Part shown: positions 1 through 42,385 of the stretch, piece by piece
Layout: the number at the start of each line of letters is the position of its first letter
How positions within the stretch are numbered: the first letter of the stretch is position 1
Origin: a virus
DNA: 42,385 nucleotides
Reading direction: 5' to 3' (one strand)
IMG/VR virus record: IMGVR_UViG_3300042691_030535
Span: 1-42,385 of that record
The notes under the pieces: model-generated
What the model was told of the DNA's origin: nothing
What the model saw: the letters and a program-made list of their open reading frames with translations, nothing else
Databases searched by the model: none
Made by a program: the position numbers and the translations under genes

Positions 1-69
1 GGAGGAATCGTGGCCATTGCCCTCGTCCTGGGAGGCGCCCACCTTGGCCGCAATGACTGCCCCGCCCCC
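1..69. repeat. Terminal direct repeat, left copy (genome is circular)
   Basis: These 69 bases are identical to positions 42317-42385. A coding frame runs unbroken from the right end into the left end, so the repeat is the overlap of a circularly closed or circularly permuted genome, not a separate element. The unique length is 42,316 bp. Confidence 0.95.
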
Positions 70-93
70 AGCGTTGCGAGGGTTGGGCCATGA
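1..93 (+). CDS. C-terminal end of the junction-spanning small membrane protein
   Basis: Position 1 is the first base of a codon of the gene that starts at 42095; its stop is TGA at 91-93. The full product is 104 residues. This segment holds a hydrophobic stretch rich in Ile, Val, Ala, Leu and Gly that looks like one membrane helix, followed by a short Cys/Pro tail. The next gene starts inside the stop (ATG at 90-92), which suggests translational coupling. Function unknown. Confidence 0.75.
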   Translation, partial: GGIVAIALVLGGAHLGRNDCPAPSVARVGP

Positions 94-203
94 TGTTTCT
101 TGATTTTCTATCGATCGTATTTATGTTGCTATTTGCTATTGGCTGCGCCAAAGTAACAGGCCCCATGGTTACCAACCTGGTCCTTCGCGTCTGGGGAGAA
201 TGA
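90..203 (+). CDS. Very small membrane protein (37 aa)
   Basis: The ATG at 90 overlaps the previous stop and the TGA at 201-203 overlaps the next ATG at 200, so the gene is coupled on both sides. The product begins MMFLDFLSIVFMLLF and has one hydrophobic helix over roughly residues 3-20, then a short basic tail ending in RVWGE. Such micro-membrane proteins are common in phage early operons. No family is recognised. The evidence is the perfect start/stop interlocking and the membrane-like composition. Confidence 0.6.
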   Translation: MMFLDFLSIVFMLLFAIGCAKVTGPMVTNLVLRVWGE

Positions 204-439
204 ACCTTTCCGACCATTTCCGATCACTGGCGGCCGACATGGCCGAAGCCCAGCGCCGCGCCGGCAACAACCATGACAGCTCTTGCTGGGAAGAGCTGGA
301 AAACATTCTGGCCCAGTACGAAAAATGCCTCAACGCGCCAACACCCCCCAGGCGCACCATTCAGGCCCCGCTGCCACCTCCTGCCAACACTTACGACCTG
401 GAGCACGCCAGGGCGGTCCGTTGCCAAAAGCTGCCGTGA
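200..439 (+). CDS. Hypothetical protein (79 aa)
   Basis: A soluble, mostly helical protein. The first half is acidic to mixed (MNLSDHFRSLAADMAEAQRR, then a WEELENILAQYEK helix) and the second half is Pro-rich. It overlaps the upstream stop by ATGA and its TGA overlaps the GTG of the next gene (GTGA at 436-439). It sits just before the RHH protein and exonuclease in the early operon. No family recognised. Confidence 0.65.
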   Translation: MNLSDHFRSLAADMAEAQRRAGNNHDSSCWEELENILAQYEKCLNAPTPPRRTIQAPLPPPANTYDLEHARAVRCQKLP

Positions 440-648
440 CGCCGCCACTGATCCGCCCCCAGCGGGCCCAGCGATATGGCAACGCTTCATTGCCGCGCAC
501 AAAAGTCACTATCTCCCTCACCAAAGCGCAATTAATTTTTGTGGAAGAGAAAATGCGCGCGCACAACTTATATCGAGCTGGCGCCATTGCTCGAATCATT
601 GACGAATCACGCGGCATTAAATCGCAAATCAATCAAGAGGAAACATGA
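436..648 (+). CDS. Putative ribbon-helix-helix (CopG/Arc-like) regulator, 70 aa
   Basis: It starts at GTG 436 inside the previous stop; a longer in-frame extension upstream would cover the whole neighbouring gene and is rejected. After a basic N-terminus, the segment TKVTISLTKAQLIFVEEKM gives a beta-strand and first helix, and LYRAGAIARIIDES gives a second helix. This is the pattern of RHH DNA-binding proteins, where the strand inserts into the major groove and the dimer binds short tandem repeats. The operon is preceded by tandem 12-bp repeats (42007-42054), so a link to that operator is possible but inferred. The TGA overlaps the exonuclease ATG. Confidence 0.55.
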   Translation: MTPPLIRPQRAQRYGNASLPRTKVTISLTKAQLIFVEEKMRAHNLYRAGAIARIIDESRGIKSQINQEET

Positions 649-1325
649 AAACAACTCCGATTTATTACCACCACATCGAGCAGGGTAGCGACGAATGGCA
701 CGCGCAGCGCCGGGGAATGATCACGGCATCTGCCATTAGCCGCCTGCTCACCGGCACCGGCAAGCCTGCCAACAACGACACCAGCCGCGCCCAGTTGCTG
801 CAGTTGCTGGCCGAGCGAATCACCGGTGAAAGCGAGCCCAGCTTCTACGGCGACGACATGGCCCGCGGGCATCTGCTGGAACCGCTAGCCCGTGACATCT
901 ACGCCCAGCACCAAGCACCGGTGCAGGAGTGCGGATTTGTCACCTGTGATTTCGACGGCACCGTGATCGGCTACAGCCCCGACGGACTGGTGGGTGATGA
1001 CGGCCTGATTGAGATCAAGAGCCCCCGGCAGAAGAACCACCTTCGGGCGCTGCTCAGTGATGAGGTGCCAGCCGAGTATGTGTCGCAGGTTCAAACGGGC
1101 CTTGCCGTCACTGGTCGCGCCTGGTGCGACTTCATCACTTACGCCCCCGGCCTGCCGCTGTTTATTCACCGCGTCAAGCGTGACGAGCTGGCGATTGCAT
1201 ACCTGATTGTCGCAGCACAGGCCGCTGAAGTTGAACTGCAGCGGCTGATGGGGCTCTACACCACGGCCGCTGCCAAGTTCCCGGCCACCGAACCCATCCA
1301 ACCCGAGCAGGAGATCATCTTTTGA
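645..1325 (+). CDS. YqaJ-type viral recombinase / lambda-exonuclease-like nuclease
   Basis: A 226-residue protein of the YqaJ (PD-(D/E)XK) nuclease family, whose members resect double-stranded DNA ends 5' to 3' for single-strand annealing recombination. The N-terminus has the family signature (GSDEWHAQRRGMITAS, residues 14-29). Glu79 lies in the GHLLEPLA helix. The catalytic core is SPDG (Asp113) followed by LIEIKSP (Glu123, Lys125), and the trailing motif is YVSQVQTGL (145-153). The ATG overlaps the upstream stop, and the next gene begins inside its TGA. The neighbours (unknown DNA-metabolism protein, SSB) fit a phage recombination cassette. Length is normal for the family. Confidence 0.9.
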   Translation: MKTTPIYYHHIEQGSDEWHAQRRGMITASAISRLLTGTGKPANNDTSRAQLLQLLAERITGESEPSFYGDDMARGHLLEPLARDIYAQHQAPVQECGFVTCDFDGTVIGYSPDGLVGDDGLIEIKSPRQKNHLRALLSDEVPAEYVSQVQTGLAVTGRAWCDFITYAPGLPLFIHRVKRDELAIAYLIVAAQAAEVELQRLMGLYTTAAAKFPATEPIQPEQEIIF

Positions 1326-2200
1326 TGGACATCACATCCACCCTGGAGGCGAAATCCTCACAGCTCAACACCGACGACTTGATTGCCGGCGCCCGCACTA
1401 TCACCATCACCAAGGTGTCTGCCGGCAGCACGGATCAACCGGTTGCCGTCAGCTTCGAAGGTGACGGCGGCAAGCCTTGGTATCCGTGTAAATCCATGCG
1501 CCGGGTGCTGGTCGCCGCCTGGGGGGCTGATGCTACGCAGTATGTGGGCCGGCGGGTGACGTTGTTTCGTGATCCCAGCGTGATCTACGGCGGCATTGCA
1601 GTAGGCGGGATCAGGATTTCGCACCTGTCGCACTTGGATGGCCCGCTGTCGATCGCGCTGACCGTGACCAGGCAAAAGCGGGCTCCGTACAAGGTGCAGC
1701 CGTTGCCTGCTGCTCCGGTCACCCCGGCGCCAGCGGCAGCGCCACCCACCGAAGACCTGGTGGCCAAAGCCCGTGCCGCCTGCCGCCGTTCCGGCCTGAC
1801 TGAAGTGGGTATTGCTGCCTTTGTTCTGGAGTACAGCCAGGGCAACACCAGCGACCTGAAGGACGCGCCACCTGATGTGCTGACCAAGATCGCCAGACAG
1901 GGCATCAGCCCTCAGGCCGTCGAGAAATTCAATGCAGTGCCTGCCGCTGCCGAACCCGACCCCGCAGCGGCATCCCAGCCAGTCCCGATCGACGCCCTGG
2001 CCACCACCAGCAGCCCGGAACCCGTCGAACCGGGCACGGTTGAACGCCTGCCCCAGGGGCGAACCGTTATCGCTGCTGACCCCCAGCCAGGGCCTGCGCC
2101 TGCCCCCGCAGCCGCCCGCCGGGTAGTACCCCAAGCCCGCCGGCCTGCTCCTGCCGCACCCCCAGCAGCCGAGGCCCCCATCCCTGGCCTTGTTGACTGA
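1325..2200 (+). CDS. Conserved phage protein between exonuclease and SSB (291 aa), possible recombination partner
   Basis: ATG at 1325 overlaps the exonuclease TGA (TGATG); a TTG three bases earlier is also possible. Residues 1 to about 115 form a well-ordered domain with distinctive segments such as GGKPWYPCKSMRRVL, YVGRRVTLFRDP and GGIRISHLSHL. I recall this domain as common in phages, usually annotated as hypothetical. The rest is an Ala/Pro-rich low-complexity tail with one helical island. Its place between a YqaJ exonuclease and SSB suggests a DNA-binding or annealing role, which is inference; no RecT or Erf motif is visible. Confidence 0.7.
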   Translation: MDITSTLEAKSSQLNTDDLIAGARTITITKVSAGSTDQPVAVSFEGDGGKPWYPCKSMRRVLVAAWGADATQYVGRRVTLFRDPSVIYGGIAVGGIRISHLSHLDGPLSIALTVTRQKRAPYKVQPLPAAPVTPAPAAAPPTEDLVAKARAACRRSGLTEVGIAAFVLEYSQGNTSDLKDAPPDVLTKIARQGISPQAVEKFNAVPAAAEPDPAAASQPVPIDALATTSSPEPVEPGTVERLPQGRTVIAADPQPGPAPAPAAARRVVPQARRPAPAAPPAAEAPIPGLVD

Positions 2201-2238
2201 TCGCCCCATCCCGTCCCATCCCATCAAATCCCCTTCCC

Positions 2239-2700
2239 ATGACCGACCTCCTTGCCCAGCTCATCGAATGCAATCAGTGGCGATTTATCGGCCGCCTGGC
2301 TGCTGATCCTGAGATGAAGTATTTCGAATCTGGCGCCAGTGTTTGTAACGCTCGGTTGCTGGTAAACCGCCCCGGCCAAAAACGCGACGACGGGCAGCAG
2401 CCCTATGGATTCAAACTGAAATTGTGGAACGACAAGGCCCAGTCCTTCGCTGATGTTGCCCGCAAGGGTGACCTGGTGAATGTTCACGGCCGAGTAGAAA
2501 CCGAAACCTGGACCGATCGCGACGGCGAAGAACGGCGTGGCGTGGTGGTCAACGTCGAGGCGTTTGAGGTGATGGCCAAGCCGGGCCAGGGGCAGCAGGC
2601 TGCACCGGCAGCAGCCCGCCCCGCTGCTCCAGCAGCAGCGTCGACATGGGGCACAGCGCCCCTGGGTAGCCAGCCAGAAGACGATGAGATCCCTTTCTGA
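2239..2700 (+). CDS. ssb: Single-stranded DNA-binding protein
   Basis: A 153-residue protein with an SSB-type OB fold in residues 10 to about 112. Family-typical segments include FIGRLAADPEMKYFESG, VCNARLLVNR, FKLKLWNDKAQ and GDLVNVHGRVETETWTDRDG. An Ala/Pro/Gln linker follows, then the acidic C-terminal tip EDDEIPF that recruits repair and replication partners in bacterial SSBs. It would coat ssDNA during replication and exonuclease-driven recombination. It follows the 291-aa gene after a short 38-base gap, and the next gene starts within its TGA. Confidence 0.92.
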   Translation: MTDLLAQLIECNQWRFIGRLAADPEMKYFESGASVCNARLLVNRPGQKRDDGQQPYGFKLKLWNDKAQSFADVARKGDLVNVHGRVETETWTDRDGEERRGVVVNVEAFEVMAKPGQGQQAAPAAARPAAPAAASTWGTAPLGSQPEDDEIPF

Positions 2701-3389
2701 TGACCGCCCCCGATCGAATCACAATTACTCACCAGAGGCCCATGACCACCCCAACCTTTCGAGCCGCCATGACCAGTGACGACATTCCTTTGGGCCCCTT
2801 CTCGGAGGATGACCTTCGGCAGCAATGGAACGCCCGGGCGGACGAATTTAACCAGTGGGATTCGTTGGATACATCTGAACAACTGGCATGGGCGCAGGCC
2901 CGCGCCGCCGCCGCTGTCGCCCTAAAGGCTGAGCCGGAGGGGGAGGGGCCGATCCTTCAATGGACCGAAAACATGCCGCCCAGTGAGGGGTGTCGGTACG
3001 ACCACTGCACTGCTGAAACGCCATTCGGTCGATTCCTTATTTCATGGAAAGGCTGGAAGCAATTTCACAGCCCAACCGTTGATGAAACGCCCTGGGGAGA
3101 TTGGTTCGGGGCGTTCAATTCCGTAGACGATGCCAAGGCTGCGTGCCAACAGGGAATGAACGAGCGCCTTTCCCGCTGGGGCCGCCCCACCACCCCACCA
3201 CCCCTGCCCCCCAACTTCATCGACCCCGACCACACCGGCCAGGACCGGGAGCTGTTGGAGGTTTTTTACCGGGCCTGCAATGCCGAGGGCGGGACCGCTG
3301 ATGAGATCCACCTGAGAGGCATCAAGGCGGTGCTGGCTGCTTGCTCTGCCGCCCCCCCAGCGCCCCAGGCTGGGGAGGGGGAGGCGTGA
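2700..3389 (+). CDS. Hypothetical protein (229 aa, or 215 aa from ATG 2742)
   Basis: The ATG at 2700 overlaps the SSB stop. A second in-frame ATG at 2742 has AGAGG just upstream, so either start may be used. The middle holds an aromatic-rich segment (GRFLISWKGWKQFHSP, then WGDWFGAFNSVDDAKAACQ) resembling small phage domains of unknown role. A Pro-rich linker and a short C-terminal helical part follow. The end of the gene carries a GC-rich hairpin next to the following start. Confidence 0.7.
   Translation: MTAPDRITITHQRPMTTPTFRAAMTSDDIPLGPFSEDDLRQQWNARADEFNQWDSLDTSEQLAWAQARAAAAVALKAEPEGEGPILQWTENMPPSEGCRYDHCTAETPFGRFLISWKGWKQFHSPTVDETPWGDWFGAFNSVDDAKAACQQGMNERLSRWGRPTTPPPLPPNFIDPDHTGQDRELLEVFYRACNAEGGTADEIHLRGIKAVLAACSAAPPAPQAGEGEA
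3363..3384 (+). promoter_or_regulatory. GC-rich hairpin beside the ribosome-binding site of the gene at 3386
   Basis: CCCCAG (3363-3368) pairs with CTGGGG (3370-3375) across one base, and the purine-rich Shine-Dalgarno GGGGGAGG follows at 3377-3384. An upstream C-run could pair with the SD itself. It may tune coupling of the GTG-started gene to translation of the upstream gene. Confidence 0.35.
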
Positions 3390-3574
3390 AAACCAAAGAA
3401 CAAAAACTCAGGGCCGTAAGGAAAGCCGCCTTAGAGTTTATGGAACGCAGCGAATTGCTGCTTGCGTACTGGGAAGCAAGCGGTTGTTCAGTGTCTGGCA
3501 GCGCTCCGTCTGGCGCTGTTCGCCGTGCGTCCATGGAGCTGACCAGACTTCTCTCTGAATACAGGAAACCATGA
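3386..3574 (+). CDS. Hypothetical protein (62 aa), GTG start
   Basis: GTG at 3386 overlaps the upstream TGA (GTGA), with a strong GGGGGAGG ribosome site two bases away. The product is basic and helical (VKTKEQKLRAVRKAALEFME, then RRASMELTRLLSEYRKP). No family is recognised. The ATG of the next gene overlaps its TGA. Confidence 0.6.
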   Translation: MKTKEQKLRAVRKAALEFMERSELLLAYWEASGCSVSGSAPSGAVRRASMELTRLLSEYRKP

Positions 3575-3843
3575 CCACCCTCTGCTTCCAGGCCCGCCCC
3601 CGCGAGGGGGAAGATTACGTCGGCTACGTGTTCGCGGCGTCCAGAGGCAAGGCACGGGCCCTGGCGATGCAGGCCGAACCGGCATCGGAATGGCCTTACC
3701 TGCCGGGAGACTTCACGCTCTGGGCCCTGCGCCGCCGTCCCACCATGGATGGACGGGCCCCGGTTGGCGCCGCCTGGTGGTCGCCGGAGGACGTGCCGCA
3801 GGATGCCGGGGTTGCAGTGGCTGATTTGTGGACCAATGAATAA
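3571..3843 (+). CDS. Hypothetical protein (90 aa)
   Basis: Starts with ATGA overlap on the previous gene. The sequence contains EDYVGYVFAASRGKARALAM near the N-terminus and a Trp/Pro-rich C-terminal half (WWSPEDVP). It looks like a small, compact alpha/beta domain found in phage accessory operons; no function is known to me. The last gene before a 57-base gap holding a leader peptide. Confidence 0.6.
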   Translation: MTTLCFQARPREGEDYVGYVFAASRGKARALAMQAEPASEWPYLPGDFTLWALRRRPTMDGRAPVGAAWWSPEDVPQDAGVAVADLWTNE

Positions 3844-3859
3844 CCCAACACCCAACATC

Positions 3860-3904
3860 ATGACCCTTTTCCAGATCATTAAAAAACACGCTAAACCGCT
3901 ATGA
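3860..3904 (+). CDS. Possible leader peptide (14 aa) coupled to the ASCH gene
   Basis: ATG at 3860 opens a 14-codon frame, MTLFQIIKKHAKPL, whose TGA (3902-3904) overlaps the ASCH ATG at 3901 in the same ATGA arrangement used by real gene pairs here. It fills almost the whole gap between the two flanking genes. It may only deliver ribosomes to the downstream start, or act as a short regulatory peptide. Too short to prove by sequence. Confidence 0.35.
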   Translation: MTLFQIIKKHAKPL

Positions 3905-4296
3905 CTCTCGCTCTCAGCATCCGTCAACCTTGGGCCAGCTTGATCTTGTTGGCTGGCAAAGACATCGAAAACCGCACATGGGAGACCAGAGTGCGGGGGC
4001 CAATTCTAATTCATGCGGTTAAAGGTATGACAAGAAGGGAATACATAGAAGCTATGGCTTTTGCCGGTTTTGCGACTTGCATCCTTGATCCAGTCAGGCT
4101 CGATGATCTTGAGCCAGGCCGCCTACCTCGCGGCGGCATCATTGGCAGCGTAAATCTCGTGGATTGTGTTTATCAATCTGATTCGCCATGGTTTCAAGGT
4201 CCTTATGGGTTTGCTCTGCGCGACCCAAAGCCGCTGCCATTCACTCCGGTCAGGGGGCAGCTTGGATTTTTTGATGTGCCCGAGGTGCAACCATGA
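3901..4296 (+). CDS. ASCH-domain protein
   Basis: A 131-residue protein with the ASCH (PUA-like beta-barrel) fold over nearly its full length. The N-terminal signature is ALSIRQPWASLILLAGKDIE followed by NRTWETRVRGPILIHA. The C-terminal part has GGIIGSVNLVDCV and PYGFALRDPKPLPF, then VRGQLGFFDV. ASCH proteins bind RNA or modified nucleosides, and some (YqfB) hydrolyse N4-acetylcytidine. The phage role is unknown, and RNA processing or translation control is plausible. It is coupled to the upstream leader peptide and the downstream gene. Confidence 0.85.
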   Translation: MTLALSIRQPWASLILLAGKDIENRTWETRVRGPILIHAVKGMTRREYIEAMAFAGFATCILDPVRLDDLEPGRLPRGGIIGSVNLVDCVYQSDSPWFQGPYGFALRDPKPLPFTPVRGQLGFFDVPEVQP

Positions 4297-4721
4297 CCCC
4301 AACCCTTCACACCCTCATCAACCTGCTCAACCCCTGGCGGACGATCCGCCGGCTGGAGGCGGAGAATCAGAGGCTTGATGCTCAGGCCGCCACGCTCCAT
4401 TCGCTACTAAAAACCGCCCTGGCAAAAAATGCCGCCTACGAGCGGTCCCGTCTTCGCCACTGCCGCGCCCATGGCCAGCAGCCACCCAACGCCTGGGGGT
4501 GTCCTGAGTGCGTGCGTGAACTGCGCCGGGATCTTGACGATGCTCAGGAGCAACTGGCGACGGCGCAACAGGCGCTGCGGAGACTGGAGCGCTGGGGCGC
4601 TTTTCGTGGCGTCCTGCCTGATGTGAATGCGTGGACCCAATCCGGCATGACCGGCCCCCTGCCGCCGTTGCCGGAGCATCTGGCGACGTGGGAGCAACCC
4701 GACGCGGGGGAGGGGCTGTGA
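4293..4721 (+). CDS. Coiled-coil protein with a Cys/His cluster (142 aa)
   Basis: After an N-terminal hydrophobic patch, residues about 18-48 form a coiled coil (IRRLEAENQRLDAQAATLHS). A putative zinc-binding knuckle follows: RLRHCRAHGQQPPNAWGCPE then C, giving Cys, His and a CPEC pair. A second helical segment (ELRRDLDDAQEQLATAQQAL) comes next. The architecture of coiled coils flanking a Cys knuckle is frequent in small phage proteins. Overlaps both neighbours by ATGA/GTGA. Confidence 0.65.
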   Translation: MTPTLHTLINLLNPWRTIRRLEAENQRLDAQAATLHSLLKTALAKNAAYERSRLRHCRAHGQQPPNAWGCPECVRELRRDLDDAQEQLATAQQALRRLERWGAFRGVLPDVNAWTQSGMTGPLPPLPEHLATWEQPDAGEGL

Positions 4722-5059
4722 TCGAACACGATCCCACGGGCCGCAGCCAGCACGAACCCGGCGCAAAGCTGGACGCCATGAAGCCGCGCCCCGCCCTAGT
4801 GCTCGGCAGCTTCAGCCGGGCCCTAACGGCCGTCACCCACGTCGGCACCTACGGGGCAATCAAGTACACCCCCAACGGTTGGCGCACCGTTCCCGATGGT
4901 GTGGAGCGGTACTCCGAGGCGATGATGCGCCACTGGCTGGATGAATGCCAGGGAATTGAATGCGACGCGGACAGCAACATGCTGCACGCTGCGCACCTGG
5001 CATGGAATGCCCTGGCACGATTGGAATTGATGTTGCTGGAAATGGAGGAAGGGGCATGA
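4718..5059 (+). CDS. DUF5664-family, dATP/dGTP diphosphohydrolase-like protein
   Basis: The GTG at 4718 overlaps the upstream TGA and has AGGGG seven bases upstream. The 113-residue product carries the family's core: EPGAKLDAMKPRPALVL, the AITHV/GTYGAIKY region, GWRTVPDGVERYSEAMMRHW and LHAAHLAWNALARLELML. This all-alpha MazG-like family is annotated as dATP/dGTP diphosphohydrolase in phages, including those that swap adenine for 2-aminoadenine. No PurZ or DatZ partner is visible here, so dNTP-pool control is the safer reading. Activity is inferred from family. Confidence 0.75.
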   Translation: MIEHDPTGRSQHEPGAKLDAMKPRPALVLGSFSRALTAVTHVGTYGAIKYTPNGWRTVPDGVERYSEAMMRHWLDECQGIECDADSNMLHAAHLAWNALARLELMLLEMEEGA

Positions 5060-5337
5060 CCGACCTTCTACGCACCACCCTCGCCCACCGAGGCACGTTT
5101 GCTCCTGACACCCTGCTGGACTGCCTGGCCCTGGCTGCAGAGCTGGAACCGCGCATCGTCCAAGACAATGGGGCCCGTCTGGTCACCCTGGCGGAACTGC
5201 TGGCCTGCTGGCGGTGCCGCTCAGAATATGGGGCGCTCCGCCGCATGGCCTCGCTGCAGGTTGCCCAGCTAGTGGATTGCACCTACCACTCCGGCCGCAA
5301 CGCCTGGTGGGAAGTGCATCGCGTGGGGCCGGCATGA
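5056..5337 (+). CDS. Small winged-helix-like protein (93 aa), paralogue of the next gene
   Basis: Coupled by ATGA to the diphosphohydrolase gene. The C-terminal half reads LVTLAELLACWRCRSEYGAL, then a helix and wing ending WWEVHRVGPA. It lines up with the next protein (LLTTAELQARWSCTQSAVSR ... YWEIKRVGPVV), so the two are tandem paralogues. Compared with the paralogue, the recognition-helix region has diverged. Likely a DNA-binding or regulatory protein. Confidence 0.6.
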   Translation: MTDLLRTTLAHRGTFAPDTLLDCLALAAELEPRIVQDNGARLVTLAELLACWRCRSEYGALRRMASLQVAQLVDCTYHSGRNAWWEVHRVGPA

Positions 5338-5639
5338 CCTCAACCTCAGGCCTTGGTGACCGCGCCGACCTGGCGCACGCCCTTCTGCTTCGGCGCGCCT
5401 GGGTGCCTGATGGAGCTCTGCTTGATTGCCTGGAGCTGGCCGACTGGCTGGGGCCAGGCATCCGGGCCGGCTCGACCCCGCTGCTAACCACGGCAGAACT
5501 GCAGGCCCGTTGGAGCTGCACCCAATCCGCAGTCAGCCGCCGCATTTCCGCGCTGATGAAACACGGATTGGTCGAGGCCAAGCTGCAAGCTGGCCCTGGC
5601 GCCTACTGGGAGATCAAGCGAGTGGGGCCGGTGGTGTGA
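5334..5639 (+). CDS. Winged helix-turn-helix protein (101 aa)
   Basis: Residues about 46-98 form a MarR-like winged helix: TAELQARWSCTQSAVSRRIS is helix-turn-helix, LMKHGLVEAK begins the wing, and YWEIKRVGPVV is the last strand. The N-terminal half (ADLAHALLLRRAWVPDGALL) repeats a motif also seen in the upstream gene. It probably regulates phage transcription. It is the last gene of the plus-strand early operon; its stop lies two bases from the convergent stop of the NblA-like gene. Confidence 0.65.
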   Translation: MTSTSGLGDRADLAHALLLRRAWVPDGALLDCLELADWLGPGIRAGSTPLLTTAELQARWSCTQSAVSRRISALMKHGLVEAKLQAGPGAYWEIKRVGPVV

Positions 5640-5641
5640 CC

Positions 5642-5911
5642 CTACCCCAATCCCCCCAGCACCCCTGCCGTCCAACCCTGAGGCATCGGCCCCGGCTCTG
5701 GATCCCGTACCGCCTCCCTGGCCTCAAGCTCGGAAATGTGGCGGATCGCCTGGCTGATGACGGCCGCTTTGTTTACCACTTGATTCAGAAGAATGTCCGC
5801 CTGCCCCAATAGCTCATCACGACTCATGGTTTGCAACAATTCCCTCATGCGCCGTAGGTCCGACTCGGCATCTACGCTGAGCTGTGGAATCATCCAGGGC
5901 TGTGGTGCCAT
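5642..5911 (-). CDS. NblA-like protein (phycobilisome degradation adaptor family)
   Basis: An 89-residue protein. Residues 9 to about 62 align without gaps to the NblA pattern as I remember it: IPQLSVDAESDLRRMRELLQ followed by TMSRDELLGQADILLNQVV and an AVISQAIRHIS helix. NblA proteins share LS[VI]xxxxxL early, an MSRE/D turn between two long helices, and a basic end. NblA guides the host Clp protease to phycobilisomes, and several cyanophages carry it. A Pro/Gly-rich tail of about 25 residues is extra compared with usual 55-65 aa NblAs. The gene is alone on the minus strand between plus genes. Its ATG shares bases with the divergent ATG at 5910. An unrelated helical-hairpin protein cannot be excluded. 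Confidence 0.6.
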   Translation of the reverse strand: MAPQPWMIPQLSVDAESDLRRMRELLQTMSRDELLGQADILLNQVVNKAAVISQAIRHISELEAREAVRDPEPGPMPQGWTAGVLGGLG

Positions 5912-6173
5912 GACGTGCGAGCCTCAGCTGCGGGTTGGAACCGATGCTAGGGGCATCCCCTGCCATGAGGTCGTCATTGATGGCACCCTCCATCAAGACC
6001 CCCGCCCTGGGCCGCTGTGGGAGTTGATCCACCGTCACCGCGCCCAACAACCCACCACCCACCTGATCGCCGCCTGGGCCCATCTGCCGCACATCGAGGG
6101 GCTGTGCGACTGCTCCGGCGCCATGGGCTGCAATCGCTGCATAGACGCCCCTACCGAACCGGATCCGCAATGA
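5910..6173 (+). CDS. Small Cys-motif protein (87 aa)
   Basis: ATG at 5910 shares the tetramer CATG with the opposite ATG of the NblA-like gene. The product contains GIPCHEVVIDGTLHQDPRPG, a helix HLIAAWAHLPHIEG and a C-terminal Cys cluster CDCSGAMGCNRC that could bind a metal. An in-frame extension upstream to 5793 would lie antisense in the NblA-like gene and is rejected. The last 23 bases overlap the convergent peptidase gene. Function unknown. Confidence 0.55.
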   Translation: MTCEPQLRVGTDARGIPCHEVVIDGTLHQDPRPGPLWELIHRHRAQQPTTHLIAAWAHLPHIEGLCDCSGAMGCNRCIDAPTEPDPQ

Positions 6174-6738
6174 TCGCCCACCCCTGGCCCGGTTCAAACC
6201 GATAGGCCCCGTTCCCGATCGAGCGAACCATCCATCGCCGGCCAAACCGTTCTCGACTGAAATGCAGCGCCTTGCCATTGGGGCTGATGGTTTCGCCGGT
6301 GAGCAAATCGGGATCCCCCCACGGGTCGTTGACGATCACCGAGTTTCTGGTGTGCCCGTAGGCGATCGCCCAATGCCCCCCGCCGCTCGGGCGATGCACT
6401 GGGCCACGGTGCAGGTATCCGCAGGGAACCGGGATGCCGCGAGCGATCTGGTGCTCGATCGTCAAAAAATCGGCCGCTTGGTCAAACCGCGCAGCGATGC
6501 CGTAGTGGGCCAGGGCCTGGATCTGGGCAGAGGCCTGCGTGGTGTCGCCGAACCGCTGCACCGTCGCCAGGTATTGATCATCCCCGTTGGGCCCATGAAG
6601 GGTGCCGGGCTTCAGGGCTTCCAGCAGCATCGCGCAACTGGACGAGAAGCAGGTGCGGTCCCGCTGCCCCAGCTGCGCCGAATCCCGCTGGCGGTAATAG
6701 GGCACGCCGGTCAGTGGATTGGTGGGAGCAGCCGTCAC
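6151..6738 (-). CDS. C39-like cysteine peptidase, possible endolysin or virion peptidoglycan peptidase
   Basis: With the GTG start at 6738 the product is 195 residues; a TTG at 6786 would add 16. It has a papain-like C39_2 layout: VPYYRQRDS near the start, catalytic Cys30 in RTCFSSSCAMLLEAL, His122 in GGGHWAIAYGH and Asp138 in IVNDPWGD. C39-like domains in phages cleave peptidoglycan cross-bridges or act at tail tips. No membrane segment or secretion signal is present. It lies head-to-head with a probable virion gene, near the distal tail genes, so lysis or entry is the likely task. Confidence 0.75.
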   Translation of the reverse strand: MTAAPTNPLTGVPYYRQRDSAQLGQRDRTCFSSSCAMLLEALKPGTLHGPNGDDQYLATVQRFGDTTQASAQIQALAHYGIAARFDQAADFLTIEHQIARGIPVPCGYLHRGPVHRPSGGGHWAIAYGHTRNSVIVNDPWGDPDLLTGETISPNGKALHFSRERFGRRWMVRSIGNGAYRFEPGQGWAIIADPVR

Positions 6739-6777
6739 AGGCTCGGTAGCATAGCGGCAACAATCTAGCCCTGCCCA

Positions 6778-7632
6778 ATGCCCCAATTCATCCTCAGCAA
6801 CCGGGCGCAGTACAGCCTGGCCACTGCTGACATGCCGCTAACCGGCACGTTTTATGGTCAGTTGATGACATCTAGTTTTACATTTAGCCCGGACACGCAT
6901 GACACAATCGCTGCAATCAGCAGCGGCGAGATCACACCTGTTACCGGATATTCAGCAGGTGGAAAGCCGGTAACGCTAAGTAATTCGATGAACACCACGA
7001 CCGGTGTAAATACCCTACTTATTGCCCCGGTTCAGTGGGAAGCCGCCATTACAGGCGCCCAAGGCATCTTGATCTACTACCGCCCAACAGGATCGACCGC
7101 TTCCCAGCAGATCGTACTGGGATACAACCATCTCGGCGGCCCTCAAGCAAGTACAGGCGGGCTGTTCAGAATCGAGCAGATGAAGATCGAAACCGTCAAG
7201 ACAGGAAGCGCAAATATCACAATTCCCCATGCAACTGTCAACGCGATCATAAACGAAACCATAAATCTGAGCGCTGGCAACTTCTACGCAATGCTGCTAG
7301 GTGCTAGCTACACCCCCAGCGCCGCTCATTCGTTCCGGTCAGATCTCACCAACGAGGTGACCGGCGCTGGCTACACCGCTGGTGGCGTGGCTGCCCCGTT
7401 GACGATCACGCGGGACGATGCCGCTAACGTCACCCTGGTCAGGGCCGAGCAAATCATCCATCCAGCTTGCACGGTTTCGCCTAAGTTTGTAGCCTATTAT
7501 CAGCGGCTTGGTGGGGCGGCTTCCGCTGATCGAGTTGTGATGATTGCCAATTTTGGCACAACCTACCCTTCTGGTGGTGCCGTATATCCAATCAATGCAA
7601 ACGAAATTATCATCGGCGGGGTTTACGTTTGA
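6778..7632 (+). CDS. Probable virion protein (284 aa) on the plus strand
   Basis: A beta-rich, Gly/Thr/Ser/Ala-rich protein typical of tail-tip or fibre components of Synechococcus phages. It shows internal similarity: GYSAGGKPVTLSNS near residue 60 and GYTAGGVAAPLTITRDDAAN near 200. No catalytic motif or signal peptide. It starts with ATG and runs opposite to the adjacent late tail operon; the next plus gene starts in its TGA. Codon composition is less GC-biased than neighbouring genes, with several AT-rich stretches. The structural role is inferred from composition and position. Confidence 0.65.
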   Translation: MPQFILSNRAQYSLATADMPLTGTFYGQLMTSSFTFSPDTHDTIAAISSGEITPVTGYSAGGKPVTLSNSMNTTTGVNTLLIAPVQWEAAITGAQGILIYYRPTGSTASQQIVLGYNHLGGPQASTGGLFRIEQMKIETVKTGSANITIPHATVNAIINETINLSAGNFYAMLLGASYTPSAAHSFRSDLTNEVTGAGYTAGGVAAPLTITRDDAANVTLVRAEQIIHPACTVSPKFVAYYQRLGGAASADRVVMIANFGTTYPSGGAVYPINANEIIIGGVYV

Positions 7633-7973
7633 TGGATTTTCCTGAATCCTGCCTGCCAATCGGGAGGCCACACACGCATGGCGATTTCAATATCGCTGCC
7701 GAACTTGACCGGCGTTTTTTGCTGAGCGATACCCTGTCTGGCCAGACCGTGAGCCTGCCCCTGCCGGTACTCACGCCCGCGCAGTTCGGCGATTTCCAGG
7801 AGCACTTCCGGACCGTGGGCCTGTTGTCGTCCTGGGAGCTGCCTGCAGCGGTTTGGGTGGGGCGTGCCATCCCACCGTCGCCGATCCGGTGGCGGTATGC
7901 GTCGGCGCCGTCCTGGGCCCTGCTGCCTGGGGAGCTGTGGCAGGTTACCGGGGTTCAATTGAGAGCGGTTTGA
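7632..7973 (+). CDS. Hypothetical protein paired with the plus-strand virion gene (113 aa)
   Basis: ATG at 7632 overlaps the upstream TGA (TGATG). The sequence contains DFPESCLPIGRPHTHGDFN, LPLPVLTPAQFGDFQEHF and RWRYASAPSWALLPGELWQV. It resembles small tail-associated proteins that accompany a fibre. It ends 15 bases before the convergent end of the late operon, with no terminator hairpin seen between them. Confidence 0.6.
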   Translation: MDFPESCLPIGRPHTHGDFNIAAELDRRFLLSDTLSGQTVSLPLPVLTPAQFGDFQEHFRTVGLLSSWELPAAVWVGRAIPPSPIRWRYASAPSWALLPGELWQVTGVQLRAV

Positions 7974-7988
7974 TCCGGGCCGCCCTGC

Positions 7989-9206
7989 CTAGGTGCGGGG
8001 GAATGGCGCGGTGTCTACGGTGTAGGGCGCAATCCCCCGACAAGCCGCCGTCAACCGCAGCTCATCGATATAGGCATGGGCGCCTTTGTTTGTGACCCAG
8101 CCGATCCTTGCGCCTGAAAAATCCAAGGGGCCCAGGATCTCTGAGTCTCTGGTCATCACCAAGTCACCATTCACGAAATAGTAATAAACCCAACCAGTAC
8201 CAGCGGCATTTAACGCCCTGGTGTATTTCAGTGCTAGCCATGTATTGATTGATGAGAAGTATGACTGGAACGCTTGTCCGTTAAAATAAATCATATACAT
8301 ATTATTGTCACTTGAATCTATGCCAGCCTGCGCCCCAGATCCTTTCCCCAGGATTGTATGATTTTTGACGCTGCGCATTCTGATGCGAGCTTCAAGGGTA
8401 GCTTCGCCTTGTATCACAAGCCTGGAATCCGTCGGCAGTTGAACCGCGCTAGCTGGGCTGTCAAAGTCTGGCTGAGTAAGTTTTAGCGAACTGCCGCCAA
8501 ATACTGATTGCTCGGTTGATATTTCTGCATTGCCCACTGCTGAAAGCGACAGCCCCAGAGGGCCCTCATCAACAAACGATTGCGACCCGTTGGTGCCACT
8601 GAAGCCGCACAGCAGCAGGGTTTCGGCCCAGTAGAAATCCTCGCCGGTCGGGATTCTGGCGTTTGCCGGTGTGGTCCGCAGCAGCAGGAACGCGGATTGG
8701 GATGGCGTGCCGGTGGCCATCCCTGCTGCTGTGGGGGTTAGCTGCAGGGTTGCCGAGGCGCTGGGGGTACCCGCTGGCAGGGCCCTGGCTGCTGTGGTCC
8801 GCAGCTCGAGACGGGCCGATGCAGAGGGGGTCGAAGCTCGGCGAATCCAGACGCCAACGAACTCGCACGTCAGGCGGTAGAACTCGCTGCCGGCGACTGC
8901 TTGAATGTCGTCCTGCCCGATCGGCCGCGCATAGGTCCACTGGAACCCTGCCGGGGTTAAAGCCGTGGCCAGGGTCACCGGGTCGAACCCGAACGATTTG
9001 CCGCGCTGACTGAGCTGGTGATCTGGCACGCTCTGGGCCTGGGCCTCGGTGAGCCCTTCAAACGTGAGCGTCAGGCTGTCACCGCTCGCCACCAGGTCGG
9101 CGGTGCTGGTGGTGGTGGAGCCGTCGTAGCCGACCTGCAGGGTGGCAGGCACCGCGCCGGGGGTGATCAAGACGGTGGCGGGGCGTAGGGGGGGGAAGTT
9201 GGCCAT
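7989..9206 (-). CDS. Tail tip protein with C-terminal LamG/concanavalin-like domain (405 aa)
   Basis: Last gene of the minus-strand late operon. An N-terminal beta domain (residues 1 to about 125) is followed by three short repeats built on TPSASARLELRTT, TPSASATLQLTPT and TPSQSAFLLLRTT. After a linker, a jelly-roll domain of about 190 residues follows: QSFVDEGPLGLSLS, SSLKLTQPDF, ATLEARIRMRS, WVYYYFVNGDLVM and HAYIDELRLT are typical LamG/ConA-like strands. Such domains bind glycans, so a receptor-binding role is likely. Confidence 0.75.
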   Translation of the reverse strand: MANFPPLRPATVLITPGAVPATLQVGYDGSTTTSTADLVASGDSLTLTFEGLTEAQAQSVPDHQLSQRGKSFGFDPVTLATALTPAGFQWTYARPIGQDDIQAVAGSEFYRLTCEFVGVWIRRASTPSASARLELRTTAARALPAGTPSASATLQLTPTAAGMATGTPSQSAFLLLRTTPANARIPTGEDFYWAETLLLCGFSGTNGSQSFVDEGPLGLSLSAVGNAEISTEQSVFGGSSLKLTQPDFDSPASAVQLPTDSRLVIQGEATLEARIRMRSVKNHTILGKGSGAQAGIDSSDNNMYMIYFNGQAFQSYFSSINTWLALKYTRALNAAGTGWVYYYFVNGDLVMTRDSEILGPLDFSGARIGWVTNKGAHAYIDELRLTAACRGIAPYTVDTAPFPRT

Positions 9207-9209
9207 TGA

Positions 9210-11345
9210 CTAGACGCCTCCTAGATCCCGTGCCGTCCAATCGTATTGCCACGTATCTGCAAAGCTGCCATCTACCAGGTGCTGATATGAATTTTTCACG
9301 CCTAGCGTGCCGTCTGCATTAACTACTTGAACGTATGTAAAGTTATCATTGGAATCTTCGTCTATATAAGCTGACTGTCCTGGGGTGATACTTATGTCAA
9401 TTTGCTGAATATACACAGATCCTTTGGGTCCATGCTTAGCAAAATCGCCAATAGCTACATAGCTCAATAGTAACACGTATTTTGTGTAATCCTGCGGCGG
9501 CCTCGGTGGTACTGGCGGATTTGCTGGCCCCGTTGGCGTGCCAGGCTGCGAGGGGATGCCGGGGGGATCGACCGGGCCGGTGGGTGGCAGGGGGGCAGGG
9601 GGAGCGCTGCCGCCGCCTCCGCCTCCGCCAGACCCGCCTCCGCCGCCATCACCGCCACCTCCGCCGACATTGAATCCCCCGCCCACATATTCGCCGCTGG
9701 CTGGCCGCCGGCCGTAGCGCCCGTAGAACCAGACCTCCTCGCTCGTCCAGCTTTGCTCGTCCGGCGCGGGGATGCTGCAGTCGGTGGCCCGGCTGGAATC
9801 TGCATCGCAGGAGGGGGCAGTGTCGCCGCTCAACAGGAACGCGCTCTCGACCCGAACCGCTGCCACGTCCAGGGCCACCAGGGATCGCCCCAACTGGTCA
9901 ACCGGGCAGTGCTCCAACTGCAGGGTGAGAATGCCCTCGCGTCCGGTCTTGGCGCTGACGATCCAGTAGAGCTCAATCAGGGGGCTGCTCACCCCGTCCA
10001 CATCCTCGCGGTCTAGCTGTAGTTGAATCAGCTCGCCATCCCCCAGGGTCGAATTCCAGTAACCGGATTTGATCGCCACCGCTGCGGTGTGGGTGATGTG
10101 CCGCCGCTTCGCCTGGCCAAATCGCATCGCCCTCGCCGCATGAATTTCGGTTGTAGCGAACTGGCTGAGATCGTGTTCTTCTGTTGGCGCGGAGTCTGGG
10201 CAGTCGTCGTAGGCCACCTCCGTGGTCCGGGTCATCCTGGACAATCCGTCAGGCCCCTGCTGGCGCCATGCCACCAGCGCTCGATAAGGTCGGCTGGCCT
10301 CAGCGCTCACCGTTTGCCAGGTGTAGCTGCCATCGACGGTTGCCTCGCCATCAAACACCCACCGTGGCCTCAGCGGCTCGGTGTCGATGGCCCCAGTTGA
10401 CGTAACGGGCAGCAGCGGCCGCAAGCCATAGCGACCGGCGATCTTGGTTTCCCGCACCAGGAAATAGGGGCCCACCTTGCTCATCCAGTCGCTGATGCCG
10501 GTTGGCTCTGACAGCACCCCATTCCAATAGAAACCGTTGGCATCCATGAACCGGGCCGCTGCGGCAAGCGACTCCCGATCGATCCGGACCGGGGCGGTGC
10601 GGCCATCGTTGTTCAGTAGGTATAAATAAAGTTCGCCTAGGTTGTTAGAGCTGCCGTAAACACCATCCAGCAACCTGATTGATTCGACTCCGTTGCGGAT
10701 GAATAGATTTATTTTTCGCTTCCAGTGGCCACGGTCTGGCAGGCCGACGCCATCAGCATCAAAGCCGTTGAAGTTTACAGCGCTGAACGATACAGTCGTT
10801 AGGTCTTTATGTGTGCCAACCGTGCCGCATTGCGTGGGGGCTTGTACTTTGTTGGCAATTAACTGCGAGCCTGAGTAAACATCGACAAGGAAGTTGCCGG
10901 GGGTCCAAGTGCCGGCGGTTTTTGGGCCATAGGACTGGCTGAAATTGCCGACCCGACAGCGGCCCTGGAAAACGCCATTTACAGAGATGCCGCCGAGCCG
11001 GCCCTGGGAAACAACCAGCCTCCACTTGACGGCCACGGCATTGGCCACGGGCTGGCCTTCAAGTACCGGGGAGTCGAACCGGCAGGCCGTGGCCTTCGGG
11101 CTCACGATCACCCCGCCGATGCCAGCATCTGATGGGCTGCTGCAGCTGTCGCCGATCCGCCGACACCAGACGATGGGGGCCCGCTCGAACAGCCCCATTG
11201 CCTGCTGGTTGGCGTTCCAATCGGACTGGGCCTCGGTGGTGGTGGTGGCCGTCGGCCTGGCGGTTGCGCCCAGGGCAGCGGATCCCGGCACCGTGGCCTT
11301 GCCGTATCTGCTGCCGCCCTGGCTGCTAGCCGAGAATGCAATCAT
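9210..11345 (-). CDS. J-like tail hub / central tail protein (711 aa)
   Basis: A large protein directly after the tape measure and a minor tail protein, in the place of lambda J. It contains hub-like segments (YFLVRETKIAGRYGLRPLLP, SGYWNSTLGDGELIQLQLDR, a WFYGRYGRRP region). A Gly-only linker then a Pro-rich linker at about residues 555-610 leads to a C-terminal beta domain with YVLLLSYVAIGDFAKHG and a DSNDNFTYVQVVNADGTLG segment. The flexible linker may present a terminal receptor-contacting domain. Lambda J is longer (about 1,130 residues). Confidence 0.75.
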   Translation of the reverse strand: MIAFSASSQGGSRYGKATVPGSAALGATARPTATTTTEAQSDWNANQQAMGLFERAPIVWCRRIGDSCSSPSDAGIGGVIVSPKATACRFDSPVLEGQPVANAVAVKWRLVVSQGRLGGISVNGVFQGRCRVGNFSQSYGPKTAGTWTPGNFLVDVYSGSQLIANKVQAPTQCGTVGTHKDLTTVSFSAVNFNGFDADGVGLPDRGHWKRKINLFIRNGVESIRLLDGVYGSSNNLGELYLYLLNNDGRTAPVRIDRESLAAAARFMDANGFYWNGVLSEPTGISDWMSKVGPYFLVRETKIAGRYGLRPLLPVTSTGAIDTEPLRPRWVFDGEATVDGSYTWQTVSAEASRPYRALVAWRQQGPDGLSRMTRTTEVAYDDCPDSAPTEEHDLSQFATTEIHAARAMRFGQAKRRHITHTAAVAIKSGYWNSTLGDGELIQLQLDREDVDGVSSPLIELYWIVSAKTGREGILTLQLEHCPVDQLGRSLVALDVAAVRVESAFLLSGDTAPSCDADSSRATDCSIPAPDEQSWTSEEVWFYGRYGRRPASGEYVGGGFNVGGGGGDGGGGGSGGGGGGGSAPPAPLPPTGPVDPPGIPSQPGTPTGPANPPVPPRPPQDYTKYVLLLSYVAIGDFAKHGPKGSVYIQQIDISITPGQSAYIDEDSNDNFTYVQVVNADGTLGVKNSYQHLVDGSFADTWQYDWTARDLGGV

Positions 11346-11827
11346 GTTGAAAAATCCAGCACGCAGGGCGCGCCGATCAGCTCCTGCGTGAGCACGATTG
11401 GCGGGACCGTCACCGCAACCGGGGGCGGTGAGATGGCGCCCGCGATCGTGATGCCGGTCAGGGGGCCGCTGGCGGTGATGCTGCCCACCAATACCGAATC
11501 AACCCAGACCAGGCCGCCGGTCACAACCTCAAACTGGGTCAGCTCGATCAGCCATTGGTTGGCGTTCGCCTGGATCGCCAGGGCCATGACAGCAGGGGAG
11601 TAGGCGCAGGTGATCTCGACCGATCCGGTCGTCAGGCCCGAGTCAAACCCTGGGCACACGAACTCCTGGAACTCCCAGGACTGCAGCCCGTCGCCATCGC
11701 CGGCGTCAAAGGAGGTGAACGGGGCGTTGTTCAGTCCATCGAGACGGTGCCACCTGGCCTTCGCGTTGCCGCTGCTATCCATCCACTTCAGGGTCTGGGT
11801 GTAGACGTGGGGGCCGTGGTCGGGCAT
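11342..11827 (-). CDS. Minor tail protein (161 aa)
   Basis: It overlaps the J-like start by 4 bases and abuts the tape-measure stop. The protein is beta-rich, with HVYTQTLKWMDSSGNAKARW, LQSWEFQEFVCPG and LIELTQFEVVTGG. The position between tape measure and hub matches the distal-tail/minor-tail proteins (M/L region) of lambdoid tails. No specific family signature is recognised. Confidence 0.6.
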   Translation of the reverse strand: MPDHGPHVYTQTLKWMDSSGNAKARWHRLDGLNNAPFTSFDAGDGDGLQSWEFQEFVCPGFDSGLTTGSVEITCAYSPAVMALAIQANANQWLIELTQFEVVTGGLVWVDSVLVGSITASGPLTGITIAGAISPPPVAVTVPPIVLTQELIGAPCVLDFST

Positions 11828-13755
11828 CAGGCAACGATCCCCAGGGCCTGGCGGCCGTCATAGGACTGGAGGCGATCCCACAGCCCGTCAACCGCGTCAG
11901 CGGCAACGGCCTGGGCATCCTCAATCCTGATCCACTGCGAGCCGTCGGGTTGTTGGATCACCGGGCCGGTTTGCAGGGTGATCACTGGGGCGAAGCTGCC
12001 GCTGGCTGCTCCCCTGGCGCCGCTGCCACCCTGGCGAATGCCCAGACCCTGATCCCCTATCTGCGCTTGGAGGAACTGGGGCACCTTCTTCTGGGGCACG
12101 ATGTATTCAGGGCCTGCCTCGCCGGCCATGATCAGGGTTGGCCGATCCACTCGGCCGCCTACGGCAAACTGCGGCACCTCAACGGGCTGGATCATCCCCA
12201 GCCGCGGACCACGCACCGCCGCGCTCACCGAATTGGCGGCAACAATCAGCCGGTTGATCTGGTCGATGAAGGCGTTGACCGCCCGCCCGGCCAGGTTTAG
12301 GGCTCCATTGATCACCCCCCTCACCGTGCCAATGATCGATTCCCAGGCAGCGGTGATGGGCCGCACCAGTCCCACCGCATAGTCGCGCATCCCGTCCATA
12401 GCCTGATTCCAGGTTTGCCCCAGGCGGGCAATCAGGCCATTCTCTGGGCCGATGATCGTGTCAAAAAATGCCGCAAAGTTGGCGACGATGTTCGGCAGGA
12501 TGTTGCTGGCGTAGCTGCTGATGCCGTCCAGCATCAGGTTCCAGCCACCGCCGATCATTGCGATGAACCCGGTGGCGGGGTTGGCGATCAGATCGAACAG
12601 CCCCCTAAAGGCGTCGGCGATTTGGTCGCGGAAACTGAAAATGGCAACGGCCGTGGCGACAGCAGCCGCACCAATCAGGATCGGGGCGGAGACGAACCCG
12701 GCGACCAGGGCGGCTAGGCTGGTTGCTACTGAGGTAATACCGCCGGCCCAGCCAGCAAGGGTGGCTCCAATGCCTGCCCCGGCTAGAGCCGTGCCTGCCC
12801 CTGTGGCGGAAGCTCCTACCGCCGTTTGCGCTGCGGCCAATTGAGTGGCGGCAACAGCAGCGGCAGACTGGGCAGCTGCTGCTCTAGTTGCAGCAGCTGC
12901 CAGCCCGCTAATCAGCCCTGTCGAAGCGGCGATAGCCGGGGCCAGTGCGGTAAACGCAATGCCTAACCCAATGGCAAGCCCAACCGTCGTTTGAAGCCAG
13001 CCAGGCAACTTTGTCATTGCGTCGGTAGCCGCCAAAACCGCAGAAGCTACGGCGTCCAGCGCAGGGATTAGAGCAATTGTGAGGCTTGTTGCCATCCCTC
13101 CGATCTTGCCTTGAATCATTGTTAGCTTTACTTCGTATTCGTGCGCTTTTTTTGCGAATGCCGTTGTCATCTTGCCGCCCATTTTTTCAATTGCATCGCC
13201 GCCCATATTTAACATTGGCACCATCTCGGCGCCAGCTTTGCCAAATAACTGAATTGCTAGCGCTGTTTTGTCAATGCCTGCAGGCATTGCCTTAAACTTA
13301 TTCGCAACATCAAATATTACTTTATCCGCGCTTTTAAGTTGACCGCTGGCATCCCGAGAAGAAAGACCTAGCTTGTCAAGGGCTTTATCTGCATTGCCGC
13401 TGTATAATTCTTTAGACAATTTGGCTATACTTTTAGCTACTGAATCAATATCAGTGCCGCTCATTCCAGCGGCCTTTTTAAATTTAGCCAGAGACTCAAC
13501 TGAAACACCTGTGCGCTCGCTTAAGATATGCATTGATTTTGCAGCGTCAAGCGATTTCATTGCTAGCGCCGTAATTCCTCCCAACGTCACGGCTGGGGCC
13601 AGCGCTCCTAGCGCCCCCCCCAAAGGCCCAGCCGACCGAAGCAAGCTGGAAGCGGCCGTGCTCGCCTGGCCCAATCCGGTTGTGAGCTTGGAGATCTGCT
13701 CAGAGCCCGTAACCTTGGCCCCGATCTTCAAGATCGCATCAAAATTCACCGCCAT
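11827..13755 (-). CDS. Tape measure protein (642 aa)
   Basis: A long helical protein with the usual tape-measure layout: coiled N-terminal part, several hydrophobic Ala/Gly-rich membrane-like segments (AMTKLPGWLQTTVGLAIGLG; LAALVAGFVSAPILIGAAAV), a PLGGALGALAPAV stretch near residue 45, and a C-terminal part with the common FAVGGRVDRPTLIMAGEAGP motif. It sets tail length and reaches the membrane at ejection. It follows the chaperone genes by one base. The size predicts a tail of roughly 100 nm by the usual 0.15 nm per residue rule. Confidence 0.88.
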   Translation of the reverse strand: MAVNFDAILKIGAKVTGSEQISKLTTGLGQASTAASSLLRSAGPLGGALGALAPAVTLGGITALAMKSLDAAKSMHILSERTGVSVESLAKFKKAAGMSGTDIDSVAKSIAKLSKELYSGNADKALDKLGLSSRDASGQLKSADKVIFDVANKFKAMPAGIDKTALAIQLFGKAGAEMVPMLNMGGDAIEKMGGKMTTAFAKKAHEYEVKLTMIQGKIGGMATSLTIALIPALDAVASAVLAATDAMTKLPGWLQTTVGLAIGLGIAFTALAPAIAASTGLISGLAAAATRAAAAQSAAAVAATQLAAAQTAVGASATGAGTALAGAGIGATLAGWAGGITSVATSLAALVAGFVSAPILIGAAAVATAVAIFSFRDQIADAFRGLFDLIANPATGFIAMIGGGWNLMLDGISSYASNILPNIVANFAAFFDTIIGPENGLIARLGQTWNQAMDGMRDYAVGLVRPITAAWESIIGTVRGVINGALNLAGRAVNAFIDQINRLIVAANSVSAAVRGPRLGMIQPVEVPQFAVGGRVDRPTLIMAGEAGPEYIVPQKKVPQFLQAQIGDQGLGIRQGGSGARGAASGSFAPVITLQTGPVIQQPDGSQWIRIEDAQAVAADAVDGLWDRLQSYDGRQALGIVA

Positions 13756-14118
13756 CTAGGCACCCCTCAGCAACAGCAGCAATTCCTGCTCCATCACCTC
13801 CAGATCATCCATCAGCGCTGCAACCGCGCCACGGCCACGGCGAAGGCTTGCCAGGTCGATCACCGCCGGGTAGTTGAGCCCGGTGCGGACTGCATACGGG
13901 TGGCCCTCAGAGGTGTAGTTGGTGGCCCAGTTCCATTGCGTCCAGACCCGGCACCAAAGCAGGAACGCATCCAGGTTCTCGGGCCATATCCAGCAGATGG
14001 GCTCGGCGGGTTCGGGGCGTTGCTCAGGCACAAAGCCGACAATGCCCAGCCGCTTTGCCTCTCCAGCCAGGCGAGCGTTTTCTTGCGACTGGGTTTCAAC
14101 GGGGCCGGCAGCGGTCAT
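13756..14118 (-). CDS. T-like tail assembly chaperone part (DUF1799-like), read by frameshift
   Basis: The frame holds ICWIWPENLDAFLLWCRVWT followed by QWNWATNYTSEGHPYAVRTG, which resembles DUF1799 proteins encoded just before phage tape measures. An ATG at 14118 overlaps the G-like stop, but the frame is open upstream to the slippery site at 14160-14166, so it is probably mainly made as a G-T fusion. The short C-terminal helix is very Leu/Glu-rich. Confidence 0.7.
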   Translation of the reverse strand: MTAAGPVETQSQENARLAGEAKRLGIVGFVPEQRPEPAEPICWIWPENLDAFLLWCRVWTQWNWATNYTSEGHPYAVRTGLNYPAVIDLASLRRGRGAVAALMDDLEVMEQELLLLLRGA

Positions 14119-14567
14119 TTGCCGATGCCATTCCCTCGCGATGGCTTGGAGGTTGGCTTTTTTCCCGCTTCAGGATCAGTGAGGGTGTTCCACACGCAAA
14201 CCAGGGCATCAGCCATTCCAGGGAATTCGATCACCCGCTTTTTCGAATCAGGCGTAAATTCCATCGGCTCGTTGTCGTCGCCTCCCCGCATGTCATCGCC
14301 CCAACCGACCAGCACTTTTTCGGCGATCGGGACCAGGCTTAGCCGCTCCAGTCCTTCAGCCGCAGCAGGAGACTCCGTGCCATTATTGATGGCCTGAATG
14401 ACTGCGGCATAGGCGCGGAATTTCTCTCGCATCTCTTCAATCTCGGTTTGCTGGCCCCGCTCAAAGATGGCCGTAAACGACACATCCTCGCGCCCGCCCT
14501 CAATCGGAATGCTGAGCTTCACTTCACCGCTGAAAGTGCTGCCAACCTGGTCGATATTAAAAGCCAT
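13756..14567 (-). CDS. G-T fusion tail chaperone by programmed -1 frameshift (about 270 aa)
   Basis: Reading 136 codons from 14567 to the slippery heptamer GGGAAAA, then shifting -1, gives an uninterrupted frame (KANLQAIAREWHRQMTAAG across the join) into the T-like frame ending at 13756. This is the lambda G/GT arrangement, where a few percent of ribosomes shift and the fusion links the tail tube protein to the tape measure. The join sequence is stop-free and protein-like. Frameshift efficiency is not knowable from sequence. Confidence 0.65.
14115..14567 (-). CDS. G-like tail assembly chaperone (150 aa)
   Basis: It lies between the tail tube gene and the T-like frame, as lambda G does. The N-terminal beta part (MAFNIDQVGSTFSGEVKLSI; DVSFTAIFERGQQTEIEEMR) is followed by a helical half with VLVGWGDDMRGGDDNEPMEF and FPGMADALVCVWNTLTD, typical of tail chaperones with a WxxM-like core. 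The last 15 codons after the slippery site form a basic Ser/Lys tail. It holds the tape measure during tail assembly. Confidence 0.75.
   Translation of the reverse strand: MAFNIDQVGSTFSGEVKLSIPIEGGREDVSFTAIFERGQQTEIEEMREKFRAYAAVIQAINNGTESPAAAEGLERLSLVPIAEKVLVGWGDDMRGGDDNEPMEFTPDSKKRVIEFPGMADALVCVWNTLTDPEAGKKPTSKPSRGNGIGK
14160..14166 (-). promoter_or_regulatory. Slippery heptamer GGGAAAA for -1 ribosomal frameshifting
   Basis: On the minus strand the zero frame reads GCG GGA AAA AAG, so the heptamer is phased as G GGA AAA, the X XXY YYZ form. Lambda uses GGGAAAG at the same place near the end of gene G. Only the frame -1 continuation reaches the T-like frame. Confidence 0.7.
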
Positions 14568-14611
14568 GGGAGAAAATCAAGAACGCAGGATTGGGTTGGG
14601 ACTTGAGCCGA

Positions 14612-15550
14612 TCAAGTAAAGGCCAGCGTGCCAGAATCGCTGAGGCCTTCAGTGCGTCGCACCGTAAACGGAATGGTCAGCGCTGCAATGCCGGCGTCGT
14701 CGTCAGGCGTTGGGGCGCCTAGTTGAACCTTGGGGTGATTAACGACCAAGCGATTGCCTGGCACGATGCCATGGGTGAAGTTGAGGGCGCCACTGGTAGA
14801 GGCTACTGCTATCGCGTAGAAATCCTTGCTGCTTAGCAGGTCTGGCCTTTGCAGCTTGAGAGATCCCGTGATCACACGATCTACGATCTGGAAGTTAGGG
14901 GCGCAACCCATTCGATCGTAGAATTCTACGGTGTTTTCACATTTCAACGAAAAATCAATAATGCAACAAGAATAACCATGAAGGCTAAACGTTGGTGTAT
15001 TGACAGAATTACAGGCTACAGGAGTGGCCATAGCACTATAAGTTGGCGTCAAGGATGCCGCGTCTACAGGAGGAACGTAGATGCCAGGGATGTCAAACGA
15101 GAACAGCGGCACCTGGCCGGCCTGCATTTTTAGCTCCCAGCTCCTGGTCCGAGCACCTATCCCTAGATGCTTGTTGCCGTCCCAATCGTGGTAGAAGGTC
15201 AGGGAGTCGGCCCCGCCTGTCACGAATGAGTAGGTGTTGCTGGTGGTGGCAACCGTTGCCAGGCCCATCCCTGCAGCACGTAGGAAGATGCCGTAGGCGG
15301 GAGGCGTGCCAGCAGTGCCAGAGCCGACAGCTTCAATGTCAAAGGCAACGCCGTTTTTCAGCTCGGCCATCACGTCTGGCAAGGCGTTGCCGAATTGCCC
15401 GTCTAGGCTGGGGCGCTCCAGCACAGTGCCATCAAGGGCCGTCAGCTTCGGGTCTCTGACCCGGATCGCGTTCACCCCCGTCGGGGCTGCTGATGTTCCA
15501 TAGGTCGTCTCCAGCGCTGCCATCAAGAACTGAGAGATGTTGCGAGCCAT
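14612..15550 (-). CDS. Major tail tube protein (312 aa)
   Basis: The N-terminus MARNISQFLMAALETTYGTS followed by APTGVNAIRV is typical of phage tail tube proteins. The rest is beta-rich with SLTFYHDWDGNKHLGIGART, VPLFSFDIPGIYVPP and a C-terminal strand set (AALTIPFTVRRTEGLSDSG). It lies immediately upstream of the G/GT chaperones, the usual location. It polymerises into the tail shaft around the tape measure. Confidence 0.8.
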   Translation of the reverse strand: MARNISQFLMAALETTYGTSAAPTGVNAIRVRDPKLTALDGTVLERPSLDGQFGNALPDVMAELKNGVAFDIEAVGSGTAGTPPAYGIFLRAAGMGLATVATTSNTYSFVTGGADSLTFYHDWDGNKHLGIGARTRSWELKMQAGQVPLFSFDIPGIYVPPVDAASLTPTYSAMATPVACNSVNTPTFSLHGYSCCIIDFSLKCENTVEFYDRMGCAPNFQIVDRVITGSLKLQRPDLLSSKDFYAIAVASTSGALNFTHGIVPGNRLVVNHPKVQLGAPTPDDDAGIAALTIPFTVRRTEGLSDSGTLAFT

Positions 15551-15668
15551 TGGCTTTGGGTGGTTGGGTTACGGATTCGAGGATCCACTCATTGTTGGTG
15601 AGCAGATAGGCGCCAGGGCCAGAAGGCAGCGGCGGTGTAGGAGGCGCTTCAGGCGTTGCCTTCTTCAT
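15432..15668 (-). CDS. Possible small protein overlapping the tail tube start (78 aa)
   Basis: ATG at 15668 lies inside the end of the tail-terminator gene, and the frame fills the 98-base gap before the tail tube start and then runs 119 bases into it. The gap-filling part, MKKATPEAPPTPPLPSGPGA then YLLTNNEWILES, reads like real protein. The overlapping part may be functional or simply lack an earlier stop. Weakly supported. Confidence 0.35.
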   Translation of the reverse strand: MKKATPEAPPTPPLPSGPGAYLLTNNEWILESVTQPPKANGSQHLSVLDGSAGDDLWNISSPDGGERDPGQRPEADGP

Positions 15669-16125
15669 GCAATGTGATGTTGGAGATTGCCGTGTAATAG
15701 GTCACACTGTAAATCATTTTGACTTCGCACGCTTGCAGGTTGTGCTCATGGATCCGGCCACGGGACTCGATGTCGATGCACAATCCCCCTAGGTCCCGCC
15801 TGTCGGCCATGATGCGTGCATGGACCGCCGCGCAGAACGGGCCCAGGATTCGCCAGTTTGGGGGCTCCCCTGGCTTTCGGGGCTTGGTGATGGTGATGGC
15901 GACCGGGAGGGTTGAGACCACTTGGCAGGCGCTCAAGACCCTATCGAGCGCCTCCCCTTCCTGATCCAGCTTGATCACCGCGCCATCGATCTCAGATGCC
16001 ACCCTGGCTGCATCAAGGAACAAGGCCCCGACTCCAGGTATGTCGCTCTGGTCCTCGGTGGCCGCCGTGCCCTGCAGCAGATCGGCCAAGGCGTCCATGA
16101 TTTGCGCGTCGATGGGAAGGGTCAT
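15649..16125 (-). CDS. Tail terminator / minor tail protein, U-like (158 aa)
   Basis: An alpha/beta protein with MTLPIDAQIMDALADLLQGT, VVSTLPVAITITKPRKPGEP and a C-terminal strand pair EVKMIYSVTYYTAISN. A protein of this size just before the tail tube gene usually closes the tail top (lambda U) or completes the tail. No definitive motif. The 4-base overlap with the upstream membrane-protein gene shows it belongs to the same operon. Confidence 0.55.
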   Translation of the reverse strand: MTLPIDAQIMDALADLLQGTAATEDQSDIPGVGALFLDAARVASEIDGAVIKLDQEGEALDRVLSACQVVSTLPVAITITKPRKPGEPPNWRILGPFCAAVHARIMADRRDLGGLCIDIESRGRIHEHNLQACEVKMIYSVTYYTAISNITLHEEGNA

Positions 16126-16334
16126 GGTTCCCCCTGCCGGTCGGACTTAACCGCCACCCCTGCCACCCAGGCCGCAGCATTGACCCATGCCATTATCGCC
16201 CGATCGAGCTGCCCATCGCACGCCCTCCCGCCGGCAAACCGCGAGCAGGCAAACCAACTAGTCGTAGCGACCGCTGCAGCCATCACCATGCAGCTAGCGC
16301 CGAAAACAATCAGCCGCCAGACATAGCGATTCAT
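16122..16334 (-). CDS. Small membrane protein (70 aa), lysis-cassette candidate
   Basis: The N-terminal helix VWRLIVFGASCMVMAAAVAT is a clear membrane anchor. A soluble part with Cys residues follows (FACSRFAGGRACDGQLDRAI) and a second semi-hydrophobic helix AWVNAAAWVAGVAV. It is the third in a row of small membrane proteins, so it may be a holin or spanin-like partner. There is no lipobox or clear i-/o-spanin pattern. Confidence 0.6.
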   Translation of the reverse strand: MNRYVWRLIVFGASCMVMAAAVATTSWFACSRFAGGRACDGQLDRAIMAWVNAAAWVAGVAVKSDRQGEP

Positions 16335-16816
16335 CCCCTCCCCCTCGTCAGCGCTGGGGGCAGAATGGATCCCACCTTGCCTGAACCATGGGGCAGCTTG
16401 TCATACACCGCGATGCCTTGCGTCACCAGCCAGATCACCACACTTACGCCGCCTGCAACTGCGGCCATCTTAACAGCCATGCCATTCATGTTGTTTTGCA
16501 ATTTTTCAACAGATTTTTCTAATTGCCCTGCTTCTTTGACTAATGTGTCAACAGTGCCTGAGAGTTTTATGATGTCCCTATCATGCGCGTTCATGTCTTT
16601 AACTGCGGCTTTATGGTCTTTTTGAATATCTGATATTGCTGTCTCCATCCGATTTAATCCTGAGCATAAAAGCCTTAGATCTCCTTGTATAGAAGTAATT
16701 TCTTGGAGCTGATCTTTAACGCCGGATAATTCGCCACATGCCCTGTTAAGCATGTCGAACAAGCCTCTTAGGTCGCTAAGCGGAACTTGCGGAACCTGAT
16801 TAAAATTCTCACCCAC
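16331..16816 (-). CDS. Coiled-coil membrane protein, XhlA/holin-accessory-like (161 aa)
   Basis: GTG start at 16816 inside the upstream gene's end. Long coiled-coil region (residues about 35-110) with heptads such as LNRMETAISDIQKDHKAAVK and LVKEAGQLEKSVEKLQNNMN, followed by one membrane helix (AAVAGGVSVVIWLVTQGIAV) and a short basic tail. This matches hemolysin XhlA-like and related phage proteins that work with holins. Base composition is more AT-rich than the flanking genes, suggesting a separate history. Confidence 0.65.
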   Translation of the reverse strand: MGENFNQVPQVPLSDLRGLFDMLNRACGELSGVKDQLQEITSIQGDLRLLCSGLNRMETAISDIQKDHKAAVKDMNAHDRDIIKLSGTVDTLVKEAGQLEKSVEKLQNNMNGMAVKMAAVAGGVSVVIWLVTQGIAVYDKLPHGSGKVGSILPPALTRGRG

Positions 16817-16934
16817 GATCCAACCTCCCCCGCATCCAGTCCCGCACAGCCGGCGCCAGCGTTAGCGCCCACCAGGCGGGCAGAAACAGCCCAAAATGCA
16901 GCAGTGTCATGGCGACAGCATCCCGTAAATCCAT
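16809..16934 (-). CDS. Very small membrane protein (41 aa)
   Basis: ATG at 16934, TGA at 16809-16811, overlapping the next GTG start. The product MDLRDAVAMTLLHFGLFLPA continues with WWALTLAPAVRDWMRGR: one hydrophobic helix with Trp/Pro interface residues and a basic end. It occupies the gap between two annotated genes precisely and starts one base after the upstream stop at 16936. A pinholin or holin subunit is possible, but unproven. Confidence 0.6.
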   Translation of the reverse strand: MDLRDAVAMTLLHFGLFLPAWWALTLAPAVRDWMRGRLDRG

Positions 16935-16935
16935 G

Positions 16936-17448
16936 CTAGTCGCTAGGCGGAAGCATGGCAATTATAGCCTCATTCAGGGCAGTTATGAAAGCTGTTGGCA
17001 GATTGCACCGCGCAGCGAGGGCTAAAAATTCCTGAACCAAAGTCGCCTTGCTTTGCTCTGGCTGCACTGAAACAATCAGCAGAAGACCTTGTAAGTATTC
17101 GGTGAAATCTCCCTTGTCCTGAAACCGATCCAGACGGGAATGAGAAAACGTTACCGCAAGGCGGGCTGAATTGTTTTCAGAATCCAAGGCCAATGCCATT
17201 GCATTCACGTATCCGTTTTCGGTTAAAATTGCGTGGCGGAACCCTGGCCAGTCAGTGTTGCTAGCGCCATTCAATTGGAAGTAACTCTCAGCAGCTTCGT
17301 AAGAATCAAAGTAGTGCCAGCCTTCAACCGGATAAGCGTAACTGGCGTGATTGGCTGCAAATAACGTAAAATTGGGGGCATGTACTGAGATGCCAGCGTA
17401 CCTCAGTTCGTTGTCCGTAAATTTGTAGAATCCTGCTGTGCTCGTCAC
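16936..17448 (-). CDS. Fibre-associated protein (170 aa)
   Basis: GTG start at 17448 overlaps the TGA of the 470-aa fibre gene (GTGA). The N-terminal half has FYKFTDNELRYAGISVHAPN, HASYAYPVEGWHYFDSYEAA and ESYFQ, a pattern I associate with proteins following tail fibres in Synechococcus phages. The C-terminal half is helical. It may be a fibre chaperone or a part of the fibre. AT-richer than most of the operon. Confidence 0.6.
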   Translation of the reverse strand: MTSTAGFYKFTDNELRYAGISVHAPNFTLFAANHASYAYPVEGWHYFDSYEAAESYFQLNGASNTDWPGFRHAILTENGYVNAMALALDSENNSARLAVTFSHSRLDRFQDKGDFTEYLQGLLLIVSVQPEQSKATLVQEFLALAARCNLPTAFITALNEAIIAMLPPSD

Positions 17449-18857
17449 GCTGTCACCGTCCAGCCCTTGGCTGTAGCAATACTCGGATTATAGACACCCG
17501 TTTGACTGGTGCCATAGTTGCCGGTAACGGTGATTGTTTGGCCAGTCACAGTCGGCAATCCTGTAAAGATTTCATTTAATGATACTGCCGACAGTTGTGC
17601 ATTTGCCACTGTAAAACTAAAACGCATCCCAGTGAGCTGAGCACGCTTAATAGACGGACTTGTTCCCGCCATAAGATTACCATTGCCAGTACTGCTAACT
17701 CCGCTCATATTTATTGCATGCAGCTCTTGCAGGTTTGCCATATTTTGGCAATATCCGTTCATATTGATGATCGAGGCCATTGACACCCCAGGCGCAGGGA
17801 TTCGCCGCGCTGGCGTGCCTTGATACATCAGGTTTGCAGTCGTCCACGATGCAGTCGTGCCGGTCAAAACTGGAAAATCCTGCGCATTAAATGCGCCGCT
17901 AAATTGTTCCGCAGTAGTTGTAAGTGCTGTGGCCGAGCCTATATAAGGCGGAAAACTGCTCAAGGCTGTATTTGCGTACATTCTAGCCATAGTGGTAACT
18001 GACGCAATTGAGCTAGGGATCTGCGATACGCTCCTTAGCGATGGCGTATTTTGATAAAAGCCAGCCAAGCTAGTCAAAACACCACAAGCGATTATATTTA
18101 CTCGTTCTAGGATGCGATGCCCAACGGCAGTGCCGCCCAACGTAAAACCAGCGCCGGTAACATTGGGAACCGATATTGCAAGATCAAGCCATCCGGTTGT
18201 ATAGGCTTGCAGGCCTGTCTGTGTATTTTTAGCCTGTAAATTGATAAGCGTTAAATTCTGGCCAGCTTGGGGGGTGATCGTAACGATTGCAACTTTATAG
18301 GGCAGCAAGGTGGCGCTGCCATCGTTGGTCAGGGTGATGGGGCTGCCGCCTATGGTGGCGGAAACCTGGAATGCATTAGCCGTTGGATTAACGACATAAT
18401 ATCTGCGGCTTTCTACTAGCCCAGTCGTCGAAACTATATTGTAAAATGAAATTGGCGTGCCAGCATTGAACCCATGGCCAGTACGATTTACCGTATTGGT
18501 TGACGCGGTGAAAGTTACAGGCTTGTTAGTGTCAGCTAGCGCTGAATTATTAAAATTAAATTCGTAGTTTGCTTGTGTATTACTTGCGAAGTTTGTTGTA
18601 GTTCCATCGCCGAAGTTGATTGTATATGCGCCTTGCCCGTTGAAGGCAAAAAAGTTGGCGCCATTTCCCGTGCCATCGCCAGGCCATACGGCGTAGAGGC
18701 CAACTATTTTTTGTTCTGATGACAGGACTGCTGGGATTGCGGGCCAGGCTGCAGGGCGCACCCATTCGTCGATGAGCTGGGTTGTGCTGGTGCCGCCAGT
18801 TTCTCCGCTGGCAACAAGGACCGAACCTAAATAGAGTTTTCCCAATGTAGTTGGCAT
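17445..18857 (-). CDS. Tail fibre/receptor-binding protein with BspA-like repeats (470 aa)
   Basis: The N-terminal part contains a PKD-like segment (YTINFGDGTTTNFASNTQAN) after a conserved opening with WPAIPAVLSSEQKIVGLYAV. Residues about 240-400 carry repeated units around ITSL/TSLAGFYQNTPSLRSVSQIP and MYANTALSSFPPYIG, like BspA-type leucine-rich repeats. The C-terminal NPSIATAKGWTVTA is a common ending of such surface proteins. Likely host-recognition function. It is in the operon directly after the collagen-like fibre gene. Confidence 0.7.
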   Translation of the reverse strand: MPTTLGKLYLGSVLVASGETGGTSTTQLIDEWVRPAAWPAIPAVLSSEQKIVGLYAVWPGDGTGNGANFFAFNGQGAYTINFGDGTTTNFASNTQANYEFNFNNSALADTNKPVTFTASTNTVNRTGHGFNAGTPISFYNIVSTTGLVESRRYYVVNPTANAFQVSATIGGSPITLTNDGSATLLPYKVAIVTITPQAGQNLTLINLQAKNTQTGLQAYTTGWLDLAISVPNVTGAGFTLGGTAVGHRILERVNIIACGVLTSLAGFYQNTPSLRSVSQIPSSIASVTTMARMYANTALSSFPPYIGSATALTTTAEQFSGAFNAQDFPVLTGTTASWTTANLMYQGTPARRIPAPGVSMASIINMNGYCQNMANLQELHAINMSGVSSTGNGNLMAGTSPSIKRAQLTGMRFSFTVANAQLSAVSLNEIFTGLPTVTGQTITVTGNYGTSQTGVYNPSIATAKGWTVTA

Positions 18858-18860
18858 AAT

Positions 18861-20642
18861 TTATGGTGTTATCACGTACAAAGTGGTTGCACTGGGAGAT
18901 GTAATTGCATCGTAGTTGGCTTGCGTAAGTTGCACGATATTAGTAACTTGAGCTGCGCCAGTGATTCCGGCAGTTACGGACCCGGTTGTGGCGTTCAACT
19001 CACCAGCGGCCAGGGTTAGCCGTGATCCTATTGCAATTTCCTCCACCGCCCCCGTGCCGGCCGTGCTGCGGCCAGCTAGGCGGCTGGTGGCCATGGTCAG
19101 GCCACTGGAACCGATCAGGCCAGACTCCGCCGCGTTGGTGATTCCATAGCCGCTTAGTGTGGTGGGCGTGCTGGTGATGGTTGACCACGCCTGGTCGTGA
19201 GCTGTTGGGGTCCTGGCGTCGCTCAGCCGGGGATCACTGGATCCCACGGCGTCGGCAATCCCGTAGCCGGACAATGTCGTTGGCTTGCCGCTGATCCCTG
19301 TCCCAAATGGCAGCCCCGTGGCATTGGTGAGCGTGAGGCTGGAAGGGGTGCCGCCGGCGCCGTTGAACAGAACCGGGGCGCCGGCCGATCCCGTGTTGAT
19401 TGCCAGGGCCGCGGCGACGCCAGTTCCCAGGCCGGTGACGCCGGTGCCGAGGGGCAGGCCGGTGCAGTTGGTCAAAACCCCAGCGCTGGGAGTGCCAACA
19501 TCTCCGCCTTGAAAAAAGAGCAGGCCAGTGCCGGTCTCGTCGCTGATGACCCCGCGCAACTGTGCCGAAGTGGTTGCCGCAAATTGGCTCAGCGGGTCGC
19601 TCGTCAGCGCATCACCGCCGCCTCCGCCGCCACCTCCGCCGGTAACGGAGATCGTTTGGTTTGGCCAGGTGCCGCTGATATTGACGTGGGTGCCTGCAAT
19701 CAGCCCTGGTGTTGCTGTGCCCGTGCCGCCATTGGCTACCGGGAGAAGGCCCGTTACGCCAGTGGTCAGCGGCAGTCCGGTGGCATTGATCAGTCCCAGG
19801 GTCGATGGGGTGCCGCCTGCGCCGCCCAGGATTACTGGAGCCCCGGCTGTCCCGATATTGACCGCCAGGGCCGTGGGTACGCCGGTCCCCAGGCCAGTGA
19901 TCGTGCTCAGCGGCTGAGTACCGGTGTGCGTTGCCCGATCGCGCAGCTGTGCGTCTGTGGCGTTGGCCGTGGCGAAGGGGGCTATCCCGTCCAGCTTGGT
20001 CTTGAATGCCGACGCAGCCCACCATGCAGCGACGGCCTGAAACACCCGCAAAGGGTTGTAGGCCGCCCTGACCGTGCTAGTGCCTGCCTCGGCTGTGGCC
20101 TGGTCAACCGTGGCAGCGCTCCACTCACGGGCGTCGCTGAGTCGGGCGTCGCTGGCGTCAACCTTGCCAGCCAGCCCCGAGGCCAGCGCCGCTGGCTGGA
20201 TCGCTGTTGCTGCTAAGGCTCCCTGCGCCGCCGTGGCGTAGTTCCCAGCCGCCCCCGCTACGGCCGCTGCTGCTGTGCCTGCTGCATCTGCACCCACCTG
20301 GGCAGCGGTAGGCATGGCGTGCCGGTGATCGCCTCGACTAGCTGTAAGGGCAGTGCCTGGCGTGGCCGTGCCCAGGGCCTGGGGAGTGGCATCAGACAGG
20401 GAAGCGCCGCCGCCGCCACCCCCCAGGATTGGATCAAACGGCAAGTCGTTAAACGCCGTGCCGACAATGACATTGTTGACAACACGGCCGTTCTTTCCGG
20501 TTTTGCTACGCCCGGTTGTTAAGCCAGCCGCGTCAACTTCCCACCATTTTTCACCTTCAAGTAGTACGGGATCCTGGATTGTTGCTTCGGCTAGAGTTGT
20601 TGTTCTCTGGCGGATTAGCGTTTTTTGTTCTTGATATGGCAT
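18861..20642 (-). CDS. Long repetitive tail fibre protein (593 aa)
   Basis: ATG at 20642 overlaps the connector stop; a GTG at 20645 is also possible. The body is low-complexity Gly/Ala/Thr with repeated units of the form GTPSxLxLxNATGLPxxTG and VTGLLPVANGGTGTATPG, glycine runs, and STPTTLSGYGI segments repeated twice. The end VQLTQANYDAITSPSATTLY then VITP is a widespread fibre C-terminus. It looks like a trimeric shaft protein. It is unusual to find it between connector and tail genes. Confidence 0.75.
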   Translation of the reverse strand: MPYQEQKTLIRQRTTTLAEATIQDPVLLEGEKWWEVDAAGLTTGRSKTGKNGRVVNNVIVGTAFNDLPFDPILGGGGGGASLSDATPQALGTATPGTALTASRGDHRHAMPTAAQVGADAAGTAAAAVAGAAGNYATAAQGALAATAIQPAALASGLAGKVDASDARLSDAREWSAATVDQATAEAGTSTVRAAYNPLRVFQAVAAWWAASAFKTKLDGIAPFATANATDAQLRDRATHTGTQPLSTITGLGTGVPTALAVNIGTAGAPVILGGAGGTPSTLGLINATGLPLTTGVTGLLPVANGGTGTATPGLIAGTHVNISGTWPNQTISVTGGGGGGGGGDALTSDPLSQFAATTSAQLRGVISDETGTGLLFFQGGDVGTPSAGVLTNCTGLPLGTGVTGLGTGVAAALAINTGSAGAPVLFNGAGGTPSSLTLTNATGLPFGTGISGKPTTLSGYGIADAVGSSDPRLSDARTPTAHDQAWSTITSTPTTLSGYGITNAAESGLIGSSGLTMATSRLAGRSTAGTGAVEEIAIGSRLTLAAGELNATTGSVTAGITGAAQVTNIVQLTQANYDAITSPSATTLYVITP

Positions 20643-21031
20643 CACGAATCACCGTTCAGTATCAGGATCGGTTGCTCTGCAGGGGCGGGATCGCTGGTTG
20701 CGCCGCTTGGGTCACCATCCAGGATGACGTACAGCGGGCCTGGGGCGTCGACCTTGGCTAGTGGAATCTTGCAAAACGCACCATCGCTAAAGCGCTGGGG
20801 CTCCATCTCGACTTTGTAGGTCTGGCCGTCTACGCTAATCGCCGTGCCATAAGATAGGCTGCCAAAAAGATCAGTTTGTGCTGTCAGTAAATAGTCAATT
20901 ACTGTAACGCCTCCATCAAAAACAATCTCGCTATTCAAGTCAAGATAGCCGAGGCCTGTTAGGGCCCCGGCTGTCACGGGAACGGCGCCCATGTCCAGAT
21001 CTAGAAAATCATCCAGATCATCAAACGCCAT
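20642..21031 (-). CDS. Head-tail connector, lambda FII-like (129 aa)
   Basis: The protein has the FII pattern: N-terminal FDDLDDFLDLDMGAVPVTAG, central VTVIDYLLTAQTDLFGSLSY, and the strand pair GTAISVDGQTYKVEMEPQRF then DGAFCKIPL. FII proteins sit under the head completion protein and take the tail. An acidic Pro-rich tail is extra. It overlaps the small gene upstream by the TGATG arrangement. Confidence 0.75.
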   Translation of the reverse strand: MAFDDLDDFLDLDMGAVPVTAGALTGLGYLDLNSEIVFDGGVTVIDYLLTAQTDLFGSLSYGTAISVDGQTYKVEMEPQRFSDGAFCKIPLAKVDAPGPLYVILDGDPSGATSDPAPAEQPILILNGDS

Positions 21032-21207
21032 CAGTCGGCCTTCTCCGGATCCCTACCGGGCTTGGCCGCTGTGGCAGGAGGGTCGATCACTCCAGCAGCC
21101 ACCAAGGCGGCAGCCTCTTCAGCGGAAAGCCGAGGCACGCTGTCGCCGTTTTCGTAGCGGATCCCGTCGTGGTCAACGGGGCCGTTTGTGACGGTGTGGG
21201 CTGGCAT
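21031..21207 (-). CDS. Small protein between capsid and connector (58 aa)
   Basis: ATG at 21207 lies two bases after the capsid stop, and the TGA overlaps the connector ATG. The sequence MPAHTVTNGPVDHDGIRYEN and SVPRLSAEEAAALVAAGVID has the shape of small proteins found after major capsid genes: a beta-hairpin with DGxxYxxG and an Ala-rich helix. A head-completion role is possible. Confidence 0.65.
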   Translation of the reverse strand: MPAHTVTNGPVDHDGIRYENGDSVPRLSAEEAAALVAAGVIDPPATAAKPGRDPEKAD

Positions 21208-21209
21208 GA

Positions 21210-22172
21210 TCAGGCGACGACGTTTTGGAAGAAGTAGCCGACATCAGAAGCGCAAACGATCTCGTTCACGCTCTCGCCCACGCGCACCCGCTGAGCGCCG
21301 CGCAAGCCCACCTTAGGCTCTGGAATGCTGCCGCTCACCCTATTGCCAAACTCGGCCGTATAGCCGAACGTGATTGCGTTGCCGCGAATACTGGCAATTG
21401 GATTGATATGCAGCAAGGCCATGTGCTTGCCCCACACCCTTGTCATGGTTGCGGTTTGGCCCGGCTTGGCGGTGTTGATCCAACTTTCGCCAATCAGCAG
21501 CCGATCGAGCTCCAACAGCTCGGCTACGGCCTGCACGGACGCCGGAGCACCTTGTGCGCTACTGGTGCCACTGTTGCCGGCACTGGAAGGAGCCAGCGCG
21601 GCGGTGATCTTGGGGTGAACGCGCAACTTAGACCACGCCAGCCGGCCTAGTACGCCAGTATTAAACGGCATTAACATGCCGTCACGGGCCGCCATGATCG
21701 CTGAATAAGGATCAGAGTTGGCGTAGTCCGACCACTGCGAAGTACCGCTTAGGGTTGTGCGGTTGGCGGAAGGGTAAGTTGCTGAATTGAAATACAAATC
21801 AGCGACACGCTTTTCACGATCCAGGGCAACCAGTTCGGCAATACCTTCAACGGCACGGCCTGCAGGATTTTCACCTGGAGGAGCGTTTTCAAGGTCGTCA
21901 TTTGGCACCAAGTCGTCAAGGCCGTAGTCTTTGACGAAACCTGCCACCTCGGTGCTGCCAAACTGCACCACGTTGGGAACGCCTTTGCGCCCAACTGTGG
22001 TATCAGGAACCGTAAACATTTCGTCGCGGTTGTACTGATTCCACTTAAACTCGCGTTTGCCAACTGGCACGCGAGGGGATACTTCGTCTGCAATGTAAGC
22101 TCTGTTGGTGTACGCAAGCGCAATTGCTGTGTACTCTGGCTGAATTGGAAAAGGAAAGTTCTGATAGGACAT
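21210..22172 (-). CDS. Major capsid protein (320 aa)
   Basis: Position after protease and decoration protein, plus length and sequence, fit an HK97-fold capsid: N-terminal PEYTAIALAYTNRAYIADEV, VGKREFKWNQYNRDEMFTVP, an E-loop-like region, GFVKDYGLDDLVPNDDLENA, a spine helix AVEGIAELVALDREKRVADL and a C-terminal beta region (NAITFGYTAEFGNRVSGSIP). There is no long N-terminal scaffold domain, consistent with a separate scaffold in the protease gene. Confidence 0.85.
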   Translation of the reverse strand: MSYQNFPFPIQPEYTAIALAYTNRAYIADEVSPRVPVGKREFKWNQYNRDEMFTVPDTTVGRKGVPNVVQFGSTEVAGFVKDYGLDDLVPNDDLENAPPGENPAGRAVEGIAELVALDREKRVADLYFNSATYPSANRTTLSGTSQWSDYANSDPYSAIMAARDGMLMPFNTGVLGRLAWSKLRVHPKITAALAPSSAGNSGTSSAQGAPASVQAVAELLELDRLLIGESWINTAKPGQTATMTRVWGKHMALLHINPIASIRGNAITFGYTAEFGNRVSGSIPEPKVGLRGAQRVRVGESVNEIVCASDVGYFFQNVVA

Positions 22173-22199
22173 TGGATCAATACCTCAGGAAGTGGTAAA

Positions 22200-22574
22200 T
22201 CAACCCTGGAAAGATCCAAGGGAAATGAGCATCGGGCCCTTGTCGCCAGAGACGGCAGAAACAAGGGCAATGCCGCCGGTACGGACATTGGTGCCGGCGG
22301 ATGCCGTAGCAGTAATTGCCCGTCCTACGGAATCACTCATCAGCAAAGCGCCGCGTGTGACGGTGCCGCCATATTCAATAATGGCGCTGTCGGTCAGAAT
22401 GTTGTCTAGTCGTTCACCAGACGCGCAGCCAACATCGTCAGAAACGGCGAAGATGAAATCACCCGCAGCGGCGCCTTGAACGACCGTGCGGTCATCAGCG
22501 CCAAACTTGATGAATCGGTTGGGAGCAATTGCAGCTCCGGCGACAAAAGCTTTAGTTAGTCCTTGGTTGCTCAT
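22200..22574 (-). CDS. Head decoration protein (DUF2190-like, 124 aa)
   Basis: A small beta-rich protein: NQGLTKAFVAGAAIAPNRFI, KFGADDRTVVQGAAAGDFIF, AIIEYGGTVTRGALLMSDS and VGRAITATASAGTNVRTGGI. This pattern belongs to the DUF2190 capsid decoration/stabilisation family, encoded between protease/scaffold and capsid genes as here (lambda D position). It binds the outside of the mature head. Confidence 0.78.
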   Translation of the reverse strand: MSNQGLTKAFVAGAAIAPNRFIKFGADDRTVVQGAAAGDFIFAVSDDVGCASGERLDNILTDSAIIEYGGTVTRGALLMSDSVGRAITATASAGTNVRTGGIALVSAVSGDKGPMLISLGSFQG

Positions 22575-22584
22575 TGAAAGGGCC

Positions 22585-23937
22585 TCAGGGTTGGGTCAAT
22601 TCTTGCCGGGCCTGGGCCACGGCAGCAGTAGCAGAGAGGATTCGGCCATCGGCCTTGGCCTTGGCAACCAATTCCTTGGCCCTGCCGGCCATTTCTTGAG
22701 CGGTCGGCTCAACCTTTTGGGGCTCCTTCGCCTCGCTCAAAGCGTCTGGGGCGGCTGCGTAGGCAATTGCAGGAGCGGCGTCCACCATGCGTACCGCTGC
22801 TTGGCTGACAAGGTTGCTTTTTTCGGCGGCCAACACGGCGTCCGCAGCTTCTGGCCCAGTAGTCTTGCCATCAGCAGCCAGGCGGTCGATCAGGGCCTCA
22901 TGGCCTGGCAACGACCGGGCACGAACAGCGGCAATGCGCTGGCGCTCGGACTCGGCGCCTTCGGCTCTCAGCGATGCAACGACCTCAGGATTGGCCGCCA
23001 GCCATTCGGCTGTGGTTTGGGTAGTGGGCTGGTTTTCATCCATGGCAGATTGGGCGGGGGATCGGAGGACGGGAGCAGAGCGCCTGCCAGAGGAAGCGCC
23101 AGGGGTTGCGGTGAGTTGAGCTATCAGCATGTCCAGGCTACTAATTTGGTCCGCGAGGCCCGCATCAATCGCCTGTTGGCCGATGAACATTCGCCCATCG
23201 GCCATGTCACTGAGCACCCTGTCAACCGATGCCCCACGGTAGTTTGCAAAGTCATTGACAAACAGCGAGTACAGATAGTTTACCTGATCCTGAATTACCT
23301 TTTGGCCTGTTTCGGTCAACGGGCCATACTGCGATGCCGCCCGCTTGAACTTGCCGGCCACGATCTCGGTGGTCTTCACGCCCATGGCCTGCTCTCGCTG
23401 GCTCACGTCCACATGGGTAGCGACAACGCCAATCGAGCCAACCTGCGCAGTTCCAGAGGCCAGCACTACCATGTCCGCAGCAGAGCCGATCCAGACCCCG
23501 GCACTGGCCATCAGATCCTGAACAATGGTGGCAATAGGCTTCACTCCGCGCACGGCCGACACTGCAGCAGCAGCGGCCTGGGTTCCCGCCACGGTCCCGC
23601 CTGGGGTGTCGGCCAGCAAGATGATCGCCTTGACGGTAGGGTCTGCTGCTGCCGTCTGAACATCACGGGCAAACAGCTCGGTACTGGTGCCGCCTGACAT
23701 ATTGGTCATCAGGTTCATTCGCTGCGCCAGTACGCCATGCAGCGGGATCAACGCCGCGCCGTTGCGCACCTCATAGCCCTGTTGCCGATCAGCTCCCAGA
23801 GGGCGCCCGATCCTGGCCTCAATCGCTGCAATGTCCAGTTCTTCGCCGCGACTACGGGCGGCATAGATCGCCTGAATCTCCTCCAGTCGATTGGGCAGGA
23901 TCGCCCAGGGTGCATTTAGGACATCGAGAACCGTCAT
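22585..23937 (-). CDS. S49-family prohead protease with C-terminal scaffold region (450 aa)
   Basis: Residues about 60-270 form a SppA-like S49 peptidase: ALIPLHGVLAQRMN, AIILLADTPGGTVAGTQAAA, the nucleophile Ser145 in DLMASAGVWIGSAADM, and the likely base Lys198 in EIVAGKFKRAASQYGP. The C-terminal third is helical, Ala/Glu-rich and scaffold-like. An in-frame ATG at 23043 (MDENQPTTQ, residue 299) could produce a separate scaffold, as lambda Nu3 does within gene C. The protease matures the prohead. Located after the portal gene as expected. Confidence 0.85.
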   Translation of the reverse strand: MTVLDVLNAPWAILPNRLEEIQAIYAARSRGEELDIAAIEARIGRPLGADRQQGYEVRNGAALIPLHGVLAQRMNLMTNMSGGTSTELFARDVQTAAADPTVKAIILLADTPGGTVAGTQAAAAAVSAVRGVKPIATIVQDLMASAGVWIGSAADMVVLASGTAQVGSIGVVATHVDVSQREQAMGVKTTEIVAGKFKRAASQYGPLTETGQKVIQDQVNYLYSLFVNDFANYRGASVDRVLSDMADGRMFIGQQAIDAGLADQISSLDMLIAQLTATPGASSGRRSAPVLRSPAQSAMDENQPTTQTTAEWLAANPEVVASLRAEGAESERQRIAAVRARSLPGHEALIDRLAADGKTTGPEAADAVLAAEKSNLVSQAAVRMVDAAPAIAYAAAPDALSEAKEPQKVEPTAQEMAGRAKELVAKAKADGRILSATAAVAQARQELTQP

Positions 23938-23946
23938 GGGCTAATT

Positions 23947-25542
23947 CTAATCGGTGGTTTCGTTGGGGTCAGGAGGCGGCACAGCGATGGCGGCAGGAGG
24001 GCCAGCAAGGGGCGCCTCCAGGCCATCTTGCAATCGAGCCGCCATTTCCTTGGCACTTTGCCGGTGCTTGGTTTCCCAGTCGCCACCGTCATAAGCAACC
24101 ACCTCATCAGCGTGGGTGGTCAAGCCGATTTCCATTCGCTTGGCCGCCGCCATGGCTTCCTTCAGTGGATCAAGAGCCCCAGGGCCGTCGCCACACCAGC
24201 TCGTCTGACTCCAGGCGTACCGGATGAACGGGTCAGCAAAGAACCCTGGCGCCTGGATGATGCCCAGGGCCACGGCATCGGCCAGCCACTCCTCGTAGAT
24301 AGGTTGGCAAATATCCTGTGCCAGCCACGTCCGCTTGATCTGCCAAGTGCGCCACGCATCCATCAGTGCCGCACGGCTGGCGGAGTAGCTGGCGTTAAAG
24401 GCCTTGGACAGCACCTCCTTTGGGATCCCCAGGCCAATGCTGCAGATGTTGAGCATCGCCCCAAAGAACGGGTCAAAATTCGGATTTGGTCGTCCTGGCG
24501 TTGGGCTGACGACGCTCTCCCCGGGCATCAGGTTGACGGCTCGGCCGCTCTCGATCGTTCCGTCCCATCCGCCAGCGGTAGCCAAAACCTTCTCCCGCTC
24601 GGCGTCGCTGAAAATGGTCTGATCGGCAAACGTCTCTCCGTCCATCTGCAGGAACAGCGCCAGCGCTGCGCTGTTCACCGCGGCATCCACTTCCGCGTCG
24701 GTGTACCGGGTGAGCTGCTTGATTGTCGCAATGATCGGCGCCAGGATCGGCAGGCCTCGGGTCTGGCCCGGCCGCTTCATTTCCTTCAGGTGCAGAACAT
24801 TGCGGCGGCCGGACTCTTGCCCGGTGTACGGGATGCGCTCCCATGTGTTGGCAGATCGGGCAACGATCCGGCCAGGGTGATGCTTGGCTACCCAAATGGC
24901 AACGGGTTCGCCGTCCTCATCGCGCTCCACGCCGTCGATCATGGTGGCCGTATTCATGCGGCCGTTTTCGTTGGAAACCCGATCGGCCTCCACGATCTGC
25001 ACCGTCAGCCGAAACGGCCAACCCGCTCGGCCCTTGTCGCCCAGTATCGCAAAAACGTCACCGCTTGAATCATGCGAGCGCAGCAACAGTTGCTGCTGCT
25101 TGTAAAAGCAAAGCTCCCCATGCCGATCGGCATACCGTGATTTTGCCCACATTCCGAACCGACGCTCAGTCAGGCTTTGCCACTCGCTGGCCTGCTTTTC
25201 GGTCATGCCCAGTTCTTTGGCATCGATCAGGCTTTGCAGCTTGAGCCCGGTTCCAACAATGTGGGAAACCCTGGTCTCAATCGCTCCAGCAGCTACCGGG
25301 GCGGTGCGCTCCAGGTCCCGCGAAAATGCCCGAAGATCCGACAGCTCATACTCGGCCTGGCCGTCAGCATCAAGCAGTTGGGGGCGCCAGTTGGAGAATC
25401 GAGGCGACCGCGCCATTTGGCTGGCGCCAGTCATGCCGCCAAATGCCATCATTCCGCCAAAGCCCAGCCGGTCAACCGCAGCCAGCGGCGCTGCAGCAGG
25501 CATTGCCTGGGGCTTGGGTTTGTTGCCGCGTCGCTTTGCCAT
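23947..25542 (-). CDS. Portal protein, lambda gpB family (531 aa)
   Basis: Typical portal sequence: NWRPQLLDADGQAEYELSDL, LRAFSRDLERTAPVAAGAIE, RVSHIVGTGLKLQS, a core with TVQIVEADRVSNENGRMNTA, VLHLKEMKRPGQTRGLPILA, LTRYTDAEVDAAVNSAALAL and FNASYSASRAALMDAWRTW. Portals form the dodecameric DNA gate at one capsid vertex. The C-terminal tail is Pro-rich. The ATG overlaps the gpW stop (TGATG). Confidence 0.9.
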   Translation of the reverse strand: MAKRRGNKPKPQAMPAAAPLAAVDRLGFGGMMAFGGMTGASQMARSPRFSNWRPQLLDADGQAEYELSDLRAFSRDLERTAPVAAGAIETRVSHIVGTGLKLQSLIDAKELGMTEKQASEWQSLTERRFGMWAKSRYADRHGELCFYKQQQLLLRSHDSSGDVFAILGDKGRAGWPFRLTVQIVEADRVSNENGRMNTATMIDGVERDEDGEPVAIWVAKHHPGRIVARSANTWERIPYTGQESGRRNVLHLKEMKRPGQTRGLPILAPIIATIKQLTRYTDAEVDAAVNSAALALFLQMDGETFADQTIFSDAEREKVLATAGGWDGTIESGRAVNLMPGESVVSPTPGRPNPNFDPFFGAMLNICSIGLGIPKEVLSKAFNASYSASRAALMDAWRTWQIKRTWLAQDICQPIYEEWLADAVALGIIQAPGFFADPFIRYAWSQTSWCGDGPGALDPLKEAMAAAKRMEIGLTTHADEVVAYDGGDWETKHRQSAKEMAARLQDGLEAPLAGPPAAIAVPPPDPNETTD

Positions 25543-25769
25543 CAGAAGTTAGGCCGCAAGGTTCGCCCTCGGCCGCGCCCAATGGCCTGGCTGCTCAAGT
25601 CCTTAACCCTGCCGTCCCATATCTTGATCCCTGCCTGAATTTCCGCCAGGTCTGCACGCTTGAGCATTCGATCACCAATCTTTTTTTCCTGGCCACTCAA
25701 CACTTTGACCTCGGCATCGAGGTAATCATTGAGCCGCGCAGTGGCGATAGCGAGCGTAATTCCTGCCAT
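25542..25769 (-). CDS. gpW-like head-tail joining protein (75 aa)
   Basis: The sequence MAGITLAIATARLNDYLDAE, VLSGQEKKIGDRMLKRADLA and EIQAGIKIWDGRVKDLS is characteristic of the gpW/DUF6148 family encoded between terminase and portal. Start set at ATG 25769 because the family begins MAGITLA; ATGs at 25778 and 25781 are alternatives closer to the terminase stop. gpW closes the filled head before connector attachment. Confidence 0.8.
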   Translation of the reverse strand: MAGITLAIATARLNDYLDAEVKVLSGQEKKIGDRMLKRADLAEIQAGIKIWDGRVKDLSSQAIGRGRGRTLRPNF

Positions 25770-25783
25770 GGCTAGCATCATAC

Positions 25784-27721
25784 TCAACCAAAGCGCCCGC
25801 CAGCGCCAAACCTGGTGGCGGCTGCATTTACGGCCCCCGCCACCTGCGCCCCCACCGACCGCTCCAGTTGGGTCCACATGGTGCCCGTGGTGTAGCGCCT
25901 GGCCACCAACTGGAACACCGCATAGGCGTAGCGGGTGCAGTCGCCGGCCTCATCCCTGGCGCTCGCCGGCTTTTCCCAAAAGTATCTGGTTTCGCCTTTC
26001 TTGGTCTCGCGGTACCGCTTCCAGGGAAACAGCTCCGCCAGAAACTGATCATGTGAACACAGGCCAAAATGCAGGTATCCAGAGCCTGGGGCCTCAATTC
26101 CTAGGCGGCGCTGTAGGAGCTTGATGCTTTCGTCGTAGCCCACGAAATACAGGGTGACCCCGTTTTTCACGATCGGCTTGTTTTTGCGATTGATACTCAC
26201 TGGCGTCCCCCTGCCCAGTAGGGGCTTGCCCTTCTGCGGGGCCCCGCGCAACGGCACCCACATATCCTTCCGGGTTGAGCAGAATTCACGAATGGCATGG
26301 GCGCTTGTTGCGTCGCCGCCTTCATCAATGCCGCCGCGAGCGAGCTTAAGCACGCAGCCATCCTCTCGAACCCACTTGGTCTCGGCGATTGCATCTAGCT
26401 GCGCCAGGGTGTTTTCGTCCTGCGGATCCCCGTCAATCTCCCAATGGCCCAGGTGCCAGGCCTCCTCGCCTCTCCCCCATCCCCAGACGGTGGCCACCAG
26501 TCGCTCGTTTGCCGTGCCCCCGCCGCCCTGGCTATCAACTCCAGCGGTGATCAACAGCACGCCATTGGGCACCGGCCCCATGCCATTGCCGTATTCCTTG
26601 ATCTCATAGCCATTGCCCAACGCCTCGGACTGCCGACGCATGGCCAGGTTGTCGGCGGAAACCTTGCCAGCCAGCGAGTCCTCCCACCCTTCGCCCAGCA
26701 CCGTGTTTTTGAAGGTTTGCATCGGCTCTGGGTCGCCTTTGCGCAGCGCCTCCAGTGCCTCCTGATATTCCCGGACCAGGATTGCCCAGTCCGCTGCGGG
26801 GCTGTAGCTGTAGCCAGCCCACACATGAAAGCCAACCAGGCCAGGAACCTGGGAAACAGCGGTAGGCCGATCTTCGCAGCGCTCCACCATCCAGCGCTTT
26901 TTGCTGTGCGGGATTGGCTTTTTGCAATTTTCGCATTCGTAATGAGCGGTATACTCGCCCTCTTTTATCATTTGATCCCATCTTAAAGCCTGATAATGGT
27001 TACAAAAAGGGCAAGGAACAAAGAATTTTCTCTGATCAGATTTAAGATACAGAGTCTCGGTTGGGCCATCCTTAAAAATCGGTGTGCTGCCTACGCCGAT
27101 CTTGCGATCCCAGTAGTAATCGGCGCGGTTGCGAGCCAGCTTGTCAACGTTGCCTTCTGGAATTTGGCGATAAGCATCGCGCTCATCCATCAGCACAACC
27201 TTTCTGGACTTCCTTCTGAATGCCCGACCGCTTGCAGCGTTTACTATGTCAACTAACCCACCATTGCTAAGCTGTTTCAGGAGTATTGTGTTACTTGTTG
27301 TGTTGCGTGCCTTGGCTTCTGTTATCAGCCCCTGCAGTGCTGGGGTGTCTTCAAATAATGGCTTAATCTCTTCTTTTGAATAACCCTCAGCATCTTCTTT
27401 GACTGGCTGCACAATCATGATCGGGCATGGATCATGGTGTGAGTAATACTGAACAACAACGCCCAGCATTTTTGTCCAGCCGACGCGGGCGGACTTCAAG
27501 CAAACCACCGTCTCCACATTGGGATCGGTAAAGGCGTCCAGAATTGGCCGCTGATATGGCAGGGTCCGCCACTGGCCTTTCTCTGCCGCGTTGCCGGTCA
27601 TCACCGCGCCGCCATCAACCGTGGCCGGCTGGTCCGCATATTGCGACAGCCGGAGTTTCGGAGGTGGCTTAAACCCGCCCAGAATGCGCCGCGTCAGCTC
27701 TTGCACCGCCGGCAGCGTCAC
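25784..27721 (-). CDS. Terminase large subunit, lambda gpA family
   Basis: A 645-residue packaging ATPase-nuclease. The N-terminal ATPase has WRTLPYQRPILDAFTDP, the lambda-type Walker A CLKSARVGWTKML (residues 74-86), and a Walker B-like VVLMDERDAY. Zn-like CxxC motifs (CPFCNHYQALRWD; CENCKKPIPHSKKRW) match the gpA family. The C-terminal nuclease region has ITAGVDSQGGGG, VWGWGRGEEAWHLGHWEIDG and DEGGDATSAHAIREFC. It cuts DNA at packaging ends and drives it into the prohead. The GpA type suggests cos-like cutting, but the ends here are not resolved. Confidence 0.92.
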   Translation of the reverse strand: MTLPAVQELTRRILGGFKPPPKLRLSQYADQPATVDGGAVMTGNAAEKGQWRTLPYQRPILDAFTDPNVETVVCLKSARVGWTKMLGVVVQYYSHHDPCPIMIVQPVKEDAEGYSKEEIKPLFEDTPALQGLITEAKARNTTSNTILLKQLSNGGLVDIVNAASGRAFRRKSRKVVLMDERDAYRQIPEGNVDKLARNRADYYWDRKIGVGSTPIFKDGPTETLYLKSDQRKFFVPCPFCNHYQALRWDQMIKEGEYTAHYECENCKKPIPHSKKRWMVERCEDRPTAVSQVPGLVGFHVWAGYSYSPAADWAILVREYQEALEALRKGDPEPMQTFKNTVLGEGWEDSLAGKVSADNLAMRRQSEALGNGYEIKEYGNGMGPVPNGVLLITAGVDSQGGGGTANERLVATVWGWGRGEEAWHLGHWEIDGDPQDENTLAQLDAIAETKWVREDGCVLKLARGGIDEGGDATSAHAIREFCSTRKDMWVPLRGAPQKGKPLLGRGTPVSINRKNKPIVKNGVTLYFVGYDESIKLLQRRLGIEAPGSGYLHFGLCSHDQFLAELFPWKRYRETKKGETRYFWEKPASARDEAGDCTRYAYAVFQLVARRYTTGTMWTQLERSVGAQVAGAVNAAATRFGAGGRFG

Positions 27722-28350
27722 GGCTCAACCTCTGGGTAGCGCTCCATCACGTCGCCAGCAGCCAGGGACCCTAGGGCCTCTCGAATCAGATCCTGCGCAA
27801 CAGCTACCTCATCAGGGGTCAGGTGCGGAATTCTTTGCTTCAGCTTGCTGGCCACTCCCAGCATCGTGGTTCGGGTGATGTTGACCGCCGCGTCCCAAGC
27901 CTGAAAAACCTCTTCGCGGGGGAGCAGCTTATTGGCTTCCTTCTTTCTCTCCATCCTGGCAATCAGCCGTTTTTCCCGTTCGTGCAGCGCTCGTTCGTCG
28001 TTGAAATTTGGGACTTTTTCGTCATCGGCGTCGGACTCGGTGTCTAGGTCGTCGTCGGCGAGGCTTGGGGCGGTGGGGCGCGAGTGCTTGGGGGCTGCCT
28101 GGCCTGCCGGCGTGGCAGCCCTCGGACTGGGCCTCTGGCCTTGATTGGCATTGGTCCCCCGCGGCGCCGGGTCAGTGGCCTGGGCCCACTGCTCATCAGC
28201 AAGGCCCGGGTCGATTTCCCAGCCCTTCCCCTGCCGCTCAACCGCTGGGGGAGACAGCCGGCCATTCTTGATCGCCCTGAGCACCGATACATGGGTAGCC
28301 CCACGGAGCCCCAGGGCCTTGCGGTGATCGGCGTACTGCTGGAGGTTCAC
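27718..28350 (-). CDS. Terminase small subunit, Nu1-like (210 aa)
   Basis: GTG start at 28350; its TGA overlaps the TerL ATG. The N-terminal winged HTH (NLQQYADHRKALGLRGATHV; VLRAIKNGRLSPPAVERQGK) resembles Nu1-type DNA recognition. A Pro/Ala/Asp-rich linker leads to a C-terminal helical region (ERALHEREKRLIARMERKKE; NITRTTMLGVASKLKQRIPH) that contacts the large subunit. It recognises the packaging site, which may lie in the adjacent non-coding 28351-28584. Confidence 0.82.
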   Translation of the reverse strand: MNLQQYADHRKALGLRGATHVSVLRAIKNGRLSPPAVERQGKGWEIDPGLADEQWAQATDPAPRGTNANQGQRPSPRAATPAGQAAPKHSRPTAPSLADDDLDTESDADDEKVPNFNDERALHEREKRLIARMERKKEANKLLPREEVFQAWDAAVNITRTTMLGVASKLKQRIPHLTPDEVAVAQDLIREALGSLAAGDVMERYPEVEP

Positions 28351-28392
28351 TCTGCCCGCGTCACCAGCATCGGATTTGTACCTATGGCCATA

Positions 28393-28424
28393 TTGTAACC
28401 AGCTGCGTACAAAATAGGTTACAA
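28393..28424 (-). promoter_or_regulatory. Putative late promoter with inverted-repeat operator
   Basis: Upstream of the terminase operon, TTGTAACC (28393-28400) and GGTTACAA (28417-28424) form perfect 8-bp inverted arms 24 bases apart, about two helical turns. On the minus strand the downstream arm contains TACAAT, a good -10 element about 45 bases before the GTG at 28350; no clear -35 is present. This suggests an activator- or repressor-controlled late promoter. The rest of the 28351-28584 gap shows no gene. Confidence 0.4.
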
Positions 28425-28584
28425 CCTTGTGGCGCCAAGGGATCTCAGGATTACAGGCTGCCCTTTGTGATGCTTGTACCTTTATTGCGAACCGTTATCA
28501 ACAGAGAAATCGAGGTCGTGGTATTCCCTCCCTAACAGGTGCGTCGGAGGACCCAAAACGATTGGTATGACTGGGTTTTGCCTG

Positions 28585-29217
28585 TCATCGTCCACCATAT
28601 CCGCGAGCAGCTGAGTCTAGTGCTCGTTGGTAGCCAGCGATAAACGACCGGTTGATCTCGATCTCGATCTCGGCTCTGATGATTGGACTGAACTGGCCAG
28701 AGTCAAACATACGAGCCACTGAAGGCCCGTAGACAACCTGCATCTTCCCATTGCTGCCGATCCTGAACGGCAACACCTGGCCGCTCCTGGAGCGTGCAAG
28801 GAACGTGGTCGGATACTGCTGGCGCTTGCCCTTGAGCAGGGCTGCCGAACCAGGCTTGCCCTTCTTGGTTGGCTTGCTCCAGCCACGGCCACGGCCCAGT
28901 CCTTTCTGGCCTGTCGCGCGAGTGCCAGGCCTAAACCCAAACTGGTTGATGGTTGGCGGACGGCTTGCAAACACCAGCTCAGCCTCCCCATTCCGCGCTC
29001 GACTAGTGGACAGCTTTATGTCCTGTTTAACACGTCCAGACCTGATGTTGTATCGCTGGCTGATGCTCATGCCCGCCTGCTTGTTGGCTGACTTAGCCGC
29101 TGCAAGAATGCCTGCCCTTGTTGCCTTTTGAAACAATTTAGGATCAAGGAAAGACCGCATCTTCTCTAGCTGGCCGATGCCTTCGACCTTGACCCTGATG
29201 AATTCGTTGTTGCCCAT
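28585..29217 (-). CDS. Minor tail protein Z-like (210 aa), displaced from the tail genes
   Basis: The sequence NNEFIRVKVEGIGQLEKMRS, FQKATRAGILAAAKSANKQA, SISQRYNIRSGRVKQDIKLS and LVFASRPPTINQFGFRPGT fits the prophage minor tail protein Z family, basic and helical early then beta-rich. In lambda, Z follows FII; here it is far upstream of terminase, after RusA. Likely tail completion. The stop lies before a 234-base non-coding gap, and no terminator was found there. Confidence 0.72.
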   Translation of the reverse strand: MGNNEFIRVKVEGIGQLEKMRSFLDPKLFQKATRAGILAAAKSANKQAGMSISQRYNIRSGRVKQDIKLSTSRARNGEAELVFASRPPTINQFGFRPGTRATGQKGLGRGRGWSKPTKKGKPGSAALLKGKRQQYPTTFLARSRSGQVLPFRIGSNGKMQVVYGPSVARMFDSGQFSPIIRAEIEIEINRSFIAGYQRALDSAARGYGGR

Positions 29218-29230
29218 CTATCCCCCCCAC

Positions 29231-29653
29231 CTAAACATTCTCAACAATCACTTCACACCCCTCTAGCTCCCCATCCTTGCAATACACCTTCATCGCAACA
29301 AGGCGGCACACTTGAGAATCATCCTTAAACAGCACGCCGGTCAGCCCATCCAGCACTGATCGCTCGATCTTGTCGATGTCAGGCTTGACGATGACGTGCA
29401 TCGGTGCGTTCGGCTTGAGTTGCCCCTTGGTGTTGAAGTGGCCTTTAGGCCTGGCGAACCTAAACACCAGTTCAACGAACACCGGGCCCAGTGCCATGGC
29501 TGCCCCAGTCTTCAGGGCTTCCTGCCTGACCGCTTCCCGCCAGGGCTTGAGGTTGGCGCTTTGCTCAACCATGATGCCGCGCCCAACGTGCTTCTTTGAG
29601 CCTTGAGGGGCGGGCCTGATGCCCTCGATGTTGAAGTGGATCATATCGGCCAT
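29231..29653 (-). CDS. rusA: RusA-family Holliday junction resolvase
   Basis: A 140-residue protein with the RusA signature: N-terminal GIRPAPQGSKKHVGRG, LVFRFARPKGHFNTKGQLKP, and the catalytic KPDIDKIERSVLDGLTGVLF followed by KDDSQV, giving Asp92, Asp94, Lys95, Asp102 and Asp111/112. RusA dimers cut four-way junctions and can process branched replication intermediates before packaging. It is 9 bases from the HTH protein and 13 from gpZ in one operon. Confidence 0.9.
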   Translation of the reverse strand: MADMIHFNIEGIRPAPQGSKKHVGRGIMVEQSANLKPWREAVRQEALKTGAAMALGPVFVELVFRFARPKGHFNTKGQLKPNAPMHVIVKPDIDKIERSVLDGLTGVLFKDDSQVCRLVAMKVYCKDGELEGCEVIVENV

Positions 29654-29662
29654 CGCCCCACC

Positions 29663-30277
29663 CTACGCCAATTGAACGTTCAGGGGCTGGTCAACCCTGC
29701 GGTAATGCCTGCCCCGAACATCCGTTCCTTGGTGGACGGCAAGCCAGATCAGCTTGCTGTGAACTCGAGCATTCCTGGCTGCAGCGGCAATTGAAGGAAA
29801 CCGTCGTCCACTTTCAATGCATTCAACCTGATGAGATTTTGTTAGTTTTGGCAAATTCATATTAACAATCTTTTTGGCAAGCAATTCAGAATCAAACAAC
29901 TGCGTTAAAACTGCCTGGTCCATGCCGCCAAACTGATCGGGTCGTTTTTTGGCAAAGGACCTAAGACTTTTGCGCGAGACGTAGCGAGGGCTGTTTTTGG
30001 CGTCCGAACGGGCGACAGCAGGAAGGTCGCCCGAATCAATCCATAAATAAACTTTTTCGTAGGAATAGCCAGTTAAAGCTTTGATTGTCCCGATTGATAT
30101 AAATTCGCCTTCGGGAATCCTTGGCAGGCCCAATTCTTGCGCTTTCCAAATCATTGATTGGTTTGACCTTGATGGCCTGCGCTGGGCAAACCTGGCAACG
30201 ACTAAGTGCCAGGGCAGCTCGCCCACCAGATCGGTCAGGGCCTCGATGTCCTCTGGAGACCATGGGCGGCCGCCCAT
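29663..30277 (-). CDS. HTH protein with Myb-like and NUMOD-like parts (204 aa)
   Basis: ATG at 30277 overlaps the upstream TGA; a GTG at 30280 is also in frame. Residues 1-50 look SANT/Myb-like (RPWSPEDIEALTDLVGELPW). Residues about 60-110 form a MerR/excisionase-type HTH (ISIGTIKALTGYSYEKVYLW; IDSGDLPAVARSD). The C-terminal segment VECIESGRRFPSIAAAARNA ends like a nuclease-associated (NUMOD1/IENR1) DNA-binding repeat, but no HNH or GIY-YIG catalytic domain is present. Probably a DNA-binding regulator, possibly derived from a homing endonuclease. Confidence 0.65.
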   Translation of the reverse strand: MGGRPWSPEDIEALTDLVGELPWHLVVARFAQRRPSRSNQSMIWKAQELGLPRIPEGEFISIGTIKALTGYSYEKVYLWIDSGDLPAVARSDAKNSPRYVSRKSLRSFAKKRPDQFGGMDQAVLTQLFDSELLAKKIVNMNLPKLTKSHQVECIESGRRFPSIAAAARNARVHSKLIWLAVHQGTDVRGRHYRRVDQPLNVQLA

Positions 30278-30435
30278 CACCCCTGCCCTCCAGCCTCAAG
30301 CAACTTCACCGCCTGTGCCCCGGTAATTTCCCTCCCAGTGGCCACCTGCAGCCTCAGGGCCAGGGTGAAAGGGTGCTCGCCGGGGCGTGCCTGAGCCAAG
30401 GCGGCAAGGCGGCTCTGAAGGGCTGTGGGGTCCAT
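30277..30435 (-). CDS. Hypothetical small protein (52 aa)
   Basis: ATG at 30435 starts one base after the upstream stop; TGA at 30277-30279 overlaps the next ATG. The product MDPTALQSRLAALAQARPGE continues FTLALRLQVATGREITGAQA and is Ala-rich and helical. Tight interlocking supports it. No family recognised. Confidence 0.6.
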   Translation of the reverse strand: MDPTALQSRLAALAQARPGEHPFTLALRLQVATGREITGAQAVKLLEAGGQG

Positions 30436-30436
30436 C

Positions 30437-30811
30437 TCAGCCTTTGCAGTGGTAAGCGACGCCTGCCCTGAGGATTGCTACCTGCTTAGCAAGGGGGCTG
30501 CCTTCCTGGCATTCAACTTGCTGCAACACGGTTGCTAGCGCCTGATCCAATTCCTCAGGCGTCGGCGGCAATGGTGGCGGGCTGTGCAAATTGTTGGCGA
30601 TGGCCTCCAGTTGTGCGGCGTCTATGATCTTGGGAAATTCGCTGTTGTACTTCCAGGTCCCAATCTGGCTCATCGCTCCACGAATGCCATCAGCAATAAG
30701 GCGCCGCCTCTCCAGGATTGGGCTATTTGCATGGCACCGATTGCCTTCAGCAAAGACCAGGACACACTTTGCGGCTGGTGTCAGCAGCGGAAATTCAACA
30801 TGCTCGGCCAT
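30437..30811 (-). CDS. Hypothetical protein (124 aa), first gene of the rusA operon
   Basis: The sequence includes LTPAAKCVLVFAEGNRCHAN, ERRRLIADGIRGAMSQIGTW and a Pro-rich linker followed by EELDQALATVLQQVECQEGS. No family is recognised. It starts just beyond the iteron region (30935-31214), so its promoter should lie within or next to that region, which could couple expression to origin occupancy. Confidence 0.65.
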   Translation of the reverse strand: MAEHVEFPLLTPAAKCVLVFAEGNRCHANSPILERRRLIADGIRGAMSQIGTWKYNSEFPKIIDAAQLEAIANNLHSPPPLPPTPEELDQALATVLQQVECQEGSPLAKQVAILRAGVAYHCKG

Positions 30812-31019
30812 GGATCAATCCTGAGGGTGTGAGGGGGGCTGACGTTCCAGCCACGCAACCGTAGACCCTAACGGCTGGGGGTGGCAACGGGTGGAGCTCT
30901 GAAGTGGGCTGCAGAGGGGTGGTCGCTGCTGAGTGTTGGTCGTTGGGAGGTTTGTTGGCGCTGGCGACCAACATTGAAACAAGCTGTGCCGCAATGGATC
31001 TCAGCGAATTTGGGCCCAA

Positions 31020-31117
31020 TGTTGGTTTGTTGGTCTGTTGGTCGGTGGCCGGGTCCGTCTTAAAGAAAAAAAGGGGCCAGAAAAAAAGGAAAGAGAAAAA
31101 AGACCAACAAACCAACA
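31020..31117. repeat. 17-bp perfect inverted repeat around a purine-rich tract
   Basis: TGTTGGTTTGTTGGTCT (31020-31036) is the exact reverse complement of 31101-31117. The 64 bases between contain long A-runs on the plus strand. Possible cruciform or paired initiator sites. Confidence 0.7.
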
Positions 31118-31167
31118 ATACACATACATATATACCTATATCCCTTATAGGGACTACGTTTTCGGGT

Positions 31168-31214
31168 GTTGGTCGCCGACCAACATTCGACCAACATTCG
31201 ACCAACAGACCAAC
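31168..31214. repeat. Tandem 11-bp iterons with ATTCGACC core
   Basis: ATTCGACCAAC occurs twice back to back (31185-31195, 31196-31206). It is preceded by an inverted pair TGTTGGTCG/CGACCAACA around one base and followed by another GACCAAC at 31208. The 11-bp period places each copy on the same DNA face. The same ATTCGACC core with the same period occurs at 34448-34469. Confidence 0.7.
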
Positions 31215-31225
31215 ACTCGCAGATG

Positions 31226-33850
31226 TCACGGCAGGGGCCCGGTTGCCAGGTAAGACCAAGCGCCACGGGCGGTTTGCTCCACCGTTCCCAGCCCCATGCC
31301 AGCCAGCGCCTGGACTGCGGCAGAGGCGGCCCCGCTGTCGATCTCCCTGCGTTGTGCCCGAGTGAGCTTGTGGGCCACGTCTCGCCACGCGATGGGCCTC
31401 CCTGCAGCCTCGGCCAGCCCGTGGATCATCCGCATCAGATCAGACGCCTCGCCGGCGTCTGCGGCGGCCTCATGGATGCCTAGGGTCCATTCGTTGACCA
31501 CCTCAACCAACAGGATCGCCCGCTCAACCACCCCAAGGCCCAAAGGAGTGGAGAAAGGAGCACCCAGCTCCCAGGACCAGAGCAGGTGCAGCAGTGCCGC
31601 TATCCGCAGCACCTTGCCTGGGGCCTTGCCCATCAATGCGCCATGCGCCGGGAGGGTGGCTTTCAACGCGAGGCCCTGGGCCGCTTCCTCGAAGTCCATG
31701 AACGCCCGTCGCGCCTCGGGATCCAGGGTCAGGGACGTTCGCGGCAGGCGGTAGATGTGATCACACGCCGCCGCCAGAAAGTCTGAGGCGGCATCAGTGG
31801 CAGCAATCTGATCGGGGGTTTCCTCGTCCGCCACCCTGACAACAACAGCAGGAAGGGGAACAAACAAGAACCGGGCCCAAAGGCCAGAGGCGTCACCATT
31901 GGCAACCAAGGATTGAAGTATTTCGGGCTGGATGGTGCCCCAGATGGACAAGTGGCAGCGCTCGTAGGACCGGCCGCCATTGGATGCAGCGACCCGCAAA
32001 CTGCGAAAGCCGGCGCCGTCGTAGGCCTCCAGCAGCTGCTCTGAGTCGGAGCCCCGGCCAGCTCGGTACTGGTTAAGCCCTCCAAAAAGACCTGCAAGTT
32101 CCTCCCGGTGAATCGATAGGGCCAGGCCACGGGCCTCGTGCACCTGCAGCTGACCGGCCAGCGCCTCGGCCGTGGTGTCGGAGATGGAGATGTATGCGGG
32201 CTGCGGTGGATCGGGTCGCTCAGAAGGCTTGACACCCCGGTTTTGCTCCGTCCAATTGCTCATCGCCCTGCTGTGATCCCGGGCCAGGTCAAGGCGAAGC
32301 GTTTGGGTTGGTTCGGAGACCAAAAGTGTGGACAGTGGCGATTTTTTGGCCCCAGTACGTGCCACAAGCGCCATGTAGAGATTGAGGGGCACCCGGTAGC
32401 TCGCCGCATAGCTGGCGACCAGTTCGGTGCCAAGCTTGACCACCCCAGAAACGCAGACCAAAAAGGCCATCCCTGCGGCCAAGTCGTCGGCCGGCAGGTA
32501 ACGGGTTCTCACGGCCAGGGCTTCTGCCAGCCGTGGCGGGAAAATGTGCTCAAGCCTGATGCGAGCATTGCCGCCAGCACGCTCTGCCGCCCGGGTAAGG
32601 CGTTGCACCTCCTGTTGAACCTGCAGGCCGGATTCGTCCTCCCGCTCGATCGCTCGCAGCAGATCACGCAGGGTTGCGGCCGAGATGTTGGAGGCCTCGG
32701 ACAACCGAATCCGCTCGGCCTCCAGGTCTTGCCTTGACGCCCCGCCCTCGACCGCATAGCGGAGCTGATCGCGCACCTCCTCCAGGCTCAATGGCGGGGG
32801 GGATGCCGCAGCATGGGAGTGGTGGGCCCCCGGCACTGGCTGCTGTTCTGTGTCGCTGTGGTGGCTGGATTGGATGAGATCGTGCCTGCGGATGTCGATC
32901 TCCCATTGATCGCGCAGGTAGGGCCAGATGCTGCCGGCGTGGATCTTGCTGGGGGCGCCCTTGAAGTAGTCGGCCAGATCGGTGATCGATCCGCAGCAGG
33001 TTTCGGATAGAAGCTGCTCGGCCGCAGCGGCGCCGAGCTCCACATGCAACCGCATGGCCAGGCCAACAAGCTGGTCGTATTGACCGGAACCGTGCGCAAA
33101 CTGCGGGACTCTGAGCAGTGCTTGCCTCAAGGCATCGGCCGGCCTGGGGGGCAAAGCCCCAGGCAGCACCGACCCGCCCCGAGGCGGCTGGGGTGCTGCC
33201 GGTTGTGGGGCTGCCGCCAACCAGGCCTCAACCTCCTCGACGGTGTAACGCCGGTCGTTGCTGGCGTGAATTTTTGACTGCCCCGATGCGTTGCCATCAG
33301 GGCCCAGGTAGTAGGCCCCGGGCAACCTCATCACGCGGCTTGGGTTTTTGTTGACGGGATCGGCGCCGGTAACGGTGATCAGCGCTTGTTGGATCGGCCG
33401 CCAGCGATCGGGGGCGATGGGTTCGGTGAGCACCCAGTAAAGATGGGCCGACTTGCCTCCAGTCGTGACGGTGATCGACGGCTCGCCTAGGCCAAATTCC
33501 CGCCACCCCTGCAGCTGCCATTCGACAGGCCTGTTGTCCCATTCAACCCAGAAGGCCAGGCAGGAGCTGATGCCAGGCTTGACGATGCCTCTGACCGTGA
33601 TCGATTCATCGCGGTCCCCACCGTCGTTGACAACCAGATAGACCCCGCGCTGCTCCCGCTGCCAGAGGCTGGCTTTGACAAGGTCGTAGGCGCCGGCCCT
33701 GGCCTTGATGCCGTTTGGGTTGGTATCAGCGTTAAACCGATTGGGGTTTAGACGATGAGGAAAGGCTCTCAGCCGAGCCGTGGCGGGATCCTTGCCGAGC
33801 AGGGACAGAAATTTGTCCGCCTGGGCGCGATCAATTGGAGGGATATTCAC
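31226..33850 (-). CDS. Primase-helicase: RepB-like primase domain fused to DUF3987
   Basis: A 874-residue protein from GTG 33850, which overlaps the upstream TGA as in many pairs here; an ATG at 33943 would overlap the upstream gene by about 97 bases. Residues 90-185 resemble an archaeo-eukaryotic-type primase: FWVEWD (Glu103, Asp105), GGKSAHLYWVL (SxH at 134-136) and NPSRVMRLPGAYY. Residues about 440-800 form a DUF3987 ATPase-like region with EHIFPPRLAEALAVRT and a degenerate P-loop ARTGAKKSPLST. It should prime and unwind DNA at the adjacent iteron region. DUF3987 proteins are common in cyanobacterial mobile elements. No DNA polymerase was found, so host polymerase is probably used. Confidence 0.8.
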   Translation of the reverse strand: MNIPPIDRAQADKFLSLLGKDPATARLRAFPHRLNPNRFNADTNPNGIKARAGAYDLVKASLWQREQRGVYLVVNDGGDRDESITVRGIVKPGISSCLAFWVEWDNRPVEWQLQGWREFGLGEPSITVTTGGKSAHLYWVLTEPIAPDRWRPIQQALITVTGADPVNKNPSRVMRLPGAYYLGPDGNASGQSKIHASNDRRYTVEEVEAWLAAAPQPAAPQPPRGGSVLPGALPPRPADALRQALLRVPQFAHGSGQYDQLVGLAMRLHVELGAAAAEQLLSETCCGSITDLADYFKGAPSKIHAGSIWPYLRDQWEIDIRRHDLIQSSHHSDTEQQPVPGAHHSHAAASPPPLSLEEVRDQLRYAVEGGASRQDLEAERIRLSEASNISAATLRDLLRAIEREDESGLQVQQEVQRLTRAAERAGGNARIRLEHIFPPRLAEALAVRTRYLPADDLAAGMAFLVCVSGVVKLGTELVASYAASYRVPLNLYMALVARTGAKKSPLSTLLVSEPTQTLRLDLARDHSRAMSNWTEQNRGVKPSERPDPPQPAYISISDTTAEALAGQLQVHEARGLALSIHREELAGLFGGLNQYRAGRGSDSEQLLEAYDGAGFRSLRVAASNGGRSYERCHLSIWGTIQPEILQSLVANGDASGLWARFLFVPLPAVVVRVADEETPDQIAATDAASDFLAAACDHIYRLPRTSLTLDPEARRAFMDFEEAAQGLALKATLPAHGALMGKAPGKVLRIAALLHLLWSWELGAPFSTPLGLGVVERAILLVEVVNEWTLGIHEAAADAGEASDLMRMIHGLAEAAGRPIAWRDVAHKLTRAQRREIDSGAASAAVQALAGMGLGTVEQTARGAWSYLATGPLP

Positions 33851-34260
33851 GCAATGGCTAGCTGGCTTGGTTTGGTAGTTGCTCGGGGCTTTGGTTTGGA
33901 TGCTGACTTTTTGCGGCCGCGTCGATGTCTGCTGTGGATCCATTCAGCCTTTGCCTGGTCAAGTTGCGTATTCTCCTGTTTTCGGTTTTCCAAGTGCTGC
34001 GCCAGCCAGCAGAGGTACTGGTTTTCCTCTTCCGCAAGCTGTAGCTGTGCCGCTTGTGGGTCGGTTTCTAACAAGTCGCGGAACGGATAATCAATGATCT
34101 CCTGCCTATACGCATCCATGTAAGGAGTGCGAGTGTAGATGTAATGAAGAGCTTCATCCGTCAACCATTCAGCCAGTTCTTGCTGATAGCGCCGCTGCAG
34201 CCATTGCGTGCCGGTGAGCCGCCCCCAGCGGGTCAGGATCGTGGGCTCAGGGCTGCTCAT
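33847..34260 (-). CDS. Hypothetical protein (137 aa), basic C-terminus
   Basis: Helical protein: LTRWGRLTGTQWLQRRYQQE, LAEWLTDEALHYIYTRTPYM, DAYRQEIIDYPFRDLLETDP and LAEEENQYLCWLAQHLENRK, then a Lys/Arg-rich tail that may touch DNA or RNA. It overlaps the RHH gene by 14 bases upstream and the primase GTG downstream. It may assist replication, but no family is recognised. Confidence 0.65.
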   Translation of the reverse strand: MSSPEPTILTRWGRLTGTQWLQRRYQQELAEWLTDEALHYIYTRTPYMDAYRQEIIDYPFRDLLETDPQAAQLQLAEEENQYLCWLAQHLENRKQENTQLDQAKAEWIHSRHRRGRKKSASKPKPRATTKPSQLAIA

Positions 34261-34411
34261 CGCCCCTCTTGGGCATGGGATCAGCCTTCATGGCACGCTC
34301 CAAGGCCAGCAGCAGCAGAGTGGTTATGGGCAGGTTCCGCTTGCGCTTCTGCCAGTCCAGCCAATCCCGCTGCCGGGAGGTGGCCTGCAGTTTGACGCTC
34401 AATTTGTCCAT
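34247..34411 (-). CDS. Putative small RHH-like regulator (54 aa)
   Basis: The frame begins MDKLSVKLQATSRQRDWLDW, then QKRKRNLPITTLLLLALERA: a short strand followed by two helices, as in CopG/Arc-type ribbon-helix-helix proteins. It is the first gene of the replication operon, 17 bases after a -10-like TATGCT, and sits directly beside the 11-bp tandem repeats at 34448-34475, as autoregulated RHH copy-control genes often do. Too short for strong family proof. Confidence 0.5.
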   Translation of the reverse strand: MDKLSVKLQATSRQRDWLDWQKRKRNLPITTLLLLALERAMKADPMPKRGDEQP

Positions 34412-34434
34412 GGCTGTGGGTGGGCTGCCCGACC

Positions 34435-34475
34435 AGCATACCCATGTGCGGGTCGAATGCGGGTCGAATGCGGGG
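34435..34475 (-). promoter_or_regulatory. Promoter/operator of the replication operon with 11-bp tandem repeats
   Basis: Plus-strand GCGGGTCGAAT occurs at 34448-34458 and 34459-34469, then GCGGGG. On the minus strand this is ATTCGACCCGC twice, sharing the ATTCGACC core of the origin iterons. A minus-strand -10-like TATGCT lies at 34435-34440, so bound protein would cover the -35 area and block transcription of the 34411-31226 operon. Confidence 0.55.
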
Positions 34476-34489
34476 CAGGGGTGCTACGG

Positions 34490-34518
34490 TTGACAGGTCC
34501 ACCAAAGAAAGGCAGCAT
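34490..34518 (+). promoter_or_regulatory. Possible promoter for the 34591-38247 operon
   Basis: TTGACA at 34490-34495 is a perfect -35 element. After a 17-base spacer the -10 position reads CAGCAT, a weak match. It lies 73 bases before ATG 34591 and just beside the tandem operator, so both divergent promoters may be controlled together. Confidence 0.4.
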
Positions 34519-34590
34519 CCGCCCCACCACGGGCCCGGTGCATGACCGGCCAATGTTTGCCGCCTTCCTTTGACGCCCCCGGTGACCACC

Positions 34591-34812
34591 ATGCCCAAGC
34601 CCCAGCCAGCCGGCGGCCGGTTGTTTATAAACGGCATCGAGTGGCCTAAGCCCACTGGCTCTGCAACCCTGCTTGAGCTGGTTGGATATGCCATAGCTGA
34701 AGAGCCATGGGAAGACGAGGCCAAGGGGGCGGTCTTGGTCGTGGCCTGGTGGCTGCGGTCAAAGGGCTACCTCCTCGCCGCTGCCAAGTTGGAGATTGAG
34801 GCAGGCAGATGA
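34591..34812 (+). CDS. Hypothetical protein (73 aa)
   Basis: ATG at 34591 has GGTGA five bases upstream; a TTG at 34570 and GTG at 34582 are in frame and would add up to 7 residues. The protein has GGRLFINGIEWPKPTGSATL, LELVGYAIAEEPWEDEAKGA and a hydrophobic helix VLVVAWWLRSKGYLL. No family recognised. First gene of the plus-strand small-gene operon. Confidence 0.6.
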   Translation: MPKPQPAGGRLFINGIEWPKPTGSATLLELVGYAIAEEPWEDEAKGAVLVVAWWLRSKGYLLAAAKLEIEAGR

Positions 34813-35051
34813 CCGGCCCCACCCTTCCTCCAGGCCTTCGCCGCGGCCCTGACTGCCAGATCAGGATCCGCAACGGCCACCTAACTCTGACTACCCGGGT
34901 CGATTGCAACCCCTACGCCCGCGCCATGGCGGCAACTTCCGTCGCCGTGGTGCTCACCATGGCAACCGGCGCCCCGATCCTCTCGCGTGCGCTGGCGGTG
35001 ATCATGTGCGCGATCTGCCAATTCCTGTTTTTGCTTGAGGCGTTGCGGTGA
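34809..35051 (+). CDS. Small membrane protein (80 aa)
   Basis: ATGA overlap with the previous gene. The C-terminal half holds two hydrophobic stretches, ARAMAATSVAVVLTMATGAP and ALAVIMCAICQFLFLLEALR, predicted as membrane helices with a short turn. The N-terminal half is polar and basic. It may be an inner-membrane protein of the phage early programme; no family known. Confidence 0.6.
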   Translation: MTGPTLPPGLRRGPDCQIRIRNGHLTLTTRVDCNPYARAMAATSVAVVLTMATGAPILSRALAVIMCAICQFLFLLEALR

Positions 35052-35551
35052 TCCAGCCCCGTCAGCGCCGCAAGTCCCAGGCACCGACACTGCCTGCCAG
35101 TCACCCTGGCGACCGAGAGCCCACTCCCGCCGTTCGCCCCACCCGCGAGGCCCTGGCCGCAGCCTTGCGCCAGGTCATCGATCCTGGGCAGGCGATCACG
35201 GTGGACTCCACTCCTGACGAGACCGGAAGCTATCAGCAGCAGCTGGTGACGCTGCCCGGCTGGCGGCTGCTGATCATGTGGCGGGAGGGCGTCATCTCGC
35301 ATCTCAGCCAGGCCTGGGGCCCTGGTGGAGTCCATTGGGCTTACTGCTGCGATCGGTGGCCTGACTGGGCGGCAGGCCCTGACTCTCGGCCGCTCAACCC
35401 GATCGAGCACCTCCTGGCACCCCTGGAGCGTGCCGCCTTGCAAGCCCGGCTCCTTGCTGAGCCATGCACACCGCCGCCTCAGTTACCGGTAAATGCACCG
35501 GGGATTGATGCGATTATGAGCAAAGAGTACCTCGAATTGTTTACACCATGA
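35048..35551 (+). CDS. Hypothetical protein (167 aa), GTG start
   Basis: GTG at 35048 overlaps the upstream TGA (GTGA). The core has TREALAAALRQVIDPGQAIT, WRLLIMWREGVISHLSQAWG and GVHWAYCCDRWPDWAAGPDS. The C-terminal helical segment LLAPLERAALQARLLAEPC is followed by a less GC-rich end. No family recognised. Confidence 0.6.
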   Translation: MIQPRQRRKSQAPTLPASHPGDREPTPAVRPTREALAAALRQVIDPGQAITVDSTPDETGSYQQQLVTLPGWRLLIMWREGVISHLSQAWGPGGVHWAYCCDRWPDWAAGPDSRPLNPIEHLLAPLERAALQARLLAEPCTPPPQLPVNAPGIDAIMSKEYLELFTP

Positions 35552-36114
35552 AACGCTTTTCTCTTCCAATCCCTTCTGGCTGGCGCAATGCCAAAAAGTT
35601 GCCCATCCCAACCCATGCCGAACTGGTTGAGAGGGTTGCGGTGCTGATGGAGCGTGTCGCCCGCCAGGACGTCAAGCTGGGCCGCCTTGAACAAAAAATT
35701 GTCCGATGGTTGGCAGATCCTCTAATAAATGAACCCAACTTAGATGACTTCACTCCAGACGGCAGGGGTTACATGATCCCCCGCGCCGTTGTTGCCCACC
35801 CAACCGAGGCGGACTTGGCTGCTCTGGAGCACCTGAAAACCGAGCCCGGCGTGGTTCAACCACTCCAGCCAGGGGATGTGATCGCACCCACTCCAATCGA
35901 AGCCAGAGAACGCCCGTGGGAGTGGGCGAACTGGCTGCACCCTGAGGGTGGCTGGTGCTGGTACCACCAGGGTGCGTCAAGCTGTCGCCCGCCCCGGTGG
36001 CACCAGCTCAACCCAGTTGTTGATCTTGCAGTAGAGAGCGACGGCTGGATGCTCCCTCACTACGCCATCCCCGAGATCCCGGCTGCCCCATCCCCTGAAG
36101 GTGGCCAGGCATGA
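35548..36114 (+). CDS. Hypothetical protein (188 aa)
   Basis: N-terminal coiled-coil-like helix (AELVERVAVLMERVARQDVK), then YMIPRAVVAHPTEADLAALE and an aromatic C-terminal half (WEWANWLHPEGGWCWYHQGA). It contains short inverted sequences in the WCWYHQG region that follow from the codons. No family recognised. Overlaps neighbours by ATGA. Confidence 0.6.
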   Translation: MKRFSLPIPSGWRNAKKLPIPTHAELVERVAVLMERVARQDVKLGRLEQKIVRWLADPLINEPNLDDFTPDGRGYMIPRAVVAHPTEADLAALEHLKTEPGVVQPLQPGDVIAPTPIEARERPWEWANWLHPEGGWCWYHQGASSCRPPRWHQLNPVVDLAVESDGWMLPHYAIPEIPAAPSPEGGQA

Positions 36115-36374
36115 ACACCCGCACCATCTACACCGGCCCTGCCGACGGATGGCACCTGGCCATCACAGCTCGCGCCGGCATGGGCCGCTGGATCGTGAAG
36201 TTTGAGCACATCAAGTCCAGTCGGGTCAAATCCCGAATAGGCGCTTGGTTGGCCGACGGGAGGTGGCACTCCACCCTCTGGAGCCCCGATCTGGGCAGCG
36301 AAGCCCGCGCCATTGCCGAAACATGGCTACTGGCCAATCCCGTGCCTGTGTTTGGGGCGGGGGTGAAGCCGTGA
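36111..36374 (+). CDS. Hypothetical protein (87 aa)
   Basis: Small alpha/beta protein: MNTRTIYTGPADGWHLAITA, GRWIVKFEHIKSSRVKSRIG, AWLADGRWHSTLWSPDLGSE. No family recognised. The TGA overlaps the GTG of the next gene. Confidence 0.6.
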   Translation: MNTRTIYTGPADGWHLAITARAGMGRWIVKFEHIKSSRVKSRIGAWLADGRWHSTLWSPDLGSEARAIAETWLLANPVPVFGAGVKP

Positions 36375-36805
36375 CCTTCCGCATCGACTCCTGCGGCGGC
36401 CAGATCGGTCGCTTTTGGTGGGACAACAGCGGCCAAGGTGGATTGTTCTTGCCCTATGGCCAATTCTTCACCAGCTTTCGCCCTGGCCGCTGCGGCTGGC
36501 GTGAATCCTGGCCCGATGAAAGCGCAGTCTGGCCGGTCAGGCCATGGGGCCAGGGTGATCCTGTGGACGAACACTGGCGCGACTTTACGGCTTTTGAGCC
36601 GTGGTTTGATCGCATGATGGAAGACCGTAAACTTGACGGTTTTGATTTCACAATTACAAACAAAATCGAAATGTATTCTTTGCTTGTTGATATGTTCAAC
36701 GCCGGAATGGAAGCGGGCCAGAACCCTTGGCGATGGGCCAAGGCCGTGGAGGCCAGGCTGCTGCGGCAGGCTGCGGAACCGCAGGACCGGGGGGTTGGGC
36801 CATGA
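36371..36805 (+). CDS. Hypothetical protein (144 aa), GTG start
   Basis: GTG at 36371 overlaps the upstream TGA. The protein is rich in Trp and Phe: FRIDSCGGQIGRFWWDNSGQ, LPYGQFFTSFRPGRCGWRES, HWRDFTAFEPWFDRMMEDRK and YSLLVDMFNAGMEAGQNPWR. Part of the gene (about 36600-36700) is AT-rich relative to the rest. No family recognised. Confidence 0.6.
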   Translation: MTFRIDSCGGQIGRFWWDNSGQGGLFLPYGQFFTSFRPGRCGWRESWPDESAVWPVRPWGQGDPVDEHWRDFTAFEPWFDRMMEDRKLDGFDFTITNKIEMYSLLVDMFNAGMEAGQNPWRWAKAVEARLLRQAAEPQDRGVGP

Positions 36806-37152
36806 ACGCCCTTCGCGCACTGCTCAACCCCGGCTACGAGCCAGGCGACGGGACCATGGACGGCGCCCAACTGATTGACGGGCAATGGTGGCATCCTGTT
36901 TTCGGCTGCGATTCTTTGCAGTATGTGGTGGACAATGCCCGCCAGGCCCTGGGCCCAGAGGTCGCCATCCCCGCCGAGCAATGGACCGACATTGAGGGCC
37001 CGGTGCTGTGGTGGATGCTCCCGGTCAACGAAGGCCAGGTCCCGCACCTTAGCTATTTGCCGCCGTCTTGGCGAGCATCGCAACACTTTGCCTTCACCCG
37101 GCTGCCGCCCGCCCCGGTGGCGCCAACCTGCACAACTAACGAGGCCCCATGA
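36802..37152 (+). CDS. Hypothetical protein (116 aa)
   Basis: ATG at 36802 within the previous stop. Contains GYEPGDGTMDGAQLIDGQWW, HPVFGCDSLQYVVDNARQAL and WTDIEGPVLWWMLPVNEGQV. The predicted fold is alpha/beta. No family recognised. Confidence 0.6.
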   Translation: MNALRALLNPGYEPGDGTMDGAQLIDGQWWHPVFGCDSLQYVVDNARQALGPEVAIPAEQWTDIEGPVLWWMLPVNEGQVPHLSYLPPSWRASQHFAFTRLPPAPVAPTCTTNEAP

Positions 37153-37328
37153 CCACCCCCAAGCCATTGAGCACCGCCGCGCAGGCGGTACTGGAGGCCT
37201 ACGAAACCACTGCCGGTACATCGCCGGGATTGGCCGCCGCCCTCCGCGCCGTTGCACCGTATATGGAATTTGTGCAAGATCACAGAAAGCTGCAGTCAAT
37301 TGCCACCGAATTGGAGCAACAACCATGA
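37149..37328 (+). CDS. Small helical protein (59 aa), paralogue of the next gene
   Basis: MTTPKPLSTAAQAVLEAYET with AAALRAVAPYMEFVQDHRKL and an IATELEQQP ending. The AAQAV(L/Y)EA start and IATELE end are shared with the next protein, so the pair arose by duplication. I recall similar small proteins from Synechococcus phages. ATGA overlap at both ends. Confidence 0.6.
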   Translation: MTTPKPLSTAAQAVLEAYETTAGTSPGLAAALRAVAPYMEFVQDHRKLQSIATELEQQP

Positions 37329-37561
37329 GCGATTCCAAACGCCGAACCGACGCCGCCCAGGCGGTTTATGAAGCTGCCCACCAGGCGTGGGTGACAAAGG
37401 ACAGCCCAGAGCCCATAGCCGCCGCCACCCTCCGTGCCGCTGCGGATCAAGCGGACTCGCTAATGGAGCGTTGTGGCTCTCCGCAGCAGGCGGAAGGTCG
37501 TCCCGATTGGTTTGACGCCTTACTGGAAATTGCCACCGAACTGGAGGGGCACCATGGCTGA
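37325..37561 (+). CDS. Small helical protein (78 aa), tandem paralogue
   Basis: MSDSKRRTDAAQAVYEAAHQ, PIAAATLRAAADQADSLMER and DWFDALLEIATELEGHHG parallel the preceding protein with an insertion in the middle. Its last 8 bases overlap the next gene. No function known. Confidence 0.6.
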   Translation: MSDSKRRTDAAQAVYEAAHQAWVTKDSPEPIAAATLRAAADQADSLMERCGSPQQAEGRPDWFDALLEIATELEGHHG

Positions 37562-37871
37562 CCAATTTCCTGACGCCACGAAAATGGTCACCCTCTCGGA
37601 CCGTATCGCCCTGGCGGCGTGCCCAGACCGATCAACCGGCGACTGCTGTGAGGTCCCCTGCGATGGCTGCCGCCGCGACTCTGCCGCCGTCGCCCATGAG
37701 ATTGCCGCCTGGCTGCGTGAACGCCACGGGGGATCCAGCACCACTGCCGATCTGCTCGATGGGGTCGGGTGCCATCAGCATGCACCCCCGGCAGGGTGGC
37801 AACCGATCGACCACGATCAGGAGACCATGGTTCTGGCCGTTAGCCGTGAACTGCGGAGGCCCGATGTCTGA
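37554..37871 (+). CDS. Cys-rich hypothetical protein (105 aa)
   Basis: ATG at 37554 with GGAGGGG upstream. The segment ACPDRSTGDCCEVPCDGCRR concentrates five cysteines and may bind zinc; then AAVAHEIAAWLRERHGGSST and a C-terminal SRELRRPDV. No family recognised. Confidence 0.6.
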   Translation: MADQFPDATKMVTLSDRIALAACPDRSTGDCCEVPCDGCRRDSAAVAHEIAAWLRERHGGSSTTADLLDGVGCHQHAPPAGWQPIDHDQETMVLAVSRELRRPDV

Positions 37872-38247
37872 TCCCGTGGGTAACGATGAGCTGGACTGGT
37901 TGATCTGGCTGTCGCTGCGGGATAGCGACGTGCATCCGACCCGTATCAGCGACTTGGGCAATGCTGCTGGAACCTACGGCCGCATTGATCGCAGGATGCG
38001 AGCCATGAAGAAAACCGGCCAGATTCGACTACACAAGGGCCCCAGAGCCACTTACCCCGCCCATGTCCGCGCCCACGGCTGGGAGGTGATCGGATGCCCC
38101 GGTGCCGGTATCCAGGAAGATGGGCAGTTTGATTGGGTCTATGGCTGCGCAGACTGTCAGCGCCGCGTCAGGCCTGATCCGGCTGCTGTGGTGGTTGATC
38201 CGCCGCCGATTGTGGCCTTTGAGTGCGAATTGAGGATTGAACCATGA
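37864..38247 (+). CDS. Winged-helix-like protein with Cys pair (127 aa)
   Basis: ELDWLIWLSLRDSDVHPTRI, SDLGNAAGTYGRIDRRMRAM and KKTGQIRLHKGPRATYPAHV give a winged-HTH shape. A CADCQRRV motif follows near residue 98. It is the last gene of the plus-strand operon and may regulate it. A hairpin terminator follows 13 bases downstream. Confidence 0.6.
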   Translation: MSDPVGNDELDWLIWLSLRDSDVHPTRISDLGNAAGTYGRIDRRMRAMKKTGQIRLHKGPRATYPAHVRAHGWEVIGCPGAGIQEDGQFDWVYGCADCQRRVRPDPAAVVVDPPPIVAFECELRIEP

Positions 38248-38255
38248 ACTGACAA

Positions 38256-38286
38256 CAAAAGCCCAGGGTTTCTGACTTCCCTGGGC
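38256..38286 (-). terminator. Intrinsic terminator between convergent operons (minus-strand T-tract)
   Basis: GCCCAGGG (38261-38268) pairs perfectly with CCCTGGGC (38279-38286) over a 10-base loop. On the minus strand the stem is followed by CTTTTGTTG, as expected for the end of the dcd transcript. The hairpin may also slow plus-strand transcription from 38247. Confidence 0.7.
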
Positions 38287-38321
38287 CTGGCCGGTTGGGG
38301 CCGTTCCGCGAATTGATCGTA

Positions 38322-38927
38322 TCAAACCCGCGCCATCACCACCCGCTCAGGCTGGCTCTGATATTTCCCCGCCCGATCCTGATAGGTGGTCTCGCAAGGA
38401 TCCCCCTCAAAGAACAGCAGCTGGCAGATGCCCTCATCGGCGTAAATGCGGCAGTCGGCCCCTGATGAGTTGCTGAATTCCAAGGTCAGGTGCCCTTCCC
38501 AGCTGGCCTCGGCCGGTGTCATGTTGGTGATGATACCCAATCGTGCGTAGGTGCTTTTACCTAGGCAGATGACCGTGATATTGGGCGGCACCCGGAGCCT
38601 TTCGAGCGCCACCCCCAGGCCATAGGTGTGGGCCGGCAGGATGAAATAACGGCCGTCTTCGTCTTGGTGCAGGGGGGCCGGCTCCAGGTTGTCGGGATTG
38701 AACCGTTTGGGGTTCATCACTGTGCCGGGGACGTGGCGAAAGGTCTTGAATTCGGCCGGTGACAGGCGGATGTCGTAGCCGTAGCTGCTAGTGCCGTAGC
38801 TGAGCACCGGCAAGATCGGCTCACCGTCACAGTTCTTGGTGAGCACCTCCTCCACCAGCTCCCGCTGGAAGGGCTCAATCATCCCGGCAGCGGCCTGGGC
38901 GGCAATCCAGCGGTCGTTTTTAAGCAT
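38322..38927 (-). CDS. dcd: dCTP deaminase
   Basis: A 201-residue enzyme converting dCTP to dUTP. Family segments are clear: MLKNDRWIAAQAAAGMIEPF, SYGTSSYGYDIRLSPAEFKT, HTYGLGVALERLRVPPNITV, ICLGKSTYARLGIITNMTPA with the catalytic Glu in TPAEASWEGHLTLEFSNSSG, and CQLLFFEGDP. The overall wording is close to cyanobacterial Dcd proteins from memory. It likely feeds thymidylate synthesis during infection; no phage thymidylate synthase was found. It overlaps the upstream gene by 8 bases and ends before a terminator. Confidence 0.92.
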   Translation of the reverse strand: MLKNDRWIAAQAAAGMIEPFQRELVEEVLTKNCDGEPILPVLSYGTSSYGYDIRLSPAEFKTFRHVPGTVMNPKRFNPDNLEPAPLHQDEDGRYFILPAHTYGLGVALERLRVPPNITVICLGKSTYARLGIITNMTPAEASWEGHLTLEFSNSSGADCRIYADEGICQLLFFEGDPCETTYQDRAGKYQSQPERVVMARV

Positions 38928-39201
38928 TGGGGCCTCGTTGGTTCATTTGGATCTGGCGCCCTCTGGCGCGGCGAGCTCGGCGCTTGCGGCCCAGGGTGGG
39001 GGATTGGCCGGGAATGTGAAATGCCAGCAAGCAAGCAAGGTCAATAAAGGCTGTCCTGGATTTGCTCAGTTCCCGGCTCCAGCGCTCTGAGAATGTTTCA
39101 AGCCTTTCGCCGCTTTGAAGCGCAGCAAGAAATCTCTCTTGATAAGGCTGTGGCTTTTGCCGCGCCTGGTTGACCAAGGCAATAGGGATGGGTTGGATCA
39201 T
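38920..39201 (-). CDS. Hypothetical basic protein (93 aa)
   Basis: ATG at 39201. MIQPIPIALVNQARQKPQPY, SGERLETFSERWSRELSKSR and TAFIDLACLLAFHIPGQSPT, ending in a strongly basic GRKRRARRARGRQ tail that could bind nucleic acid. It is cotranscribed with dcd by overlap. No family recognised. Confidence 0.6.
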   Translation of the reverse strand: MIQPIPIALVNQARQKPQPYQERFLAALQSGERLETFSERWSRELSKSRTAFIDLACLLAFHIPGQSPTLGRKRRARRARGRQIQMNQRGPNA

Positions 39202-39231
39202 GGGGCGTAGTATTTTGGCCGAGAGGGTAAC

Positions 39232-39267
39232 GACCCCCGGCAGCTTCCTGGCCGGGGGTCTTTTTTT
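39232..39267 (+). terminator. Strong intrinsic terminator on the plus strand with no gene in front
   Basis: GACCCCCGGC (39232-39241) pairs perfectly with GCCGGGGGTC (39251-39260), loop of nine bases, followed by seven T. It is oriented for plus-strand transcripts, yet the nearest plus gene ends about 1 kb upstream, behind the convergent dcd operon. Confidence 0.85.
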
Positions 39268-39272
39268 GCGCG

Positions 39273-39755
39273 TCAGGCAGGACCCTGAGGCCGCTTGCTG
39301 CCCCGGCGCTGCCTGCGGGGAGCTGGGGCCAGGACCGGCGGCAAGGGTGCCGCGGGCAGGGTTGGGCGGGCCATGCCAAAGTCCATGCGCCTGCTCATGG
39401 GGCCGAGTTCTGTTTCAGGGATCGAAGCCCCGGCTTTATTCAGATCGCTGATGGTCAAATTCGGGGAGCTGGCGGCAACTTCAATGGGCCCCATCGACTC
39501 ATCGGCGGTCAGGCCAAAGGATTGAGCAACGCACCCCAGCAGCTCTTCCTGGAGTTCGGGATAGGTCATCGACCGACGCACCGGCACCAGCGCCAGCGCC
39601 CCAACCAGGGGCCTGCGCCAGGTAAACACCACCCACTGGGCGAACACCAGCACGATCGCCACGGGCACCATGGCGGCATGGCCCAGGGCCCAAGCAATGC
39701 CCCGCATGGCGGGGCCCCAGTCGGCCTGTATAAGGTCTTTGAGAAGCGTTTTCAT
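39273..39755 (-). CDS. Membrane-anchored hypothetical protein (160 aa)
   Basis: ATG at 39755. A membrane helix AMVPVAIVLVFAQWVVFTWR lies near residues 30-49, followed by RRPLVGALALVPVRRS and a soluble part (MTYPELQEELLGCVAQSFGL; TISDLNKAGASIPETELGPM). The C-terminus is Pro/Arg-rich. An in-frame extension to 39797 crosses the terminator hairpin and is less likely. Function unknown. Confidence 0.6.
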   Translation of the reverse strand: MKTLLKDLIQADWGPAMRGIAWALGHAAMVPVAIVLVFAQWVVFTWRRPLVGALALVPVRRSMTYPELQEELLGCVAQSFGLTADESMGPIEVAASSPNLTISDLNKAGASIPETELGPMSRRMDFGMARPTLPAAPLPPVLAPAPRRQRRGSKRPQGPA

Positions 39756-39783
39756 TTGAGAGGGTGTTGAGGGGTGATGGATC

Positions 39784-39803
39784 AAAAGGGGCCCCATGGC
39801 CCC
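39784..39803 (-). terminator. Intrinsic terminator on the minus strand
   Basis: On the minus strand GGGGCC pairs with GGCCCC over ATGG (plus 39788-39803) and is followed by TTTT (complement of 39784-39787). It lies 13 bases after the stop of the 66-aa gene. Confidence 0.6.
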
Positions 39804-39816
39804 GGCGATGCTGCGC

Positions 39817-40017
39817 TCAGTCGTCGCTATCCACGTCCGCAGGCATCAGAATCTCGATCGTGTGCGCCATGGTCCGGCACATGGCGTGGGCCTTGCAGAG
39901 GACAATCCGAATGTCCTCGTCAAGGTGCATCCAAAATTCGGTTGTTTGCAAATCTTCCAGATTTGCCGCTGCGTCTTCAGCGAAATCCTTGGCGTTGGTG
40001 ATGTCGTTGATATCCAT
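39817..40017 (-). CDS. Small acidic protein (66 aa)
   Basis: Start placed at ATG 40017 (MDINDITNAKDFAEDAAANL). A long in-frame extension to 40275 is basic, low-complexity and overlaps the upstream gene, so it is rejected. The segment EFWMHLDEDIRIVLCKAHAM and TMAHTIEILMPADVDSDD give an acidic helical protein. A 155-base leader with the duplicated 28-bp element precedes it. Confidence 0.55.
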   Translation of the reverse strand: MDINDITNAKDFAEDAAANLEDLQTTEFWMHLDEDIRIVLCKAHAMCRTMAHTIEILMPADVDSDD

Positions 40018-40119
40018 GGAAGCGGAGGGGGGAATGGTTAATTGATTGCCCCGGACTACTGGGGCGATTCGGCCCGGTTTGACGCCTATGGCCGGCTGGC
40101 GATCGGGGTCCTGCCCCGT

Positions 40120-40147
40120 TGAACCAACACTAACGCACTGGCGACAG
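40120..40147 (-). repeat. Duplicated 28-bp element, copy 1 (upstream of the 66-aa gene)
   Basis: 26 of 28 bases match 41882-41909, including 21 identical bases in a row (40127-40147; plus-strand core ACTAACGCACTGGCGACAG). It lies about 100 bases upstream of ATG 40017 in non-coding sequence 40018-40172. It is probably a shared promoter, operator or leader element. Confidence 0.65.
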
Positions 40148-40172
40148 TTCGACGGGTGAGTCCAGGGCCAGT

Positions 40173-40409
40173 TCACAAATTGTTGCGATTGGCCTTGGCC
40201 CTGGCCCTGGCTCTTTGGTCGCGCCTTTGCTGAGTCCTTGCTTGCCGTCCTACTGCTTGTTTTCGCCAGCACCACACGCAGTAATCACCATTTGCGCCGG
40301 TGTGGAGGCGCGAGCAGGTGGCGCAAGGTCGCAGCTCTACCGGCGCCAGCAGGCCGGCTTTGCGTGCGTACCAGCGCCGCCAGCGCTCGGCTCCGGTGGG
40401 GTCAGACAT
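40173..40409 (-). CDS. Zinc-ribbon-like basic protein (78 aa)
   Basis: ATG at 40409. ERWRRWYARKAGLLAPVELR leads into a four-cysteine motif, CATCSRLHTGANGDYCVWCW, typical of a small zinc ribbon, then a Gln/Arg-rich tail. It resembles small zinc-ribbon proteins seen in picocyanobacteria and their phages. Likely nucleic-acid binding. Confidence 0.65.
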   Translation of the reverse strand: MSDPTGAERWRRWYARKAGLLAPVELRPCATCSRLHTGANGDYCVWCWRKQAVGRQARTQQRRDQRARARAKANRNNL

Positions 40410-40584
40410 TGGTCGCCCGGCGGTACCGGATGATCGCGTCCCGCGCAGCGCTGCCGGCATTGGCGGCACGTCGGTAGGCAGGGCTGTGGCCCTCGCGGCT
40501 TCGGATCCGATCTCCAGCCTCAATCAGAGCAAATTGGGCGGCCGACAGGGCGGTCAGCAGGTCGGCGGTGGGGTCAGGCATCAT
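40402..40584 (-). CDS. Hypothetical protein (60 aa)
   Basis: Start at ATG 40584 or 40581. MMPDPTADLLTALSAAQFAL, IEAGDRIRSREGHSPAYRRA and SAARDAIIRYRRATNV form a helical basic protein. It overlaps neighbours at both ends (11 and 8 bases). No family recognised. Confidence 0.55.
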   Translation of the reverse strand: MMPDPTADLLTALSAAQFALIEAGDRIRSREGHSPAYRRAANAGSAARDAIIRYRRATNV

Positions 40585-40762
40585 CAACCTCCACCATGGC
40601 GGGCCAGTTGGGCATGGTTGGGTCGTAGGCGGCTTCCAGGGCTGGGAACAGCTCAGCACGGGACAGGGTGATGCTGCCGCCTTCGACGGGCCAGGAGTGC
40701 TGGCAGTTTGCGGTGCTGGTTTGGATGAGCACGTCGGTAATAGTTGGGATGGGCTGGGTCAT
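40574..40762 (-). CDS. Hypothetical protein (62 aa)
   Basis: ATG at 40762. MTQPIPTITDVLIQTSTANC and WPVEGGSITLSRAELFPALE followed by a short acidic end. Overlap with the next gene supports it. No family recognised. Confidence 0.55.
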   Translation of the reverse strand: MTQPIPTITDVLIQTSTANCQHSWPVEGGSITLSRAELFPALEAAYDPTMPNWPAMVEVDDA

Positions 40763-40845
40763 GGTGTCAATGGAATGGATCCGCCAAGCTCACGGCGCCT
40801 GGCGGGTTGAGGGGGGGTCAGGCAGAGAAAAAAGAAAACGCAGTA

Positions 40846-41154
40846 TCAAGAAGGGCCGTTCAAATTAGGTGTAAACCACGGGAACCACCCGTCAATAAAA
40901 AAATTATATGTATGACATTTGAAGTCAGGAGATACGATTACCCAGTGTCCGCCAGGATTGCATCCTGGAAGACCGGGCTCGGCCCAATATATCCAGGCCC
41001 TCCTGGCGGCTCGAGGAAATGCAGCCGGATTAACGCCGACTTTGATCATCTCCTCATTGGTGGGCTTATCAGCAATCTGGGCCCATACAGGGCACCCAGT
41101 TTTTGGAGCTGTTTCGATGGGCTCCATTTTTTGGCCGTTGACGGTGATGGTCAT
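40846..41154 (-). CDS. DUF551-like protein (102 aa)
   Basis: MEPIETAPKTGCPVWAQIAD resembles the DUF551 opening (PIxTAPKDG), and the middle and end carry Trp-rich strands (AWIYWAEPGLPG; GHWVIVSPDF; FIDGWFPWF). DUF551-like proteins are common in phages and have no known function. The 83-base gap downstream shows no gene. Confidence 0.6.
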   Translation of the reverse strand: MTITVNGQKMEPIETAPKTGCPVWAQIADKPTNEEMIKVGVNPAAFPRAARRAWIYWAEPGLPGCNPGGHWVIVSPDFKCHTYNFFIDGWFPWFTPNLNGPS

Positions 41155-41239
41155 TGCGATCTGAGGGAGTCGATTGAATTGAGCAGCTGAGCGCTGCAGG
41201 CTGGCCGAGGGGGCAGGGCCAGCGGGCAGGGGTCAGGGG

Positions 41240-41581
41240 TTAGCGGAGCACCAGCTTGCTTGTTGAGCAAGGCCGGGCCGAAGTGCAGCCATCGTGAAAC
41301 GTATACCGTGTTTTGCCTATCCACTTGCTGTGAGTAACGCCAGGACGCCAGCCCTTGCGCTCTGCTAGTGAAATGGCGGCATGGTATTTGGCCACCACAA
41401 CCGCGTGTCCGTGATCGTTGTAAACGACGACCGTTCTTTCTGCGTGGTAATTCATTGATTGCTGGACGATGGCGGTAATTAGCCTCGGCTTTGTCCAGGA
41501 TTGAAGGATCGCCACGCCATTGCGGCGAGCGTGGATGCGGAGCTGGCGAACAGTGAGAGATTGGAGGTAAGCGGCGGTCAT
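41240..41581 (-). CDS. SAP/Rho-N-like domain protein (113 aa)
   Basis: ATG at 41581. The N-terminal LQSLTVRQLRIHARRNGVAI and SWTKPRLITAIVQ match a SAP or Rho N-terminal helix-extended-helix nucleic-acid-binding motif. The rest (TVVVYNDHGHAVVVAKYHAA; SKWIGKTRYTFHDGC) is beta-rich and basic. Probably DNA or RNA binding. Confidence 0.6.
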   Translation of the reverse strand: MTAAYLQSLTVRQLRIHARRNGVAILQSWTKPRLITAIVQQSMNYHAERTVVVYNDHGHAVVVAKYHAAISLAERKGWRPGVTHSKWIGKTRYTFHDGCTSARPCSTSKLVLR

Positions 41582-41649
41582 GACTGGATGAGCGAGGGTG
41601 GTGGTGGTTGATTGCCCCCGTGTCGCTGGGGGCGGAGCGTGCCAGGGGC

Positions 41650-41847
41650 TCACCCCTTAGGAGGGGTGACCCGGTAGCCGTGGGCTTTCAGCAGGGCCAC
41701 GGCGGCGGCCAATTCCGCCTCGGTGGCAGCGGCTGGGAGTGCCGGGGCAGATGGCCCCAGTTCATCGGCCAGCCCCCGGTAAAGGCGGGCGTCAGCCTGT
41801 GCCAGGTCCCGGAGGGTGGCGCGGAGAGTGTCGGCGATGGCGCCCAT
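41650..41847 (-). CDS. Small helical protein (65 aa), first gene of the minus early operon
   Basis: ATG at 41847. MGAIADTLRATLRDLAQADA, LYRGLADELGPSAPALPAAA and ELAAAVALLKAHGYRVTPPK. Codons at the stop form an 8-bp hairpin (41650-41669), which has no T-tract. The duplicated 28-bp element lies about 35 bases upstream. No family recognised. Confidence 0.5.
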   Translation of the reverse strand: MGAIADTLRATLRDLAQADARLYRGLADELGPSAPALPAAATEAELAAAVALLKAHGYRVTPPKG

Positions 41848-41881
41848 GTGTGGGTGGTGCGGTGGAGGCTCTCGCCTCCGG

Positions 41882-41909
41882 TGAACAGACACTAACGCAC
41901 TGGCGACAG
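41882..41909 (-). repeat. Duplicated 28-bp element, copy 2 (upstream of the 65-aa gene)
   Basis: Near-identical to 40120-40147 (two mismatches). Both copies have the same orientation relative to a downstream minus-strand gene, which supports a shared promoter or operator role. Confidence 0.65.
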
Positions 41910-42006
41910 GCAGGAGCCCCATCCCCCGTCCACTTAGCAACCTGTCACAATCCCGCCCTTAGCTAGCCGCTGCAAAGGGTCTGGCCGATGCTGCCACGGT
42001 TTCACG

Positions 42007-42054
42007 TTTCAAAGCGTGTTTCAAAGCGTGTTTCAAAGCGTGTTTCAAAGCGTG
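42007..42054. repeat. Four perfect tandem 12-bp repeats (TTTCAAAGCGTG)
   Basis: TTTCAAAGCGTG repeats at 42007, 42019, 42031 and 42043, preceded by a partial TTTCACG. It lies in the divergent intergenic region 41848-42094, immediately upstream of a -10-like TATTGT at 42064-42069, 26 bases before ATG 42095. It is likely an operator array for the early plus-strand promoter; iterons are an alternative. Confidence 0.7.
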
Positions 42055-42063
42055 TTTTTGGGG

Positions 42064-42069
42064 TATTGT
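42064..42069 (+). promoter_or_regulatory. Putative -10 element of the early plus-strand promoter
   Basis: TATTGT fits the TAnnnT pattern. The -35 position falls inside the last 12-bp repeat, with no good -35 hexamer, so the repeats may carry an activator or a repressor. Confidence 0.4.
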
Positions 42070-42094
42070 CCTGGGGTCCCGCGCCCTCCACCCC

Positions 42095-42385
42095 ATGGCG
42101 ATCCAACCACTGCCGCCAGTTCGAAAACTTGAACGAATCATTAAGCAGCTCGACATCCTGCGTGAAGTTTGGCCGCGCATCAGCTCCGGGGCCTGTTGCT
42201 TTGCGTTGGGCATCGTGGCCGAAGACGTTGTTGATTTAGCTGAAGAACTCCGCGCCAGCAAGCCGCCTGCCCCTGGCTTCACGCGGAACGAAAAAGCCCT
42301 CCTCAAATTGGGGTCAGGAGGAATCGTGGCCATTGCCCTCGTCCTGGGAGGCGCCCACCTTGGCCGCAATGACTGCCCCGCCCCC
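42095..42385 (+). CDS. Small protein with C-terminal membrane helix, running across the circular join
   Basis: ATG at 42095; the frame continues at position 1 and stops at 93, 104 residues in all. The N-terminal part is helical and soluble (MAIQPLPPVRKLERIIKQLD; FALGIVAEDVVDLAEELRAS) and a hydrophobic segment starts near residue 73. It is the first gene of the early plus-strand operon, next to the 12-bp repeats. No family is recognised. Confidence 0.7.
   Translation, partial: MAIQPLPPVRKLERIIKQLDILREVWPRISSGACCFALGIVAEDVVDLAEELRASKPPAPGFTRNEKALLKLGSGGIVAIALVLGGAHLGRNDCPAP
42317..42385. repeat. Terminal direct repeat, right copy
   Basis: Identical to 1-69. See the left copy. Confidence 0.95.

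Follow-up and report, generated by a model that had tools for sequence, protein, structure and literature searches.

A probable iteron-type replication origin behind a cyanophage primase-helicase gene and its likely reader, the C-terminal winged helix

Directly behind a primase-helicase gene of a viral record lies a dense array of short repeats that is probably an iteron-type replication origin. Comparison with related elements suggests that the array is most likely read by the C-terminal winged helix of the primase-helicase itself, not by the small ribbon-helix-helix (RHH) protein encoded in the same operon. Upstream of the operon, a tandem pair of ATTCGACCCGC probably serves as a separate switch, the operator of this small RHH repressor, a claim that rests on few cases. 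Taken together, a winged-helix initiator that reads the iterons, its origin array and a separate RHH operator make up an account in which we have good confidence, as far as sequence comparison can carry it.

Results

The window, which is the whole stretch of 42,385 nucleotides analysed, is a virus record. The large terminase that it encodes shares 69% identity with its counterpart in Synechococcus phage S-LBS1 (MG271909); therefore a freshwater Synechococcus-type host is likely. The window probably carries a cyanophage replication module, whose operon on the minus strand starts with an RHH-like gene, as it does in the relatives, continues with a small middle gene and ends with a PrimPol/DUF3987 primase-helicase gene, directly 3′ of which the array follows (Table 1). 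Among relatives the product of the middle gene has between about 85 and 137 aa, with strong conservation of its first part (EPTILTRWGRLTGAQWL); loci L018–L020 have no such gene. No relatives were found when the 137-aa and 54-aa proteins were used as queries against the viral contigs. In several relatives the gene next behind the array encodes a conserved protein (GLHRRDPGHWYWL..., at 13588–14508 of L014, also in L018 and L020), unlike the gene at this place in the window (30437–30811), which has no family match. A gene for an HTH_17 protein is located downstream of the array at 29663–30280. The window also contains a RecE-like exonuclease gene (645–1325), which stands outside the replication finding.

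Table 1. Features of the replication module in the window
Feature	Position	Strand	Basis
RHH-like protein gene, 54 aa	34247..34411	-	sequence pattern; weak fold matches
Middle operon gene, 137 aa, no function given	33847..34260	-	length differs among relatives
Primase-helicase gene, 905 aa	31226..33943	-	AEP/PrimPol, DUF3987 AAA+ ATPase and C-terminal winged helix
Codons of C-terminal winged helix (residues 831–905), proposed iteron reader	31229..31453	-	model and comparison
Iteron array, probable replication origin	30934..31215	both orientations	12 exact ACCAACA and 2 degenerate copies
Downstream tandem pair of the earlier note, GACCAACA iterons with TTC spacers	31185..31206	+	word counts
Candidate unwinding element: AT-rich stretch containing a conserved TCCCTATAAGGGA palindrome	31118..31166		alignment
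Possible 17-bp stem (31101–31117 with 31020–31036), pyrimidine-rich loop, inner inverted iterons	31020..31117	-	folding, z -3.1
Tandem ATTCGACCCGC x2, proposed RHH protein operator	34448..34469	-	position and period; other 11-bp pair at homologous place in nearest relatives
TATGCT, possible -10 element of operon promoter	34435..34440	-	by eye

The primase-helicase combines three domains. Its PrimPol domain matches the structure of the S-2L PrimPol (6ZP9) at 1.2e-31 in a profile search and qualifies as an AEP domain, and the ATPase is assigned to DUF3987 by Pfam PF13148 at 1.4e-37. The ATPase part also matches MCM proteins. The full-length structure model was set aside as too poor (mean pLDDT 42.6), with only the C-terminus and part of the ATPase being usable. 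Residues 831–905 were modelled with moderate local confidence as H-H-H-H-E-E, that is, helices plus a two-stranded wing, and they match winged-helix domains at Z of 7–8.5, which identifies them as a winged helix.

The word GACCAACA is confined to the array: 10/10 window copies, distributed over both strands, fall within its 282 bp, where 1.05 copies are expected in the whole 42-kb window. Together with two more ACCAACA and two degenerate CCAAC, the total is about 14 iterons. Along the coding direction of the primase-helicase, their order is RRRR F / AT-rich stretch / RR / pyrimidine tract / FFF / R FFF, and the spacing between the GACCAACA copies varies. The array is the densest short-word cluster of the window, in which one 7-mer occurs 12 times within 420 bp, as compared with 5 for the runner-up, and its clustering was reached in 0/100 shuffles. 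Iteron origins are recognized by many copies of a short word clustered by the initiator gene and by an AT-rich unwinding region beside the repeats, and both are found here. An earlier note on this DNA had placed an origin-like region behind the primase-helicase gene, and the array geometry and conservation agree with it. Pairing in the possible stem is retained in 8 sequences; the counts of changed pairs are not above those in shuffles, and covariation does not argue convincingly for a stem-loop. A conserved hairpin, suspected by eye where a GATC element separates iteron clusters, was not singled out by folding and was dropped.

Seven distinct relatives have the same operon (L003, L004, L005, L006, L010, L012/L014 and L015). 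All of them keep the array in the same order and with nearly the same spacing, although several copies are lost in L014; the alignment retains the AT-rich centre in most relatives. Within the array CCAACA is conserved and the TTC spacer is not. While the iteron word is kept in the seven, their RHH proteins are only about 30–50% identical and the upstream repeat differs. Upstream of the operon in L004, a dense CCATAGCCAT run is present at 6841–7260, one 7-mer occurring 11 times within these 420 bp. The sole match in an exact search for the tandem iterons was the end of another viral contig (L007:7920–8015), where a tandem GGAATGTTGGATCTAA is followed by TGTTGGTCGAA, the 11-bp unit of the window; the part of this contig in view contains no operon and shows no relation to it. 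These repeats may belong to a further array that is truncated where the contig stops.

According to the earlier note, one tandem 11-bp motif with a shared core brackets the operon. The pairs are present, ATTCGACC being found at 31185 and 31196 on the plus strand and at 34451 and 34462 on the minus strand, and by position both sites lie outside the operon genes. The core, however, does not survive as one repeat unit, since the downstream unit is GACCAACA and the upstream unit is ATTCGACCCGC, which lacks CCAACA. The form ATTCGACCAAC is an out-of-register view of the (G)ACCAACA repeat. Three adjoining iterons spaced by TTC give rise to the 11-bp tandem and to the string ATTCGACC, and only TTC-spaced neighbours do so. 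A scan of the window shows an excess of ATTCGACC (5 copies versus 0.87 expected); one copy lies outside both sites at 10047 on the minus strand. Conservation was found for one of the two sites: the downstream array is kept in the seven relatives, whereas ATTCGACC occurs upstream of the RHH gene in none of those with that region present (L005 is cut there). In random trials, a tandem 11-mer of this genome had an 8-mer in common with the 28-bp iteron stretch in 0.4% and with the array as a whole in 10% of cases; for 110-base pieces drawn at random from the window, a word shared with the array reached the observed length (9 bases) in 21%. The eight shared letters are most likely a coincidence of the TTC spacer in the iteron array.

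The assignment of the first operon gene to an RHH-like protein holds by its sequence pattern. The monomer model of the 54-aa protein has helices at 12–25 and 29–43, and its fold matches are weak (E above 1), with the best six all being RHH proteins. The upstream pair occupies the place expected of an auto-operator. At the homologous upstream place in L003 and L004 there are ACGCGGATCTT/ACGTGGATCTC-like 11-bp pairs, located beside a conserved TAGCACCCCTG that the window shares with both. A weaker ATCTGC pair with 11-bp spacing lies upstream of the RHH gene in L015, and in L006, L010 and L014 the pair is weak or absent and none stands out. The differing pairs would fit an auto-operator that diverges along with its protein; the RHH proteins of the relatives differ at N-terminal residues too. 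A promoter scan found no sigma-70 site for the operon promoter. An exact search of the viral contigs for the upstream tandem returned only two contigs, both without the operon, and these were discarded as chance matches.

Of 400 genomes from the cyanobacterial family to which L015 belongs, 64 contain related genes; the loci may be fragments. Arrays of similar geometry and other words follow many of these genes (Table 2). A clear array was not found behind the genes of two DUF3987 relatives, L029 and L032. The L020 array is weaker, being equalled in 10/100 shuffles for exact 7-mers and in 2/200 for the degenerate word. One genome (G156) holds two related primase-helicase elements, L018 and L050, and a clear array word is seen only in L018.

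Table 2. Array words behind related primase-helicase genes and the wing sequences that go with them
Word	Locus	Wing	Remark
ATCGGCAA	L018, L022	RGTPTY	
AGCCCACA	L020	RGAGRY	
ACCTACC	L023	RGGTTY	
CTGTCCCC	L027, L028	RGGLLY	
TGTCCCCC		RGGLLY	
GTCCCTCC	L030		
TCCACCCC	L051–L055		more distant primase-helicases; other arrangement
AAAGAATCC	L069–L076		more distant primase-helicases; other arrangement
CCTAACC	S-LBS1 gene		other arrangement

The reader of the array is indicated by L018 and L020, the one pair of elements in which winged helix and array have changed cleanly together. Their helicases are identical at 315/326 positions (97%) and their RHH proteins at 52/56 (93%), whereas the winged helices share only 41/70 (59%) and the array words are wholly different. 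At the DNA level the identity is about 0.9 in the operon, 0.55–0.77 in the winged helix, 0.28–0.39 in the array and again about 0.9 behind it. Because the identity dips only over the winged helix and the array, both have been exchanged, or have diverged, together. Their change while the RHH protein stays nearly the same argues for the winged helix of the primase-helicase as the likely reader of the origin. The wing RGAW[STA]Y is common to all seven aligned GACCAACA/AGCCAACA members, which have the (G/A)CCAACA word. Word similarity and winged-helix identity, given helicase identity, show a rank correlation of 0.33, which serves as support only, the pairs not being independent.

Discussion

From these features we infer the following course of initiation. 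The primase-helicase would bind the roughly 14 GACCAACA iterons, arranged in inverted clusters around the AT-rich stretch and the pyrimidine tract, via its C-terminal winged helix. Its MCM-like AAA+ domain would then melt the DNA, and the PrimPol domain would prime. Seated at the ATTCGACCCGC pair, the 54-aa RHH protein would repress its own operon and thereby limit the supply of initiator.

The earlier note favoured one regulator for both sites, in which the RHH protein binds ATTCGACC at either end and couples operon expression to origin use. An 8-mer and an 11-bp period common to both sites, with a specific coincidence of about 0.4%, would speak for it, yet the shared word is not significant against the whole array, the motif is missing upstream in relatives, and downstream the conserved part is CCAACA and not the TTC spacer. 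Moreover, the iteron word is kept where the RHH proteins differ, in the relatives, and is another where they are nearly identical, in L018/L020; on these grounds ATTCGACC was dismissed as the site of one regulator; such a coupling is very unlikely. It is also improbable, to an even greater degree, that the array serves partition or transcriptional regulation, as a parS-like centromere or a terminator/antiterminator region would. Clustered inverted repeats behind operons can indeed act in partition or termination, but the AT-rich centre, the link to the DNA-binding domain of the replication protein and the pRN1-like position are at odds with that role, and the scanned proteins, which cover part of the window's genes, include no ParB/ParA-like one.

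An origin could instead be read by another protein, either a host DnaA-like factor or a phage regulator such as the HTH_17 protein. Such a gene does lie downstream of the array, and RSF1010 has a separate iteron-binding protein (PMC4234260). Nevertheless, word and winged helix change jointly within otherwise near-identical operons, the array is always directly behind the primase-helicase gene while the next downstream gene differs, and a host factor would not account for many words in one host family. We regard a separate reader as unlikely and retain the winged helix of the primase-helicase as the proposed one.

The chances are about even that the winged helix and the adjacent origin constitute one exchangeable cassette across cyanobacterial phages and integrated elements, with recombination swapping both, so that the word changes and the inverted-iteron geometry stays fixed. 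If this is true, related elements could coexist in one cell, neither firing nor titrating the origins of the others, which amounts to a switchable incompatibility system. The arrays offer candidate origins for many freshwater cyanophages and cyanobacterial islands, as well as a testable account of how replicon compatibility changes. A recognition code could be derived from matched pairs of winged helix and word, and the module could supply small self-contained replicons for Synechococcus.

Parts of the module recur in known phages. Cyanophage S-2L has the related PrimPol domain (6ZP9); candidate GGCAC repeats behind its PrimPol gene are not above chance and were rejected as an array. S-LBS1 also has a small RHH-like gene before its primase-polymerase and 11 CCTAACC words behind it, but the iteron word and arrangement are others, and the replication protein is shorter, with no close similarity in the helicase part. 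Phage P4 alpha, compared here by description, likewise unites primase, helicase and a C-terminal winged helix for origin repeats in one protein, and its winged helix binds those repeats (PMC4234260); its primase, by contrast, is of the Toprim type. In the parts of the PrimPol-PV1 survey available to us, DUF3987 fusions are listed, the PrimQH and all3500 families of the supergroup having an AEP fused to DUF3987 as here, and C-terminal winged helices are proposed to recognise origins (PMC5862659). Those parts identify no origin sequences, whereas here an array adjoins the gene and changes with the winged helix. A literature search, with most subscription journals outside its reach, found no publication in which an origin sequence is assigned to PrimPol-DUF3987 proteins.

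The likeness to plasmid copy-control operons drawn in the earlier note is apt, as illustrated by the Sulfolobus plasmid pRN1 with its repressor orf56, an RHH protein, and its replication gene orf904. Both systems lead from a small gene, for a repressor in pRN1 and for a putative one in the window, to an AEP primase-helicase with a C-terminal winged helix and on to a 3′ origin, a probable one in the window. The copy number of pRN1 is controlled by orf56, and its essential origin, just 3′ of orf904, is a stem-loop with a 21-nt stem and a 58-nt loop and without iterons, whose sequence varies while its form is kept (PMC4234260). A stem of similar size (17 bp) could also fold in the window, yet the array differs from the pRN1 stem-loop by its inverted clusters of roughly 14 iterons, and between the two operon genes common to both systems the window has a further small gene. 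The pRN1 helicase belongs to SF3, in contrast to the DUF3987 ATPase of the window. Thus the window module would work like pRN1 but is not a pRN1-type member, having DUF3987 in place of an SF3 helicase.
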